Shown here: positions 1 to 64,000 of the stretch, piece after piece
How positions within the stretch are numbered: the stretch's first letter is position 1
Layout of the letters: each line of letters starts with the position of its first letter
DNA from: Verrucomicrobiota bacterium
GTDB lineage: Bacteria > Verrucomicrobiota > Verrucomicrobiia > Chthoniobacterales > UBA10450
DNA length: 64,000 bases
Reading direction: 5' to 3'
NCBI GenBank assembly: GCA_003221195.1
Contig: QHQO01000020.1
Coordinates: forward strand, 17,977-81,976
The notes under the pieces: model-generated
Seen by the model: only the letters and a program-made list of their open reading frames with translations
What the model was told of the DNA's origin: nothing
Databases searched by the model: none
Program-made: the position numbers and the translations under genes

Positions 1-53
1 ATTCGGCGTTCCGTCGTTGAATTTTTATAGCACGTATATGTAACCTATCGGTA

Positions 54-1580
54 ATGAACGAAGAGAGTTTTTTCCAGAAGCTTTTAGCCGCTGGAAACTC
101 TTATTGGCTGACGCGCTTCGTCATTCTGCGTCTACTCGGCTTTGTTTATGCAGTCGCTTTTCTCGTAGCGGCGCAACAGTTGGTGTCGCTTATTGGCGGG
201 CAGGGGTTAACGCCGGCCAATCATTTTCTCGAGAGCGTTCAAACACAACTCGGTTCGCGAACCGCTGGGATGCTTGGAATGCCGACGCTCTTTTGGTTCG
301 GAATTTCCGACAATGCATTGTCGATTCTCGCATGGATTGGTCTCGGCTTGTCGCTGGTTGTGCTTGGCGGCTACGCCAACGCAATTCTCCTTGGCGTCCT
401 CTGGGCGATGTACATGTCAATCGTGCACGTTGGACAGATTTGGTACGGTTATGGCTGGGAGATTCAACTGCTCGAGACCGGCTTTTTGTCGATCTTCCTT
501 TGTCCGTTGATCGATGGGCGTCCGTTTCCCAAATGCAGGCCGCCGATTCTCGTTATCTGGCTCTTTCGATGGCTTGGGTTTCGCATCATGATCGGCGCGG
601 GTCTGATCAAATTGCGCGGTGACCCGTGCTGGCGCGATCTAACCTGTCTTTACTATCACTACGAGACACAGCCGATCCCGAGCCCCATCAGCCGTTATTT
701 GCATTTCGCGCCACACTGGTTTCACAAGTTTGAGACGGCGTGGAACCATTTCGTCGAACTGATTGTGCCGTGGTTTTCATTCGGACCGCGACAGGTGCGT
801 CATGTCGCAGGTGTCTTGCTCGTCACGTTTCAAATCTTTCTCGTCATCAGCGGCAATCTTTCGTTCCTCAATTATCTGACGATCGTTCCGTTCCTGGCGT
901 GCTTTGACGATACATTCCTGTGCCATTTTCTGCCGAAGGTATTGGTGAGGCGTGCCGAACGTGCAGCACAGGAATCGGAGCCGTCGCGCATCAACAACAC
1001 GATCGCGGTAGCGCTGTCGATTCTCATTCTCTATTTGAGCGCCGCCCCGGTGCTCAATCTCGTTTCAGGACGACAGCTGATGAATTATTCCTACGATCCG
1101 CTCGGTCTTGTAAATACCTACGGAGCGTTCGGTACAGTCGGACGGGAGCGCCAGGAAATCATTTTCGAAGGCACCGAGGATTCAGTCATCACCGGCGACA
1201 CCAAGTGGAAGGAATACGAGTTCAAAGCAAAGCCGGGTGACCCAAATCGGCGGCCGCCGTTCGTCGCACCCTATCAACCGCGGATTGACTGGCAAATCTG
1301 GTTCGCCGCGATGGCTTCACCCGAGGAATATCCGTGGACATTGCATTTTGTTTGGAAACTTCTGCATAACGATCCGGGCACGCTCTCGCTCCTTGCTAAC
1401 AATCCCTTTCCGAACGCGCCACCTCACTATATTCGTGCGCCACTTTATCGTTATCGATTCGCTCCGATCGGCGAGAAAGAGTGGTGGAAACGGGAGCCGA
1501 TTGGTGAATGGTTACCGGCACTCTCGAAAGACGATCCCGAATTTCGTCGCTTCCTCCAAGCAATGGATTGGTTGGATTGA
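54..1580 (+). CDS. Lipase maturation factor (LMF1/2) family integral membrane protein
   Basis: 508-aa ORF, many hydrophobic segments, LMF-like motifs (FRWLGFRIMIGAGLIKLRGDPCWRDLTCLYYHYETQPIPSPISRYLH). Confidence 0.9.
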   Translation: MNEESFFQKLLAAGNSYWLTRFVILRLLGFVYAVAFLVAAQQLVSLIGGQGLTPANHFLESVQTQLGSRTAGMLGMPTLFWFGISDNALSILAWIGLGLSLVVLGGYANAILLGVLWAMYMSIVHVGQIWYGYGWEIQLLETGFLSIFLCPLIDGRPFPKCRPPILVIWLFRWLGFRIMIGAGLIKLRGDPCWRDLTCLYYHYETQPIPSPISRYLHFAPHWFHKFETAWNHFVELIVPWFSFGPRQVRHVAGVLLVTFQIFLVISGNLSFLNYLTIVPFLACFDDTFLCHFLPKVLVRRAERAAQESEPSRINNTIAVALSILILYLSAAPVLNLVSGRQLMNYSYDPLGLVNTYGAFGTVGRERQEIIFEGTEDSVITGDTKWKEYEFKAKPGDPNRRPPFVAPYQPRIDWQIWFAAMASPEEYPWTLHFVWKLLHNDPGTLSLLANNPFPNAPPHYIRAPLYRYRFAPIGEKEWWKREPIGEWLPALSKDDPEFRRFLQAMDWLD

Positions 1581-1621
1581 AACCTCAACAGTGACGAGTT
1601 TCGTTTCAGCTAATAGAACTG

Positions 1622-2653
1622 ATGTGGAAGCCTGTCCGGGTTGTCAGCGCAAATTTTCTGAAGCGGATTAGTGAGCCGGCTTCTCCTTTTTATTCTGATT
1701 TCCTCGCGTATCGAAACGGCGAAATCACGCAAGCTGACCTGATCGCGCGGCTGCCACATATTGCCTCGATCGGCGACAGCGTGTGCACAGGAGTCTATGT
1801 CTCATCGATCTGGGGCACGGTTTGGCGCGCGCGAACTTGCCGTGGAAATAATTGGTTTCTCGACAGTAATCCGCCACCAGCAGGCGTTCAGAGCATTTCG
1901 AAACGACTCGAAAAGTTCGCTCCCTTCGTTGCGATTGAATGCGCAGGCATCGGCGCGCTGGTCGATCATGAAGGGCAGCGGCAGAATTTTTTCCGAAGAA
2001 TCCTTCGGACACGCAATTTCTCCGGGCAAATTGGCGCCTTGTTGACGATGAAACGTTTCCCCGATTTGACGCTCATCTCGATCGGACACAACAACGTTGA
2101 TTGGACTTGGTGGTGCGTTCCCGCCGAGCTTCAGCAGCCGGAGAACCATTTGCAACAACTGAGCCGGCGTTTCCGAGACAATTTCGCGCGAGAGATGCGT
2201 CGGCTGATTGGCGGGGTCCGCATGCAGCGTCAACGGATCGCAATCGTCGTGTATGGACTCGTTAATTTCGAGTCATACTTCCGAGGGCGTGAAATTGCAG
2301 AGCGCCTGCGAGCGAACGATGCATCTCGCTATCCGCATTTGCCAACCACTTACAAATATTTCAGATCCTTCCGGCCAGCATACCGCGCTAATCTGATTCG
2401 GCTGGCAGGGATGGTGAATGAGGAGTTGCGCGCGATCGTGGATGATTTGAACGGCGAACTCTCTGACAAGCCCAATATCCTATTGCAATATTCGGATGCC
2501 TTGGCGACAGCCGACCTGAGTCGCGTTGAACTGCTTCACCCGATCGATGGCTGGCATGCTTCGGTCGAAGGCCACAATGTTCTCGCAAAGGCCGCGTTTC
2601 GCGATCTCGGACCAAGTCTGGAATTTCTTGGACTTAAGCGGCCGTCTTATTAA
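1622..2653 (+). CDS. SGNH/GDSL-family hydrolase (putative lipase/esterase)
   Basis: 343-aa ORF with block I SIGDSVCTG, block III ISIGHNNVDW and block V PIDGWHASVEGHN. Confidence 0.75.
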   Translation: MWKPVRVVSANFLKRISEPASPFYSDFLAYRNGEITQADLIARLPHIASIGDSVCTGVYVSSIWGTVWRARTCRGNNWFLDSNPPPAGVQSISKRLEKFAPFVAIECAGIGALVDHEGQRQNFFRRILRTRNFSGQIGALLTMKRFPDLTLISIGHNNVDWTWWCVPAELQQPENHLQQLSRRFRDNFAREMRRLIGGVRMQRQRIAIVVYGLVNFESYFRGREIAERLRANDASRYPHLPTTYKYFRSFRPAYRANLIRLAGMVNEELRAIVDDLNGELSDKPNILLQYSDALATADLSRVELLHPIDGWHASVEGHNVLAKAAFRDLGPSLEFLGLKRPSY

Positions 2654-2758
2654 CACCTGGCTTCAGCTAGGTGCTTCCGCGAGGCACCATTCCGAAAAGC
2701 CGTTTAAACGGCTTTCATTCCCAGCTTATCGGTGCACCGCGCTGAAGAGCGGTGTTAA
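2650..2758. repeat. Palindromic MITE/REP-like intergenic element with terminal inverted repeats
   Basis: TTAACACCtggCTTCAGC (2650-2667) is inverted at 2741-2758 (GCTGAAGagcGGTGTTAA). A central 20-bp perfect palindrome AAAGCCGTTTAAACGGCTTT lies at 2696-2715, plus side hairpin GGTGC..GCACC. Confidence 0.7.
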
Positions 2759-2773
2759 TGAGAGCAAGGAAAA

Positions 2774-4525
2774 TTACAAATCTCCACGGTCTTTCAATCG
2801 AGCGATCGTGTCACGCAACATGCGGTAGCCAAAATGACCCTGGCGAACGCGTAGCAATTCAGAGCCACGCCATTTTTGCTGGATCGTCTCGAGCTGTTCG
2901 AGTGGCGCGATCGAGTCGAACTCCCCAGCAACAAACAGTACTCGCGCCGCGTCGCATAGCGGTACGTTATGGATCGGTGAGCTCAGATGGAAATGTCGGG
3001 CGACGAGACACGGCTCGATATTGGCACTACGCAGTTCGCGGCGGATTGACCGCGCTGCGGGGCTCTGCCAGATCGCGTGCTCGATATTTACGATCGGCGC
3101 CATCAAGGCAGCGAAGCGCAGGTCGCGCTCGACCATGGCAAGCAACGCGCCGATCCATCCGCCGTAGCTGGTCGCGAGCACGCCGAATTCGCCGGAGCCG
3201 CGTTCGCGCAATGCGCTCATCAATTGCCGCAGCTCCGTTACGCTTTGCCGCAATCCTTCCGCGTTGCGGATGAGATCGCAGGTGATCGCAAGCTCGCCGT
3301 TCCAATAGCCCCGCGGGACACGCGAATAATGGTATGGCAGATGAATGAAGCATGCGTTCCAGCCAAGTTCGTTGAAGTGCGCTGCGCAACGCCGATAGCC
3401 AGTGGGGCTCGTAGACATCAGCGCATGCAAAATGAGAACCGTCGGTGCGCTTCGACCACGTTCTGAAGGAAAAAAATCTGCGCGCGCGACATTGTTCGCT
3501 GCGAATTGGGTCTCGATCGGGCTGCGCCATTCGATGGTTGCGCGACCGTTTTTCAGGGCTTCAACAAGATTATTGTCGCGGGGCGAGGCGTAATACTGTT
3601 GGGCGTTGAGCCGCTCGCATTCCTGCACGTAGCGCTCCATTTCGTCGCGACTGTTCCCATCTAGCCGGTGGCGAGTATGAAGAAAGTTGATCGATGCGCA
3701 TAGAAATGCATCGATTCCGCTCGCAGCGAAGCGGTGAAATCGGTTGCCATTGGTCTCGCCACGGCGGATCTGAACTTTACGGGAGAGACGCCGCGCTGTC
3801 CCGAAAGCTTTCGGGAGTCGTCGCGGCGATCCAACCCTGCTCTTCATCCGTTCTCGCGGCGAGTGCGGCAGATCATCCCTCGTCAGGTGAAATGTCTGTT
3901 GGAGTTCCCCATAGAGATTTTTGAATGAAGACGCCAATTCAGATTCGACTCTCGCTCGTGCCTCTGATTTTTCGAGAACGGGAGAATGTGAAATTGGATT
4001 TCCAAACGCGATCCAGACCGGGGTGCGCCGCAACGCCGAAAGCTTTCGGGATTTTATTGAATAAAGACGGTCACTGCCAAGGATAACGCACGGCAAAATT
4101 GGAACGCCGGCGATGTGCGCAAGCGTTGATGCACCGGGCCGAAGCTGCGCGCCTTCGAGCAGCGATCGCGCGCCGTCACGAATCCCGCCTTCGGGAAAAA
4201 GCCCAACGACACGTCCATCTTGCAGCCTTTCAACTGCAGTCCGGATGGTTCTGCGATTCGCACGATCTCGATCTACCGGGAACGCATCGACCGCCCGCAA
4301 AAGAAAACCCACGACTGACGACTGAAAAAATTCTGCCATCGTCAGCCAGTCGATTTTCCGTCGAATCACTAATGAAATAAGGAATGGATCGAAATGGCTG
4401 ATGTGATTGGCGGCCAGCAAAAATCCGCCGGTCCGATTTGCATTTTCGGGCTGGATTACGTGAACACGCGTGACACAGCCAAACAGCAGCCTTACTAACA
4501 GCTTCCCAGCGCGATAAGATGTCAT
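2774..4525 (-). CDS. Fusion protein: lysophospholipid (PlsC-type) acyltransferase + alpha/beta hydrolase
   Basis: ORF 2774..4630 (likely start MTSYRAGK at 4525). N-terminal NHISHFD (HX4D) and FPEGGIRDG acyltransferase motifs; C-terminal hydrolase region with HALMSTSPTGYRR, nucleophile-like ATSYGGW and late Asp/His (GEFDSIAP, QGHFGY). Confidence 0.75.
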   Translation of the reverse strand: MTSYRAGKLLVRLLFGCVTRVHVIQPENANRTGGFLLAANHISHFDPFLISLVIRRKIDWLTMAEFFQSSVVGFLLRAVDAFPVDRDRANRRTIRTAVERLQDGRVVGLFPEGGIRDGARSLLEGAQLRPGASTLAHIAGVPILPCVILGSDRLYSIKSRKLSALRRTPVWIAFGNPISHSPVLEKSEARARVESELASSFKNLYGELQQTFHLTRDDLPHSPRERMKSRVGSPRRLPKAFGTARRLSRKVQIRRGETNGNRFHRFAASGIDAFLCASINFLHTRHRLDGNSRDEMERYVQECERLNAQQYYASPRDNNLVEALKNGRATIEWRSPIETQFAANNVARADFFPSERGRSAPTVLILHALMSTSPTGYRRCAAHFNELGWNACFIHLPYHYSRVPRGYWNGELAITCDLIRNAEGLRQSVTELRQLMSALRERGSGEFGVLATSYGGWIGALLAMVERDLRFAALMAPIVNIEHAIWQSPAARSIRRELRSANIEPCLVARHFHLSSPIHNVPLCDAARVLFVAGEFDSIAPLEQLETIQQKWRGSELLRVRQGHFGYRMLRDTIARLKDRGDL

Positions 4526-4644
4526 TTTGATTTGTGCTGCTTGATTGTTTCGCCGAATCGCCGCCGTAGGAGGGCTATTTTTCAGGCTGATTCCTTTTTT
4601 GAACGTGGTATCATAGTTGTCGGTTCGCACGCGAGGTTTTGGTT

Positions 4645-4944
4645 ATGAAACCCAGGAGTCCTTCCACGGACGGAAAAGGGAAATTTCCGCATACCGATTA
4701 CTTTTTCCATTCTGGTTTTGGCCAATGGCGCGGTGGCTATTTTTCGCCTTACGACGGAGGGGACAGATACGGATTCAGGAATTTTTACAATTTGGGGCGC
4801 GAATATCGTATTGAAGCCGCAAGGGAACGTGCCAGGGAGATGGCGGTATTTGCATTAATCGTTCTGACCTCGGCGTGGCCGGTGCTCTATATGGTGGTCA
4901 CTGTGGTGAAACTGCTGAGTAGGGGTCGCCCCCTGGATCAGTAG
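4645..4944 (+). CDS. Hypothetical small membrane protein with aromatic/Gly-rich N-terminus
   Basis: About 99-aa ORF from ATG 4645; HTDYFFHSGFGQWRGGYFSPYDGGDRYGFRNFYNLGREYR followed by one TM helix (VFALIVLTSAWPVLYMVVTVV). Confidence 0.5.
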   Translation: MKPRSPSTDGKGKFPHTDYFFHSGFGQWRGGYFSPYDGGDRYGFRNFYNLGREYRIEAARERAREMAVFALIVLTSAWPVLYMVVTVVKLLSRGRPLDQ

Positions 4945-5069
4945 AGATCTGCGACCCTGGCGACGGCAATCTTTCTCAAGTAAGTGCTCCGGCAAGCGAG
5001 ATGCCCGCCGGTCCGCCCAAGCTTGCCACGGGACGAGTCCGCCCCCAACTGGCGGAGAAGATGTCTGCG

Positions 5070-8000
5070 CTAGTGCTTTGGCCAGAGAAATTCGTCACGG
5101 TATTCGGGCGTCTTTTCCGGAGCAAGCCCGTGGCGGGCGACGTTTTCGGTCACGACGCGCGGGATGAGGAAGTTCAGCAAATAATCTTTGCCACCGGCTT
5201 TAGTCCCGCTGCCGCTCATCTTGAATCCGCCGAAGGGATGACGGCCGACGATTGCACCGGTGCACGGGCGATTGATGTAAACATTGCCGGCTTCCAACTG
5301 CGCCTTGACGCGTTCGATGTTGGCCGGGCTGCGCGAGAAAAAGCCGCCGGTTAACGCGTAATCGGTGCCATTGGCGACTTTGATCGCTTCATCGAGGTCG
5401 CGTACTTTTAATACGCTGAGTACTGGGCCGAAAATCTCCTCGCGCGCGATCCGCATATTTGGTTTCACTCCAGTGAAAATCGTAGGCGGAATGAAATAAC
5501 CGTGCGGTGGGAGTTCCTTTGCCTGATACGCGAGTGTCGCCTCACCTTTGCCGACCTCGATGTAATCCAGAATGCGCCGGTAAGCGGCCTCATCAATTAC
5601 CGGCCCGACCACAATACCTGGCTCTTCAGGATTACCGACGCGCACGCTGGCGGCGGCTCCGAGCAAACGTTCCACGACCCGGTCGTGGTTTTCCTCGAGA
5701 ACGATCAGCCGTGAGAGCGCGGAACATTTCTGGCCTTGAAAACCGAACGCGGAATAGATCGAATCGACAATCGCTTCGTCCAGATCGGCGTCGGAATCGA
5801 CGATCATCGCGTTTTTGCCGCCCATCTCGCAAATGACGCGCTTGAGCTCGCGCTGGCCTTCGCGGGTTTTGCCGGCACTCTCCCAAATCCGCAAACCTAC
5901 CTCGCGCGACCCTGTGAAGGCGATCAAATCGACATCTTTGTGATTAACCATGTGCGCACCGATCACCGAGCCTTTGCCATTGAGAAAATTCAATACGCCA
6001 GGCGGCACGCCGGCTTCTTCGTAAATTTCCATCAGCATGGCACCGATGATGACCGATTGCTCGGACGGTTTCATGATCACCGTGTTCCCCGTGACGAGCG
6101 CGGCGCTGACCATGCCACACAAGATCGCCATCGGAAAATTCCACGGCGCGATGACCAGCGCGACGCCGCGCGGCCAGTAATGCTGATAGCTTTCTTCGCC
6201 GGGCACATTTTGCGTGAGCCGCGGCTGACCCATCAAGCGCATCTGCCGGGCGTAGAAGGTACAAAAATCGATGGCTTCGGCAATGTCGCCGTCCGCCTGA
6301 GCCCATGGCTTACCGACCTCAAAGACTTCGAGCGCGGAAAGCTCAAACCGGCGGCGCTCGAGAATTTCAGCGGCGCGTTCCAGCAATTGACAGCGTTCTT
6401 CAAACGAAGTGCGACGCCATTTCTCGAATGCCATCCGTGCAGCGGCGACGGCGCGTTCAGCTTCGGGTACGCCAGCTTCGGCAGCGTAGCCGACGATTTG
6501 GTCTGGCTGGCTCGGATTGACCGAGGAAAACATGTTGTCGGTCCAAATCTTTTCGCCGTTGATCGTGAGCGGAACTTTGCGCGCAAATTGCTTGCGCTGT
6601 TCGCGGAGCGCAGCCCGCATTTTTTCCTGGTTTTCGGGCAACGCGAAGTTCGTTAGGGGCGCGTTTTCATAGTGAGCGCCCGGCTGTGTCTTGGGTGTGG
6701 TTGTTGTCATATTTATGGTGGCATTTGATGGCGGTAGAACACCGTTTCGGCTCCCGCGCAAAATTTCGCGCGGATCGCGCAACAATTCTTCTGCGGGAAC
6801 GTTCTCGGAAAATTTTGCACGCAAAAATCCTTCATTCGAGGTGTTCTCGAGCAAGCGACGGACCAGGTAGGACATTCCGGGAAGGAGTTCACCGACGGGG
6901 CAATATTCGCGGACGCGATAACCCATTTCCACCAATGCGCGCTTGATTGGTCCAGCCATCCCATAGAGCAACTGAAACTCGAAGCGGCTGCGATCGATTC
7001 CGAGTTGCTCCGCGAGCGCCTGTGCATGAGCGATGCTCCGAACATTGTGCGAGCCAAATGCGGAGGTAACGATGGATTCATTTTCCAACAGTAACCGCGT
7101 GAGCGTTTCGAAATTTGCATCACTCTCTGGCTTCTCCAGATAAACAGGGCAATCCCAGCCATTCTGGCGCGATTTCGTTGTTTCGTAGTCCCAATATGCG
7201 CCTTTGACCAGCCGGACAGCGAACCGCGTTCCGCGGGCGCGACCCCACTCAATCAGGTGGCGCAGATCCGCGTCAGAATCTCGCAAGTACGCTTGGATAA
7301 CGATTCCCGCATGCGGCCAGTCCCTAAACTCTTCCTCCATAAAAACGGTTTTGAAGAGTTCAAGAGTACCATTTTTGTGCGCATAGCTTTCCATGTCGAA
7401 ATTGATGAATGCGCCCAGCTCTCGCGCACGACGCAAAAGCGGCCGCAGCTTCGGCGCGAGATGGGCGATTGTCTCCGCCGGGTCGTCCGGACTAATTTGC
7501 GAATAAAGCGCAGAAATTTTAACCGAAAGATTTACAACCGGGAAAAGCTCCGAATTTTTTTCCAGCGCGTCGGTCCAGTTTTTTGTTTCATGCGCCAGGC
7601 CCTCTAGTAAATGTAGATAACGCGCCGCATATTCATCGGCCTCCGTTTCGCTGACGACAGCTTCTCCCAAAAGATCGACGGTAAAGCCAATGTTTTGGGT
7701 CCGCCGCTTGCGAAGTGTCCTCATTACATCATTCGGATTTCGTCCGGCGATGAACTGGCGTGCCATTTCGGAAACATTCCAGCGCAGGATAGGCCCGCTG
7801 ATCCACGGAACGATGCCCGCCAGCCGAATGCCGGCCCCGAGAAATTCCGCGACCTTTCCTGACTCGTGCCCATCGGCGAAATATTCCTGGAGATGCTCAA
7901 TAATTTCGTCTGAGGTGTGGAGCGAAGGAAGAACAGCGACAAAGCGAAACAATTGCAATTTGAGCTGCTCATCACGCATCGAGAGCGTCATCAGTCGCTG

Positions 8001-8099
8001 ATAGAATCCGGCCTTGCTGAAAAGCGACTCAGGGTATTTATCAACCAGTTCGAAGATGCGCTTGCCGCGCTGCTCGATTTCGCTTTGGAGCGGCGTCAT
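5070..8099 (-). CDS. putA: Bifunctional proline dehydrogenase / L-glutamate gamma-semialdehyde dehydrogenase
   Basis: 1009-aa ORF; N-terminal PRODH motifs (FQLLYGMAGPIKRALVEMGYRVREYCPVGELLPGMSYLVRRLLENTSN) and C-terminal ALDH (APWNFPMAILCGM, FTGSREVG, GFQGQKCSALSR). Confidence 0.93.
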   Translation of the reverse strand: MTPLQSEIEQRGKRIFELVDKYPESLFSKAGFYQRLMTLSMRDEQLKLQLFRFVAVLPSLHTSDEIIEHLQEYFADGHESGKVAEFLGAGIRLAGIVPWISGPILRWNVSEMARQFIAGRNPNDVMRTLRKRRTQNIGFTVDLLGEAVVSETEADEYAARYLHLLEGLAHETKNWTDALEKNSELFPVVNLSVKISALYSQISPDDPAETIAHLAPKLRPLLRRARELGAFINFDMESYAHKNGTLELFKTVFMEEEFRDWPHAGIVIQAYLRDSDADLRHLIEWGRARGTRFAVRLVKGAYWDYETTKSRQNGWDCPVYLEKPESDANFETLTRLLLENESIVTSAFGSHNVRSIAHAQALAEQLGIDRSRFEFQLLYGMAGPIKRALVEMGYRVREYCPVGELLPGMSYLVRRLLENTSNEGFLRAKFSENVPAEELLRDPREILRGSRNGVLPPSNATINMTTTTPKTQPGAHYENAPLTNFALPENQEKMRAALREQRKQFARKVPLTINGEKIWTDNMFSSVNPSQPDQIVGYAAEAGVPEAERAVAAARMAFEKWRRTSFEERCQLLERAAEILERRRFELSALEVFEVGKPWAQADGDIAEAIDFCTFYARQMRLMGQPRLTQNVPGEESYQHYWPRGVALVIAPWNFPMAILCGMVSAALVTGNTVIMKPSEQSVIIGAMLMEIYEEAGVPPGVLNFLNGKGSVIGAHMVNHKDVDLIAFTGSREVGLRIWESAGKTREGQRELKRVICEMGGKNAMIVDSDADLDEAIVDSIYSAFGFQGQKCSALSRLIVLEENHDRVVERLLGAAASVRVGNPEEPGIVVGPVIDEAAYRRILDYIEVGKGEATLAYQAKELPPHGYFIPPTIFTGVKPNMRIAREEIFGPVLSVLKVRDLDEAIKVANGTDYALTGGFFSRSPANIERVKAQLEAGNVYINRPCTGAIVGRHPFGGFKMSGSGTKAGGKDYLLNFLIPRVVTENVARHGLAPEKTPEYRDEFLWPKH

Positions 8100-8255
8100 T
8101 TTACGAAATTAGTTCGCCCCCATGCGTTAAGCAAAGACGGAACCAGCCGCCTTCATGGGCCTCAAAAAAAATTTACGTCCGGACACGGTCGGTTTGGGGC
8201 CGGTTTCCGAAAATAGAATGAAATTGCTTCAAGTAATTTTGAGGAGCAAGTGGAG

Positions 8256-8315
8256 GAGATTTGCCTGGCAGAGTCCGGAGGCCCAGGGCTCGGATCTGTC
8301 AGGCAATCTCTTTTT
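8256..8315 (+). terminator. Strong intrinsic-terminator-like hairpin (attenuator or sRNA terminator)
   Basis: GAGATTTGCCTGGCAGAGTCCG ... CGGATCTGTCAGGCAATCTC imperfect stem with inner AGgCCC/GGGCT pairing, followed by TTTTT on the + strand. No + strand CDS ends nearby upstream. Confidence 0.55.
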
Positions 8316-8325
8316 GTGCTGGAAC

Positions 8326-8445
8326 CCATCTCGCAAATAGGGAACGGCTGCGTTGCTGGAGATTTGATTTTTGCCGCTGCTTTCGTCGAGCCTTGCCAGC
8401 TGGCCGCCAGCGCTTAGCGCACTCATTGCCTATCTGCGAGATCGG
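8326..8445. other. Long-range inverted repeat / candidate structured RNA upstream of the aldolase gene
   Basis: CCATCTCGCAAATAGG (8326-8341) is complementary at 14/16 positions to CCTATCTGCGAGATCG (8429-8444); contains palindrome GCCAGCTGGC. Confidence 0.4.
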
Positions 8446-8488
8446 TTCTAATTGATCGACCACAGAAAGTTGGATAGCAAACAGTGTC

Positions 8489-9523
8489 ATGACTGTTGAG
8501 CACCACGAATTTGCGAGCGATAACACCGCGCCGATTTGTCCGGAAGCGTGGGCCGCATTGCAGGAAGCCAATACGGATTATGCCGCAGCGTATGGTGAGG
8601 ACCGTTGGACAGCGCGTGTGTACGATCGGATCCGTGAAATCTTTGAGACCGATTGCGACGTTTATTTTGTTTTTACTGGCACGGCAGCCAATGCGCTGGC
8701 GCTCGCGCAAGTGTGCCAGTCATTTCGCAGCATTATCTGCCATCAGAACGCTCACATTCAGACCGATGAATGTGGCGCGCCGGAATTTTTTACCGGCGGA
8801 TCGAAATTGCTCCCGGTCGGGGGCGGAAACGGCAAGATCGATATTGGCCAGACCAAAGCGCTGCTTATCCGTCAGAATGATTTGCACTCGCACAAGCCGG
8901 GCGTGATCAGCATTGCACAGGCAACTGAGTTCGGAACGGTTTACACGCCTGACGAAATTGCGGCTGTCGCTGGCTTGGCCCGTGCCTATCAATTGTTTGT
9001 GCACATGGACGGCGCGCGTTTCGCGAACGCTGTCGCGTCGCTCAACTGCTCACCAAAAACGATCACATGGGAAGTTGGCGTCGACGTTCTGTGCTTTGGC
9101 GGAACAAAAAATGGGACGGGCGCTGGTGAGTTAGTGATATTTTTTAACAAGGAGGTTTCGCGCGAGTTCGACTATCGAACGAAACAAGCCGGCCAGCTCG
9201 GTTCCAAGATGCGTTTTCTGGCTGCGTCGTGGATCAGACTTTTGACGGGGGACGTATGGCTCCGGAATGCCCAGCACGCGAACCGTGCCGCACGTCACCT
9301 TGCGAGGCGCCTGCAAAGTGTGCCGAAGGTCGAGATTGTCTTTCCCGTGGAGGCAAATGCAGTGTTTGTTCGACTGGATGACCAAGTCGCACGCGGCATC
9401 CAGACGGGCGGATGGCGTTTTTACAAATTTATCGAGCCCGATGTTTACCGCCTGATGTGTTCCTGGTCCACAACCGAGGAGCAAATCTCCCATCTAGTTG
9501 CCGACGCCGCTGCGATAAAATGA
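8489..9523 (+). CDS. Low-specificity L-threonine aldolase / beta-eliminating lyase family (PLP-dependent)
   Basis: 344-aa ORF; MDGARFANA and CFGGTKNGTGAGELVIFF (PLP-lysine region) typical of threonine aldolases. Confidence 0.9.
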   Translation: MTVEHHEFASDNTAPICPEAWAALQEANTDYAAAYGEDRWTARVYDRIREIFETDCDVYFVFTGTAANALALAQVCQSFRSIICHQNAHIQTDECGAPEFFTGGSKLLPVGGGNGKIDIGQTKALLIRQNDLHSHKPGVISIAQATEFGTVYTPDEIAAVAGLARAYQLFVHMDGARFANAVASLNCSPKTITWEVGVDVLCFGGTKNGTGAGELVIFFNKEVSREFDYRTKQAGQLGSKMRFLAASWIRLLTGDVWLRNAQHANRAARHLARRLQSVPKVEIVFPVEANAVFVRLDDQVARGIQTGGWRFYKFIEPDVYRLMCSWSTTEEQISHLVADAAAIK

Positions 9524-9563
9524 TTGAACAGATCGAGATAAGACAACATCTGTTACAAACAAC

Positions 9564-10088
9564 ATGAGACGATTAAGGCGAACTTTGATATTAGGCGCGG
9601 TCTTGCTTGCCGGATGTGGAACGACCCGCAACGTTGCAGTGAGTTCTTATCATGTAACGCGCGATGTTGCGGTCGGTTCTTATCGTGTTGCTACGGCGCC
9701 GGTGCATTATGCCTTTCGGCGGCATGGCGGTGAATCCGACACGGCAATGACAACACAAACCGTGCCCTCAGACGTTAACCAGCCAGGTCAACCTGTTCCA
9801 CCGCCGGAGGTGGTTCAACAGCCGCGGTCTACACGGGAGAGGCCCCAAAGCACCTCAGCCTCTGCTCCGCAGACGGGCCGTAGAGAAAACACCAGTTCAA
9901 AACCATCATCCCAGCGAAAAGTCTCTTCTCCAAAGTCGGAATTTCCGACTGCGAAGGCAGTCCCTGGGAAACCAGGGTACGTGTTCAGTCCCTTTGACAC
10001 TGATAAGAGATATGTCGATGTGAGCGGTTACGCTTCCGGCAGCAAAGTAAAGGATCCTTGGACCGATAAGATTTTTGTCGTTCCATAA
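9564..10088 (+). CDS. Putative lipoprotein with conserved C-terminal VKDPxTDKIFxVP motif
   Basis: 174-aa ORF; signal/lipobox ILGAVLLAGCG; low-complexity middle; C-terminus PGKPGYVFSPFDTDKRYVDVSGYASGSKVKDPWTDKIFVVP, shared with 31857..32273. Confidence 0.65.
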   Translation: MRRLRRTLILGAVLLAGCGTTRNVAVSSYHVTRDVAVGSYRVATAPVHYAFRRHGGESDTAMTTQTVPSDVNQPGQPVPPPEVVQQPRSTRERPQSTSASAPQTGRRENTSSKPSSQRKVSSPKSEFPTAKAVPGKPGYVFSPFDTDKRYVDVSGYASGSKVKDPWTDKIFVVP

Positions 10089-10161
10089 ATTGCGACGCGA
10101 CCGGCGGTCGGGCCGTACCATCGTGGATTGCCGCGAACCGGAGCGAGTGCTAGGTAATAAC

Positions 10162-12288
10162 ATGAGACTGGCATCGCGAGCTGCGACGTACTTGGTTGCT
10201 TTGTCTATCCTGGCTTTGACGTCGCAGAGCCGAGCGCAGGTTTATCAAGGAAAAGAACTCGTCAAGGCCGAGCTGCTTGCTGATGCGAACGCCATTGTTC
10301 CCGGGAAACCATTCACTATCGGTTTGCTGCTTCGGATGGCTCCGAGGTGGCATACCTACTGGGCGTTCTCTGGCGACGCCGGTCTTCCCACAGAATTGAA
10401 ATGGAAACTGCCATCGGGCTGGAAAGTTGGCGAGATTCAATGGCCAATACCATTGAAAACAATCGATCCGGGCGACATCGAGACTTACGGCTATGAAAAT
10501 GAAGTCCTGCTGATGCAGGAAATCACGCCGCCGCAGAAACTAGAGAGTTCAAGAGTCAAGCTTTCAGCTGAGGCAAATTGGCTGGTCTGCGAGAAAATCT
10601 GTATTCCTGGCAGCGCAACACCGCAGTTGGAGTTACCGGTATCCACGACGAATCAACCGGCGAATTCGGAGCTCTTCGCGCGCTACCGTCGTTTGTTGCC
10701 GCAAAACTGGCCGGAATCGAATGTGGCATCAGCAAATTGGAGTCGAGTTGGACATGATCTCCGTCTAGGGATTACGAGCGAAAACCTTGCTAATTATCCG
10801 GCGCTGGATTTTTTCCCACTGCCAGAACAGGACGTTGTCGTTGGCCATCCAAGGATCGAATCACGCAACAAGAATGAGGTTACCTTTCGAGTTCCGATTG
10901 AGTCGTCGGAGAAGAATTTGTCGTCCATCCCGGGCCTGATCGTCTTTTCCCAGCAGGCAAATGGCGAGGATCGTGCAGCGTGGCAAATTTCAGCCGCGCC
11001 GACTCTTTCGGCGGCTAGCGCAGCGCCCGCACGCGGGATCTTCACTTTTCTGCTCTTCGGTTTTCTGGGCGGCATCATTTTGAATTTGATGCCCTGCGTA
11101 TTGCCAGTGATTTCGCTGAAAATCTTTGGATTTATTCAGCAGGCTGGCCAAAGCCGGCGGAAGGTTTTGCGGAGCGGTATCGCGTTTGCGGTTGGAATCT
11201 TCGCGTGGTTCCTCGGGCTTGCGCTGCTTCTCATTGTGCTTAAGGGCGCCGGGCGCGACGTGACCTGGGGCGGATTTCAATTCACAAACGCCTATTTCGT
11301 TCTTGCACTGAGCGTGATTGTCCTCGTATTCGCGCTGAACCTCTTTGGCGTGTTCGAAATTTCTCTGCCACAAGTCCTGACGCGCGAATTGCTTTCGACC
11401 ACCGAGCGCAAGAACGATCTGGGCTCATTTCTCCAGGGTGTGTTTGCCACTGTTCTAGCGACGCCCTGCACTGCGCCGTTCCTCGGCACCGCGCTCGGCT
11501 TTGCGTTTTCGCAATCGGCTGCGGTTATCTTGGCGATGTTCGTTGCGATTGCCGCTGGAATGAGTGGCCCGTACCTGCTTTTGAGTGCTCAGCCTGCCTG
11601 GCTGCGATTTCTGCCAAAGCCAGGTGCGTGGATGCTGCATGTGAAACAATTCATGGGCTTTCTGCTGTTGGCGACGTTGCTGTTTCTTCTTTACGTACTG
11701 GGCGCTCAGCGCGGCTTGGAAGGAGCGATTTGGGCAAGCTGCTTTCTTCTCGTGATCAGTGTCGCTTGCTGGATGAAAGGTGCTTTCGTTCTTCCGACTG
11801 CATCAACAGCGAAGCGAAGTGTCGTCCTCGTGCTCATGCTCGTGCTCGTGCTCGGAAGCGGTGTGTATTTCGTTGGCGGCAAATTTCGATCTACCAATGT
11901 CGCATTAGCCGATTCGCGACTACCAGGAGATTGGCAGGCGTTTACGCCTGAACGTTTGCAGGCGGAGCTGGAGCAAGGGCACTCCGTGTTTGTCGATTTT
12001 ACCGCGGCGTGGTGTCTTACTTGCAAATTTAATGAGGCCAATGTGCTTGAAAGCGCAGAGGTGCGAGATGCCTTTCAACGTCACGCGACCGTCAAATTGA
12101 AAGCGGATTGGACGAACGGTGATCCAGCGATCACGAAATTGCTGCAGAAGTTTGGTCGGCCGGGCGTTCCGTTATACGTACTCTACCCCGGAAAAAACGA
12201 AGAACCGATTGTTTTTCCGGAAGTGCTCACCAAAGGCATGGTTCTGGAAAAACTCCAAACCGCGGCGCGCAGTGTTGCCGCACAATAA
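10162..12288 (+). CDS. DsbD-like thiol:disulfide interchange protein
   Basis: ORF 10075..12288 (likely start 10162, signal peptide MRLASRAATYLVALSILALTSQSRA). N-terminal DsbD-alpha-like domain, membrane domain with GGIILNLMPCVLPVISLK, C-terminal thioredoxin with AAWCLTCK. Confidence 0.9.
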   Translation: MRLASRAATYLVALSILALTSQSRAQVYQGKELVKAELLADANAIVPGKPFTIGLLLRMAPRWHTYWAFSGDAGLPTELKWKLPSGWKVGEIQWPIPLKTIDPGDIETYGYENEVLLMQEITPPQKLESSRVKLSAEANWLVCEKICIPGSATPQLELPVSTTNQPANSELFARYRRLLPQNWPESNVASANWSRVGHDLRLGITSENLANYPALDFFPLPEQDVVVGHPRIESRNKNEVTFRVPIESSEKNLSSIPGLIVFSQQANGEDRAAWQISAAPTLSAASAAPARGIFTFLLFGFLGGIILNLMPCVLPVISLKIFGFIQQAGQSRRKVLRSGIAFAVGIFAWFLGLALLLIVLKGAGRDVTWGGFQFTNAYFVLALSVIVLVFALNLFGVFEISLPQVLTRELLSTTERKNDLGSFLQGVFATVLATPCTAPFLGTALGFAFSQSAAVILAMFVAIAAGMSGPYLLLSAQPAWLRFLPKPGAWMLHVKQFMGFLLLATLLFLLYVLGAQRGLEGAIWASCFLLVISVACWMKGAFVLPTASTAKRSVVLVLMLVLVLGSGVYFVGGKFRSTNVALADSRLPGDWQAFTPERLQAELEQGHSVFVDFTAAWCLTCKFNEANVLESAEVRDAFQRHATVKLKADWTNGDPAITKLLQKFGRPGVPLYVLYPGKNEEPIVFPEVLTKGMVLEKLQTAARSVAAQ

Positions 12289-12418
12289 GATTTTTTTAAA
12301 CGCCTGTTTCCGGCTGTCGCGCCTAAAACCGCTGTATTTGTGTTCCTGCCGTTCCTTGCCAATATGTTGATTGCAAGAAAATTGAACTAGCTTAACCACT
12401 TCGTTTTCTAATCCGTTT

Positions 12419-13033
12419 ATGAATAAAAAAATAACTTTGATCGTTCTCACATCATTGATCGCTACTGCAGTTTTTGCCTTGGAGCCGCCGCCAGTGGGCA
12501 GCGCTGCGCCGGATTTCTCGCTAGCCGACGCAAAAGGCCAGACGCACTCGCTTGCTCAATACAAAGGCAAGTACGTGGTGCTCGAATGGTTTAATCCGGA
12601 ATGCCCGTTTGTGAAAAAGCATTACGGCAGCGATAACATGCAAAAACTGCAGAAGGAATACACAGACAAGGGCGTGGTATGGCTAACCATCGATTCCAAC
12701 GCGCCCGGTACGGAAGGCAATTTGACGCCGGAACAGGCTCAGAAAGTCGCAACCTCCTGGAAGACGCAGCAGACTGCGTTGCTTCTCGATCCGGACGGCA
12801 AAGTAGGCCGCGCGTACGGCGCCAAGAACACGCCAAACATGGTGATAATCAATCCAGAGGGAAAAATCGCTTATGAAGGAGCGATCGACAGCAAGGCGAC
12901 GCCGAACCCAGCAGATATTCCCAGCTCGACGAACTATATCAAGTCAGCGTTGGATCAATCATTGGCAGGCAAATCTATCTCCACGCCACAAACCAAGCCA
13001 TACGGTTGCTCGGTCAAATATAAATCCTCGTAG
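12419..13033 (+). CDS. Thioredoxin/redoxin family secreted protein
   Basis: 204-aa ORF; signal peptide then PPVGSAAPDFSLADAKGQTHSLAQYKGKYVVLEWFNPECPFVKKHY (AhpC/TSA/redoxin fold). Confidence 0.85.
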   Translation: MNKKITLIVLTSLIATAVFALEPPPVGSAAPDFSLADAKGQTHSLAQYKGKYVVLEWFNPECPFVKKHYGSDNMQKLQKEYTDKGVVWLTIDSNAPGTEGNLTPEQAQKVATSWKTQQTALLLDPDGKVGRAYGAKNTPNMVIINPEGKIAYEGAIDSKATPNPADIPSSTNYIKSALDQSLAGKSISTPQTKPYGCSVKYKSS

Positions 13034-13067
13034 AACTGGAGTGGGTATGTAACCTGCAAAAGCTTTC

Positions 13068-13097
13068 GAAGCGGCGGTCGAAGGCGACCGCCGCTTC
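13068..13097 (+). terminator. Rho-independent-like terminator after the redoxin gene
   Basis: Perfect 13-bp stem GAAGCGGCGGTCG-aagg-CGACCGCCGCTTC followed by TATTTATAT, 35 bp past the stop at 13033. Confidence 0.7.
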
Positions 13098-13237
13098 TAT
13101 TTATATCCCAAAGCCTACCAGCCCGCTGCAACGCACTGCGAGTTGCATGCTAAAGATGAGAGACGGAGTTTTGTATCGCGCATGATTTGTCCAGCCGGAT
13201 GTAAGCGAATTGCTGCGGTTTTGCCGATTCCGACGTT

Positions 13238-14746
13238 TTGATGAACGTCTCTGGCGAATCAAGAGCATGGGCGAATAGGAATGAAAGCGTCCTGATCTTG
13301 CTCCTCTGTGTCGCAGCCGCTATTCGGGTGCTTATTTTCTCGGCCGCGTTCCCGTTCTTTAGCAACATTGATGAGGACCTTCATTTCGACCTTGTCACAC
13401 AGTATTCCCACGCTCGGCTTCCACAAAGCTTCGCTCGGCTTCAGGAAGAAACTCTCAACTGGATCGTTCCCTACGCGTCGCCGGAATTTCTCTTCACGGC
13501 CGATCGCTTCCCAGAAGGCAAATTTCCGTCGCCTATCTGGAAGCAGTCTTGGTCGCAAATCGAGCCGGAGATCGCGGTTACAAGAGCCGCGTGGAGCAGT
13601 GAAGTTAATTTCGAATCTTCTCAACCGCCGTTGTATTACACACTAGCGAGCCTTTGGTGGTGGATTGGAAAACACGTCGGGCTGACCGGTCTTCAATCAC
13701 TTTACTGGATCCGTTTCCTGAATGGTCTTCTGATCGCGCTAATGGTGCTGCTCGGCTATGTGATCGCACGCAGCATAGCGCCTAAGCGTGTGGAATTGCG
13801 TCTCGGCGTGCCATTACTGCTGGCCTTTTTTCCTCAGAACATTTTTTACGCCATGAACAATGACGTTCTGTCGCCTGTATGCTTCGGTGCATTGTTTCTT
13901 TGCGGTCTCCAATGGTTGCGTACAAACAGACCGACTTTCTTACTTAGCGCACTCACAGGGTTGGCAATCGCGGCTACGTACCTGACCAAACTATCCAATT
14001 TGCCTTTGGTCGTTATGGCCTTGGTCGCAATTATCGCGAAGCTGGCGCCGTCGATCCGCCAAAAATCAAAGACAACCCTTCTCGCATTTGTAACGCTTAT
14101 TCTCTGCGCCGCGATCCCGATTGGGAGTTGGATTGTCTGGACAAAATATCAGTTTGGCGATCTGACCGGATCAGCAACAAAAATCACTTTGCTTGGCTGG
14201 ACACACAAACCGTTCGTTGGCTGGTGGCACCATCCAATTTTTACGCTACGAGGTTTCTGGGTTTTTTGGTGGAACCTTATCGCTAGTTTCTGGCGCGGCG
14301 AGGTTAAATGGCACGGTCAGTTGTTAAATTGCCCAGTTGCGGATGACTTCTATACAATTTCCACTCTAGTATTGCTCGGCGCTGCCCTCCTTGGATTGCG
14401 AAAGAAAGCCGGGCTCTCGACGTTTGAGCGGCAAGCGATTGCCATAGCGGCTTTAAGTTTCATAGCGGCGGTTGGATTTTTGGCGTTGCTGTCGATTCAG
14501 TTCGATTTCGGCAATTGTATCAATCCCTCGCGCGCGCATCCATATTTCACGTCGGGCCGATTATTGAGCGGCGCGCTGATTCCATTCGCGTTATTTTATG
14601 TCTACGGCATCAGCTGGATCCTCCGCCGAATCAATTCTGCTCTGCCTATTTTGGTGCTGGGCGTCCTCGTGATGTTTGTAATAACGTCAGAAATTAAAAT
14701 CAACCGTGCAGCCTTCGAGAGCGAGCATAACTGGTTTCATCTTTAG
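13238..14746 (+). CDS. Multi-pass membrane protein, glycosyltransferase 39 / DUF2142-like
   Basis: 502-aa ORF with about 10 hydrophobic segments; SSQPPLYYTLASLWWWIGKHVGL near the N-terminus typical of PMT-like transferases. Confidence 0.6.
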   Translation: MMNVSGESRAWANRNESVLILLLCVAAAIRVLIFSAAFPFFSNIDEDLHFDLVTQYSHARLPQSFARLQEETLNWIVPYASPEFLFTADRFPEGKFPSPIWKQSWSQIEPEIAVTRAAWSSEVNFESSQPPLYYTLASLWWWIGKHVGLTGLQSLYWIRFLNGLLIALMVLLGYVIARSIAPKRVELRLGVPLLLAFFPQNIFYAMNNDVLSPVCFGALFLCGLQWLRTNRPTFLLSALTGLAIAATYLTKLSNLPLVVMALVAIIAKLAPSIRQKSKTTLLAFVTLILCAAIPIGSWIVWTKYQFGDLTGSATKITLLGWTHKPFVGWWHHPIFTLRGFWVFWWNLIASFWRGEVKWHGQLLNCPVADDFYTISTLVLLGAALLGLRKKAGLSTFERQAIAIAALSFIAAVGFLALLSIQFDFGNCINPSRAHPYFTSGRLLSGALIPFALFYVYGISWILRRINSALPILVLGVLVMFVITSEIKINRAAFESEHNWFHL

Positions 14747-14800
14747 GATTCTCTCGGCACCTTTGCTGCGAACCATGACTCGGAATTCACGCTAGGCAGC

Positions 14801-15598
14801 TCAGCATCGCCTTGGCGAAAGCCGCGACAGCAAGCGCAGGATCGGCATTGGCGTTATTCGGACGAGAAACATTCCGAGTTTCATCGGAAAGCCGGGAATA
14901 ACAAGGGGGCGGTCTGCCTCCAGTGCTGCAAGCGCATCGCGCACGACTTCTTCGGCCGAAACGAAGACGAACTCTGGGCCGGTATCCGGTTGAGCCCCCG
15001 GGCGTTTGGCGACTTCCTGAAATTCCGTGTGCACGGGACCCGGGCAAAGAGAACAGACGCTTACGCCTGTTCCCCGGAGTTCGGCGCGAAGCGCTTCAGA
15101 GAAGCTTGTAACGTAGGCTTTAGTCGCTGCGTAAACCGCAAAGTCGGGAATCGGAAGAAATCCAGCCGACGAGCTAACATTCAAAATGCCGCCACATCGT
15201 CGCGCGATCATTCGCGGAAGCAAGTGGCGAGTGAGCATGGTGAGCGCGACAATGTTCACAAGGGTCATTTGTTCGTTCCGAATTGGATCGCTCGTCGAGA
15301 AGGCGCCGCTATCGCCCAGTCCGGCATTATTGATTAAAAGATCGACGTCAATTCCTTTATGATTCAGCCATGCCAGCAATTCATTCAGCTGCGCAGGGTC
15401 AGCGAGATCAGTTTTGAGAACGGAGACCGCGACGTTCGGATATCGTTGATTTAATTCGTCACGCAGTTCGTTGAGCTTTTGCTCCCGCCTCGCAATGAGA
15501 ATGAGCGATTTGGCGCGACCGGCTAGTTGACGCGCAAATTCGCGGCCGATCCCAGCGGACGCTCCCGTGATCAGCGTGTTACAACCGTCAAGTTTCAT
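14801..15598 (-). CDS. SDR family NAD(P)-dependent oxidoreductase
   Basis: 265-aa ORF; LITGASAGIGREFA, LLINNAGLGDSG and YAATKAY SDR motifs. Confidence 0.92.
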   Translation of the reverse strand: MKLDGCNTLITGASAGIGREFARQLAGRAKSLILIARREQKLNELRDELNQRYPNVAVSVLKTDLADPAQLNELLAWLNHKGIDVDLLINNAGLGDSGAFSTSDPIRNEQMTLVNIVALTMLTRHLLPRMIARRCGGILNVSSSAGFLPIPDFAVYAATKAYVTSFSEALRAELRGTGVSVCSLCPGPVHTEFQEVAKRPGAQPDTGPEFVFVSAEEVVRDALAALEADRPLVIPGFPMKLGMFLVRITPMPILRLLSRLSPRRC

Positions 15599-15599
15599 T

Positions 15600-16337
15600 T
15601 CACATTGAAGGGTGAAGCTTCCGCGATGCCGGACGCGGGCTCGCCGGGACTCGCCCTTTTAAGGATTGTAGCTCGCTTTTCGTCAGTGCTCGCCAATGCC
15701 CGCTTGGCAAATCGCCGACTCGAAGGTTTCCGACTCGAATGCGGAGAAGCCGTTCGACGCGATATCCGACAGCTTCGAACATGCGCCGAATCTGCCGGTT
15801 TATTCCCTGCCGCAAGATAACGCGAAGACGCGTAGACGAGAGTGAGCGAATCTGTGCAATTTTCGCGCGCTGGCCATCGAGACGAATCCCGCGTGCCAGT
15901 TTCAAAGCAAGCGCCGGATCCCATGGTCGGTCGAGCGTGACCTCATATTCCTTGTCCACCTTGAAACGCGGGTGACTGAGCCGTTGCGCCAATTCGCCGT
16001 CATTCGTCAGAAGCAGCAAACCTTGAGTTTGCGCGTCCAAACGTCCGATTGTGAAGAGGTGGGAAAATTTTTCTGGTATGAGTTCAAAGACGGTGTCACG
16101 CGCGTGCGGATCCTTTCGAGTCGAAACGAATCCGGCGGGTTTATTCAACATGATCGTCAGCGGCGGAGCGGTGTGAACAAGCTTATCATCGACTTTGACG
16201 TGATCGCGCGCTCCTGGCTGCGCACTGAAATTCGTGCAAACTTTGCCGTTAATTGTGACGCGGCCGGCAGCGATCAACTCATCGCAGTGCCGGCGCGAAC
16301 CTAGACCGGCAGCAGCAAGGAAGCGGTTGAGACGCAC
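15600..16337 (-). CDS. RluB/RsuA-type rRNA pseudouridine synthase
   Basis: 245-aa ORF; N-terminal S4 domain (MRLNRFLAAAGLGSRRHCDELIAAGRVTINGKV) and GRLDAQTQGLLLLTNDGELAQRLSHP. Confidence 0.92.
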   Translation of the reverse strand: MRLNRFLAAAGLGSRRHCDELIAAGRVTINGKVCTNFSAQPGARDHVKVDDKLVHTAPPLTIMLNKPAGFVSTRKDPHARDTVFELIPEKFSHLFTIGRLDAQTQGLLLLTNDGELAQRLSHPRFKVDKEYEVTLDRPWDPALALKLARGIRLDGQRAKIAQIRSLSSTRLRVILRQGINRQIRRMFEAVGYRVERLLRIRVGNLRVGDLPSGHWRALTKSELQSLKGRVPASPRPASRKLHPSM

Positions 16338-16430
16338 TTAAGCGAGTGAGAAGTGAGATGTAAATAGGTGAAAGCGCCACTGGTCACTTTTCACCAATCA
16401 GCTCTTACTAATCACCTCTCGCGCTGGCGG

Positions 16431-16586
16431 TTAAACGTCCGGCTTCGTTTTAGGAAGACCGATGACTTTCTGGCCTTCCTTCCATTGACCGCGCTTTTTC
16501 AAAATCTCGACCCGTTCGAAGCGCTTTAGCACATTGCGCCTGGCGGCGATTGTGCTTGCTCCTTTTAAACTGCGATGTTGCGACAT
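16431..16586 (-). CDS. Small basic protein of the Verrucomicrobia/Chlamydiae family (TIGR04137-like), 51 aa
   Basis: Below the ORF-track cut-off. Hand translation: MSQHRSLKGASTIAARRNVLKRFERVEILKKRGQWKEGQKVIGLPKTKPDV*. Confidence 0.8.
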   Translation of the reverse strand: MSQHRSLKGASTIAARRNVLKRFERVEILKKRGQWKEGQKVIGLPKTKPDV

Positions 16587-16722
16587 AAATTACCTGGTTG
16601 AAACGTTAAGAGTTAAATGGCTACAAAGTTGCAACGGAAGGCGAGAGGGGACATTAAACCAATGCAGCAATTTTTCAAGAAACGGGCAGAGTCTCCTTTC
16701 ATCTTTTAACAAACAACTTCCT

Positions 16723-18516
16723 TCACAATTGATTACTAAGCACCACGTAGGTGCCCGACGTCGTGAGTTGATGATAAATGTGAAAATGGGCGGTTAAGAG
16801 CCGTTTCCAATAAGCGGTCCGGCTTTCCTCGATAATTAGATAAATCGCGCTGGGTTGCCCCCATCTTTCCAACACAGCGGCTTCATTCAAAAAGATGTCA
16901 ATAGGAGGTTTGCCAATCGGGGTCTCTTTCTGGGGGTTCTGATTAACCAGGAAAAATTTCCGGTTCAGATAGAACATGAGGCTGCTACTGTCGTCGAACG
17001 GTCCTTCAAAGATTGTATCGCCAGGCGCATCGAGCCGTGGATTTAGAAATCGCGCTACGTCCGCAAGTGAAAAATAAGGAGCGATTTGCGCGACGGCTTC
17101 CAACATGCTGAGTCCGCCAGGGATCATCGAGGCCGCAAGGGCGATGGCCGCAAGTCTCTCGCGTTGCTTGGAAATGAAGTACAGGGCTGCCAGCGACAGA
17201 GAAACGAGCGACGCGCCAAAGATCGCAACCAAAGGTCGAAATGCGAGCCAAGTCGCAACGGGCATGTCCTGTAATGCCTTCCAGGCCGTCCAGCGCGCGT
17301 CCATAGTTCCCCAGTTTCCATTCAGAGCGGACGCCGCGCCTGCAATAAAGAACACCGTTGCCGCGATTATGATACCGACCAGGGCGACAGCGATTACACC
17401 GGCGGCGCGTAGCCTCTGCGGTATTCGATCCCACGCGACGGCCGCCCAAAGCGCGAATGCGCTCCACATGGTCATTGAATAGTAATCCTGGCGTTGTCCC
17501 AGAAACAGCAGCGGAATAAAGACAACACCCATCCAGCAAAGCGGCAATGCGTCCGCGAAATTGATCTCGCGCGGCCGAATCACCCGGCGCCAGGCGAGAA
17601 TAACGCCGGGCAACAGCGCGATCGACCATGGAAACCACCAGGCCAGATGCATGACCAGGAATTGATAGGCGGGCATCCCGAGGAAATCGTGTGTCTCATC
17701 GGTAAGTCCGCGCAGATGACCAAGCCACTCCGAGCTGATTTGATAATGAAAATACCCGGGAAAATGCCATTGCACCCAGATGTGCCATGGCGCGACGATC
17801 AGAATGAAGATCGCAAGATATTCCCATCGCAACAGGCCGCGAAATCGCATACGCGCTTCGCGGTAAAAGACTGAGAGGATAAGAAAAATCGCGGCCGGAT
17901 AAGCGATGCCAAGCAAACCTTTGGTCAGACAAGCAAAACCCGAGCAAATCCAGAAGCCTGCAAACCAGATGCGGCGGTTACGGCGGCGCTGATAACCGCC
18001 GATCGCGCAAAAAATCGCACCTGCAATGAATGCGCTCACGACTGGTTCTGGCATGACAATGCGCGCGAGCAGAAATGTGCCGCACAAACTCAGATAAATC
18101 AGACCTGCAATGAAACCGCGCCAGTAGTCCGTGAGCTTATCCCCGATTAAAAAAATCAGGGCAGTCGAGGCGACAACTGCCAGCGAGACCGGGAGCCTGG
18201 CAGCTGCCGCGTTAATACCAAAGAGCTTGAACGAAATGATGATCAGCCAGTAGAGCAACGGTGGTTTTTGCAAACGTGGCGCGCCATTGTTGGTAGGCAG
18301 AAGCCAATGATGTGTCTCGACCATCTCGCGAGCGGCGCCCGCGTATTGTCCTTCCGTCTGGCTATATAAATCGCCGGAGCCGATCGTCGCCACGTGCAGC
18401 AGCCCTGCCAACGCAATCAGAATCACGAACAAGACACGGCGCATGGGCGGCGGAGAGAGAGCCGGCGGCTCAAGCAGAGTTTCTTCCAGACTTAGGCTGC
18501 GGGCGCCGGCAGTCAT
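16723..18516 (-). CDS. ArnT/PMT-like glycosyltransferase family 39 membrane protein
   Basis: 597-aa [44 protein letters not shown] and multiple TM helices. Confidence 0.88.
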
Positions 18517-18983
18517 TGAATACGTTCCCTGCCAGCAGTTGGAGTCCGATCTTCGCGCTCTAACTCAGCGGAATCAGTGTTTCGATATTTCTCCCAGCGC
18601 TCGGGCAAACGAAGCAGTTTTCCTTCTGGCATCTCGATGAGCGCAAGCATCTGGCGGCATTGGGCGATCAGCATGTTATCTGCTGGACGTGTGATCTGGA
18701 ATCCACACCAGAACCGCACGCGCTCTACCCGGTGCAGCCAACCTTCAATCGCGAGCTGATCTCCAAGTTTAGCCGGTCGGCGATAATCGATTTCTGTTCG
18801 CACGACAACCGGATACCTGTGCTTTTCGGCCATTTCCGTTAGGGCGAGACCGAGTTCTTCAGCGAGAAGCGTACGGGCGATCTCGATGAAACGCAGATAC
18901 GCGATGTTCGAGACGACACCTCCGCAATCGGTATCGAAGAACATCACCTGTACTTCTGTGCGAATGCGCGGAGCAACGGCCAT
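18513..18983 (-). CDS. Acyl-CoA thioesterase (4-hydroxybenzoyl-CoA thioesterase/YbgC-like)
   Basis: 156-aa hotdog-fold [30 protein letters not shown] active-site motif; 4-bp overlap with the next gene. Confidence 0.88.
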
Positions 18984-19101
18984 GGCAGGATTTCAAACTC
19001 GAGGCTTTAGACTCGCCCGTTTTTGCTTCGTAACACGCAAAACGATAATTCGGCGATTTCGTAGCTCATGCCCGCAAGTGTGAGATTTGAGGTGTTAGAT
19101 T

Positions 19102-21054
19102 TCAAATTTGAAATTCTCCTGATTGTTTGCTCAGAATCGACAATACAGCATTGGCAACTTCCTGGACGCCCACTGCCTTCATGCAGCGAAAATCAATCGG
19201 GCATTCGCGCAAAAAGCAGGGGCTGCATTCGACATGATGTCGCAAGACGATGTGACCATCGCCGAGTGGGCCAGTGAGACGGGGTTCTGTTGAGCCGAAG
19301 ATGCCGACGACTGGCACACCCAACAATGCAGCGAGATGCATCGCGCCAGTATCGTTCGTAAGCAATAAACAGCATTCGCGCAGCTCGTCGATCAGTTGCT
19401 CGAGCGTCGTCTGGCCGACTCGATTCACGCAGTGATCACCAAGGGCGGCCGCGATCTCGGCACCAACCGCGGCGTCGCGTGGCGTTCCAAGCAGAATCCA
19501 TCGGGCGGACGATTGCGCGCTGATTTTTTCGGCCGCCTCGGCGAATCGCTTCGGTAACCAACGTTTGGCGGGACCGTATTCGGCACCCGGGCAAAGACCG
19601 ATTTTGATCGGTTGGCGGTTGATGGCCATTTGGACATTAGATGTCGAACGTAGAACACCTGCTCGCGAACTATGGGAGTCGAATGTGTCTGCGCCGCATT
19701 CGCGCGCGATACGGAGAAAACGGAGCGAATGATGTTCAGGCGGGCCTGGCTTTCTTGGGACCGGCACAATTTGGTTAAGCAACCAGCGTCGCGAATGGCC
19801 GCGGTAACCAACTCTGCGCGGAATTCTGGTCAACCACGACTCCAAAGCAGCCCGTACCGAATTTGGAAAAAGGATCGCCACATCAAAAGACGGTTCTCGC
19901 CGAAGCAACCGGACAGATGAAAAGAGTTGGGGTCCTAGCATAACAATGATCGCGTCCACTTCAGGAACCAGCTTCCACATTGGCGCAATCTTCTCCGGGG
20001 CTGCGACCGTAACGCGCGCGTCGGGCCGTCCACTCTTTATTGCGCGAACTGCGGACACGCTCATCGCAGCATCACCCAGCCAATTACTTGAACGAATGAG
20101 AATTTGAAATGGCTTTAGGTCCTGAGGTGAAACGCCCGGTGGCAGATGGACGCCGCGTTTATACTGCGCGAGAAGGAAATTGGGCTGGGGCGTCTTCCAG
20201 CGATTGTGCACCCAAAACCAATCTTCCGGTGCGACGCGAATTTGTTGTTCGATGATCTGATTTATTTCTGCCGTGAGCGTGGCAACGGAGGCATCTGCCT
20301 TGGGCGGATCAAAGCGCTCGGTGAAAACCACGCGCCAACGCGCCAGACCCGTCGTGTAAACGCCTGCGGCGATTAGCGCCGCTCTGGTCCTCTTGGCAAG
20401 CAACGCGGGCAGGGGCGAAGTGGACGCCAGCTTTCCGAAGAAAGGTGTCCACAGTCCGTGATCGCCAGCATGTTGGTCGGACAAAACACCGACGCCGCCG
20501 CCGGAACGCAGCAGGTCGATCACCGGTTGAAATCCTTGCTGGCGATCGAATAATTCCAAGCCGGTTTGGCCACGTGTCCGGCGCACGTGCGCGTCAATGA
20601 AGCGGTTACCAAGCTTCTGATAGACGCTCGCATTGCGCACGTAACCGACGAACTTCGGCATCAATTGCGCAAACAATTCCCATGTTCCAAGATGACTCAA
20701 AACAAGCACTACCGGAACACCCGCGCGAAATTCTCGATCCATCGCCTCGATATTATCCACCTTGACCCGCTGCAGGATTTTTTCGGGCGGCATTGCGGTG
20801 AGTTTAACACTACAGAGAAGATTAGCGCCGAGTCGTTGGAAATGGCGGCGGACGAGGCGACGCATTTCTTGCGAGGTTTTTTCATTGGTAAACGCAATAG
20901 CAACGTTGCGTTTTGCCAGGCTGCGATATTTCCCGGACAAAAGCCATGCACAAAAACCGAGGAACTCCCCGGCGACAAAGAGAACCGGTAATGGTAGGCC
21001 GGCGGCGATTGCCGACCCCGCGCGGTAGAGAAGATAGACTACGAAATCGAGCAT
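19102..21054 (-). CDS. Fusion: LpxL/HtrB-like lipid A acyltransferase + WaaF-like ADP-heptose:LPS heptosyltransferase
   Basis: ORF 19102..21219 (likely start MLDFVVYLLYRAG at 21054). N-half has LSHLGTWELF, SDQHAGDHGLWTPFFGKLASTSPLPALLAKRT, PEDWFWVHNRWKT; C-half has IRSSNWLGDAAMSVSAVRAIK, GLCPGAEYGPAKRWLPKRFAE, NDTGAMHLAALLGVPVVGIFGSTEP. Confidence 0.9.
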   Translation of the reverse strand: MLDFVVYLLYRAGSAIAAGLPLPVLFVAGEFLGFCAWLLSGKYRSLAKRNVAIAFTNEKTSQEMRRLVRRHFQRLGANLLCSVKLTAMPPEKILQRVKVDNIEAMDREFRAGVPVVLVLSHLGTWELFAQLMPKFVGYVRNASVYQKLGNRFIDAHVRRTRGQTGLELFDRQQGFQPVIDLLRSGGGVGVLSDQHAGDHGLWTPFFGKLASTSPLPALLAKRTRAALIAAGVYTTGLARWRVVFTERFDPPKADASVATLTAEINQIIEQQIRVAPEDWFWVHNRWKTPQPNFLLAQYKRGVHLPPGVSPQDLKPFQILIRSSNWLGDAAMSVSAVRAIKSGRPDARVTVAAPEKIAPMWKLVPEVDAIIVMLGPQLFSSVRLLRREPSFDVAILFPNSVRAALESWLTRIPRRVGYRGHSRRWLLNQIVPVPRKPGPPEHHSLRFLRIARECGADTFDSHSSRAGVLRSTSNVQMAINRQPIKIGLCPGAEYGPAKRWLPKRFAEAAEKISAQSSARWILLGTPRDAAVGAEIAAALGDHCVNRVGQTTLEQLIDELRECCLLLTNDTGAMHLAALLGVPVVGIFGSTEPRLTGPLGDGHIVLRHHVECSPCFLRECPIDFRCMKAVGVQEVANAVLSILSKQSGEFQI

Positions 21055-21133
21055 TGCAGGACGAGCGGTATCTTGGGGCGGCGCGGCAGGGTAGATTTGC
21101 CTGTGGCTGCCTTCAACCAATATAATATCCCCG

Positions 21134-23542
21134 GTGTCGCCATCGCCTTTCCACTCCACCAATGCCGATTTCGTTCGCGTTATGTCGCGAAAGTTCGCAG
21201 GTGGCCGATTCCTTGTCATCGGCGCGAGCGCTCAGGAAGTTGGCCGTCAGTTTGCTGAAGCGAAAAGAGAAGTCTCCGTCGTGTTGTCTCCCAGTGACCT
21301 GGCGACAAAGCTGGGGCCGGGTGAGGCCACGGCGCACTTTGAAACCGCAGTTTGGTTTTATTCCTCTGGAGAAAACGATGATAATCGCATAGCGGAAGCG
21401 CTCTCGCGTTGCGCGGACAGGATTGTGCTCCTTCCCGGGCCCGGCGCTGAAGCTGCCAGGCGGCGTCCGCAACTCGTTCAGTGTTTCGAGCGCTTTGGAC
21501 TACTGCCGGATTACGAATGCGACCTAATGGAATTAGATCCGGGAGCCCTATGTCTTCGACGCCAACCGAGTGTACCGCCCGGCGCGCTAACGCCGGTCGT
21601 GGAGGTGGCTTTTGCCAGACTCAACAAAGCGCTGAGCGACTTGAAGGGATCATTTCAAATCCGTTGCTCTGAACTGGAAGGGGCGCACCGTCATATCGCT
21701 GCGCTGGAGGAGAAACTGCTCAAGCTCAAAGAATACCGGCGCGAATTGAAATTGCTAAACGAGCAGAAACGGACCATGCGGAAATCGCCGGAGCGCCGCG
21801 TGGGCCAGGTATTGCTCACGCCATATCGTCTTCCGGAAAAACTGGCAAAAACGGTTTGGAAAAAGCTCCGTCGACCCGCGCGAGAAAGTCGACGATCCGT
21901 CGCCCCAAGCGAATATCAGGAATGGTTCGAGCGGCATCGCGCAACTGCGCGCGACCTTGAGCGAATGCGAAATGAATCGCGTGCGTTTGCTTCGAAGCCG
22001 CTAATTAGCGTAATCATGCCAGTCTTCGACACACCTGTGCAGCGGCTTCAGGAAGCGATTGAATCAGTGCTCGCGCAGGTATACGAAAACTGGGAGCTCG
22101 TGTTAAGCGACGATGGATCGAGCGACGCCGAGTTGCTCCAAGCGCTGCCTCTGCTGGCCGCTCGCGATCGGCGTATCATCCTGAAAAGCCTCGGAAAACA
22201 TGAAGGCATTTCAGCGGCACTGAATCAAGCGTTAACGCTCGCTAGCGGGGAGTGGGTCGCTTTTCTCGATCATGATGACGTCATCGAACCCGATGCGGTT
22301 TTCCAGATTGTGAAACTTTTGCAGACCCATCCGGATGCCGATCTGATTTATTCCGATGAAGACAAGCTCGGCGAAGACGGCGTCGAGACTCCTTTATTTA
22401 AGCCAGATTGGTCGCCCGATTTTTTCCTTTCTTACAATTACGTTGGCCATTTAACCGCAGTGCGACGCGACATCGTGCAGCAGGCTGGCGGTTTCCTTTC
22501 ACAATTCGATAGCGCCCAGGATTACGACCTCTTCTTTCGCGTGATCGAGCAGACCAGGCGAATTCATCACATCCCCCGGGTCCTGTATCATTGGCGGCGC
22601 TCGGAGAGCTCCAGTGCGATCAGCGTTCGTCAAAAGCCCGAACAACTCGAGGCGTCGCGGCTTGCGATTGAAGCTCATCTGAAACGCCGCGGCGAGTCGG
22701 CTCATGTGGGTGTGGACTGGCGCACCCACGCCTTCTGCGTCAGGCGCCGGCTGTTGGAAGCGAAGAAAATTTCGGTCATTGTTTCAACTTGCCACGGCTT
22801 CGAGTTGCTCGCGCGATGCATCGAAACCCTGACGAACAGAACAAGTTATCCGAATTATGAAATTGTGATCGTTAACCACGATGAGTTCCATGGCGCGTCA
22901 GCTTTTCCCTCGCATTTTCCATATCGTACCGCGCGTTTCTCAGGCGAGGCCAATGATTCCGCGTTAAAAAATTTCGTGGTAAATCAAACAAACGACCCAT
23001 GGATTCTTTTCCTGGGTGAAGGAATCGAACCGATCGAACCGGACTGGCTGACCATCATGGCCGAGCACGTCCAACGGCCAGAAGTCGGCGTCGTAGGCGG
23101 GCGATTGCTGAATCCGAACGCTACGGTTGAACACGCGGGGATGGTTGTGGGTGTGAATAAGACTGCGCAACCGGCTTTTCACGGTTTTCCGGCAGAACAT
23201 CCTGGTGCGAATCGCCAATTGCAGGTGACTCGAAACTGCAGCGGCGTTTCGAGCGCGTGTATGCTCACGCGGCGTGACGTTTTTCAGGAAGCGGGCGGGT
23301 TCGATGAAAGCTTGGAAGGGGCACTCGCCGATGTCGATCTTTGCCTTAAACTGCGTCAAGCTGGCTATTTAATTGTTTACACTCCGTTCGCAAAACTTTG
23401 CTGGCATCGAGCGCCATCCCATCAGGTCGACATGAAGGGTGAAGCGATTATGCGCGAGCGTTGGGCTGGCGTTTTGCGGCGTGACCCCTATTACAATCCA
23501 AATCTTTCTCGCGAACGAGCCGATTTCTCGCTAGGCAAATAA
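21134..23542 (+). CDS. Family 2 glycosyltransferase with two GT-A domains
   Basis: 802-aa ORF (alternative start 21182). ISVIMPVFDTPVQRLQEAIESVLAQVYENWELVLSDDGSSD and a second module ISVIVSTCHGFELLARCIETLTNRTSYPNYEIVIVN. Confidence 0.9.
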   Translation: MSPSPFHSTNADFVRVMSRKFAGGRFLVIGASAQEVGRQFAEAKREVSVVLSPSDLATKLGPGEATAHFETAVWFYSSGENDDNRIAEALSRCADRIVLLPGPGAEAARRRPQLVQCFERFGLLPDYECDLMELDPGALCLRRQPSVPPGALTPVVEVAFARLNKALSDLKGSFQIRCSELEGAHRHIAALEEKLLKLKEYRRELKLLNEQKRTMRKSPERRVGQVLLTPYRLPEKLAKTVWKKLRRPARESRRSVAPSEYQEWFERHRATARDLERMRNESRAFASKPLISVIMPVFDTPVQRLQEAIESVLAQVYENWELVLSDDGSSDAELLQALPLLAARDRRIILKSLGKHEGISAALNQALTLASGEWVAFLDHDDVIEPDAVFQIVKLLQTHPDADLIYSDEDKLGEDGVETPLFKPDWSPDFFLSYNYVGHLTAVRRDIVQQAGGFLSQFDSAQDYDLFFRVIEQTRRIHHIPRVLYHWRRSESSSAISVRQKPEQLEASRLAIEAHLKRRGESAHVGVDWRTHAFCVRRRLLEAKKISVIVSTCHGFELLARCIETLTNRTSYPNYEIVIVNHDEFHGASAFPSHFPYRTARFSGEANDSALKNFVVNQTNDPWILFLGEGIEPIEPDWLTIMAEHVQRPEVGVVGGRLLNPNATVEHAGMVVGVNKTAQPAFHGFPAEHPGANRQLQVTRNCSGVSSACMLTRRDVFQEAGGFDESLEGALADVDLCLKLRQAGYLIVYTPFAKLCWHRAPSHQVDMKGEAIMRERWAGVLRRDPYYNPNLSRERADFSLGK

Positions 23543-23560
23543 ATCATTGGCTAAAGTGAA

Positions 23561-24307
23561 ATGAGCAAGCACGAAGAAAATCTTTGGCAAGGTATCGACT
23601 CTGGGGCGCGAGGGAACCTAAACACCCGAGATTACCGCACGGCATCCTTCACGCAGGAGCTTTCACAACGAGGCGTGGACGCAGGCGAACTCGCCGCTGC
23701 GAATCGGAGTCAGCGCGAGATTAAGAATGCTTGGATTCCGGGCGTGGAAATTTTCGCGCGAAAAGTTTACCCGCAGCGGCACCGTGGACTTTTCGGCGAA
23801 TTTGTACGGCGCGAGGAAGGCATTCTCGCGCGGATTGGTCTCTGGCCCAAGCAATGGTCGGCTGCGCGGATGTTTTCGGGAACTGCCAAGGGTTTTCACG
23901 TGCATCCACCAACCATTCCGGAAAATAGTGATCCGGTAGATTGGTTGCGCCGCTTGTATATCGATGAGCCTGATAATTATTCAGCGCGAAGTTATGACAA
24001 CGAGCAATGGGACGTAATGTTTTTTATTCAGGGTCGCATCGAGATAATTCTGTTCGACATTCGCGCGGGACTACCGCGGCGAGTGATGCGCTTCTTTGTG
24101 GATGGCGACAATCATCGCGGCGATAACAATGTCGGTATCGTAATTCCACCGGGCGTGGCGCACGCCATTCGCGTTGAAGGCACGGAAGACGTGATCATGG
24201 TTTATGGGACGAGCACAGTTTTCCGTCCCGAATTCGAAGGTCGCGTTGCGAGTGACGTGGAAACTGCCGCGCTCCCAGAATCGTGGCAAAAATTCCTATC
24301 GCCATAG
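23561..24307 (+). CDS. Cupin-fold protein, dTDP-4-dehydrorhamnose 3,5-epimerase (RmlC)-like
   Basis: 248-aa ORF; KGFHVHPP ... DVMFFIQGRIEIILFDIR ... VGIVIPPGVAHAIRVEGTEDVIMVYG. Confidence 0.7.
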   Translation: MSKHEENLWQGIDSGARGNLNTRDYRTASFTQELSQRGVDAGELAAANRSQREIKNAWIPGVEIFARKVYPQRHRGLFGEFVRREEGILARIGLWPKQWSAARMFSGTAKGFHVHPPTIPENSDPVDWLRRLYIDEPDNYSARSYDNEQWDVMFFIQGRIEIILFDIRAGLPRRVMRFFVDGDNHRGDNNVGIVIPPGVAHAIRVEGTEDVIMVYGTSTVFRPEFEGRVASDVETAALPESWQKFLSP

Positions 24308-24365
24308 CGGCGGTCTATGATGTCGCGTTAGGCGCACGGGGGCTCATGAAGGCGCCACTATTAAA

Positions 24366-25061
24366 ATGAAACGAAGTTTCGATCCAGCTGTGCTGGAGAT
24401 GATGGATCGGGACCAGCCTCCCCCCGCCGAACTGGAACGCGATCTGGAACGTATTCGACAACTGAATCGCTGGTTCGGAAGCTATCATCTTGTATTGGGT
24501 TTTATACGCAGTTGGATCAGACCGGGCGACAAAATGCGTGTCGTCGACCTGGCAACGGGATCGGGCGATATCCCCCGATTGATTGTCGATTATGTGCGAA
24601 AGATCAGGGCCAAAGTAGAGATCGATGCGTTGGATCGGCAGCCTGCCACATTGGAAATCGCCAGAAAACTGAGCGCCGATTATCCTGAGATTTCCTACCG
24701 TGAAGCCAACATTCTCGAATGGAACCGTGTCGAATCATATGACATCACGCTTTGCACACTGGCGCTTCACCATTTCAGCAATGAAGACGCAGTGCGCCTC
24801 CTGCGCAGATGTTGCCAGGTGTCCAAAAGATTTGTCCTGGTGTCGGATTTACGACGTAGTTTTTCCCTTGTCGCAGGCATTTACGTTTTGACTACGCTGA
24901 TTTTCCGCGAGCCGATGACGCGTTACGATGCGCGGCTCTCTGCTGTTCGAGCCTTCTCCTTTTCTGAGATGCGTGATCTTGCCCTGCGGGCTGGATGGAA
25001 AAATTTCGGTCACAAGAAATTCCACTTTGCCAGGCAAGGCATTTGGCTCGAATCAACGTGA
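24366..25061 (+). CDS. Class I SAM-dependent methyltransferase
   Basis: 231-aa ORF; MRVVDLATGSGDIPRLIVDY motif I, ITLCTLALHHFSNEDAVRLLR. Confidence 0.85.
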   Translation: MKRSFDPAVLEMMDRDQPPPAELERDLERIRQLNRWFGSYHLVLGFIRSWIRPGDKMRVVDLATGSGDIPRLIVDYVRKIRAKVEIDALDRQPATLEIARKLSADYPEISYREANILEWNRVESYDITLCTLALHHFSNEDAVRLLRRCCQVSKRFVLVSDLRRSFSLVAGIYVLTTLIFREPMTRYDARLSAVRAFSFSEMRDLALRAGWKNFGHKKFHFARQGIWLEST

Positions 25062-25153
25062 CCCCATTTCTCTTCCGACCAGGAAAGCATTCGGAGGTTG
25101 TCCGGCCGTAGCTTTATGCGGAGGCTGAAAGGAATCTCTGGATATTTGATTCC

Positions 25154-26002
25154 ATGATCGACTCTGGTTCCAGGATGCGGATCATCACGACGATCGCCGA
25201 GGCGCAAGCGCAGTCGCATGCTAAATGCCGTGTAATTGTTCCCACGATGGGCGCTCTGCACAAGGCGCATGGGGAAATGGTCCGGGTCGCACGCAAGCAT
25301 GCTGGCTACGATGGCGAGGTGGCATTGAGCATATTCGTTAATCCGTTGCAGTTTGAACCTGGAAGCGATTACGAACGCTATCCACGTTTGGAAAAAACGG
25401 ACGAAGAATTTTGTCGGAATGCCGGGGTCGATCTTTTGTTCCGTCCGAGCGTTGCGGAGATGTACGCTGACGATCGCACCGTGTTTGTCGAGGAAACTTC
25501 TCTTTCAAATACATTGGAGGGCAAATCGCGACCCGGACATTTCCGCGGTGTTTGCACAGTTGTCGCGAAGTTGTTCAACATTCTTTCAGCGGACGCCGCT
25601 TTGTTCGGTGAGAAGGATTTTCAGCAACTGGTGATCGTTCGGCGTATGGTGCGCGACCTCAATTTCAAGATCAACATTATTGCAGTGCCTACGGTGCGCG
25701 AAGAAGACGGCCTGGCATTCAGCTCGCGCAATCAATATTTGAATCCTGAAGAGCGCGAGCAGGCGGCCGCTTTGCACAAGGCTTTGCTGGCTGCGGAGAA
25801 TGCCGGCAACAAATCCGCGAGAGAGATTGTCGATCTTGTTAGAAGAGTGATCAGTGAAGCGCCTCTGGGACGAATTGATTATGTGGAGCTGGTCGATGCG
25901 GAAACCTTGCGACCGATTAATACGGTCAGAACGAATTCGTTGCTCGCGGTTGCTGTGTTCTTCGGGAAAACTCGCCTGATCGACAATATCCGCTTGGGAT
26001 GA
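25154..26002 (+). CDS. panC: Pantoate--beta-alanine ligase
   Basis: 282-aa ORF; VPTMGALHKAH, FVNPLQFEPGSDYERYPR, GEKDFQQLVIVRRMVRDL, SSRNQYL. Confidence 0.96.
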   Translation: MIDSGSRMRIITTIAEAQAQSHAKCRVIVPTMGALHKAHGEMVRVARKHAGYDGEVALSIFVNPLQFEPGSDYERYPRLEKTDEEFCRNAGVDLLFRPSVAEMYADDRTVFVEETSLSNTLEGKSRPGHFRGVCTVVAKLFNILSADAALFGEKDFQQLVIVRRMVRDLNFKINIIAVPTVREEDGLAFSSRNQYLNPEEREQAAALHKALLAAENAGNKSAREIVDLVRRVISEAPLGRIDYVELVDAETLRPINTVRTNSLLAVAVFFGKTRLIDNIRLG

Positions 26003-26082
26003 AGGAATACGTCGCGACGAGACAATTCTATCTGCGTGTTTGAGCATTTAGCCCCAGCAGGCAAGATTGCTGCTTCACGGTC

Positions 26083-27675
26083 ATGAAGGAATACGATTTC
26101 GTGGTGATCGGCAGCGGTATCGCCGGCCTGAGTTTTGCATTGAAAGTGGCAATGCACGGCTCGGTGGCTGTGATGACGAAACGCAAAGGCTCCGACACAA
26201 ACACCGCTTGGGCGCAAGGCGGGATCGCCTGTGTGACGAGCGATGAAGATTCGTTTGAATTGCACGTGCATGACACGCTTGAAGCGGGAGCGGGTCTGTG
26301 TGATGAAGGAGTCGTACGCACGATTGTGACTGAGGGTCCGGAGCGTATCCGCGAGCTGACTGAGCTCGGTCTGCAGTTCGATGAACGCGAGATTTCGGGA
26401 CATCGCGAGCTTGATCTTGGCAAAGAGGGCGGTCATTCCAAGCGCCGGGTTCTGCACGTGCAAGACGTAACCGGGAAACAAATCGAAAACACCTTGTTGC
26501 GTGAACTGGGCCGACAATCTCATGTCCAGCTATTAGAAAATCACATGGCCGTGGATCTAATCACGGCAGCAAAGCTCGGGTTCGCGGCAGAAGATCGCTG
26601 TCTTGGTGTCTATGTCCTGGATGAAAAAACCGGAGAGGTAGAAACTATCCGTTCAGATCGGATCGTGCTTGCCACAGGCGGTTGCGGCAAAGTTTATCTG
26701 TACACGACGAATCCGGACGTTGCGACCGGTGACGGTGTGGCGATGGCATGGCGTGCGGGCGTAGAGATTGCAAACATGGAGTTCATCCAGTTTCATCCCA
26801 CCTGTCTTTTTCATCCACAGGCAAAATCGTTTCTCATTTCGGAGGCGGTACGCGGTGAAGGCGGAATCTTGCGCAATAACCGCGGCGAAGATTTCATGAA
26901 GCGCTACGACTCGCGCGGTTCGCTAGCGCCGCGCGATATTGTAGCACGCGCAATTGACGCGGAGATCAAGCGCTCAGGGGCCAAGTGCGTATTCTTGGAT
27001 ATCACGCATAGATCGCCGGAATTCGTTCAAGAGCGTTTCCCGCACATTTATCAGACATGTCTGCGGTTCGGGATCGATATGTCGAAGCAGGCGATTCCGG
27101 TAGTACCCGCTGCGCATTATCAATGCGGGGGAATCAAAACGAACGTGAATGGCGTGACGAGTATGCCGGGACTGTATGCGATTGGGGAGGTCGCGTGTAC
27201 TGGATTGCACGGAGCCAATCGGCTCGCGAGCAACTCGCTATTGGAAGGCCTGGTAGTGACGCATCGGGCCGCAATCACAGCCGTTCGGACCCGATCGGCT
27301 TCGAAACAAAAGATTCCGTTGCCGGAATGGAAATCGGGAAATGTGCAGGACGTCGATGAGTTGGTCGTGATTTATCATAACTGGGATGAGATCAGACGGT
27401 TGATGTGGGATTACGTCGGAATCGTCCGTACGGACAAGCGCCTCCAGCGCGCGAGCGCGCGACTGCGAAACTTGCTGCGCGAAATTCGCGAGTTCTATTG
27501 GAATTTCAAAGTATCCGTTGATCTGTTGGAGTTGCGCAATCTCGCAGCTGTCGCCTCTTTGATTGTTGATTCGGCGTTATATCGCAAAGAGAGTCGCGGG
27601 CTTCATTACACGCTGGATTATCCAGCGACGGACGATTTTCGATTCAAACGAGACACGGTGCTGAGCCGCGGCTAA
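26083..27675 (+). CDS. nadB: L-aspartate oxidase
   Basis: 530-aa ORF; FAD motif VIGSGIAGLSFALK, NTAWAQGGIA, HPTCLFHPQ, AAHYQCGGIKTNVNG, CTGLHGANRLASNSLLEGLV. Confidence 0.96.
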   Translation: MKEYDFVVIGSGIAGLSFALKVAMHGSVAVMTKRKGSDTNTAWAQGGIACVTSDEDSFELHVHDTLEAGAGLCDEGVVRTIVTEGPERIRELTELGLQFDEREISGHRELDLGKEGGHSKRRVLHVQDVTGKQIENTLLRELGRQSHVQLLENHMAVDLITAAKLGFAAEDRCLGVYVLDEKTGEVETIRSDRIVLATGGCGKVYLYTTNPDVATGDGVAMAWRAGVEIANMEFIQFHPTCLFHPQAKSFLISEAVRGEGGILRNNRGEDFMKRYDSRGSLAPRDIVARAIDAEIKRSGAKCVFLDITHRSPEFVQERFPHIYQTCLRFGIDMSKQAIPVVPAAHYQCGGIKTNVNGVTSMPGLYAIGEVACTGLHGANRLASNSLLEGLVVTHRAAITAVRTRSASKQKIPLPEWKSGNVQDVDELVVIYHNWDEIRRLMWDYVGIVRTDKRLQRASARLRNLLREIREFYWNFKVSVDLLELRNLAAVASLIVDSALYRKESRGLHYTLDYPATDDFRFKRDTVLSRG

Positions 27676-27821
27676 TCTGTAGTTGGAATCGTCGATGCCG
27701 GTTTTTCTGAATTAAGCGCCTCGCCCGCGTGCTGGGATCATACAACATCATTGGCGTGTCGGATCCGAATTTCGGCTTGCCTAAGCGTTGGGAATCGGGT
27801 AGAGGGTGGCGGCGTTTGCTA

Positions 27822-28655
27822 ATGAGGAGACTTCTTGCGGCTTGTTTGAGTCTGGGGATTGCTTGCGCGGCTAAAGCCGATGAACAATCCACTTCCCCCT
27901 ATGCGACGGCGGCCGACTTTGCGAAGTACGCAATGAAGCTGCGGGAGCAGGCGCTGCTCAAAGTAGAACCGCAGGTCTTTATCCCGACCAGCTCGCGTCC
28001 TGCGGTGCAGCGTTATCCTTGGAAGACCAATATCGTGACCACGGTATTCTGGGTCGGGGAACAAGCGGGAGGCAATAACCCCGTCCCGAACTACAGAAGT
28101 TCATGGGACGCGAACTGGACGAACAACTACGGCGGCTTCGACAATCCAGATTCGTCGGCGCGACGAAGCTACATTCCGATTGCATTCATACCGCGACAAA
28201 ATCCCTTCTACTGTGCCTTGCCGTACAACGATGTGACGCACGGTCAGTTCAAGCCGGAAGCGCCACTGGTGATTCCCTGGTTTAAGCAAGCCTACACGGG
28301 ACCGGGACAGTCAGTCTGCTGGCACCGATGGCTCGCCATTCGCAAGGGCAATCGCACCTGTTATGCCCAATGGGAGGACTGCGGCCCGTTTCGCACAGAC
28401 CATTTTCAGTACGTCTTTGGAAATGAGCGTCCCAAACCAAACCTGAATCACGGTGCTGGGCTGGATGTTTCACCGGCCGTGCGCGATTACCTGGGACTGG
28501 CGCCAACCGACGTGACCGATTGGCAATTCGTCGAAGTTCGTGACGTGCCATCGGGGCCGTGGCGGAGCTACGGCGAAAATAACCACTTTGTCATCGCGCG
28601 TCGTCAGAACGAGCAGCGGATGGCAGACCGCGGCCTTGGCGCCGCGAAGAAGTAG
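27822..28655 (+). CDS. Secreted hypothetical protein, possible double-psi beta-barrel (DPBB) fold
   Basis: ORF 27729..28655; start at 27822 gives a signal peptide (MRRLLAACLSLGIACAAKADEQ). WEDCGPFRTDHFQYVFG ... GLDVSPAVRDYLGLAPTDVTDWQFVEV resembles RlpA/DPBB DCGPF...DLS patterns. Confidence 0.5.
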   Translation: MRRLLAACLSLGIACAAKADEQSTSPYATAADFAKYAMKLREQALLKVEPQVFIPTSSRPAVQRYPWKTNIVTTVFWVGEQAGGNNPVPNYRSSWDANWTNNYGGFDNPDSSARRSYIPIAFIPRQNPFYCALPYNDVTHGQFKPEAPLVIPWFKQAYTGPGQSVCWHRWLAIRKGNRTCYAQWEDCGPFRTDHFQYVFGNERPKPNLNHGAGLDVSPAVRDYLGLAPTDVTDWQFVEVRDVPSGPWRSYGENNHFVIARRQNEQRMADRGLGAAKK

Positions 28656-28672
28656 GCGTATTAAACGAAAGT

Positions 28673-29503
28673 CTAACCGCCTGGCGAAGACGCTGGCGAG
28701 GGAGTCGGAGAAGGGGATTCAGTAGCGCTCGCTGGAACAGTTCCGCCCGGCTGCGGACTCGGATGGGAGGGTCGAGCCGCCGCCATGCGAATCAATTCCG
28801 ATACCGTGACGAATTTGAACCCTTTTGTCTCGAGCTCATCGAAAGTGGAAGGCATTGCTTCGATCGTCCCCGGGTGAATGTCGTGAGATAAAACGATCGA
28901 GCCGGGCCGCGTCTCCTTAAGAATGCGAGCGCGGACCACAGCCGGGCCGGGCCGTTTCCAGTCATATGGATCGACATCCCAAAGAATGATGTCGTAACCG
29001 AATTCATCGTGAATCCAGCGTTTCTCGCGGGCCGTGATCGATCCATAAGGCGGCCGCAGCAACGTGGGCCGCTTGCCCGTGGCGTTCTTAATTGCATCAT
29101 CGGTTTGTTGTAGTTGGCGGCGGACGTTTTCGTCCGACATCTTACCAAAATTGGGATGCGACCAACTATGGTTCGCAATTTCATGACCTTCCTGCGCCGC
29201 CCGCGCAACGATCTCAGGATGTTCCGCGACGTTTTCGCCGATCACGAAGAACGTTGCCTTGATGTGGTGCGCAGCCAGCAAATCGAGTAATTTTGGGGTC
29301 AGCGTCGCGCTCGGTCCGTCGTCAAAGGTCATCGCGATATAGGGCCCATCGACATGGACCGAGTTGAATGTAATGCCCGGTTCCTCCGGCGTGGCTCGAG
29401 TCTCTCGCGTTGCACTTCGCTTTGCTGGCGTGGGTTCCGCTTCAAGCCCAAGGCTGAAGCTTAATATGGCGAAACAAAAGAACAGCAAACGATAAGCGGA
29501 CAT
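28673..29503 (-). CDS. Polysaccharide deacetylase (NodB domain), secreted
   Basis: 276-aa ORF; TFDDGPSATLTPKLLDLLAAHHIKATFFVIGENV ... ANHSWSHPNF, RPPYGSI, LSHDIHPGT. Confidence 0.93.
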   Translation of the reverse strand: MSAYRLLFFCFAILSFSLGLEAEPTPAKRSATRETRATPEEPGITFNSVHVDGPYIAMTFDDGPSATLTPKLLDLLAAHHIKATFFVIGENVAEHPEIVARAAQEGHEIANHSWSHPNFGKMSDENVRRQLQQTDDAIKNATGKRPTLLRPPYGSITAREKRWIHDEFGYDIILWDVDPYDWKRPGPAVVRARILKETRPGSIVLSHDIHPGTIEAMPSTFDELETKGFKFVTVSELIRMAAARPSHPSPQPGGTVPASATESPSPTPSPASSPGG

Positions 29504-29629
29504 AAGTAGGAGCTTGGCGAAGGTGAACGCGTATCTGGCAGAGGCTAACAGTTACGCAAGGCGCTGCTCCCTCCCTTGCACGAGAGCGAAAACCCGCCGA
29601 TTTTATTTGCGGCAGAAAACAAGGCCCAT

Positions 29630-30082
29630 TCAGCCTTTCCGCAATTTCTGTAGTTGCGCGATAAACGCCGCGGGACCGTCGGGAAAGTAACCGTCATACC
29701 GCCAAAGCTTTTGTCCGTCGGCGCTGAGCACTACAATAGTCGGAAACCCCACAATCTCATACTGCTGCGCAAGTTCGCGATTCTGCTTTCTTAGTTCGGG
29801 GGTCTGCGGTTTGGCACGCGGGAAATCCAGTTCTACAATGACCAGATTATTCCGCGCATAGTCCTTAAACTCCGGCTGTAACAGGATCTCTTTGTCAAAC
29901 TTTTTGCACCAGCCGCACCAATCTGAGCCGGTAAAATCGAGCAACAGAAATTTGTTACCAGCCTTAGCTTCTTGCTGCGCTTTCTTGTAATCAGTGAGCG
30001 AGTCAGACTCCGCGCGGGCGAACGGCCCGGAGATAAAAATAAAGGCCGCAACCGCGAAAAGAAAAAAACGATAGGTTTTCAC
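29630..30082 (-). CDS. Thioredoxin-like (DUF255/thioredoxin_7 type) secreted protein
   Basis: 150-aa ORF; LLLDFTGSDWCGWCKKFDKEIL ... FPTIVVLSADGQKLWRYDGY. Confidence 0.88.
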   Translation of the reverse strand: MKTYRFFLFAVAAFIFISGPFARAESDSLTDYKKAQQEAKAGNKFLLLDFTGSDWCGWCKKFDKEILLQPEFKDYARNNLVIVELDFPRAKPQTPELRKQNRELAQQYEIVGFPTIVVLSADGQKLWRYDGYFPDGPAAFIAQLQKLRKG

Positions 30083-30168
30083 GTCACCATCTTCGGTGGA
30101 AATACTGCCTGACGCAAGAGCCCCGAAAGGATTCGGAACCAGCGCAGCAACTTATTTTCACTCCGCAA

Positions 30169-30196
30169 ATAGCCCGGCGAACGAACGCCGGGCTAT
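30169..30196 (-). terminator. Hairpin terminator downstream of the SWIB gene
   Basis: Perfect 11-bp stem ATAGCCCGGCG-aacgaa-CGCCGGGCTAT, 15 bp past the stop of 30211..30492. Confidence 0.6.
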
Positions 30197-30210
30197 CGAC
30201 GGTTTGGGAT

Positions 30211-30492
30211 CTACCGCAGATGCTTCGAGACGAGTTTGGTCATCTCGAACATACTCACCTGGCCCTTACCATTGAATACAGGCCTGAGTGAGTCGTCGGC
30301 GTTGATCATGGTTCGTTTCTTTTTATCCTGGCAACCGTGCTTCTTGATGTAGTTCCAGAGCTTTTTGGTAAGCTCCGAGCGCGGTAGCGGCTGCGACCCG
30401 ACAATGGCAGCAAGCTTATCGTCAGGCTGGACCGGTCTCATGAAGGCGGGATTCGGTTTGCGCTTGGAAGTTTTCTTTTTGGTTTTCGGCAT
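30211..30492 (-). CDS. SWIB/MDM2 domain-containing protein
   Basis: 93-aa ORF; FMRPVQPDDKLAAIVGSQPLPRSELTKKLWNYIKKHGCQDKKKRTMINADDSLRPVFNGKGQVSMFEMTKLVSKHL. Confidence 0.93.
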   Translation of the reverse strand: MPKTKKKTSKRKPNPAFMRPVQPDDKLAAIVGSQPLPRSELTKKLWNYIKKHGCQDKKKRTMINADDSLRPVFNGKGQVSMFEMTKLVSKHLR

Positions 30493-30552
30493 GGAGGCTG
30501 ATTAACGTTTCGCTGGGGAGAGAGCAACACTAATTTTAAGCAAACGAAAAAT

Positions 30553-31725
30553 TTATTGAGGGGCCATCCGGCGCACCGCCAAAGCCGTCATATCATCAGA
30601 CAAGGCCTCTTTGGGGTTATTTGGCGTTACTTGTTCTAAAATTCCCTTGAGTAATACTTCGGCAGTTGGAGCAGAATGATTCAGCATCTTCTCTAACTGT
30701 TGGGGTGTCACCCGATGGCGTCCATTTTCTGAAGAGCCAAATAAGCCATCGGTATAGAGAAGGAAGGCGTCCCCTGGCTCAAAGTCGAGCGCAGTCTCCA
30801 CAAATTCGGAGCGTTCGACCAGGCCTAACGGAGGCGCGACCGACGCAATCGATTCCGTTGCACCGTTCTGGCGAACGATGAGAAGAGGCGGATGACCTGC
30901 GCCAACCGCGTGCGCGCTTCCCGTTTTGTGATTGATCGCGACACACATCGCTGTCATGAAAGAGCGGCCGCCAAAGATGCTTCGAAAGTCATCGTTGACT
31001 GCTTCCATCACGCTGGCGGGCGCGTTGTGTTCCGCACTGCCATGGTGAAAGAGAAGCTTTGCGAGCGTTGTAAGCAGTGCAGCAGCTGCCCCGTGACCGG
31101 ACCCATCGGCAATCCAGAACAGGATCCGACCATCTTTCATGCACAGCCAACCGTAGATGTCGCCCCCTACCTGGATTACCGGACGGTAAGAAGCTGCAAC
31201 ATCCCATCCGGGAAGCACCAGGGGCTTTTGGGGAATTAACGATTGCTGCGTCAAGCGCGCAGCCGCCAGATCGCGCTCAAGGTCTCGACGCCATCTTTCG
31301 AGTTCGTCATTTTGCCTCTCCAATTGTCGCCTCATGGAACGGAGACGAAGCTGGGTCTCGATTCGCGCACGCAACACTGCTGCATTGACTGGTTTTGTCA
31401 CAAAATCATCTGCGCCAGCTTGCAAACAATTGACTTCGCTTTCCTCGCTGCCGTGCGCAGTCAGCATAATTGTCGGCACCTGCGCAATTGCCTGGTGCTG
31501 ATCCGAGCGAAGCTGTTTTAGCACCTCGGCGCCATTTGCTCCTGGCATGTCGAAGTCGAGCAGCAGAAGGGAAGGCGGCTTGGCGTGAATCATCTCCAAC
31601 GATTCAGCTCCGTCCCCGCACACCTGGCAGTTGTATCCCGCGGACGTCAGCACTTGCGCCAGGATTTTGCGGCTCAAGGCGTCATCATCTACTATCAAGA
31701 TTTCTGCGTGGGTGTTGTTTGCCAT
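30553..31725 (-). CDS. Response regulator with PP2C/SpoIIE-type serine phosphatase output (RsbU/RssB-like)
   Basis: ORF 30553..31812 (likely start MANNTHAEILIVDDD at 31725). REC domain (LLLDFDMPGANGAEVL, TKPVNA) plus SpoIIE domain (VGGDIYGWL, IADGSGHGAAAALL, YTDGLF). Confidence 0.92.
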   Translation of the reverse strand: MANNTHAEILIVDDDALSRKILAQVLTSAGYNCQVCGDGAESLEMIHAKPPSLLLLDFDMPGANGAEVLKQLRSDQHQAIAQVPTIMLTAHGSEESEVNCLQAGADDFVTKPVNAAVLRARIETQLRLRSMRRQLERQNDELERWRRDLERDLAAARLTQQSLIPQKPLVLPGWDVAASYRPVIQVGGDIYGWLCMKDGRILFWIADGSGHGAAAALLTTLAKLLFHHGSAEHNAPASVMEAVNDDFRSIFGGRSFMTAMCVAINHKTGSAHAVGAGHPPLLIVRQNGATESIASVAPPLGLVERSEFVETALDFEPGDAFLLYTDGLFGSSENGRHRVTPQQLEKMLNHSAPTAEVLLKGILEQVTPNNPKEALSDDMTALAVRRMAPQ

Positions 31726-31856
31726 CGATATCTCTATCTTGGATTCGGATGGAAAGCGGACTGTCATTGTATCCGGACGAGTTTTTGCAAAAGCACCGCC
31801 GAGCGTGAACAAAAAAGAGATTTAATGATTGGCAACGACTGAGACTGTGGATACGA

Positions 31857-32273
31857 TTGTTGCAGTATTTTCCATTTATGAAATTCTCATTGTCGCTTGC
31901 TCTGTTCACAGCCTTCGTTGTCGCCTCATGCAGTGAAGAGCCGCAGCCACCACCCTCCCGACATCGGGCTGCGAGCTATGCCCCCGGTCAGCCCGACCAG
32001 TACCCGCCACCGCAACAGCCGTTCAATCCAAATGGTCCCGCTCAACCTACAGGCACTCCGCCCGCGGAAACCGCAGCAGCTTCACCTCCTCCAACAGCAG
32101 CCGCGCCAACGAAGATCGCAAAGGGAGATTATCCGTACGGAATTCCTGTGCCTGGCAAGCCTCATCTGGTAGAGAGTCCCTATTCACCTGGCAAATATAT
32201 CGATGTGGAAGGCTTTCCTCCGGGGACGGAGGTAAAGGATCCGTACACGGATAAGATTTTTCTTGTTCCGTGA
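31857..32273 (+). CDS. Putative lipoprotein, Pro-rich, with conserved C-terminal VKDPYTDKIFLVP motif
   Basis: 138-aa ORF; signal and Cys (LFTAFVVASCSEE); Pro/Ala-rich linker; C-terminus shared with 9564..10088. Confidence 0.65.
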   Translation: MLQYFPFMKFSLSLALFTAFVVASCSEEPQPPPSRHRAASYAPGQPDQYPPPQQPFNPNGPAQPTGTPPAETAAASPPPTAAAPTKIAKGDYPYGIPVPGKPHLVESPYSPGKYIDVEGFPPGTEVKDPYTDKIFLVP

Positions 32274-32397
32274 CGGGTTGCTTTTGAGGGTGTTCAAGGC
32301 TGATGCTGGATGCTGATATTGGGTGCCGATTGTCGCAGCGTCTGTCTTTTTGTCGAGCATCCCGTATTGAGTATTCACTAACGGTTTCTTCTTATCT

Positions 32398-33753
32398 ATG
32401 GAGTTGCGAGTAAAACGGGCACCTCGAATTGACATCGAGATCACCGTGCCGGGCGATAAGAGTATCTCGCATCGCGCGGTAATCATCGCTGCCTTGTCGA
32501 ATGGAGTGTGCACTCTTCATGGGTTTCTTCCGAGCGAAGATTGTATGCACACAGTGAATGCGCTGCGCGCACTCGGCATTAAGATCGAACAACCTGATCC
32601 GACCACGCTAATCGTGCACGGGAAAAGGCGGGTTCTCACGCCGCCCAAAAGCGAAATCAATTGCGGCAATTCCGGCACCACCATGCGCCTTCTCGCCGGG
32701 TTGCTTGCCGGGCAGACCTTTGAAAGTCGCCTTGTCGCGGACGCCGGGCTGTCAAAACGTCCGATGGAGCGAGTCATTGCGCCGCTTCATCAAATGGGTG
32801 CAAATATTGTCGCGGAAGGTCCGGAAGATACGCCACCGCTGCGCATTCAGGGCGGTTCCTTGCGTGGGATTCGTTATCGAACGCCTATCGCGAGCGCACA
32901 GGTGAAAGGCGCACTGCTACTGGCCGGCCTCTTTGCCAAGGGCAAGACCACCGTAATCGAGCCAGCCCCAACTCGGAATCATCTGGAAATGATGTTTGAT
33001 TATTTCCTGGTCCGAATAGCGGTGGACGGGAGTGGCAGCGTCACTGTATTTGGCGACCAGGTCCCAGAGTCCCGCGACTTTGCCATTCCAGGCGACATCT
33101 CTTCCGCGGCCTTTTGGCTGGTTGCCGCTGCGGCTCAACGACGAGGTCATCTACTCATTCGCGATCTTGGCCTGAACCACACGCGAACGGCGTTACTCGG
33201 TGTTTTGCTTCGAATGGGTGCGCAAGTGCGCGAAGCGATTGAAGAAACCGATCAAGTTGAACCGCGTGGAATTGTCGAAGTCACCGGTTTGCCGCTTAAG
33301 GGTACTGTCATTCAGGGTAAAGAAGTACCGCAGCTTATCGATGAACTGCCGATCCTTGCAGTCGCAGGCGCTCTTGCGGACGGCAAGACGATTATTCGGC
33401 ACGCGGAAGAGTTGCGCGTAAAAGAAAGCGATCGGATCGCTGCAATCGCGCACAATCTGCGTGCCATGGGAGCACAGGTAGCGGAAATGAACGATGGCCT
33501 GGAGATCCTTGGTCCGGCGCCGCTGCATGGGGCCCGTGTGCCAAGCTTTGGCGACCATCGTATTGCGATGGCGTTTGCCATAGCCGGCCTATTCGCTGAT
33601 GGCGAAACTATTGTTCAGGAAGCCGAATGTATTCGTGAATCTTATCCTGGCTTTGAAACCGTGCTTGAAGAGTTCACAAATTCAAAACGGATGCAGATCA
33701 GCACGCCAGTGATTGGTTCACTGACTCCTGGTCCGGTCGAGGAAGGAGCATGA
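32398..33753 (+). CDS. aroA: 3-phosphoshikimate 1-carboxyvinyltransferase (EPSP synthase)
   Basis: 451-aa ORF; VPGDKSISHRAVI, NCGNSGTTMRLLAGLL, GDISSAAFWLVAAA, RVKESDRIAAIA, FGDHRIAMA. Confidence 0.96.
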   Translation: MELRVKRAPRIDIEITVPGDKSISHRAVIIAALSNGVCTLHGFLPSEDCMHTVNALRALGIKIEQPDPTTLIVHGKRRVLTPPKSEINCGNSGTTMRLLAGLLAGQTFESRLVADAGLSKRPMERVIAPLHQMGANIVAEGPEDTPPLRIQGGSLRGIRYRTPIASAQVKGALLLAGLFAKGKTTVIEPAPTRNHLEMMFDYFLVRIAVDGSGSVTVFGDQVPESRDFAIPGDISSAAFWLVAAAAQRRGHLLIRDLGLNHTRTALLGVLLRMGAQVREAIEETDQVEPRGIVEVTGLPLKGTVIQGKEVPQLIDELPILAVAGALADGKTIIRHAEELRVKESDRIAAIAHNLRAMGAQVAEMNDGLEILGPAPLHGARVPSFGDHRIAMAFAIAGLFADGETIVQEAECIRESYPGFETVLEEFTNSKRMQISTPVIGSLTPGPVEEGA

Positions 33754-33830
33754 TCCCCTGAAGTATCTGGGGGCCGCATGTACATCACTGGACGCTTGCC
33801 CTGCATCTTTCAGGCGCGCTAATTTCCGGG

Positions 33831-34484
33831 ATGCGGGAACAGTTTCATCGGGTAATTGCCATCGACGGCCCGGCGGCTTCTGGAAAAAGCAGTGTCGCAC
33901 GAGGGCTCGCTCGGCGACTGGGATTTGTCTACGTTAATTCTGGGGCGATTTATCGAGCAATCACCTGGCGCATCCTTCAGAAGAAAATCCACCCGGAGGA
34001 AAACGAGCGTATCGCTGACGCCCTTCAGACAGCCGCCATCACATGTTGCCTGCAAGACAATGAGTCGCGCATTTTGATTGACGACGTGGATCCCGGGGAG
34101 CGTTTGCGTGATGATTGTGTAAACGAAAACGTTGCGGGCGTCAGTCAGTTCCCGGTGGTTCGCCAGATTGTCGCGAAGAAACTGCACGAGCACGCACAAA
34201 GCCACGATCTGATCGTGGAAGGCCGGGATATTGGTTCGGTCGTTTTTCCCGACACGCCGTACAAATTCTACCTTAATGCTTCGCCTGAAGTGCGTCTCCA
34301 GCGTCGTGCCGCACAAGGGGGACGCGACGAAATCACGATACGTGATCGCGCTGATTCTTCGCGCCCCGTCTCACCTCTCGTCATCGCGAAAGACGCGCAT
34401 ATCATCGACACGTCACATCTTACAATTCAGGAGGTCATCAACGAGATCGTTGGCGTACTCGAGAAAATGGGCCTGCGGACTTAG
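33831..34484 (+). CDS. cmk: (d)CMP kinase
   Basis: 217-aa ORF; AIDGPAASGKSSVARGLARRLGFVYVNSGAIYRAITW, VEGRDIGSVVFPDTPYKFYLNAS. Confidence 0.95.
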   Translation: MREQFHRVIAIDGPAASGKSSVARGLARRLGFVYVNSGAIYRAITWRILQKKIHPEENERIADALQTAAITCCLQDNESRILIDDVDPGERLRDDCVNENVAGVSQFPVVRQIVAKKLHEHAQSHDLIVEGRDIGSVVFPDTPYKFYLNASPEVRLQRRAAQGGRDEITIRDRADSSRPVSPLVIAKDAHIIDTSHLTIQEVINEIVGVLEKMGLRT

Positions 34485-34491
34485 CGATTAA

Positions 34492-35106
34492 ATGAATTTC
34501 TATTACTGGCTCGGGTATCACCTTAGTCGCCTCGTTGGCCGATTGTTTTTTCGTCTTCGTGTAGTTCATAGGGAGCGGATGCTTCAGGACGGCCCCGTCA
34601 TCCTCGCAATGAACCATCAGAGTTATCTCGATCCGCCGCTTGCGGGCATTACGTGCGATCGGGCAGTTTACTTTCTGGCGCGGCGAACCTTGCTCGATGT
34701 ACCGCTGCTCGGCCGGCTTTTGCCAAAGCTTAATGTAATCCCAGTTAATCAAGAGGGCATCGACCGAAGCGCCCTGAAGGCCTTGATTCGTGTTCTAAAG
34801 GCTGGCAACGCAGCCCTGGTCTTTCCGGAAGGGTCGCGCACCGTCGACGGTAGTTTGCAGTCGGCCGAGCCGGGATTGGGCCTCGTAATTGCAAAAACGC
34901 TCGCGCCAGTCGTGCCGATGCGGATCTTTGGCGCCCATGAGGCCCTGCCACGCGGTGGCGGCGGTTTGCACTTTGTGCCAATTACCATCGTAATCGGAGA
35001 ACCGATTCTTTTTACGGCTGCCGATCTAAACTCACCAGCGAAGGATCTCTACAAGCGCCTAAGCCAGCGAGTCATGGATGCCATCGCGGCATTGCGCTTA
35101 ATCTGA
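34492..35106 (+). CDS. plsC: 1-acyl-sn-glycerol-3-phosphate acyltransferase
   Basis: 204-aa ORF; MNHQSYLDPP (HX4D), FPEGSRTVDG. Confidence 0.92.
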   Translation: MNFYYWLGYHLSRLVGRLFFRLRVVHRERMLQDGPVILAMNHQSYLDPPLAGITCDRAVYFLARRTLLDVPLLGRLLPKLNVIPVNQEGIDRSALKALIRVLKAGNAALVFPEGSRTVDGSLQSAEPGLGLVIAKTLAPVVPMRIFGAHEALPRGGGGLHFVPITIVIGEPILFTAADLNSPAKDLYKRLSQRVMDAIAALRLI

Positions 35107-35187
35107 TACGGCTTATTCCCTTTCACCGAGCAAGGAAAACGAGTAAGGTCTCCTTGCGCGCGTGAGATCGATATCGATACTTCACAC

Positions 35188-35382
35188 GTGAATTCGCCGC
35201 AGCAGCCTGCCAAGAGACTTCGATCGTCTCAGGTTCCAAGGAGCGCCGTCACGCTGATGATCATCATCGTCGTCTCACTCGCGCTGGTGGCCATCTTTGC
35301 CAATATTCAACGCCTTCGCCGTGGGCAGATCGAAACGATCGTCGTGGTACCGGCAAGCTCGGTAACGCCCCAGCCGCGCTAA
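35188..35382 (+). CDS. Small single-TM hypothetical protein
   Basis: 64-aa ORF, GTG start; one TM segment (VTLMIIIVVSLALVAIFANI). Confidence 0.4.
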   Translation: MNSPQQPAKRLRSSQVPRSAVTLMIIIVVSLALVAIFANIQRLRRGQIETIVVVPASSVTPQPR

Positions 35383-35457
35383 CTTTCATTTGACTAGCAG
35401 CCGCTGTCTCGGTTTGTTCGTGCGAATTAACGGAAAACCAAAAATACAACCTACGAT

Positions 35458-35982
35458 ATGAAAAAACTCTTTGTCCTCTCGATGCTTGTTCCTTTGGCAA
35501 TGGTTTGCTCCTGCCAAAAACAGGATGCAGCGGCCGAACAACAACTCGCTCAGCGGAGAGCCGAGCTGGATACGCGCGAGAAAGCATTAGACGAACGAGA
35601 GAAAGCATTGGCCGAGAGAGAAAAAGCAGTGGCGCGCGCGGCGATGGTTCCAGCCGACCGTCAATTGCGCGCGTTGAAAAAGGATGCCGCTTCGAATGTT
35701 CCGCCTTCTGCAACAATCCCTCCTGGTTTAGCGCCGCCTGATACTTCGCAGCTCAAAGCTAGTAGAGCCGAAAGAATGGAAGAGCTGCGCGCTCTAAGAC
35801 AGCGCAGATTGGAGGCACTACAGAGAATGAGATCGACCATGCGGGCACAACCCAATTCCGGTGCCGGGGTGCCTGCCGATACCAGTGCGTCTGGCAACAC
35901 CAGCGGGTCTTCTGATACCAGCCCGTCTGCCAGCCCCGGCGCGGAAGCGACTTCACCTTCTCCGTCGTCTACGCCCCAGTAA
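35458..35982 (+). CDS. Putative lipoprotein with coiled-coil heptad repeats
   Basis: 174-aa ORF; signal and Cys (MLVPLAMVCSCQ); LDTREKALDEREKALAEREKAVAR repeats; Ser/Thr/Pro-rich tail. Confidence 0.55.
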   Translation: MKKLFVLSMLVPLAMVCSCQKQDAAAEQQLAQRRAELDTREKALDEREKALAEREKAVARAAMVPADRQLRALKKDAASNVPPSATIPPGLAPPDTSQLKASRAERMEELRALRQRRLEALQRMRSTMRAQPNSGAGVPADTSASGNTSGSSDTSPSASPGAEATSPSPSSTPQ

Positions 35983-36005
35983 ATACTAGGTGTTGACCAA
36001 TCGCT

Positions 36006-38747
36006 TCAAAGTAAACTAGCCGGCGAACTTGCGCGTTGCGTTGCTAGCTCGCGAGCGTATTGCAGGGTGTCAATTGAATCGACATTCTTGTCGCGCCGGA
36101 TTGCCTTGATTCTAGGGAAACGTAGTGCCAGGCCACTGGCGTGGCGTGGGCTGGGCTGAATTGAATTAAAAGCGACTTCGAGGGTCACGTCTGGTTTCAC
36201 TTCGCGATACCGGCCGTGGTCTACGATGGTGTTCTGCTTGAAATGCTCGGTCAACTCTGCAATCTCTGCGTCGGTTAATCCGCTGTAAGCCTTACCAATC
36301 GGCAAGAGCTTGCCAGTAGTTTCATCGCGCACGGCAAATGTGTAATCGCTCAACACATTATTGCGCTTGCCATGCCCAAACTCGGCACCCACCACCACGA
36401 CATCCAGCGTCGCCAGTTCTTTCTTAAGCTTGAACCAAAACATGCCGCGGTTACCAGGCAGATAGAAGCTCTCCGGGTCCTTGATCATCAGCCCTTCGTT
36501 TAAGCGCTGCCGCGCCTGTTGGAACGTTTGTTCGATCTCGGCTGCAGAATGCGCGGGCATCACCGTGGCAATTTGAAAATGCGGGGGCAATTGCACGCTG
36601 CTGAGATGTCTTCGCCGCTGATGCAGCGGAGTTTTTAACAACGACCGGCCGTTCAACCAAAGAAGATCGAAGATCACAAACGCGACCGGCACATCTGCCG
36701 CTGCACGCGCGAATAAATCGGCACCGTTACTCCTTCGTCCCAGCCGCTTCTGCAGATCGAAGAAGGTGAGTGCGCGACCCTTCTCGAAAGCAATAATTTC
36801 GCCGTCGATGATCAGCTCCTCCTGGAAATTACTGGCTTGATCGACAACCTCGGGGAATTGACCTGTGATACGCCGCAAGTCGCGAGAGAAGATCTCGACC
36901 TGTTGCGTACTGCGGTGGAGCTGTGCGCGAACGCCGTCGAATTTGTCCTCCAAATAGACCGTAGCCGGCGCGGACGACGCCAGTTCCCGGTCAGTCCTTG
37001 CACTTTCAGTAAACCGTTCCCACACCGCTTCAGCCGTCGGTTCAGGCGTCGCAAGCATGCATTTGATGGGACGAAAAATCGACAGTTCCGCCCGGTTTAG
37101 TTCGTTTCGTGAAGCAAGCAGCGCCGTCTGACCAATGTCGCCTAACAACATGTTGGCTTCTCTTACCTGCTCAAGAGGGACACCGAATGCCTTCGCGATC
37201 GCCTCCTCGACCAAACCCTCGCGCAATCCGATGCGCAGATCGCCAGTTAGAATTTTGACGACGTACTGACCTTCGCGCGCAGACAACCTTGAGAATCGAT
37301 TTCGCAGCAGCTCGGCCTTGGCAATCGGACCGCGCGCTCGGTGGAGATTTTCAAATAGCTCGCCCGTTTCGCTAATGCTGAACGGCTGAGGTGTCGTCCT
37401 TCTGTCGAGAACTTCGAACGCGGTCTTGCCCGCATCGCCGTGGCTGCTGGCGACGCGATGAAATTCCTCGTCGCTGACTTTGGTGGCCGCTTGCATCGCG
37501 CGAAAGATTACGGCCCAGCCAGCCTGCAAGGTGCGCGGGTCGCTTTGAGCAAAGGCTTTCCCGGTGAAGTAGGGTGTCGCAATTCGAAGCTGCTCCCTCG
37601 TGAGGCCGCGCAAATAATCGGCAAGCAGTCGAATTTTTTCCAGTTTGGCCGGAGTTGCAGCGATCGCCTCGCCAACATTCGCAAACGCGAGGAATTCGGA
37701 TGTGCTGGCGCAGCCGTCTTCCGTGCGGCGTCCGGCGTCGGAGGTAGCAACGGAAGGGCGGGCAGGAATTTGTGGCAGCGTAAACTCCATTTGGTTTTCT
37801 TCACTTAACGCCCATGCTTCGATGCCGCGTTCACGCAAATCGCATGCAAACGAAGCAGCGAAACCGTGGAGTGTAAGCACGCGTCGCGGCTGTACGAATT
37901 CGACATAGCGAAGCAGATCGTTGTAATCAGCGTGATCGGACAGTGCAAAAGCCGCGTCAACTTGATAGCGATAGATTGCGTTTGGATCGACCGCCCAACC
38001 GCTGATCATCGCTACGCGTTTGCGCGCAATTTTTTCCAGCATGTGTGAATGATTCGCGCTGGGTGGGCAGATCAGAACTTTTCCAGCAGCGTCGTTCGGG
38101 TTGTAGCGAAGATATTTGCAAAACGATTGGCCAAACTGCTCGTAGATGCGGGTCATCCGATAAACCGAACCGTGGAGCATCGGGGTTAACCCAGCTCCAT
38201 CAAGCGAACAGAGGATCTCCTGCGCCTTGCCTAACGAATACCCAAGGAGCACGGGTACTCCACCGTCATCAATTGTTTCCTGGCAAAAGGCAATTATTTG
38301 ATTAATGACCTGTTCCGTTGGTGGGAATCGATAACGCGACAGACCGAATGTCGTCTCCATGACGAGTGTGTCCGCCTTGCGCCATTCCGCGGGCTCGGCC
38401 GATTTACCGGGACGCAGCTTAAAATCGCCGGTGTAAAGCAATGTCTCGTTTCCGGCAGAAAGGAAACATTGCGCCGATCCGAAGATATGCCCGGCCGGCA
38501 ATAGCATCAGGTCGATCCCGTGCACCGTTCGTTTGTCACCGAATGGCAGAATGTACTCTGTGCGGGAGCCTGGCAGCCGGCTTTGCATCAAGCGTGCCGT
38601 CCGCTCGGAAACAATGACTTCTTCGTGTGGCGCAATGTGGTCACTGTGCGCGTGCGAAACGAAAGCAAATCGCTTTGCGTCCCATGGGTCGAGCCATAAG
38701 TTCTGGCGCGGCAGATACACCCCGCGCTCATAACGAACTTCAATCAT
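36006..38747 (-). CDS. Fusion: ligase-associated MBL-fold DNA exonuclease + ATP-dependent DNA ligase
   Basis: ORF 36006..38834 (likely start MIEVRYERG at 38747). N-half MBL motifs VSHAHSDHIAP, LLYTGDFKLRPG, ALSDHADYNDLLRYVE; C-half ligase DBD and nucleotidyltransferase motif EDKFDGVRAQLH, IDGEIIAF, GLMIKDPES, WFKLKKE. Confidence 0.93.
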   Translation of the reverse strand: MIEVRYERGVYLPRQNLWLDPWDAKRFAFVSHAHSDHIAPHEEVIVSERTARLMQSRLPGSRTEYILPFGDKRTVHGIDLMLLPAGHIFGSAQCFLSAGNETLLYTGDFKLRPGKSAEPAEWRKADTLVMETTFGLSRYRFPPTEQVINQIIAFCQETIDDGGVPVLLGYSLGKAQEILCSLDGAGLTPMLHGSVYRMTRIYEQFGQSFCKYLRYNPNDAAGKVLICPPSANHSHMLEKIARKRVAMISGWAVDPNAIYRYQVDAAFALSDHADYNDLLRYVEFVQPRRVLTLHGFAASFACDLRERGIEAWALSEENQMEFTLPQIPARPSVATSDAGRRTEDGCASTSEFLAFANVGEAIAATPAKLEKIRLLADYLRGLTREQLRIATPYFTGKAFAQSDPRTLQAGWAVIFRAMQAATKVSDEEFHRVASSHGDAGKTAFEVLDRRTTPQPFSISETGELFENLHRARGPIAKAELLRNRFSRLSAREGQYVVKILTGDLRIGLREGLVEEAIAKAFGVPLEQVREANMLLGDIGQTALLASRNELNRAELSIFRPIKCMLATPEPTAEAVWERFTESARTDRELASSAPATVYLEDKFDGVRAQLHRSTQQVEIFSRDLRRITGQFPEVVDQASNFQEELIIDGEIIAFEKGRALTFFDLQKRLGRRSNGADLFARAAADVPVAFVIFDLLWLNGRSLLKTPLHQRRRHLSSVQLPPHFQIATVMPAHSAAEIEQTFQQARQRLNEGLMIKDPESFYLPGNRGMFWFKLKKELATLDVVVVGAEFGHGKRNNVLSDYTFAVRDETTGKLLPIGKAYSGLTDAEIAELTEHFKQNTIVDHGRYREVKPDVTLEVAFNSIQPSPRHASGLALRFPRIKAIRRDKNVDSIDTLQYARELATQRASSPASLL

Positions 38748-38854
38748 AAAACCGAAATTTACTTGCAGATTCGCGTAAGTTCCACAGGAGCCGGAGAACT
38801 GGAATGTGGGGTTGCTCGTTGACACCCGATTCAAAACCCGGCTTTATTAGGCGA

Positions 38855-39454
38855 ATGAGATTTGCCGCCGCAGTCTTTGCCTTGGGCTCTTTGACCCTTG
38901 TTGTTAGCTCCACCGACGGCGCCCGCGAAGAACCAAGAATCGTAGAAAAAGTGACACGGCTCCCGGTGTCGCTAAACAACGATTTCGAGTTTCGGAAAAC
39001 GAAGCTTTTCTTTTTGAGTGAAAAAGCACCGAAAGCAGGTGAGCGCGCGAGGCAGACAACGAGCACCACCTCACTTGGTGGAAAATCGACTTCGCCAAGC
39101 CAGAAAACGGCAACGCTTCAGGACGCTCCCATTACTTTTGAGCGCCAATATCGAATGTTTGGAGCGGTGACGGCCCTTGATCAGCGTCAACGTTTCGGCA
39201 ATTACTTTGATTTCTTCTGGCGGACCAAGCACTCTTCGGATGTCACAGTGCGTTTAGAATATCGTCAGGAAAAACTGCACGAGCACGTTCAGGCGCAGGA
39301 GATTTCGTATCGAAATGTGCGTGGCACTCGCAAGACCGAATTCAGGGTGATTGGAGACGATTATTTTGATGATGGCCGCGTAATAGCATGGCGGTGTCTG
39401 TTAATCGAAAACGGGCGGATCGTAGCGGAAAATCGCTCCTTTATGTGGGAGTGA
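38855..39454 (+). CDS. Hypothetical secreted protein
   Basis: ORF 38804..39454; start at 38855 gives signal peptide MRFAAAVFALGSLTLVVSS. Confidence 0.5.
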   Translation: MRFAAAVFALGSLTLVVSSTDGAREEPRIVEKVTRLPVSLNNDFEFRKTKLFFLSEKAPKAGERARQTTSTTSLGGKSTSPSQKTATLQDAPITFERQYRMFGAVTALDQRQRFGNYFDFFWRTKHSSDVTVRLEYRQEKLHEHVQAQEISYRNVRGTRKTEFRVIGDDYFDDGRVIAWRCLLIENGRIVAENRSFMWE

Positions 39455-39603
39455 GATCCAATGGGCGCGTCTCATCTCCCCCGGTTAGTGTTACCTGAAG
39501 CAGCCTTTCGTGCCGCGGATTTCGAATCATTGTCTGAGGCTTTCTCGAATCCGGCGAGCATTGACAGCATGCCTTCCGGGCTGGTATCTTTTGGCTAGTA
39601 ACT

Positions 39604-40119
39604 GTGGACTCATCTATTCAAGTAGGGGTGAGCGGCCCAACCGTGTGGGTGAAAGTGGCGGGGAAAGGTAGTTTCCTCAACAGCGGCAATCTCAAGGAGT
39701 TCGCCCGTGAGATGTTGGACCGCGGCTATCGCGAATTTGTGGTGGACCTGGCGGATTGTGCCATGATGGATTCCACATTCATGGGAACGATGGCCAGCGT
39801 GGCACTTCGATTGAAGGAGCTGGGGCACGGACATCTTCACATCGTTCATTGTGGAAACCGCAGCCACGAGCTTCTCTCCGGGCTCGGCTTGGATCAGATA
39901 TTCGATATTCGTGCTAATGGTTCCAATCCCCCTGAATGCGGAGCGCTCGAGCGAACCCCCGCGGTCCGGTCGCCCGGGGATAGAAAGAAAAAACAAACGG
40001 AGACGATGCTGGAAGCCCATGAAGCTCTTTGCGAGGCCGCGCCGGAAAATATCTTTCGCTTTAAAGACGTTCTCGATTTTTTAAGACAAGACCTTCATCA
40101 CGAGACGCCTTTGAAGTAA
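39604..40119 (+). CDS. STAS-domain anti-sigma factor antagonist-like protein
   Basis: 171-aa ORF (GTG start); STAS pattern YREFVVDLADCAMMDSTFMGTMASVALRLKELGHGHLHIVH, with extra C-terminal extension. Confidence 0.8.
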   Translation: MDSSIQVGVSGPTVWVKVAGKGSFLNSGNLKEFAREMLDRGYREFVVDLADCAMMDSTFMGTMASVALRLKELGHGHLHIVHCGNRSHELLSGLGLDQIFDIRANGSNPPECGALERTPAVRSPGDRKKKQTETMLEAHEALCEAAPENIFRFKDVLDFLRQDLHHETPLK

Positions 40120-40131
40120 GCTGGCCCTTGC

Positions 40132-41571
40132 ATGATGTGGCCGACTCTTCTTCTCGGACTGCTTGTTGCCTCTGTCGCCGGATGGATTATTACCGCGTGG
40201 TTTCAGATACGGCGGATTCGACGGCTAGAGCGCTCTCATGAAGAAATTCAGGTTGAGGAAACGCTTGTTTTCGATTTTTTGCATGGTCTCGGCGAAGCCT
40301 TTCGAGAGACCATTCGGCCTCAGGAGCTGCACCGGCTAATCGTCGAAGGCGCCACGCGTGTTCTCGACGCGCACGGGGGCGTGCTTTACGTCACCGATCG
40401 AACGGGCGGGAAACTTACTCCGGCGTTTATCTCCAAAGGCTCTCCGCCGCTAGTGGACGTTCCCCCAAATATCTTGCAACAAGCCGCGGCTGCTCCCATA
40501 GCGCTTGAGAGCTTTCTACGGCTGCACACGATTAGCCCGGGTGAAGGATTAATCGGACGAGTGTGGCAGACGGGCCAGTCCGTTTGCTTGAATGAATTCT
40601 CCGAGGTGCCAGAGCTGGCAAAATTGCGTGGCAGCGCTTTTGGCAGCTCGTCGATTATTGCTGCATCACTGCGGTACGGAAACCAAGATCTCGGCGTCCT
40701 AGCACTGGCGAACGGCCCTGCGGGCCCAGGTTTTTCCCAGGGGGATTTCGTCGTTTTTAAATCGATCGCTGAACAGTCGGCCTTTGCGCTTTACAACGCC
40801 ATCATCTATTCCATGGCTAACGAAAAGAAGCGCCTCGATCACGATCTCGAAATCGCGCGAGACATTCAGCGTATCTTGCTTCCATCGGAGGCGCCGGCGA
40901 TTAATGGGTTTCAGATCAGCGGCGTTAATGCGCCAGCCCGCCAGGTAAGCGGCGATTATTTCGATTACATTCAAGTCGATCAAGAACGGCTCGGAGTAGT
41001 CATCGCAGACGTGTCAGGTAAAGGTGTGCCGGCATCGCTTATCATGGCCATCTGCCGCAGCGTCTTGCGAGCGGAGGCTGCACGGAACCCATCTCCGGCC
41101 GATGTATTACGAAAGGTGAATCGACAGCTCTACCCCGATATTAAGGAAGACATGTTCATCAGCATGGCCTACTTGATTCTCAACCACCAGCATGAGGGAG
41201 TGACGCTCGCGCGCGCCGGACATGATGCGCCATTACTTTACAAGCGGCAGTCTCAAACTGTCACGCCGGTGAAACCGCCCGGCATGGTCGTGGGAATTGA
41301 CAGTGGAAACGTGTTTGATAGGCTAACCGCTGACTTCGCTGTTCCGCTCGAGCGCGATGATTGCCTCGTCCTCTACACCGACGGCGTGACCGAAACGCTT
41401 AATGCCGAGGGAGACGAGTTCGGTGTCGACCGTATGATGCAATCGGTTCGCGCCAGTGCGACCAACGGAGCGCAAGCAATAGTAAAGCAAATCATCGAGG
41501 ACGTTCGCGAGTTTACCGGCTCGATCCCGCAAAACGACGACATCACTTTGATTGCCATTCGCAAAACATGA
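40132..41571 (+). CDS. GAF-domain PP2C/SpoIIE serine phosphatase (RsbU-like)
   Basis: 479-aa ORF; N-terminal TM, GAF region, QVSGDYFDYI, VIADVSGKGVPASLIMA, YTDGVTETLN. Confidence 0.92.
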   Translation: MMWPTLLLGLLVASVAGWIITAWFQIRRIRRLERSHEEIQVEETLVFDFLHGLGEAFRETIRPQELHRLIVEGATRVLDAHGGVLYVTDRTGGKLTPAFISKGSPPLVDVPPNILQQAAAAPIALESFLRLHTISPGEGLIGRVWQTGQSVCLNEFSEVPELAKLRGSAFGSSSIIAASLRYGNQDLGVLALANGPAGPGFSQGDFVVFKSIAEQSAFALYNAIIYSMANEKKRLDHDLEIARDIQRILLPSEAPAINGFQISGVNAPARQVSGDYFDYIQVDQERLGVVIADVSGKGVPASLIMAICRSVLRAEAARNPSPADVLRKVNRQLYPDIKEDMFISMAYLILNHQHEGVTLARAGHDAPLLYKRQSQTVTPVKPPGMVVGIDSGNVFDRLTADFAVPLERDDCLVLYTDGVTETLNAEGDEFGVDRMMQSVRASATNGAQAIVKQIIEDVREFTGSIPQNDDITLIAIRKT

Positions 41572-42146
41572 AAAAAATTCCTGTTACTGAACAAAACAAA
41601 CAAATGAAACAATCGGCATCGGCAAGTTCGATCCCTTCATCTGCCCCACCCGGGACCGATGACGATGCAGTGCAATACGAAGCACAAGATCCAACGGCTG
41701 GTTTGCAGGCCGATCTCGACCGGTTTCGGGACCTCGCGGCCCGGAGCCAGGCCGACTTCGAGAATTACAAGAAACGTTCTGCTCGCGAAAAGGAAGAGGC
41801 GATCAAATATGCCAACCAGTCTTTGCTGGAGCGTTTGGTCGGAATCATCGACAATTTTGAACTTGGCCTTGCAGCAGCAAAAGAGCAGCGTGCGGACTCT
41901 CCGATTTATTCCGGAATGGTTCTCGTGCAAAAACAACTCAGCGATTTGCTGGCCGAAAATGGACTGCAACCGATCGAGGCCGAGGGAAAAACATTCGATC
42001 CGAACCTGCACGAAGCAATTGCGCATGAACCCAGCAATGAATATCCCGAAGAGATTGTGGTGCGCCAAACCCGTCGCGGTTATCGATTTAAGGACCGGTT
42101 GCTGCGACCTGCGAAAGTGGTTGTTTCCAGCGGCCCTGCAAAGTAG
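41568..42146 (+). CDS. grpE: Nucleotide exchange factor GrpE
   Basis: 192-aa ORF; FRDLAARSQADFENYKKRSAREKEEAIKYANQSLLERLVGIIDNFE, GLQPIEAEGKTFDPNLHEAIA; starts inside the phosphatase stop (ATGA). Confidence 0.95.
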   Translation: MKKIPVTEQNKQMKQSASASSIPSSAPPGTDDDAVQYEAQDPTAGLQADLDRFRDLAARSQADFENYKKRSAREKEEAIKYANQSLLERLVGIIDNFELGLAAAKEQRADSPIYSGMVLVQKQLSDLLAENGLQPIEAEGKTFDPNLHEAIAHEPSNEYPEEIVVRQTRRGYRFKDRLLRPAKVVVSSGPAK

Positions 42147-42203
42147 GTGGCTCCTTGCCCGCTTTTACTAGTCCCATAAATCACAAGCGGGCTCATCGGC
42201 TAC

Positions 42204-43340
42204 ATGGCTACTGAAAAGCGGGATTACTATGAGGTACTGGGCGTCAAACGAGACGCCACGGATGAGGAGGTCAAACGCTCCTATCGCAAACTCGCGGTCA
42301 AGTTTCATCCGGATAAAAATCCGGACGACCCGCACGCCGAAGAAAAGTTCAAGGAATTAGGCGAAGCGTACGATGTGTTGATCGATCCTGACAAGCGCGC
42401 CGCCTACGATCGCTTCGGCCACGCGGCGTTCACACAGGGCGGCGCCGGTTTTGGGCGCGGCGCTTTCCACGATCCGTTCGAGATTTTTCGGGAAGTTTTC
42501 GGCGGCGGCGGATTCGGTGGCGGCATCTTCGAGACGTTCTTTGGCGGCGATCAGGCGGAAGATCGGCGGCGCGGCTCGGATTTGCGCTACGACATGCAAA
42601 TCAAGCTGGAGGAGGCGGCGTTTGGCGCTGAGAAAGAGATTGAAATCGCGAAACTCGATACCTGCGACAAATGCAACGGCAGCGGGGCCGAACCAGGCTC
42701 ACGCACGATTACGTGCTCTACCTGTGGCGGCCGTGGGCAGGTGATCAGTTCGCGCGGATTTTTTCACGTATCGCAGACGTGTCCTCGGTGCCGAGGTGCT
42801 GGTGAAGTCATTGAGAAACCGTGCCAAAAGTGCCGTGGCGAAGGACGCGTGGAGAAATTGAGCCGCGTTAAGCTGAAGATCCCTGCTGGAATCAGGGAGG
42901 GTTCACGATTGCGCTCGTTAGGCAACGGCGAGGCTGGCACACGCGGTGGTCCTCCGGGCGATCTTTATGTGGTCATACACGTTCGAGAGCACAAGATCTT
43001 TCAGCGCGAAGGAGATGATCTGTATTGTGACGTACCGATCCCTTTTTCCGTTGCGACTCTGGGTGGCGAAATTGATGTGCCGACTCTTGAAGGCAGGGCG
43101 CATCTGAAAGTACCCGCCGGCACTCAAAGTGCGCAAATGTTTAAAATGCGCGGCAAAGGAATTACAAATGTTAATGGGCGGGGCCGCGGCGATCTGTTCG
43201 CGCGTTTGATTGTCGAGGTGCCGTCGCGCTTGAACGCGCAGCAGCGTCGTAAGCTTGAGGAATTCGCGGCGCTTTGCGGCGATGAAAACACGCCCTTGCG
43301 CAAGAGCTTTTTCGAACGCGCGAAGGAATTTTTCAGATAG
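42204..43340 (+). CDS. dnaJ: Chaperone protein DnaJ
   Basis: 378-aa ORF; J domain with [11 protein letters not shown] region, four CxxCxGxG zinc motifs. Confidence 0.97.
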
Positions 43341-43355
43341 AATCCCGCAGCTTCT

Positions 43356-44222
43356 GTGTTTCACGATACCGTCAAGCTGATCGAGTGCCCCCGTGACGCC
43401 TGGCAAGGTCTCAAGCGACAAATCCCAGCGGAACTCAAGGCGAGCTATCTCCGTGCGTTAATTGCGGCGGGGTTCAAGCACATCGATGCCGTTAGCTTTG
43501 TGTCTCCCAAAGCCGTTCCGCAGATGGCTGACAGCGAGAAAGTGCTCAAGCAAATCAGTCCACCAGACGATGTCGAAATCATCGGTATTGTCGTTAATGA
43601 AAAGGGAGCCGACCGTGCCATTGCGACAGAAGCGGTTTCGACCCTGGGCTATCCTTGTTCCATTTCTGAAACATTCCTGCGCAAAAACCAAAATCAGACA
43701 CCCGAAGAGGCCTACAAAAGGTTGGAATCGATTAAGACAAAAGCTGACGCATCCGGACTGGGTATGGTTGTTTATATCTCGATGGCGTTCGGAAATCCGT
43801 ACAGCGATCCGTGGGATGAGACCGAGCTGCGGCGGGTGGTAGAGAAACTGGCGACGCTCGGAGTCCGATCGATTTCGCTAGCGGACACCGTTGGAGTTGC
43901 CGACCCTCATTTGATTCACCGTGTAGTCCAATCGATCACAAACCAATACGCCGATTACGATATCGGCGTGCACCTTCATAGTAAGCCGGAGGAAGCTGCA
44001 GCCAAAGTGCTCGCTGCTTGCGATGCAGGCTGTCGGCGAATTGATTCAGCCATTGGTGGTCTTGGTGGGTGCCCTTTCGCGCAGGATGCATTGGTTGGGA
44101 ACATTCCTACCGAAAGTGTACTCTCCGTACTTCAACAGCGCGGGAACGAGCTGCCGATAAGTAAAAAATCGTTGGCAAATGTGCTGCCGATGAGCTCGCT
44201 CATCGCATCTGACTACCAATAG
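43356..44222 (+). CDS. mvaB: Hydroxymethylglutaryl-CoA lyase
   Basis: 288-aa ORF (GTG start); VKLIECPRDAWQGL, FVSPKAVPQMADSEKVL, SIGGLGGCPFA-like DSAIGGLGGCPFAQDALVGN. Confidence 0.9.
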   Translation: MFHDTVKLIECPRDAWQGLKRQIPAELKASYLRALIAAGFKHIDAVSFVSPKAVPQMADSEKVLKQISPPDDVEIIGIVVNEKGADRAIATEAVSTLGYPCSISETFLRKNQNQTPEEAYKRLESIKTKADASGLGMVVYISMAFGNPYSDPWDETELRRVVEKLATLGVRSISLADTVGVADPHLIHRVVQSITNQYADYDIGVHLHSKPEEAAAKVLAACDAGCRRIDSAIGGLGGCPFAQDALVGNIPTESVLSVLQQRGNELPISKKSLANVLPMSSLIASDYQ

Positions 44223-44276
44223 GAAATCGAGTTGCGCGGCCCGTCGTCTTATTAGGACTCATCTTGTAAATGGCGC

Positions 44277-44369
44277 TGTCATGTTGAGCGAAGCGAAACA
44301 TCTCTGATTTATTCCACGGGCGTCGGTCCAGAAAGTGACCAGAGATTCTTCGCTTCGCTCAGATTGACA
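44277..44369. repeat. Inverted-repeat intergenic element (TGTCAT..GAGCGAAGCGAA family)
   Basis: TGTCATGTTGAGCGAAGCGAAACATCTCTG (44277-44306) versus CAGAGATTCTTCGCTTCGCTCAGATTGACA (44340-44369). Outer inverted AGGACT/AGTCCT and CATCTT/AAGATG extend it to about 44254-44391. Confidence 0.8.
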
Positions 44370-44399
44370 TTCTAAGATGGACTGTAGTCCTATAGTCAC

Positions 44400-45152
44400 A
44401 TGCATCGCTTCTTCATCTCTCCCGAGAATTGGAATTCTGGCGCCCTCGCATTAGGTGGGTCGGAAGCACATCACGCGCGCGACGTCCTGCGCATGAGGGT
44501 GGGGGAGAAAGTTGTTCTCTTCAACGGACGGGGACGGGAAATCACCGCGGAAATCGTCGATCTTGGCAGCGATGAAATTCGATTGCGAAAATTGCACGAA
44601 GCGGAAGCACCACCGCTTCAATGCCGGATCGTTCTGGGACAGGCAATCCCAAAGGGAAAAAACATGGACTTAATTGTGCAAAAGGCGGTGGAGATCGGCG
44701 CTTCTGAAATCGCGCCGATCATTTCCGATCGCACCATTGTGCATGTTGATTCCAAAAGCGCGGGGCAAAAACAGTCCAAATGGCAGCAGATTGCAGTCGA
44801 GGCGGCCAAACAATGCGGCCAGAACTGGCTGCCGCACGTACATGCGCCTAGAAAGCTTTCAGAATTTCTTTCCGTAGCGCGGGAGAAGCCGTTCGACCTA
44901 CAACTGATCGGCTCGCTTCAGCCGGGCGCGCACCACTTAAAGAAGGTTCTCGCGGACTATTCAAGTGAGCATCAACATCGTCCTGAGAGCGTGTTGATGC
45001 TTGTTGGACCAGAAGGCGATTTCACGCCTGCGGAACTTGCGCTTGCGCGTCGTCACGGCTGCCAGCCAATTACGCTCGGCCCGATCATTCTGCGAGTGGA
45101 AACCGCGGCAATTTATTGCCTGAGCATTCTCTCGTACGAATTGCTGATTTAA
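44400..45152 (+). CDS. rsmE: 16S rRNA (uracil(1498)-N(3))-methyltransferase
   Basis: 250-aa ORF; GGSEAHHARDVLRMRVGE, VGPEGDFTPAELALAR, LGPIILRVETAAIYCLSIL. Confidence 0.95.
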   Translation: MHRFFISPENWNSGALALGGSEAHHARDVLRMRVGEKVVLFNGRGREITAEIVDLGSDEIRLRKLHEAEAPPLQCRIVLGQAIPKGKNMDLIVQKAVEIGASEIAPIISDRTIVHVDSKSAGQKQSKWQQIAVEAAKQCGQNWLPHVHAPRKLSEFLSVAREKPFDLQLIGSLQPGAHHLKKVLADYSSEHQHRPESVLMLVGPEGDFTPAELALARRHGCQPITLGPIILRVETAAIYCLSILSYELLI

Positions 45153-45161
45153 AGCGCGGGT

Positions 45162-47963
45162 TTACGGTTGCGTCTTCTCGTAGAGTTCTCGAAAGCCTGG
45201 ATCGGCACGCAACGAATCCCAAAGGGGATCGAGTCTTAGATATGCCGGCGTAAGAGGCATTGGGCCGTAAAGCTGACTTTGAAATGGTGTTTGCACAAGC
45301 CGCATAAGCGTTGCGATCGCGCTGCTGCTGTCGCCGAAGATCGTCTGGACTAACGCCAGGTTCTCCTCGGTGCCCGGGCCGTCCACTGCATCCTTGGCAC
45401 TTGGTAGAAGCATAGTAGCGCGTTCCGCCTCCTTCAGAGCTAGGTCCTTCTCTCCTAACTCGGCATAAGCCAGAGCCAGCCACTCCGCAAAGTTGGAGTT
45501 ATCCGGTTGTTTTTTGCCGAGCGGCTCCAGCGTGTTGCGCGCCTGTTCGGCTGTAACCTTTGCGCCGGCAGCATCACCGGCAAGGCGCTGAGCAATAGCG
45601 AGGTAAACCTGAGTACCGCCCCTGTAGATCTCAGAAGTGAACTTGAATTGCGCAAGTCGGGTTTGCAGCAATCGAATGGCCTCAGCGTAATTCCGTTCAA
45701 GTCTTAACTGGGTCATCTTAATGAAGAAGGCATTCTCAAATGGAGTGTCCGCGGGTATTTCTGATAAGAGGTTTGCGGCTTGCTCCAGATTTCCCTGGGC
45801 CTGATAACTGCCGGCCTTTAACGACATCAAATCGGGATCATTCGCAATAATATCCGTCGCTTGATCATAACGCGTTAACGCCACCGGGAATTGTCGTAGC
45901 ATGTCATAAGTCCATGCTGAAGTAGTTATTAACTCTCCGTTGCGCGGATCCAGGTCGAGACCTGCCTGGACCGCGGCAAGGCTTTCATTCCAGTTTCCAA
46001 GGCGTCGGTTGACCGCGCTGAGGGCCCATGCGACATCGCTGTTACCTGGCAGGAGCTTGCTGACCAGGCCGAAGGTAGCTTTGGCAAGTGCGTAATCACG
46101 CAGGACCCAGTATTGGTAGTAACCCAGGGCGAGCAGAGTTTCCGGCGAGTTTGGCTGGAGTTTCTGCGCATGTTCCAAAGCATCTTTAGCTAGGTCGGGG
46201 CGCGCGGTGTCAACACGTTGAAAGTAGACGTACGCTTGTGCGCGAGAAAGCCGCGCCCAGGCAAGGGCAAAGTTTGGATCAAGCTGGACCGCGCGCTCGA
46301 AGTATTCGATGCATTTCAGTGCCAGATGAATCGACTGACCAATGCGTGCTTGGAACGCCAGGCCGCGCAAATATGCATCGTAAGCCTCCGGATTATTTGT
46401 CGGTTTAGCTGCCAACGCTTGCTCCTCGTGGCCAGTGAGCTTCGCTTGCAATGCTTCCGCGACGCCTTTGGCGATCTCGCTTTCGACGCTAAAGATGTCA
46501 GTTAGCTTACGATCATAGGTTTCGGCCCAGAGATGGGAATTAGTTCGCGTGTTAAGCAGCTGCACACTAACCCGCACTTGATCGGCTGCTTTTTGGAGGC
46601 TGCCTTCAAGAACATTTGTTACTCCAAGCTGCCTGGCAACCTTGGTAAGATCACTTGGCTTGCTCGGATACCGCTGTGTCGAAGTGCGCGAAATGACTTT
46701 TAGATCGGCGATCTTGACCAGGCGCGTTAGGATTTCCTCCTGAATGCCTTCGGCAAAAGAAGCGTCGTTGGGGTCATGGCTGAGATTTTCAAATGGTAGC
46801 ATGGCGATACTCTTCTCAGGAGTTAAGCTTGCTGTCGGATGTCTGAACCAGTAAAACGCGAGCGCTACAGCCAAAGCGCCGAGCAACACTACTGAGGAGG
46901 CCGTGACTGGGTTACGCAGAGAATTGCTCCGACCCCTCGGCATCACAGTCCCGAAACCTAGTCGTGCCAGGTCGTCGCTAATTTCATTCGCGGTCTGGTA
47001 GCGCTTGCGGAGATCGGTGTCGCACGCTTTGAGGATGATGGAATTCAGCTTAAGAAGGGCTTCGCGCTGCGCCATTGTATCGAAGTCTGGTGGCAAAGCC
47101 GGATAGTCCAGTCGATCGGTGCCAGTGGTCGCTTCGTAGAGCACCATGCCTAGGCTATAAAGATCGGCCTGAGGTTTTCCAGGACCCTCGGGTGGAATGT
47201 ATCCCTCTGTGCCCAGACGCGCTTTCTCCCCAACCTGCGCCACCAGCCCGATATCTGCCAGCTTTGCGTAGCCTTTAACGAAGATGATGTTTGATGGCTT
47301 TATGTCGCGATGCACTAACCCGCGCTGATGCAGCTCCGCGAGCGCCTGGCCAAGCGATAATCCCAGTTGCGCAGCCTGTTCCACGGACAGTCGTTCGCAT
47401 CTTGCTAGCTCATTACTTAACGTTTTCGGCGCATAAGTCTCAGGCTCAATCCCGCCGCCGTTTGAATCATTATCGGCCAATTCCATGACATAGTAGAAAA
47501 AGCCCTCCGCGCGATTGCGAGCAACATGAAGGATCGCCACAAAACCTTCGTGCTCCCGCGACACCGGTTCGAACTGCTGAAGACCCAAAAATTCTCTCTC
47601 AAACGCTTCCTCGTCCTGGAACGCTTTCCGTTCAACGATCTTAACCGCGCGATAAGTGCCCACAATGTTTCGGGCTAGCCATACCTCGCCATAACTGCCC
47701 TGGCCAATGCGGCGCAATAGCTGAAAATCCGGAATGAAAGGAACATCCCGCGCGGGTTCTGCCGTGTTTGCCTGCCCAGTCGTCTCCTCGCGAACACTTT
47801 CGCACTTGTCCGACGAAGGCGGACCTGCCAAGACAGCCTGCTTACGAAGTCTTTCGGAGTAGCCTTCGCGAAGGTGGGCTGTCCGCTCGGTAGTAGCTTT
47901 GCGAAGACGGGCGATCATCCCGCTTGCTCTCGCTAGTGAGCCATTGCTCTCGTGAACCCCCAT
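45162..47963 (-). CDS. Ser/Thr protein kinase with TM segment, FlgO/TolB-N-like domain and TPR repeats
   Basis: 933-aa ORF; GQGSYGEVWLAR, VHRDIKPSN, variant DFG (ADIGLV), TM (ASSVVLLGALAVALAFYWF), SIAMLPFENLSHDPNDASFAEGIQEEILTRL, TPR-rich C-terminus. Confidence 0.92.
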   Translation of the reverse strand: MGVHESNGSLARASGMIARLRKATTERTAHLREGYSERLRKQAVLAGPPSSDKCESVREETTGQANTAEPARDVPFIPDFQLLRRIGQGSYGEVWLARNIVGTYRAVKIVERKAFQDEEAFEREFLGLQQFEPVSREHEGFVAILHVARNRAEGFFYYVMELADNDSNGGGIEPETYAPKTLSNELARCERLSVEQAAQLGLSLGQALAELHQRGLVHRDIKPSNIIFVKGYAKLADIGLVAQVGEKARLGTEGYIPPEGPGKPQADLYSLGMVLYEATTGTDRLDYPALPPDFDTMAQREALLKLNSIILKACDTDLRKRYQTANEISDDLARLGFGTVMPRGRSNSLRNPVTASSVVLLGALAVALAFYWFRHPTASLTPEKSIAMLPFENLSHDPNDASFAEGIQEEILTRLVKIADLKVISRTSTQRYPSKPSDLTKVARQLGVTNVLEGSLQKAADQVRVSVQLLNTRTNSHLWAETYDRKLTDIFSVESEIAKGVAEALQAKLTGHEEQALAAKPTNNPEAYDAYLRGLAFQARIGQSIHLALKCIEYFERAVQLDPNFALAWARLSRAQAYVYFQRVDTARPDLAKDALEHAQKLQPNSPETLLALGYYQYWVLRDYALAKATFGLVSKLLPGNSDVAWALSAVNRRLGNWNESLAAVQAGLDLDPRNGELITTSAWTYDMLRQFPVALTRYDQATDIIANDPDLMSLKAGSYQAQGNLEQAANLLSEIPADTPFENAFFIKMTQLRLERNYAEAIRLLQTRLAQFKFTSEIYRGGTQVYLAIAQRLAGDAAGAKVTAEQARNTLEPLGKKQPDNSNFAEWLALAYAELGEKDLALKEAERATMLLPSAKDAVDGPGTEENLALVQTIFGDSSSAIATLMRLVQTPFQSQLYGPMPLTPAYLRLDPLWDSLRADPGFRELYEKTQP

Positions 47964-48607
47964 CGCTTCTCTTCCTCCTTTTCAAGGCGAGCAACTTCTC
48001 GTCGCATTAACGCGGTAACTCTGTGTTTCGCCAGACGTACCTGAGCGGTGCTCACGCCGAGGGTTTCCGCTACTTTGTCCACAGACCAACTTTTCACAGC
48101 ATACAGATCAAACATCTGGTAATGCCGTGCGTTAGCCTGACGTTTCACACGTGACAATGCGGCGGCGAACAACGTGCGCTGCCATTCCTCCTCCCATACC
48201 GCGTCAAGGTTGATCGCTGCCGGATCAGGAATGCGCTCGAGCGTCGCGGTGCCTGATGTTCTGGTTGCCCGGCGCGCTCCAGAAGAATCGATTTGTTGCT
48301 GGCGTTTGCGAAACTGATCGACGATGCGCCAACGGACTATAGTCAACAGCCAACCCTTAAAAGAGCCAATAGCGGGATCGTAGCGGAAAGACCTGATCTT
48401 CTTTACCACAGTAAGGATTGACTCCTGCACCACCTCTTGCGCCTCCGAATCGGTCAACCCGGCGTTGAGCGCCGTGGCGTAGATCAATCGCCAGTACGTG
48501 TCGAAGAACTCACGCCAGCTTTCCTGAGCGTTCGATTGCTTAAGGCGACTGAGCAGGCTGCGCCGTGTCGCTGAGGATGATTGATTACGCCGTTCTGTCG
48601 AATTCAT
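47933..48607 (-). CDS. RNA polymerase sigma factor, sigma-70/ECF family
   Basis: 224-aa ORF; region 2 (VVQESILTVVKKIRSFRYDPAIGSFKGWLLTIVRWRIVDQFRKR) and region 4 (VDKVAETLGVSTAQVRLAKHRVTALM). Confidence 0.9.
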   Translation of the reverse strand: MNSTERRNQSSSATRRSLLSRLKQSNAQESWREFFDTYWRLIYATALNAGLTDSEAQEVVQESILTVVKKIRSFRYDPAIGSFKGWLLTIVRWRIVDQFRKRQQQIDSSGARRATRTSGTATLERIPDPAAINLDAVWEEEWQRTLFAAALSRVKRQANARHYQMFDLYAVKSWSVDKVAETLGVSTAQVRLAKHRVTALMRREVARLEKEEEKRWGFTRAMAH

Positions 48608-48712
48608 CTTGACACCTCATCATACTCGTCCTGCCGGAGCCGGGTCACGCAAATAAAATGACGCAGGCTAATCCTGTCTGTATTCGCTTCGCGCCAAAGC
48701 ACCTGTTTGCCC

Positions 48713-48748
48713 GCGAATCACGCGAATCACGCGAATGACGCGGATAAT
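48713..48748. repeat. Short 9-bp tandem repeat (GCGAATCAC x3 plus degenerate unit)
   Basis: gcgaatcac gcgaatcac gcgaatgac gcggataat in the gap upstream of the S74 repeat genes. Confidence 0.7.
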
Positions 48749-48886
48749 CTTCTGTTGATTGAAATCTTCGCGTCTATTCGCGCTTGCCGGCCGTGGCGGG
48801 TCATTCGCGGGCCGGCGGTCCAAACGAATCGCGAAAGTTTTTTCAATTCTTTGAAACAACAGGTGGTCTCGATCCGTATTTAGCTT

Positions 48887-50293
48887 ATGAAAAATCGAAC
48901 CCACATATTCGCAACGATCCTGGTCGGGGTCACGTGCCTTGCACTTTTGCCAATGGCTCAAGCAGTCGTTCCAGCACCCGATGGCGGCTATCCCGGGGGC
49001 AACACGGCAGAAGGGCAGGCCGCCCTCCTTAGTCGCACCACCGGCATTTACAATACGGGTGTTGGCTTGTATTCGCTCCTGAGCCTCACCGACGGCAACT
49101 TCTGCACCGGCGTGGGCGCCGGAGCGTTGCTTGCCAACACCGCCGATGGAAATACGGCCATTGGCGCGGGCGCGCTTTTAACTAATACTAACGGTCAAGG
49201 AAACACGGCCGATGGTGAGTTCGCACTCTTTAACAACAACGGATTCAATAACACCGCCACCGGCGCTGGTGCACTCCAGAATAACACCACCGCTGATTCC
49301 AACACCGCCAATGGTTCCGGCGCTCTCTTTAGCAACACCGAGGGCGAAAACAACACAGCCACCGGCAGTGCTGCGCTCCTTCTCAACACGACTGGCAGCC
49401 GCAATACGGCGACCGGGGCTCAGGCACTCTTTCTTAATACCGCTGACGACAATACGGCCTATGGATATAAGGCTCTCGATAGCAATGCTGGCGGCTTCTT
49501 TAACACAGCGGTTGGAGACGAGGCACTGCAAACTAATATGGGCGGTGGCGGCAACACAGCCGTGGGTTATTTTGCGCTTCATAACAGTACGGGCGGAGGC
49601 AACATTGCAATCGGCGTGGGCGCCGGGACCAACCTTACCGCAGGCAACAACAACATCTACGTCGGCAATGTGGGCGCTCCTGGGGGCGAGTCGAATACGA
49701 CACGTATCGGCATTGCGAAGACGACACAAAACACATTTATCGACGGCATTCACGGGGCGACGATTGATCCCGCAACAGCGCTTGCAGTGGGAGTGGATGC
49801 GAGTGGGAAGTTGGGCACCACTGTCTCGTCGCGCCGCTTCAAGCACGACATCAAACCAATGGACAAAGCCAGCGAAGCCATCCTCGCGCTGAAGCCGGTG
49901 ACCTTCCGCTACAAGAGTGATGCCAAAGATACGCCGCAATTTGGTTTGATTGCCGAGGAAGTCGCCCAAGTTAACCCCGACCTCGCGGTACACGACAAGA
50001 ACGGGGAAATCTTGAGTGTGCACTACGACCAGATCAACGCGATGCTGCTTAACGAGTTCCTCAAAGAGCACCGCAAAGTACAGGAGCAAGAAGCGACCAT
50101 CGGCCGGTTATGGACTGCTGCGGCAAAACAAGACGCAACAACCGCCGAGTTAAAATCGACGGTCGTCCAGCAACAGAAAGGAATGGAAGCTCTCACGGCG
50201 CAGCTCAAAGATCAGGCTGCCCAAATCGAGAAAGTCAGCGCACAGATTTCAGTCAGCAAACCGGCTCCACAAGTCGTGATCAATAATCCGTAA
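48887..50293 (+). CDS. Secreted YadA-head-like repeat protein with C-terminal S74 intramolecular chaperone domain (paralog 1)
   Basis: 468-aa ORF; signal peptide, 16-17-aa GNNTATGxxALxxNT repeats, SSRRFKHDIKPMDKASEAILALKPVTFRYK, coiled-coil tail. Confidence 0.88.
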   Translation: MKNRTHIFATILVGVTCLALLPMAQAVVPAPDGGYPGGNTAEGQAALLSRTTGIYNTGVGLYSLLSLTDGNFCTGVGAGALLANTADGNTAIGAGALLTNTNGQGNTADGEFALFNNNGFNNTATGAGALQNNTTADSNTANGSGALFSNTEGENNTATGSAALLLNTTGSRNTATGAQALFLNTADDNTAYGYKALDSNAGGFFNTAVGDEALQTNMGGGGNTAVGYFALHNSTGGGNIAIGVGAGTNLTAGNNNIYVGNVGAPGGESNTTRIGIAKTTQNTFIDGIHGATIDPATALAVGVDASGKLGTTVSSRRFKHDIKPMDKASEAILALKPVTFRYKSDAKDTPQFGLIAEEVAQVNPDLAVHDKNGEILSVHYDQINAMLLNEFLKEHRKVQEQEATIGRLWTAAAKQDATTAELKSTVVQQQKGMEALTAQLKDQAAQIEKVSAQISVSKPAPQVVINNP

Positions 50294-50322
50294 AACAGCT
50301 CTATAAGAAAGGAAACTAAATC

Positions 50323-52035
50323 ATGAAAAATCGAAACATCACCTGCACAACAATAGCCCTGGCGCTTGGCTTTGTAGCGCTTTGCCCAATGGCGCAAGCA
50401 GTCATTCCAGCACCTGATGGCGGCTATCCTGGAGGCAACACGGCGGAAGGTCAAAGCGCCCTTCTTAGCCGGTCTACTGGGTCGTACAATACGGCCGTCG
50501 GTATCTATTCGCTCCTAAGTCTAACCGAAGGTAACTTCTGCACGGGCGTCGGCGCTGGAACGCTCCTGGCCAACACCGCAGACGAGAACACAGCCACTGG
50601 TGCGGGAGCCCTCTTAACCAACACCATCGGCGACAACAATACTGCCAATGGAGCGTTCGCTCTCTTTAGCAATACACAAGGGGACTTCAACACAGCCCTC
50701 GGTGATCGCGCGCTGTTCGCAAACACCATCGGAGACGGCAACACCGCAGGCGGTCAGCTCGCGCTCAGTAGCAACACCGAGGGGGGCTTCAACAGCGCTT
50801 TCGGTCAGGGAGCGCTAGCGTCCAACACCATAGGCAACGATAACACCGCCAGCGGTGCTGGTGCACTGTTTTTAAACAGCACTGGCAGTGCTAACACGGC
50901 AATTGGTTTTCAGGCGCTCAATGACAACACGGTAGGCGTTGACAATACGGCGATCGGTTTTCAAGCGCTCTTTAGCAACACGGATGGAGACGTCAACACC
51001 GCCACCGGTTTTCAAGCGCTCGCTGTCAACACTACTGGCGACAACAACACCGCGAACGGGTTCCAAGCGCTCTTCTCCAACGATAGTGGCAACAACAACG
51101 TCGCTACCGGTTATCAAGCCCTGGCTCACAACACAATCGGCGAGTTCAACACGGCCGATGGGTTTCAAGGGCTCTTCAACAACACGATTGGCGGCGCCAA
51201 CGTGGCCACCGGTCCTGGCACTCTGTTTCACAACGTCGACGGGGCCGGCAACACGGGCACCGGTGCTAATTTTGTGCTTTATAATAACACTCACGGCACG
51301 GGCAACACAGCGACGGGTGATTTTACGCTCGCTAATAACATTGACGGTAACTATAACACGGCCGAGGGCTGGGCAGCGCTCTATAACAGCGCGAGCGGCA
51401 GCGCGAATACCGCTATCGGTTGGAATGCCGGTCAAGGCGTCACCACGGCCAGCAACGTGATTTGTGTCGGCAAAGACGTTTTAGGTGCTGACGTGAGCGA
51501 CAGCTGCTATATCGGGAACATCCACGGGGCGACCATTGATCCGGCCACTGCCGCTGCAGTGGGAGTCGATGCCACTGGCAAGTTGGGGACGGTAGCCTCA
51601 TCGCGCCGTTTCAAGCACGATATCAAACCGATGGACGATGCCAGCGAAGCTATCCTGGCGCTCAAGCCAGTGACCTTCCACTACAAGAGCGACGCGAAAA
51701 GCACGCCCTGCTTTGGTTTGATCGCCGAGGAGGTGGCCCAAGTGAATCGGGACCTGGTCCTGCGCGATAAGAAGGGCGAAATCTTGACCGTCCGCTACGA
51801 CCAGGTGAATGCGATGTTGCTTAACGAATTTCTCAAAGAACACAAGAAAGTCGAAGAACAGCAATCGACGATCACGCAACTGAAGAACAATTTCCAGGTC
51901 GCCAGCGCTGAGCAACAGAAGGAAATCGAGCTCTTGACAGCCCAAGTTAAGGAGCAGGCCGCACAAATCCAAAAGGTAAGCGCCCAAATCGAGGTCAGCA
52001 GGTCCACCCCACAGGTGGTTACAAACAAACCATAA
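50323..52035 (+). CDS. Secreted repeat protein with C-terminal S74 chaperone domain (paralog 2)
   Basis: 570-aa ORF; same N-terminus (PAPDGGYPGGNTAEGQSALLS), more repeats, SSRRFKHDIKPMDDASEAILALKPVTFHYK. Confidence 0.88.
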   Translation: MKNRNITCTTIALALGFVALCPMAQAVIPAPDGGYPGGNTAEGQSALLSRSTGSYNTAVGIYSLLSLTEGNFCTGVGAGTLLANTADENTATGAGALLTNTIGDNNTANGAFALFSNTQGDFNTALGDRALFANTIGDGNTAGGQLALSSNTEGGFNSAFGQGALASNTIGNDNTASGAGALFLNSTGSANTAIGFQALNDNTVGVDNTAIGFQALFSNTDGDVNTATGFQALAVNTTGDNNTANGFQALFSNDSGNNNVATGYQALAHNTIGEFNTADGFQGLFNNTIGGANVATGPGTLFHNVDGAGNTGTGANFVLYNNTHGTGNTATGDFTLANNIDGNYNTAEGWAALYNSASGSANTAIGWNAGQGVTTASNVICVGKDVLGADVSDSCYIGNIHGATIDPATAAAVGVDATGKLGTVASSRRFKHDIKPMDDASEAILALKPVTFHYKSDAKSTPCFGLIAEEVAQVNRDLVLRDKKGEILTVRYDQVNAMLLNEFLKEHKKVEEQQSTITQLKNNFQVASAEQQKEIELLTAQVKEQAAQIQKVSAQIEVSRSTPQVVTNKP

Positions 52036-52081
52036 CGCTATCAAGGTGGTAATAAAGTGAAATCAGAACGGAAATTAGAAT

Positions 52082-53941
52082 ATGAAGAACCAAAACATGA
52101 CAAATAGATTCACAACAGTGCTCTTTGCGCTTGGCTTCTCTGCGCTTTTGCCAATCGCTCAAGCGGTGATGCCAGCACCCGACGGAGGGTATCCCGGTGG
52201 CAACACAGCAGAGGGAACCAGCGCGCTTTTGAGCAGTAGCACCGGCGCATATAACACGGCAATCGGGATATATTCGCTCCTAAGCCTCACTGACGGCAAG
52301 TTCTGCACGGGTGTCGGCGCCGGGACGCTCCTCGCTAACACCGGAGATGGAAACACTGCCACCGGCGCCGGCGCGCTTTTGAGCAACATCAGCGGTACCG
52401 GCAACACTGCCAGCGGGACGTTCGCTCTCTTTTTTAATACAGATGGTGTCGATAACACAGCCACCGGTTTTCGAGCGCTTATGAGCAATACCGGTGTTGA
52501 GAATACTGCAAACGGTTCTGTTGCGCTTCAGAGCAACACCACGGGCGAGGCCAACACAGCGGTTGGTTCGGCAGCGCTCTTCCTCAACACAGAGGGCAGC
52601 GGCAATACGGCCACCGGTGCTTCTGCGCTCTTTGCCAACGAGATCGGCAACTTCAACACAGCCGTTGGTGATGAAGCGCTCTTGAGCAACACCACCGGCG
52701 AAAACAACACAGCCGTTGGAGCGGGTGCCCTTTTGACCAGCGCCACCGGCACCCGCAACGTGGCTGTCGGTTATCAAGCGCTCTTGAACAACACCAACAG
52801 CGATAATACGGCCACCGGTTATCAAGCGCTCTCGAACAACACCACTGGCAACTTCAACTTGGCCAACGGTGTTCAAGCACTCTTTTCGAACACCATGGGC
52901 ACCCAGAACACGGCCAATGGCGCCGTCGCGCTCGCCAACAACACCACCGGCAGCGACAACACCGCCACCGGTGCGAGTGCGCTTCTTTTTAATACAAGCG
53001 GCTCCAACAATACAGCCTCCGGATTTCAGGCGCTCCTTAGCAATGACACCGGCAACTTCAACACGGCCGACGGTGCTCTCGCGCTGTTCAGCAACATCAG
53101 CGGCGGCGACAACGTCGCTACTGGTCGGCAGGCCCTCAATCACAATATAACAGGCGGCAGTAATGTCGCATTAGGTGCTAGTACACTTTTTAACAATACA
53201 GCCGGCCACGACAACGTGGCTGTCGGTTTTCAAGCGCTCTTGAACAACACCGGCAATGGTAACATCGCATTGGGGAGCTCTGCCGGCTTCAATCTCACCA
53301 CGGGTAGTAGCAATATCGATATCGGCGCGCCTGGCATGGCTGGCGAGTCCGGTACCCTGCGCATCGGTTTTAGCCAGTTTCAGACCTTTATCGCGGCAAT
53401 CAGTGGGGTACCCGTTACAGGCACACCAGTTGTTGTAGATGCGTTCGGTCAACTGGGCGTGGCACCCTCCGCGCAGCGTTTCAAGGACAAGATCAAGCCG
53501 ATGGACAAGGCAAGTGAAGCGATCCTGGCGCTCAAACCGGTCACTTTCTGTTACAAGAAGGAGATTGATCCCAATGGCATTCCGCAGTTTGGCCTTGTGG
53601 CTGAGGAGGTGGCAAAAGTGAATCCCAATCTCGTCGCTCGCGACGCCAAAGGCGAGGTTTACACGGTACGTTACGACGCAGTGAACGCGATGTTGCTTAA
53701 TGAGTTTCTTAAAGAGCACAAGGCGTTCCTCGAGGAGCAGCATAAGGTTCAGGAACAAGAAGTGATGATTATTCGGCTAAAGTCGACTGTTGAAAATCAG
53801 GAGGCGACTGCCGCGCAACAGCAGAATGAAATTCAAGCGCTAACCGCAAACCTCAAAGAGCAAGCTGTGCAAATTCAGAAGGTAAGCGCGCAGATTGAAG
53901 CGAACAAGACCGTGACCAAGATGGTTAGCAATACACCGTAG
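52082..53941 (+). CDS. Secreted repeat protein with C-terminal S74 chaperone domain (paralog 3)
   Basis: 619-aa ORF; same N-terminus, longest repeat tract, APSAQRFKDKIKPMDKASEAILALKPVTFCYK. Confidence 0.88.
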   Translation: MKNQNMTNRFTTVLFALGFSALLPIAQAVMPAPDGGYPGGNTAEGTSALLSSSTGAYNTAIGIYSLLSLTDGKFCTGVGAGTLLANTGDGNTATGAGALLSNISGTGNTASGTFALFFNTDGVDNTATGFRALMSNTGVENTANGSVALQSNTTGEANTAVGSAALFLNTEGSGNTATGASALFANEIGNFNTAVGDEALLSNTTGENNTAVGAGALLTSATGTRNVAVGYQALLNNTNSDNTATGYQALSNNTTGNFNLANGVQALFSNTMGTQNTANGAVALANNTTGSDNTATGASALLFNTSGSNNTASGFQALLSNDTGNFNTADGALALFSNISGGDNVATGRQALNHNITGGSNVALGASTLFNNTAGHDNVAVGFQALLNNTGNGNIALGSSAGFNLTTGSSNIDIGAPGMAGESGTLRIGFSQFQTFIAAISGVPVTGTPVVVDAFGQLGVAPSAQRFKDKIKPMDKASEAILALKPVTFCYKKEIDPNGIPQFGLVAEEVAKVNPNLVARDAKGEVYTVRYDAVNAMLLNEFLKEHKAFLEEQHKVQEQEVMIIRLKSTVENQEATAAQQQNEIQALTANLKEQAVQIQKVSAQIEANKTVTKMVSNTP

Positions 53942-54092
53942 AATTGTAGGGCAAAGACTGGTCTGAGCGATAGCCGAATGGGCGCGCTTCGCTTGCCGGG
54001 GTGTTCGCCTCACGCGGATGAATTGCAAAACGCGCGGATTGGCAGGCTACAACATCTTTAGGGTATCGGAACACCTGTAAGGCTACAAGGCA

Positions 54093-54208
54093 TCTCATAA
54101 ACGGTTTGATATGATTGTTCGCGGGCCGAGGGCGGCCAGGCTCCATCGAGACGCATCGACGAGCAACATTGGAGACAGCCTGCCCTCAGGCTGTTTACAT
54201 TTATGAGA
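54093..54208. repeat. Inverted-repeat intergenic element with internal hairpins
   Basis: TCTCATAAA (54093-54101) / TTTATGAGA (54200-54208), plus internal perfect hairpin ACAGCCTG-ccct-CAGGCTGT (54175-54194). Confidence 0.5.
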
Positions 54209-54227
54209 CGGGCTGTAATCAGCCTAG

Positions 54228-56123
54228 CTACTCCGCCATGGCTGCTTCGACAGTCGATCCGCTGGGAAGAGTAGGGGGCGGCGCCGTTTGATCCGGCGGC
54301 GCGGGCTGGATTGAAACGATCGCAAATTGAGCGGTGCCGTGTTCTGTGTTTAGGGAAATAGTTTCGCCGGCTTTATGACCGAGCAACGCCTGGCCGATGG
54401 CGGTTTGATACGAGATGATGTTATGATCGGGATCACCGTCCCATGCGCCGAGAATGGTGTAGGTTTCCTCCTTGCCCGTCTCCACGTTGCATAGCGTGAC
54501 AATTGTGCCGATGGAAACACGCGACGTATCAACATTTTCAAATGAAGTCCCGCGCGCGTTGTGTAGCATTTGTTCCAGCTCGGTTTTTCGTCGCATCAGG
54601 ACGCTTTGCATCTGCTTGGCCGCTTTAAATTCAAAATTTTCGCTCAGATCGCCATACGATCTCGCGAGCGCGATCTCTCTGGTATTCTCTGGAATTTTCG
54701 TCTTGACCAGCTCTTCGTATTCGGCCTTGCGTCTTTCCAGGCTGCTCCATGAAACGATCAGTGGCCCGGTTTCGTCCTCAGATTGCGCGCCTGTGATCAT
54801 GCTTTCCAGTTCTGGATAAACTTTGACGAGTCTGGCCAGAAGCGAGCGTTTCGTCAGCTCATCGAACAGGTGGCTTAGTTGTAGCCGCCGCATCCAATCG
54901 CGCGCGGTAGCGACGTCGCTTTTCCTGAAGATGTCCCCAAGCAGTTGCCGATCTTCGACCAGTGTGCGGTACAACTTGCCGGTCCGACCGGCGGTATTGT
55001 GTTGTTCGCGCTCCAGCGCCGCGAAAATTGCGCCAAGCAACTCCTGCGTCACCAGTTCGTTCCATTGCTCCCGCTCGCTACAAAGCCAGGCAAGCATCTC
55101 GCTCGTTGCTGAATGTTCCCGGATGCTCCGTTCCAGCATCGTCCGAAGCTCGTCGTGCTTACCACCTTCGCTTAAGATGCGGGGAATTTGCGCAACCATG
55201 CGGCCGTGACTTTGTTGCATCAAATCCAAGCCACGTTCTGTCCAGCGCGGACCGAGCGCGGTCGGCAACGCTTGCAAGATTCGTTTTTCTTTTGCGGCCG
55301 GCAATTTTTGCAAGACCGATATCAGGCGCTCCTCTTCATCAAGAATCAGTTTCGAAAGCGTCAAACCCACATGGGTCGAATGCAGCGAGGCGAGGCGCTC
55401 GAGCAAATCGTCGCGCACGATAACCAGGTCAAACGCAAACTCCGGATGCATTTTCTGGTTGCGCACCGTCATGTTCTCAATCGTCGCGATGATCGGCTGA
55501 AGTTGTTTTTCGGGCTCCCTGAATTGCTGGTGCGATTTTACGATCTGCTCGAGCGCTGCGATTTGTTCTTTTGGCTGCCGCGCCTTGTTAAAAGTGTCGA
55601 GCAGTTCGTCAGCGTACGACACGCCCTCGCCGCGAATTTGAATTGGATCGGTCTTTTTAGAAGGCACGGAAAAAGCGCCGCTTGCCTTGAGCGCTTTCTT
55701 CGTTGATTCCCACCAGCGCTTCCATTCAGTCTCTGTAAAAACATCGCCAATCAGCCATTCACTGATCTGCTGCGCCGTGCCTTTACCGTCCAAACTTTCA
55801 AGAATATTTCGCACCAGCGCAGGCGGATTTTCTCTTGCCAAACTCTTGATCGACGTCAGGTCGGTCGCTTTGCGCGCGAGGAAGTGCTCTGGCGCCAGCG
55901 GCGTGACGTTCTCCGCCGCGTACTCGGCCTGCATCGGATGCGATTTTTTGCCTGCAAAATCAATTACGATCTGGTTGAGCAGCAGGTTCCAGTCGCTCAC
56001 GCGACCGAATCCCCAGCTTTTATGCAGACAAAATGTGCCCGGCTTTAGTTTTTCGAGTTTTTGCGCGGCGCGGGGAGTAAGTTTGCCAGCTTCGACCAGT
56101 TTTTCTAATTCTGTATCCATCAA
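54228..56123 (-). CDS. greA: Long GreA/GreB-type transcription elongation factor with N-terminal extension
   Basis: 631-aa ORF; C-terminal ALARSYGDLSENFEFKAAKQMQSVLMRRKTELEQML and YTILGAWDGDPDHNIISYQTAIGQALLGHKAGETI; about 450-aa N-terminal extension. Confidence 0.88.
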   Translation of the reverse strand: MMDTELEKLVEAGKLTPRAAQKLEKLKPGTFCLHKSWGFGRVSDWNLLLNQIVIDFAGKKSHPMQAEYAAENVTPLAPEHFLARKATDLTSIKSLARENPPALVRNILESLDGKGTAQQISEWLIGDVFTETEWKRWWESTKKALKASGAFSVPSKKTDPIQIRGEGVSYADELLDTFNKARQPKEQIAALEQIVKSHQQFREPEKQLQPIIATIENMTVRNQKMHPEFAFDLVIVRDDLLERLASLHSTHVGLTLSKLILDEEERLISVLQKLPAAKEKRILQALPTALGPRWTERGLDLMQQSHGRMVAQIPRILSEGGKHDELRTMLERSIREHSATSEMLAWLCSEREQWNELVTQELLGAIFAALEREQHNTAGRTGKLYRTLVEDRQLLGDIFRKSDVATARDWMRRLQLSHLFDELTKRSLLARLVKVYPELESMITGAQSEDETGPLIVSWSSLERRKAEYEELVKTKIPENTREIALARSYGDLSENFEFKAAKQMQSVLMRRKTELEQMLHNARGTSFENVDTSRVSIGTIVTLCNVETGKEETYTILGAWDGDPDHNIISYQTAIGQALLGHKAGETISLNTEHGTAQFAIVSIQPAPPDQTAPPPTLPSGSTVEAAMAE

Positions 56124-56158
56124 TGGGGTTAATGAGTGCCATGTGACCTATAAGTCGT

Positions 56159-57154
56159 ATGGGTCGGGCGCGCAATTTACGATTGCCGTGCGCCCCGCTG
56201 CATGAAAGTCTCCCCGCCGTGACGACGAGTATCTGGTTTTGGATCGCCTTTCACATTGGCGTGTTCATTGCGATTGGGATCGACCTCTTCACGTTCCACC
56301 AGCGCGGCCGGGAATTAAGCATGGCTGCTGCGGCGCGGCGTAGCGTGCTGTGGGTACTTGTGTCGCTTGGATTTAACGCTCTGGTGTGGCGCATCAAAGG
56401 ACCACATCATGGGCTGGATTTTTTCACCGGCTACCTGATCGAATATTCGTTGAGCATGGATAACATTTTTGTTTTCGTGCTCATTTTTGCGCACTTTCAC
56501 GTTCCTCCCCGCGCACAACATCGCGTTTTGGTCTGGGGGATAATCGGGGCATTGATCATGCGGGGCACGATGATCTTGGGCGGTATCGCGCTGGTGCAAC
56601 GCTTCCATTTCATTCTTTATCTCTTCGGTCTTTTCCTGTTGATCACGGCGGCGCAGATGTTTTTTGGAAAACGTCCCGCACATGATTTCGCCGAGGGTTG
56701 GGTGTTGCGAACGTGCCGTCGGATCCTTCCGATTACGCGCGAATTTCATGACGAGCACTTCAAAGTGCGCGTAGATGACCGCTGGATGTTGACCCCGCTC
56801 GCCCTGACCATGATCGTAATCGAGGTCACGGACCTGATTTTTGCAGTCGATTCCATCCCTGCGATCTTCGCGATTACACGCGACCCGTTCATCGTTTATA
56901 CGTCTAATATTTGCGCGATTCTCGGCTTGCGGTCTCTCTATTTTCTGCTGGCCGGTTTGATGAAGCGTTTCATTTACCTGAGAACCGGCCTTGCTCTGGT
57001 GCTCGGTTTCGTCGGCATTAAGATGATTCTCGCAGATTATTTTCCATTGCCGCGCGCCGTCTCGCTGGGAATCATCGTGCTCATTCTCGCTGTTACGATT
57101 GCGATTTCGATGGCGAAGACAAAGAACGATGGTGCAGCCGAAGGCCGAAAATAA
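56159..57154 (+). CDS. TerC/Alx family integral membrane protein
   Basis: 331-aa ORF (alternative GTG start 56219); YLIEYSLSMDNIFVFVLIF, VEVTDLIFAVDSIPAIFAITRDPFIVYTSNICAILGLRSLYF. Confidence 0.94.
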   Translation: MGRARNLRLPCAPLHESLPAVTTSIWFWIAFHIGVFIAIGIDLFTFHQRGRELSMAAAARRSVLWVLVSLGFNALVWRIKGPHHGLDFFTGYLIEYSLSMDNIFVFVLIFAHFHVPPRAQHRVLVWGIIGALIMRGTMILGGIALVQRFHFILYLFGLFLLITAAQMFFGKRPAHDFAEGWVLRTCRRILPITREFHDEHFKVRVDDRWMLTPLALTMIVIEVTDLIFAVDSIPAIFAITRDPFIVYTSNICAILGLRSLYFLLAGLMKRFIYLRTGLALVLGFVGIKMILADYFPLPRAVSLGIIVLILAVTIAISMAKTKNDGAAEGRK

Positions 57155-57199
57155 GTATTGCCTTTGCTCGCCCGTATTTGATTAACTTGATAACGCCAT

Positions 57200-57619
57200 A
57201 TGAAATCTCTGGCTGTCTTCTCATTGGTGGTCGGCCTTGCCGGAATTTGTCTTGGAGATATTCAGGATCCGCCTGCGAATGACTATGGGCCAACGCGGAA
57301 ACTCGGCCGCGGTTTCTCGAACTTTCTGTGGGCGCCGACGGAAATCATTGTGAACATTAACAAAGTCAACAAGGAGGAAGGCAACAACGCTGCGTTTGGC
57401 TACGGTGTGGTTCGTGGCGTCGGGCGCTCAGCTACGCGACACGTAGCGGGGCTCATTGAGATTCTGACCTGGCCCTTTCCAATCTGGCGCGACAGCTATT
57501 ACCCCATTTTGCCACCGGAAATTCCGTATATTCACGCCGGCTATTCAGAATTTCCTCCTGAGATTGGCAACGAATCAAAGTATCCCTATGTTCGGGATTA
57601 CGATCAGGATCCGTATTAG
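57200..57619 (+). CDS. Exosortase system-associated protein, TIGR04073-like
   Basis: 139-aa ORF; signal peptide, RKLGRGFSNFLWAPTEIIVNINKVNKEEGNNAAFGYGVVRGVGRSATRHVAGLIEILTWPFP. Confidence 0.6.
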   Translation: MKSLAVFSLVVGLAGICLGDIQDPPANDYGPTRKLGRGFSNFLWAPTEIIVNINKVNKEEGNNAAFGYGVVRGVGRSATRHVAGLIEILTWPFPIWRDSYYPILPPEIPYIHAGYSEFPPEIGNESKYPYVRDYDQDPY

Positions 57620-57672
57620 CTTCGGTTCCTCCGAAAGTATGCGGGACATCACGGGGCGACCTCCCTGCCTGG

Positions 57673-58896
57673 TTAGCGCGATCGCAGCTCTTTGATTAAT
57701 TCCAACACTTCCTCGCGGATCGCAAAAAGCTCGCTCCGATAGTAAGCAAGCCGGTCTGCCGGAAGAAAGTCCTTCACTCTCGTGGTGTCCGCGGCTGCGA
57801 TCGTCTTGTTCAAAATCTCCAGAATACGTTTGAGCCATGCGACCACCATTCCCGGTTCAAAGAAATCATCGCCGCGTGCAACTCCTCCTAACGCGCCGGC
57901 AAGCTTAGCGCTGAGTGTCATAAAACCGCTGACGAACTCGGCAAGTTGCTCATCTTCTTCTTCGGGGAAATGTTCTGCTGCCTTTAACTCATCGAGTAGG
58001 GCATGCAAGGTATCATGGGCGCGTTTCTCGATGGGATGCAAAATGTGGCCGCGCTCGTCACGCACCCAATCAATGCCTTCACGCATCGGATCGGGCGGCG
58101 GCAATTCATAATCCTCAATATCGTTCTCGGATTGGTCTTCCTTTTCCTCGTCGATCGTCGCTTCCAAATCCTCCGCCTCATGCTCGTGTTCTTGCTCGTG
58201 CTGGTCCTCTTGTTCGTCCTCTCGATCGAGTGCCTCCTCAAGCCAGGACCATCCCATCTCACGGGCGATAATCCGTTCGCTATCGGGATGGTCCGCATAT
58301 TTCTCCAGTAATCGCCCATATTTTTCTGTCAGCGCATCGCTTTCGCGGAGAAATTGCTCATACCGCACTTCGTCCCATTCTTGCGTCTCGCCGTCCTGGG
58401 TGATCGCAATAGCAAACGGCGTTTCTTGTTCAGCGATGCGGCGGTCGCGCTCGGCAATTTCTTCTTTGGTATAACGCCATGCTGGCTCGGAGATTTGCAG
58501 ACGATAATCTGTGCTTTCGATCACCACGCGGCCGCTGCGTTCGCTGAACCACTCGAGATATACCGCATTCGCCATGTGTTCGGGTGGCGTCTCGCCGCGT
58601 CGGGAGATTGCCAGCGCTTCTTCAATGGAAACGTCGAACACGCGCACTTTGCGTGCGGCGGTGATATCGCCAGCGGGGCCACGCTGTTGACGAGCGGGCG
58701 GTTTCGTCGTCATCGGGACCGGGTCCGGATTTTCAAAGCTCAACTCGCAGCCGGCGAGGTCGGGCGCGCAATCGCCTGCTAATTCCAACACCAGCGGCTC
58801 GTCAATGCCGGCCAGCCAAATCTCACCGGTCACGCGCCCGCGCGTACGGTTATCGATTTTGCCACGTAAGACGTGTTCGTGAAGTCGCCAGGCCAT
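57673..58896 (-). CDS. Hypothetical protein with highly acidic E/D/Q/H-rich segment
   Basis: ORF track gives 57673..59247; that extension overlaps the rRNA methyltransferase. ATG at 58896 (MAWRLHEHVLRGKIDNRTRGRVTGEIWLAG) gives 407 aa. Confidence 0.65.
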   Translation of the reverse strand: MAWRLHEHVLRGKIDNRTRGRVTGEIWLAGIDEPLVLELAGDCAPDLAGCELSFENPDPVPMTTKPPARQQRGPAGDITAARKVRVFDVSIEEALAISRRGETPPEHMANAVYLEWFSERSGRVVIESTDYRLQISEPAWRYTKEEIAERDRRIAEQETPFAIAITQDGETQEWDEVRYEQFLRESDALTEKYGRLLEKYADHPDSERIIAREMGWSWLEEALDREDEQEDQHEQEHEHEAEDLEATIDEEKEDQSENDIEDYELPPPDPMREGIDWVRDERGHILHPIEKRAHDTLHALLDELKAAEHFPEEEDEQLAEFVSGFMTLSAKLAGALGGVARGDDFFEPGMVVAWLKRILEILNKTIAAADTTRVKDFLPADRLAYYRSELFAIREEVLELIKELRSR

Positions 58897-58989
58897 AATG
58901 AAATGACGAAGCACGAATGACGAATGACGAAAGAATGTCAAAACCAGAATTGAGTTGGCGTTTGCGATTCGCTCGGTCGAGATGTTTGT

Positions 58990-60075
58990 GTGCGCATTGT
59001 TGATCTGAAAATCGAAGACATTGCCTTCGGCGGGAAAGGGGTCGGACGCGAGCAAGGGAAGGCTATTTTCGTTCCGTACACCATTGAGGCCGAACTCGTT
59101 TCTGCGGAGATCGTGCGCGAGAAAAAACAATTTGCCGAGGCGGAGTTGGTGGAAGTTAAGGAAAGCTCCCCACATCGCGTCACACCGAAGTGCCCCTATT
59201 TTGGCCGCTGCGGCGGATGCGCATACCAGCACATCGACTACGAACATCAGCTCGCAATTAAATGGCGGCAGGTGCGTAACGTTCTCCAGCGAATCGGCAA
59301 GCTAAGAGATATTCCTCTGCGCCCCATCATCCCGTCGCCAAAGCAGTACGAATATCGCAATCGTATCACGGTTCATGCACAGAATGGGATGATCGGATTT
59401 TTCCGGCGCGATTCACATCGCTTGATCGACATCGAGCGGTGCCCCATCTCCTGCGACGAAGTGAATCAAGCGCTGACGGAACTGCGGGAGCGAAATCCGC
59501 CCGATGGGCATTTCACCTTGCGCACGTTCTCGAGCCGGCGTGTTTTCTCTCAAACCAATGATCAGGTTGCAACTGCATTGCGCGATTTGATTGCCGATCT
59601 TGTTCCGGCGAATCAGGATCTCCTTATCGATGCTTACTGCGGTGCAGGATTCTTCGCCAAAGCATTGCTCAACAAGTTTAAGCGTGTTGTCGGAATCGAT
59701 TGGGACAAGTTCGCAATCGCGGCCGCAAAAGAAAACGCGACCGAGAAGGAAACCTATATCGCGGGCGATGTGGAAGAAGAACTTGGTCGCTTGAACTTGA
59801 CTGCTTTAAACAGTCAAGTTTCGCGGCGCAAGACTGATGATTCGGCGGTCATGACGCTTATTGTGGATCCTCCCGCGATCGGCCTTTCGGTAAGTGTGCG
59901 CCGCGCAATTCTCGATCTTGCGCCAGCGACGCTGATTTACGTTTCATGCAACCCAGCGACGCTGGCACGCGACTTAAAAGAGCTGCACGGGAAATTCACG
60001 ATCGATTCGGTTACGCCGCTCGACATGTTTCCGCAAACCGCCGAGATCGAAGTAGCGGTGCATCTTCACGCATAG
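58990..60075 (+). CDS. Class I SAM-dependent RNA methyltransferase, TrmA/RlmD family
   Basis: 361-aa ORF (GTG start); Fe-S-like Cys cluster CPYFGRCGGCAYQHIDYEHQLAIK, DAYCGAGFFAKAL, VDPPAIGL, YVSCNPATLARDL. Confidence 0.92.
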   Translation: MRIVDLKIEDIAFGGKGVGREQGKAIFVPYTIEAELVSAEIVREKKQFAEAELVEVKESSPHRVTPKCPYFGRCGGCAYQHIDYEHQLAIKWRQVRNVLQRIGKLRDIPLRPIIPSPKQYEYRNRITVHAQNGMIGFFRRDSHRLIDIERCPISCDEVNQALTELRERNPPDGHFTLRTFSSRRVFSQTNDQVATALRDLIADLVPANQDLLIDAYCGAGFFAKALLNKFKRVVGIDWDKFAIAAAKENATEKETYIAGDVEEELGRLNLTALNSQVSRRKTDDSAVMTLIVDPPAIGLSVSVRRAILDLAPATLIYVSCNPATLARDLKELHGKFTIDSVTPLDMFPQTAEIEVAVHLHA

Positions 60076-61880
60076 ACCAACAGGTCGATTTCTTCCGGCA
60101 GTAAATCGGAAACTTCGCGAATCACATTGCCGCGCAGAAGATGCATCAGCGCATGACGCTGGGGCGCGCCGAGAATTACGCGCGAGACGCCGAGCGTCGC
60201 AGCAACATCAACGATTGTTTCGGCTGCTGAAGGACTGACGGCATAACAAAACAGCGGTGTAATATTTTCTGCTTTGCGTTTGGCTTCAGCAAAGATCTCG
60301 CTCGCTTCGGTGTCTTCCTGCCATTTGCGGCCAACATCCTGTTCAGTCATGAACGGTTGTTCGCGCACGAAGAGAACATAAAGCCGTGCATTGAGCCGTT
60401 CTGTTTCGCGCAATGCGAAATCGAGTGTACGCCCCGCGCTGCGAATGGCACAGAGAAGTGATTCGCTGTCCGCTGAAGCGAACGCTTCGGTCTTCGGTCG
60501 CGCAAGATCGATTGCCAGCTGTTCCGGGGCCACACCAAATGCTTTCCGGGCTTCCTTTTTCATCCGGCGCTCATGCACAAGTCCGCGCAAAATTAAGCCG
60601 ACAGCGAGAATAGTGACGGCAAAGTACCGAGCATTCGGCTTGTCAATGAGCAGCGACATTTCGATTGCGGCCATGACAACAAAAGTGCCAAACATCAGCG
60701 CGCGCTCCCACGCTTTGATCGACAACTTCCGGTCGGTTGAACTGGCACCGAGATTGGTTGCGATCGCGCCGACAACACCGACGGCATACAGATCAGCCAG
60801 CCCGGCCATGTCTTTGACGAGAAGCACCAGCAGCATCGGGACGACAGTGGCAAGGACCATCGCGAAACCAGGAACTCCCCAGCGATTAAGCTGTTGAAAA
60901 ACTTTCGGAATCTCGCGATCCCGCGACATGAGGAATTGGATCGTAATCAAATCGACAATCGCGGTATTGACTGCCGACAGTAGCAACAAGCCAAAGACAA
61001 TACTGATTACGAGACCAAACGCGTGGCCGAGCGTGCCGCCCACGAATATTTGGCCCATGTAGCGCAGCATGTAGTCACGCACGCCTTCGGCGCCCGGCGC
61101 GTTAACGTCGCCGTTCGCAACGGTCAGGCCGGGTAGAGCGTGCATCGCGAGGCCGAGAAGAGCGGTGAACACACAGACCTCCATCATGACGATCAAGATT
61201 GCAGGCGTAGATGTTTTCGTGACGCGAGGATTAGCATCAGTGCTCCCCGGATCGAGTTTCATCACCCCAGTGGCATTGGCAATCGCTTCAACACCGGAAA
61301 GCGCAAGCACGATGCCGACAAAAGCAGCCCAGTTTTGCCCGAACGAACCGTGAAGCGGCTGCAAATTGTTCCACGCAAAGCCAAGATGCGGAATGCTGAA
61401 CGCGCCGAGCGCGATTACCACCACCACGGTTGGGACGGAGATGAGAAACGCGAGGCCCCCGGTGTGACGCGGACCTAACAAATTCAAAAGACCGATCACC
61501 AAGATCGAGAAGGCGGCGAATTTTTCCGGATGCGGCACGCCGAGATATTGGAAGGCGGAGAGCGCGCTGATAGCGGCCGTGACCAGATAATCGGCGATGA
61601 GGAGAAACGCGCCAACAATTGAAATGACTTCACTGCGATGTCGCACACTGGCATAGACGCCGCCACCGTCTGGATAGAGCCGACAGATCACGATATAATT
61701 CGCACCCACCAGTGCGGTCAGCACGCACATGGGCGCGATCAGCCAGAACGACGAATATCCGGCAACGGCGAACGCAAGCCCAATCACATAGGCCTTGCTG
61801 GTGCCCCAGTCGCCGTAAAGAATCGCCGCCGCGCGTTTCCAGTCGACATTGCGTGGCCGCTTAACGTTGGTTGGAATCAA
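60066..61880 (-). CDS. KimA-like APC-superfamily permease with C-terminal USP-like domain
   Basis: 604-aa ORF (TTG start with upstream GGAG); RAAAILYGDWGTSKAYVIGLAFAVAGYSSFW, APC membrane domain, USP-like C-terminus (VDVAATLGVSRVILGAPQRH). Candidate c-di-AMP riboswitch immediately upstream. Confidence 0.85.
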   Translation of the reverse strand: MIPTNVKRPRNVDWKRAAAILYGDWGTSKAYVIGLAFAVAGYSSFWLIAPMCVLTALVGANYIVICRLYPDGGGVYASVRHRSEVISIVGAFLLIADYLVTAAISALSAFQYLGVPHPEKFAAFSILVIGLLNLLGPRHTGGLAFLISVPTVVVVIALGAFSIPHLGFAWNNLQPLHGSFGQNWAAFVGIVLALSGVEAIANATGVMKLDPGSTDANPRVTKTSTPAILIVMMEVCVFTALLGLAMHALPGLTVANGDVNAPGAEGVRDYMLRYMGQIFVGGTLGHAFGLVISIVFGLLLLSAVNTAIVDLITIQFLMSRDREIPKVFQQLNRWGVPGFAMVLATVVPMLLVLLVKDMAGLADLYAVGVVGAIATNLGASSTDRKLSIKAWERALMFGTFVVMAAIEMSLLIDKPNARYFAVTILAVGLILRGLVHERRMKKEARKAFGVAPEQLAIDLARPKTEAFASADSESLLCAIRSAGRTLDFALRETERLNARLYVLFVREQPFMTEQDVGRKWQEDTEASEIFAEAKRKAENITPLFCYAVSPSAAETIVDVAATLGVSRVILGAPQRHALMHLLRGNVIREVSDLLPEEIDLLVYA

Positions 61881-61954
61881 TTCTTACTCCGAAACGAGAC
61901 TGGCTCGCGCGACGAGCGATCTCACTTCAGCAAGCACGGCTTTGCGCCGCAGCT

Positions 61955-62105
61955 CTTGCTCTTTAATGATGCTGACGAGGTTAGCTGTCGGGCTGGAGCC
62001 ATTAAATGCTCTCGATGCCGCGCATCGTTCGCCCCGATCCATACCGCTCTCGCGGATAGAATTTGGTTCCCCCGTTGGAACGGCCACTCGCCGTCCATTA
62101 AGCGA
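61955..62105 (-). promoter_or_regulatory. Cyclic di-AMP riboswitch (ydaO/yuaA leader)
   Basis: Minus strand: TCGCTTAATGG...AACGGGGGAACCAAA...GGATCGGGGCGAACGATGCGCGGCATCGAGAGC...GGCTCCAGCCCGACAGCTAACCTCGTCAGCATCATTAAAGAGC. Contains the ydaO core strings GGGGGAACCA, GGGGYGAA and CCCGACAGCTAACCTCGTCAGC; ends pair as P1 (CTTAATG/CATTAAAG). Confidence 0.9.
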
Positions 62106-62219
62106 AACAAAGAACTGGAGAAAGCATCTGATCGAGTCGAATCACAGTCAAGCCAGTCGTGGCCTAGAAACAACTTGCCAGTGGACAAGTGTGCAATGGA
62201 CAGTCACACCCGGTAAATA

Positions 62220-64000
62220 ATGGCGGAGCTTATAGAGGATATTGTTCTAGACGCGAGTGCGGGGGTACATCGGCCGCGTAATCTGGATTGGAAACGTGCT
62301 GCCGCATTGCTTTATGGCGATTGGGGTACAAGCAAAGCGTACGTAATTGGTCTCGCATTTGTTGCCGCGGGATTTTCGTCGCTGCCGATCATCCTGGCTG
62401 TTTGCGCGCTCACCGGCTTGGTCGGCATCAATTACGCGGTCATCTGCCGCCATTTTCCCGACGGCGGTGGCGTTTATTCTGCGGCCCGCTCACAAGGAAG
62501 ATTGCTCGCGGTAGTCGGCGCGCTGTTATTGCTCGCGGATCTCACGGTCACCGCGGCGTTGAGTGGTTGGTCAGCCCTCACCTATATCACCTCCGGCGCG
62601 GAACACATCGAATGGATCAGAATGGCGCGTGACCATATCGCGCTCACGACGATTGGAATGTTGTTGATCATGGGCCTGATCAATTATTTTGGGCCAAAAC
62701 ATTCCGGTAGCTTCGCGGTGGCGCTGGCGCTCCCGACTGCAGTGGTCGTCATCTTTTTGATTGCGCTCAGCGCGCCGCATTTCACCACCCATTTCCTCGA
62801 GCCGCGGCATCAAAGCCTGGCTACTGTGTGGGCGCAGTTCGTAGGCGTGATCCTGGCGTTGTCTGGCGCAGAATCAATCGCGAACCTCACAGGCGTGATG
62901 AAGCTCGATCCAGGATCGACGATGGAACACCCCAGCGTCGCTCGCGAGTCGGTTAAGGCGATTATCCCCGTGGCGATCGAGGTTGTCTTCGGCACGGCTC
63001 TGCTCGGCTGGGCGATGCTTTCCTTGCCGTCCGTCCTTGGCAAAACATTGCATCTCACGGACCGGGGCGAAATCGCGGCGGTTTTGGGACAGCGCAGCGA
63101 AGACATGCTCCGTTTCATCGGCGAACAATTTGCAGCCGCCACGTTTTCGCCTGCGGTCGGTCAGGTTTTCGGATGGATCGTTGGAATTGTTTTTTTCTTC
63201 CTGCTCTTGAGTGCGGCCAACACCGCCATCGTGGCAATGATCGGTCTGCTTTACATGATGGCGCGTGACCGGGAGATGCCGCGGCAATTTAAGCGCCTCA
63301 ACCGCCACGGCGTTCCGACCTGGCCGCTCGCCATCGCGATCGGTCTGCCGGCAGTCGTGCTACTTTTCGCTGCCAACTTCACGGCACTGGCAGGCCTTTA
63401 TGCCATCGGCGTAGTCGGTGCAATCACGGTGAATCTCGGTTCCTGCACATTCAATCGCACCGTTGGGTTCACTTGGTACGATCACGTCCTCTTTGGAATC
63501 ACATTTGTGATTCTGGCATTTGTCGAGCTGACACTGGCCCACACGAAACTCGATGCGCTTCAATTCGTGCTGGCGGTTTTGATCGGCGGGCTAGCACTGC
63601 GGGCTTACACATTGAAGCTTCAGGGTCTCACCACGCTCACGGTCACGCGCGAAGTTGCCAAGATGGTCACGCCCGACCTCGTGACAAGCATGCGGCCGCG
63701 TTTGGAGGAAGGTCAAAAAATCATGGTGGCAGCGCGCGGGATCACCCCGGTGCTCAGCTTCGCGATGGACGAAGCCCAATTACGCAAGGCCACTCTCTTT
63801 GTGCTCTATGTCAAGGAGGTGGCCGTTTACTTCACCGCAGCCGGCACACCACTGGGCCGGTCTAAATGGCAGGATGATCCTGAAGCGAATGCCATTATGT
63901 GTTCGATGTTCAAACTCGGGCGCGAGCGTGGCATCAACGTAATCCCGCTTTACGCCGTGAGCCAGGACGCCGCGGCGACGATTGTCGATCTTGCAGCCAC
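62220..64000 (+). CDS. KimA-like APC-superfamily permease with USP-like domain (second paralog, truncated by window end)
   Basis: Absent from the ORF track because no stop lies in the window. ATG at 62220 reads open to 64000: MAELIEDIVLDASAGVHRPRNLDWKRAAALLYGDWGTSKAYVIGLAFVAAGFSSLPIILAV...; closely similar to 60066..61880. Confidence 0.88.
   Translation, partial: MAELIEDIVLDASAGVHRPRNLDWKRAAALLYGDWGTSKAYVIGLAFVAAGFSSLPIILAVCALTGLVGINYAVICRHFPDGGGVYSAARSQGRLLAVVGALLLLADLTVTAALSGWSALTYITSGAEHIEWIRMARDHIALTTIGMLLIMGLINYFGPKHSGSFAVALALPTAVVVIFLIALSAPHFTTHFLEPRHQSLATVWAQFVGVILALSGAESIANLTGVMKLDPGSTMEHPSVARESVKAIIPVAIEVVFGTALLGWAMLSLPSVLGKTLHLTDRGEIAAVLGQRSEDMLRFIGEQFAAATFSPAVGQVFGWIVGIVFFFLLLSAANTAIVAMIGLLYMMARDREMPRQFKRLNRHGVPTWPLAIAIGLPAVVLLFAANFTALAGLYAIGVVGAITVNLGSCTFNRTVGFTWYDHVLFGITFVILAFVELTLAHTKLDALQFVLAVLIGGLALRAYTLKLQGLTTLTVTREVAKMVTPDLVTSMRPRLEEGQKIMVAARGITPVLSFAMDEAQLRKATLFVLYVKEVAVYFTAAGTPLGRSKWQDDPEANAIMCSMFKLGRERGINVIPLYAVSQDAAATIVDLAA

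Follow-up and report, generated by a model that had tools for sequence, protein, structure and literature searches.

A tandem trio of probable S74-chaperoned fibre genes belongs to a large and variable gene family in a soil genus of Verrucomicrobiota

Three adjacent genes in a verrucomicrobial genome probably encode Sec-exported trimeric surface fibres with an S74 domain serving as chaperone and self-releasing protease, likely adhesive and diversified both in shaft length and by exchange of tip and chaperone. In the mechanism that we propose, each chain would be exported from the cytoplasm by means of its signal peptide, the S74 domain and a coiled coil would assemble three chains and fold their beta-solenoid shaft, and a Ser-Lys dyad would cleave before a conserved serine, thereby releasing the chaperone and exposing the short adjacent stretch as the tip of the fibre. 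The job of such fibres is likely adhesion to cells or surfaces in soil, and the genus would have retained many copies, often in tandem, that diverged through shaft length and through exchange of tip and chaperone as one module. Fibres with S74 domains have already been described in phages and in a predatory bacterium, and the protein type itself is not new. In this genus it makes up a family with as many as 30 members in a genome, and shafts and tips appear to have been reshuffled between species.

The genes lie in a window of 64,000 nucleotides, the whole stretch of DNA that was analysed, which belongs to a metagenome-assembled genome (MAG) of 276 contigs and 87% completeness. All are on the + strand, together spanning positions 48887-53941 with intergenic gaps of 29 and 46 bp, and comprise the following features:

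48887-50293, +, fibre gene 1: 468 aa, signal peptide 1-26, repeats 39-238, pre-S74 stretch 239-313, S74 from S314 (dyad S314/K319), coiled coil 380-457
49001-49600, +, shaft of 17-aa repeats of gene 1 (protein reading, AlphaFold2)
49601-49825, +, stretch of gene 1 from the last repeat to the cut site, candidate mature tip
49826-50290, +, S74 chaperone/protease and coiled coil of gene 1 (Pfam, alignment, AlphaFold2)
50323-52035, +, fibre gene 2: 570 aa, repeats 39-361, S74 from S426 (SSRRFK)
50437-51405, +, shaft of 17-aa repeats of gene 2 (protein reading; AlphaFold2)
51406-51597, +, stretch of gene 2 from the last repeat to the cut site, candidate tip
51598-52032, +, S74 and coiled coil of gene 2 (Pfam, alignment)
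52082-53941, +, fibre gene 3: 619 aa, repeats 41-393, S74 from S463 (SAQRFK)
52202-53260, +, shaft of 17-aa repeats of gene 3 (protein reading)
53261-53467, +, stretch of gene 3 from the last repeat to the cut site, candidate tip, apparently of another type than in gene 3 of a sister species
53468-53938, +, S74 and coiled coil of gene 3 (Pfam, alignment)

The initial annotation had described three adjacent same-strand genes sharing a signal peptide and a starting motif, 16-17-residue repeats that increase in number from the first gene to the third, an S74 module and a coiled-coil tail, and this outline was borne out. The three open reading frames are present, each begins with a signal-peptide-like stretch (a basic, hydrophobic N-terminus up to AQA, recognised by eye rather than by a predictor), and the motif PAPDGGYPGGNTAEG can be read in all three N-terminal regions. 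The shafts follow the 17-residue consensus GxxALxxNTxGxxNTAxG, with units of 16-17 aa and 13, 20 and 23 NTAxG-type anchors in genes 1, 2 and 3 respectively, and in each protein a short repeat-free stretch separates shaft and S74 domain. Peptidase_S74 (PF13884) matched the three proteins with 52.5, 45.4 and 38.1 bits (E 6e-14, 1e-11 and 2e-9), all above the curated Pfam cut-off of 22 bits. The trio proteins have neither a recognisable membrane anchor nor a recognisable sorting signal, and the fibre may be freely secreted rather than cell-attached. Beyond the coiled coil, a C-terminal tail (QIQKVSAQLExxKPAPQVVxNxP-like) is conserved in many of 94 relatives, although it would be expected to depart along with the S74 chaperone.

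The catalytic residues of the S74 domain are strictly conserved, S314 and K319 (gene 1 numbering) being invariant in 46 of 46 aligned full-length proteins of the genus. In the trio the dyad has the spacing S-x4-K, with the two residues five positions apart, and the residue following the catalytic serine is Ser or Ala, so that the Asp of the SDxxxK motif of Bdellovibrio MAT fibres is replaced while Ser and Lys are kept. Mutation of the equivalent S587/K592 abolishes cleavage of MyRF, these positions corresponding to S911/K916 of endoNF (PMC8326128), and cleavage of Bdellovibrio Bd3182 is blocked by S782A (PMC10769870). Because the dyad is invariant and the equivalent residues of MyRF and Bd3182 are needed for cleavage, the trio proteins likely self-cleave at the S74 domain. 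The fibres are also probably trimeric.

An AlphaFold2 monomer model of the gene 1 protein, built with 45 relatives, showed a confident solenoid over most of the length of the shaft (pLDDT ~90) and low confidence in the S74 region, as expected when an intertwined trimer is folded as a monomer. The helix predicted at residues 380-457 accounts for the coiled-coil tail and matches the C-terminal trimerisation-helix feature of the S74/ICA family. The gene 2 shaft, modelled alone, reached a mean pLDDT of 84, its strands recurring at intervals of ~17 residues. Together with the Pfam matches and the signal-like starts, these models agree with the earlier description of S74 chaperones ending exported beta-solenoid proteins. 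The repeats had also been likened to YadA heads, and that reading fails, since up to E 10 the shafts are matched by no head family of Pfam and by no other Pfam family convincingly; Pfam thus lacks a model for the 17-residue shaft, and solved structures offer no convincing counterpart either. At profile level the S74 part weakly resembles 6f45, a phage long tail fibre of solved structure (E 8e-4), a Foldseek search of the full model against the PDB returned nothing significant, and leucine-rich repeat matches of the shaft alone to solved structures had large rmsd and were judged to be solenoid artefacts.

Among predicted viral proteins (BFVD), by contrast with the solved structures, the gene 1 shaft model found fibre-like matches with E-values down to 5e-11, one example being a viral fibre aligned over 187 columns at 43% identity and an rmsd of 1.3 A. 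Proteins of giant viruses (Bodo saltans virus, Marseillevirus) are predicted to form the same shaft solenoid, and the matches to the gene 1 model include an S74 protein of Tupanvirus. All three proteins are matched by PHROGs families of virion structural and tail proteins, and relatives are encoded in 107 phage records, as would be the case if the trio were left over from a prophage, a tailocin or some other particle of phage origin, with virion tail-fibre genes staying behind in the chromosome. Such an origin is nevertheless highly improbable: all three proteins have signal-peptide-like starts, paralogues are numerous and scattered over many sites across the genus, similar proteins with signal-like starts occur in MAGs of Bacteroidota and Armatimonadota, and, as had been claimed at the outset, the scanned proteins of the window revealed no phage genes, those neighbours of the trio that were scanned being cellular and including no phage structural genes.

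Those neighbours delimit a genomic island, which lies between an RsmE-like and a GreA-domain gene and contains a kinase-TPR gene, an ECF-like sigma factor gene and the trio:

44400-45152, +, RsmE-like rRNA methyltransferase, left border of the island
45162-47963, -, Ser/Thr kinase with TPR repeats, in the island
47933-48607, -, ECF-like sigma factor, in the island and divergent from the trio
54228-56123, -, GreA/GreB-domain protein, right border of the island

The border genes are directly adjacent in 18 congeners, which therefore display the empty site. A second genome, G017, shows the order RsmE, kinase, ECF and first fibre gene up to the end of its contig, and in the sister genome G016 the fibre genes adjoin the GreA-domain gene on a contig that ends before the left border. 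In a tree of RsmE both island carriers tested sit among empty-site relatives, so that gain and loss of the island are not distinguishable. The sigma factor and kinase were considered as dedicated regulators of the fibres and rejected as such: homologous pairs elsewhere in the genus (L160-L169) face an unrelated divergent gene (MNTSxLITRALQLAARPF...) instead of fibres, which leaves a regulatory link unsupported, and the association appears to be one of shared island residence only. A promoter scan gave results at chance level. Between the sigma factor and fibre gene 1 lies a 9-bp tandem repeat, CGCGAATCA, in 3.4 copies (48712-48742). The GreA/GreB domain ends a 631-aa protein with a long N-terminal extension (54228-56123) that has strong matches in 32 of the 35 genomes of the genus, and at positions 54-1580 of the window there is a homologue of LMF1, a lipase maturation factor.

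The trio belongs to a family that is widespread in its genus. S74 domains occur in 33 of 35 genomes, far above chance, and on proteins of trio-like architecture; they were found at 0-30 places per genome (median 5), counts that are lower bounds because the genomes are incomplete and that rise with genome size (rho 0.64). The paralogues occupy many sites, and same-strand tandem arrays of 2-4 S74 fibre genes are common. In a sample of the phylum, any S74 domain was present in 37 of 289 genomes, mostly at 1-3 places. Proteins with repeats, S74 and signal-like starts also exist in Bacteroidota, Armatimonadota and other MAGs; it is therefore not the architecture but the copy number that is special to the genus. 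Relatives in named records came from the AV-series of soil MAGs of Verrucomicrobia, including a 7268-base AV47 contig with the same fibre sequence as the G016 contig. The literature that was searched contained no description of such fibres in Verrucomicrobia.

Across 45 proteins of the family the distance from the mature start to the cut site varies widely (147-430 residues), and the stretch preceding the cut is the least conserved part, with a median identity of 48% vs 59% for the N-terminus and 61% for S74. Similarity in the N-terminal part is uncorrelated with similarity in S74 (Mantel r 0.03, p ~0.32), whereas similarity in the pre-S74 stretch and in S74 are correlated (Mantel r 0.33, p 0.001). 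These data bear on a second alternative, a secreted scaffold or matrix protein (sheath, S-layer or exopolysaccharide-binding fibre) in which the shaft would be the functional part and S74 would do nothing but fold it. It would suit proteins consisting mostly of a repeat shaft of such variable length, in which no catalytic or lectin domain was detected; the low conservation of the pre-cut stretch is, however, what a recognition tip would show, and the many paralogues per genome also speak against a scaffold. We regard a purely structural role as unlikely and favour adhesive fibres with a variable tip.

The sister genome offers a view of how the locus changes. In this comparison (REARRANGEMENT), the flank beside the trio is 95.7% identical between G016 and the window over 3897 bp with one gap, and the GreA-domain protein is 97% identical, whereas the fibre genes align in pieces at 67-89%, with deletions in the repeat region. 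Window by window, the first ~810 bp of G016 gene 3 are mostly like gene 3 of the trio (89-95%), the exception being one junction window at a deletion; from ~990 bp onwards the closer resemblance is to genes 1 and 2 (73-85%), identity to gene 3 being lower (68-74%), and the last coiled-coil part is close to none of the three. A search of the relatives' DNA gave the same picture, with a shaft 93.8% identical to that of gene 3 and a C-terminus whose best match is gene 2 of the window (82%), followed by gene 2 of G016 itself (78%), against ~70% to gene 3; the C-terminus of the window's own gene 3 is closest to copies from other species (~73-75%). An orthologous shaft (94%) thus appears to be joined to a different tip and S74 module in the sister species, a mismatch that rests on one pair of fragmented MAGs and for which recombination would be the cause. 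A separate ancestry of the S74 domains was not upheld, since a single clade for those of the trio and of the sister was not rejected (AU test, p 0.276). Genes 2 and 3 of G016 (L212, 4049-7142) carry frameshifts in the repeat region, which could reflect decay, real variation or MAG assembly error.

The differences between the sister species might themselves be artefacts of assembling repeats from metagenomes. Both genomes are fragmented MAGs, the sister copy has the two frameshifts, and contigs often end inside fibre genes; even so, a divergence of 18-30% separates the swapped C-terminus both from those G000 copies that were available and from gene 2 of the same genome, so that it does not represent a simple collapse of near-identical copies, and shaft-length variation and the missing correlation between N-terminus and S74 recur over 45 proteins. 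An artefact accordingly seems improbable to us. We give similarly little credence to recombination-driven antigenic or phage-receptor variation, in which the array would be its own store of cassettes and tip exchange would be selected for evasion of phages or grazers: tandem arrays in many congeners, the module mismatch at one orthologous locus and hypervariable genes between conserved flanks speak for it, but neither a recombinase nor an invertible element nor any silent partial cassette was recognised, and the comparison that shows the exchange is one of species, not of members of a population. The locus had been called expanding or phase-variable in the initial annotation. Expansion is supported by the 0-30 S74 places, the tandem arrays and the repeat deletions and rearrangement relative to the sister species; phase variation by slippage is unsupported, since the repeat units are diverged (69-78% matches in TRF) and no suitable simple-sequence tract was reported in the genes. 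Neither the module mismatch nor the genomic island nor the extent of the family across the genus had been noticed in that annotation.

It is conceivable, and we put it forward only tentatively, that the genus maintains a large repertoire for surface recognition, built by recombining conserved shafts with exchangeable tip and chaperone modules, S74 being a self-removing folding unit that makes tip swaps safe and the arrays a store of diversity. That a soil genus has so large and variable a family of S74 fibre genes gives a hint of how the Verrucomicrobia of soil, which are poorly studied, may interact with other cells, and makes it possible to test whether S74 modules serve as portable folding cassettes.

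Several known systems share parts of this architecture. YadA-head trimeric autotransporters have in common with the trio the idea of a trimeric fibre, a beta solenoid of short repeats and a coiled coil, but the trio has neither a YadA_head match nor a YadA-type anchor match and ends instead in a chaperone (S74 and coiled coil). The chaperones of phage endosialidases, of the T5 L-shaped tail fibre and of the GA-1 neck appendage (S74, ICA) share the domain family, the catalytic dyad and the C-terminal position of the domain, whereas the trio has signal peptides, forms a chromosomal multigene family and is accompanied by no phage genes that were seen. The ICA domain of MyRF (PMC8326128) shares the dyad and a C-terminal triple coiled coil, in a eukaryotic membrane-bound transcription factor. 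Closest are the MAT fibres of Bdellovibrio bacteriovorus, S74 subgroup (e.g. Bd3182), which likewise combine a signal peptide with a beta-rich fibre that terminates in an S74 domain bearing a Ser/Lys motif (PMC10769870) and form a multigene family with a conserved start and a variable end. Compared by description, MATs have an N-terminal beta domain of ~130 aa after the signal peptide, whereas in the trio the 17-aa repeats start ~12 residues after it; we do not file the trio as MATs because its repeats (from residue 39-41) directly follow the signal peptide. The motif also differs (SDxxxK in MATs, SSxRFK or SAQRFK in the trio), and 13 S74 members in strain HD100 compare with tandem arrays of 2-4 and up to 30 places per genome here. 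The Bdellovibrio S74 fibres have signal peptides, self-cleave and are surface-exposed, and an exchange of shafts and tips was suggested in the discussion of that work (PMC10769870); the sister genomes compared here appear to catch such an exchange at an orthologous locus, and the trio fibres probably work like the S74-subgroup MAT fibres.

Follow-up and report, generated by a model that had tools for sequence, protein, structure and literature searches.

What signal does the leader of a transporter-like gene in a Verrucomicrobiota bacterium sense, and at which step would it act on the gene behind it? The first-pass annotation of the 64,000-nt stretch analyzed here (the window) placed a cyclic di-AMP (c-di-AMP) riboswitch of the ydaO/yuaA class on the minus strand at 61955-62105, ahead of a gene for a KimA-like permease, and proposed that the switch might act on translation.

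The aptamer and its pseudoknot

The riboswitch assignment was borne out by covariance-model search. cmscan returned a full-length match to RF00379 at 61954-62114 on the minus strand (model positions 1-134 of 134), with a score of 58.8 bits, well over the gathering score of 38, and an E-value of 4.4e-11; RF00379 was the sole Rfam family above threshold within the window. The conserved blocks that the annotation had read by eye, GGGGGAACCA, GGGGCGAA and CCCGACAGCTAACCTCG, are present in the order it gave, and alignment shows that the core blocks and P1 are kept both in the window aptamer and across 32 leaders of the same family. No second RF00379 copy was found in the draft genome, which spans 3.1 Mb in 276 contigs and is 87% complete. 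We conclude that the riboswitch is real and ordinary in kind. The class and its link to K+ transporters are known from the literature (PMC6488665), and its occurrence in Verrucomicrobia, about which the annotation was unsure, had already been predicted (Nelson 2013, as cited in PMC6488665).

One structural detail was revised. The annotation had the aptamer closed by CTTAATG/CATTAAAG, but the covariance-model alignment gives P1 as CGCU/AGCA, and the 3′ tail CATTAAA (61962-61968, minus strand) can pair along its whole length with the P6 loop TTTAATG (62000-62006, minus strand). The tail is therefore the second strand of a pseudoknot and not a P1 closure, an assignment ruled out by this pairing and by its covariation. 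Loop and tail change together in distant members: UUUAAUG/CAUUAAA in the family of the window is matched by CUUGGUG/CACCGAG, by ACUUCC/GGAAGG in another class and by ACGUGGUG/AUCACCGCG elsewhere. The best duplexes of 52 distinct loop/tail pairs averaged -10.16 kcal/mol, compared to -6.08 +/- 0.40 with shuffled tails (0 of 2000 shuffles as low), and counting each of 32 distinct loops once gave -10.43 against -6.09 +/- 0.49. The crystallized ydaO sequence printed in PMC5393176, a paper that mentions a stable pseudoknot in ydaO, has the same arrangement, with loop ACUCCUUCG and tail CGAAGGAG. Since that arrangement is shared, the P6-loop/3′-tail pseudoknot predicted here is a known ydaO feature, retained with different letters.

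The genome also appears equipped to make the ligand. It contains a single DAC-domain protein of 290 aa, whose gene lies behind a folP-like gene; the protein has CdaA_N and DAC domains (PF02457/PF19293) and exceeds the cut-off of the NCBIfam model TIGR00159 (CdaA). From these matches we conclude that a CdaA diadenylate cyclase is encoded, the companion gene that the annotation had proposed to look for; with the covariance score also above the gathering value, neither of the refuting outcomes that it named came about. A PgpH-type 7TM-HD protein is present and may degrade c-di-AMP. Among three DHHA1 proteins, one whose frame has 342 aa is a possible DHH-type phosphodiesterase. A DAC protein is present in 95 of 100 relatives.

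The permease and the genes behind related leaders

The product of the gene behind the aptamer (60066..61880, minus strand, TTG start at 61880-61878), here called KA, is a membrane protein of 604 aa that carries a Usp-like domain at its C terminus. It did not match Pfam K_trans, and a single-sequence phmmer search of the PDB at 0.001 found nothing, but a profile built from 19 relatives matched KimA only (E 3.2e-15) and hhalign related KA to the KimA-like group at 95.6%. An AlphaFold2 model of moderate confidence (pLDDT 66, pTM 0.56) had KimA with bound c-di-AMP as its best PDB match (Foldseek E 8e-16, prob 1.00). Profile alignment places KA S195, E198 and Y365 at KimA T230, E233 and Y377; the first and last of these KimA residues coordinate K+ (PMC10284832). 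In profile comparison the invariant YGDWGTSKAY of KA aligns with YGDIGTSPLY of Kup, and KA D24 and Y31 fall on the Asp and Tyr of Kup; the HMMER alignment to KimA is shifted in the region of KimA D36/Y43, the remaining two K+-coordinating positions. Of the residues that bind c-di-AMP in the cytosolic domain of KimA, R337 aligns with KA K326, and the alignment ends short of Q581 and S582. The phylum does have true relatives of KimA, with E-values down to 1.5e-53, and these form a separate group. Since KA has no direct single-sequence match to KimA and true KimA proteins stand apart from it in the phylum, we name it a KimA/KUP-superfamily permease, which by sequence is a lineage of its own and not a strict KimA orthologue. 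The KimA-like label of the annotation thus holds for the general type, on profile and fold, but not for orthology. K+ is the probable substrate.

A divergent paralogue that is 44% identical to KA, here called KB, starts with ATG on the other side of the leader (62220..63998, plus strand) and runs off the end of the window and of the contig. The Rfam scan of the window gave KB no riboswitch of its own. Judging from its position between the two units, the interval 62115..62219 is presumably a shared divergent promoter region. A consensus promoter scan found nothing in the KA/KB intergenic region; the minus-strand hexamer TTGACT (62146-62151) is a possible -35 element, with no good -10 seen, and TTGAC recurs upstream of the aptamer in relatives.

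RF00379 was found in 30 of 100 relatives. At family level the count was 35 of 83 genomes, and at phylum level 26 of 394. The family leader precedes a KA permease gene or a porin-permease operon at 32 places, and KB often lies divergent on the other side of KA leaders. One genome (G024, locus L047) has two tandem KA genes, each with its own riboswitch, plus the divergent paralogue. Behind seven leaders (L037, L043, L046, L049, L052, L055 and L108) the first gene encodes a BBP2-family (OmpL-like) porin; in six of these loci the permease starts within a few bases of the porin end, and the permease comes next wherever the contig extends. Orthologues of KA occur without a riboswitch in several other genera, and a search at E up to 1 revealed no hidden weak riboswitch before the permease at the tested loci of genomes without a hit.

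In the rest of the phylum, what comes first behind the riboswitch is a gene or operon for Kup, a TrkH protein, a KimA-like permease or KdpA/KdpB, and other targets are an Na+/H+ exchanger-type protein, citrate synthase and an SPFH/Band 7 protein. K+ transporters (this permease, Kup, TrkH, KimA and Kdp) make up the majority of targets. An SPFH/Band 7 gene stands behind the riboswitch at nine loci from several families (L032, L044, L058, L059, L101, L146, L147, L157 and L158), and a search of open-licence papers found no link between c-di-AMP riboswitches and SPFH proteins. The match before a citrate synthase gene (L140) scores 86 bits, and at another locus (L110, genome G103) the riboswitch match extends to the contig end.

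The expression platform and the TTG start

Between the aptamer and the start codon lie two hairpins. H1 (AGCAAGAGCTGCGGC..GCCGTGCTTGCT; 61929..61960, minus strand) is replaced in most other leaders by a different sequence with a pairing of its own. It pairs in both sequence types, and its permutation signal (z -3.4 over all leaders, not significant within subtypes) reflects the difference between the types. H2 (61891..61928, minus strand) has an outer stem of about 10 bp and a near-invariant CTCGTCGCGCGAG tip, and its arms covary (permutation z -4.9, 0 of 1000 shuffles). It lies directly 5′ of the ribosome-binding site, where GGAG (61887..61890, minus strand) is a putative Shine-Dalgarno (SD) sequence; most relatives have GAGTCG at the same place. 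The GCTCGtcgCGCGAGC hairpin and the GGAG that the annotation had seen before the TTG are both there, the former as the tip of the longer conserved H2.

Several other platforms were considered and set aside. No intrinsic terminator was found between aptamer and start, where a U-tract is absent, and the sole terminator-like site of the region is upstream of the aptamer. Pairing of the H1 3′ strand CGACUC with GAGUCG as an anti-SD is complementary in many leaders, but it does not covary (z +1.4) and is absent from the subtype of the window; we retain it as a possibility only. A start hairpin (H3) joining the SD to codons 1-4 was unsupported (z +0.2), and a leader peptide overlapping UUGA was dropped, as the spacing before the start differs among leaders. 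A TrkH leader elsewhere in the phylum (L138) carries AACCUCC just 3′ of the tail, complementary to GGAGGUU before the ATG, which makes it, among riboswitches of this class, a clear candidate for OFF control of translation.

The start codon itself tracks the leader. As read from the sequence, the first gene starts with TTG behind all 32 family leaders (25 permeases and 7 porins), whereas all 11 orthologous permeases without a riboswitch start with ATG (32/32 versus 0/11; Fisher's exact p 1.7e-10, uncorrected for shared ancestry), as do all six permeases that come second behind a porin. The same split is seen inside one genus, in which G111, G114 and G115 have both riboswitch and TTG, and G039, G051 and G057 have neither. 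Outside the family, the start of a riboswitch-carrying KA gene (L035) is apparently ATG, so the link belongs to the family leader type. This linkage seems to be a new finding. Read most simply, it makes UUG an element of the platform: initiation at this weak codon would depend on local structure, which would put the control at translation. A UUG fixed with the leader and the lack of an intrinsic terminator in the region searched both favor control of translation and lend support to the earlier proposal.

Proposed control of potassium entry

Taken together, our results make it likely that the leader of this KimA/KUP-type permease gene contains a functional riboswitch of the ydaO class, with translation from the UUG start as the most likely point of control. 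When K+ is plentiful, CdaA would raise c-di-AMP, which would bind the aptamer and stabilize P1 and the P6-loop/3′-tail pseudoknot, and permease expression would be lowered. The controlled step would be initiation at the weak UUG behind the conserved two-hairpin platform, and not an intrinsic terminator; ligand binding and the translational step are what we infer from these features. Ensemble folding with a pseudoknot mimic revealed no consistent switch: SD accessibility went from 0.35 in the free form to 0.32 (p 0.08), and that of the start-codon region from 0.52 to 0.58 (p 0.02), the wrong direction for an OFF switch. The proposed OFF direction thus rests on precedent and on the described cases in which c-di-AMP lowers the uptake of K+ (PMC10284832, PMC6488665).

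The same riboswitch could instead control transcription of the same target, by Rho or by pausing at H2, with UUG a habit of the lineage. The Bacillus subtilis prototype does work by termination (PMC9960051), H2 is long, GC-rich and covarying, and Rho sites are unreadable from sequence; but no U-tract follows H2, its GUUU lies inside the stem, and a transcriptional switch has no need of a UUG that occurs only behind the leader, at porin and permease genes alike. We regard this reading as unlikely, though it is the strongest competitor. That c-di-AMP turns the gene ON is more improbable still. In some leaders, such as that of L045, the free form pairs CGACUC with GAGUCG; when the tail is masked to imitate the pseudoknot, H1 re-forms and releases GAGUCG. 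The slight rise in start-codon accessibility points the same way. Such refolding is, however, missing from most leaders, including that of the window, and does not covary; moreover, the other targets in the phylum are mostly K+ importers, and the described cases have c-di-AMP lowering uptake. We give very little credence to a degenerate aptamer that has lost c-di-AMP binding or takes another ligand. The riboswitch is indeed missing before orthologous permeases in other genera and from three members of a genus that otherwise carries it, but the binding core and P1 are kept, the pseudoknot is upheld by compensatory change, and the aptamer recurs across the family (35 of 83 genomes), with the cyclase in nearly all relatives.

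We tentatively suggest, with appreciable doubt, that aptamer, two-hairpin platform and weak UUG form a portable module placed before either a KUP-type permease or a BBP2 porin-permease pair. Through translation, c-di-AMP might then set K+ entry across outer and inner membranes jointly, with the second gene (ATG) coupled to the first. With this locus, riboswitch-based control of K+ import by c-di-AMP would reach a family of uncultured, outer-membrane-bearing Verrucomicrobia relatives. Orthologous genes with and without the riboswitch inside one genus offer a natural comparison, and a start codon tied to the switch opens a way to test whether this riboswitch class acts on translation.

Among known transporters, KimA of B. 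subtilis (PDB 6s3k, 8b70, 8b71) shares with KA the predicted fold, the length and the soluble C-terminal alpha/beta domain, and its T230, E233 and Y377 align with KA S195, E198 and Y365, but a single-sequence search does not connect the two and the K+-site motif of KA is Kup-like. With Kup (K_trans) transporters KA has in common the YGDxGTSxxY motif, by profile comparison, and differs in giving no Pfam K_trans hit and in carrying a Usp-like C-terminal domain. Among known leaders, the B. subtilis ydaO/kimA riboswitch (RF00379) has the same aptamer class, the same P6-loop/3′-tail pseudoknot and a KUP/KimA-type permease gene downstream. The leader described here differs from it in the two-hairpin platform with a UUG start, where no intrinsic terminator was found, in the AU-rich pseudoknot UUUAAUG/CAUUAAA and in a permease of another lineage. 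The nlpC leader of Corynebacterium glutamicum is likewise of the ydaO class, has no canonical terminator and is most likely translational; its target is a cell-wall peptidase, and the available text of PMC9960051, on which these statements draw, describes no UUG-linked two-hairpin platform. The translational reading that we favor for the window leader fits this terminator-less precedent.
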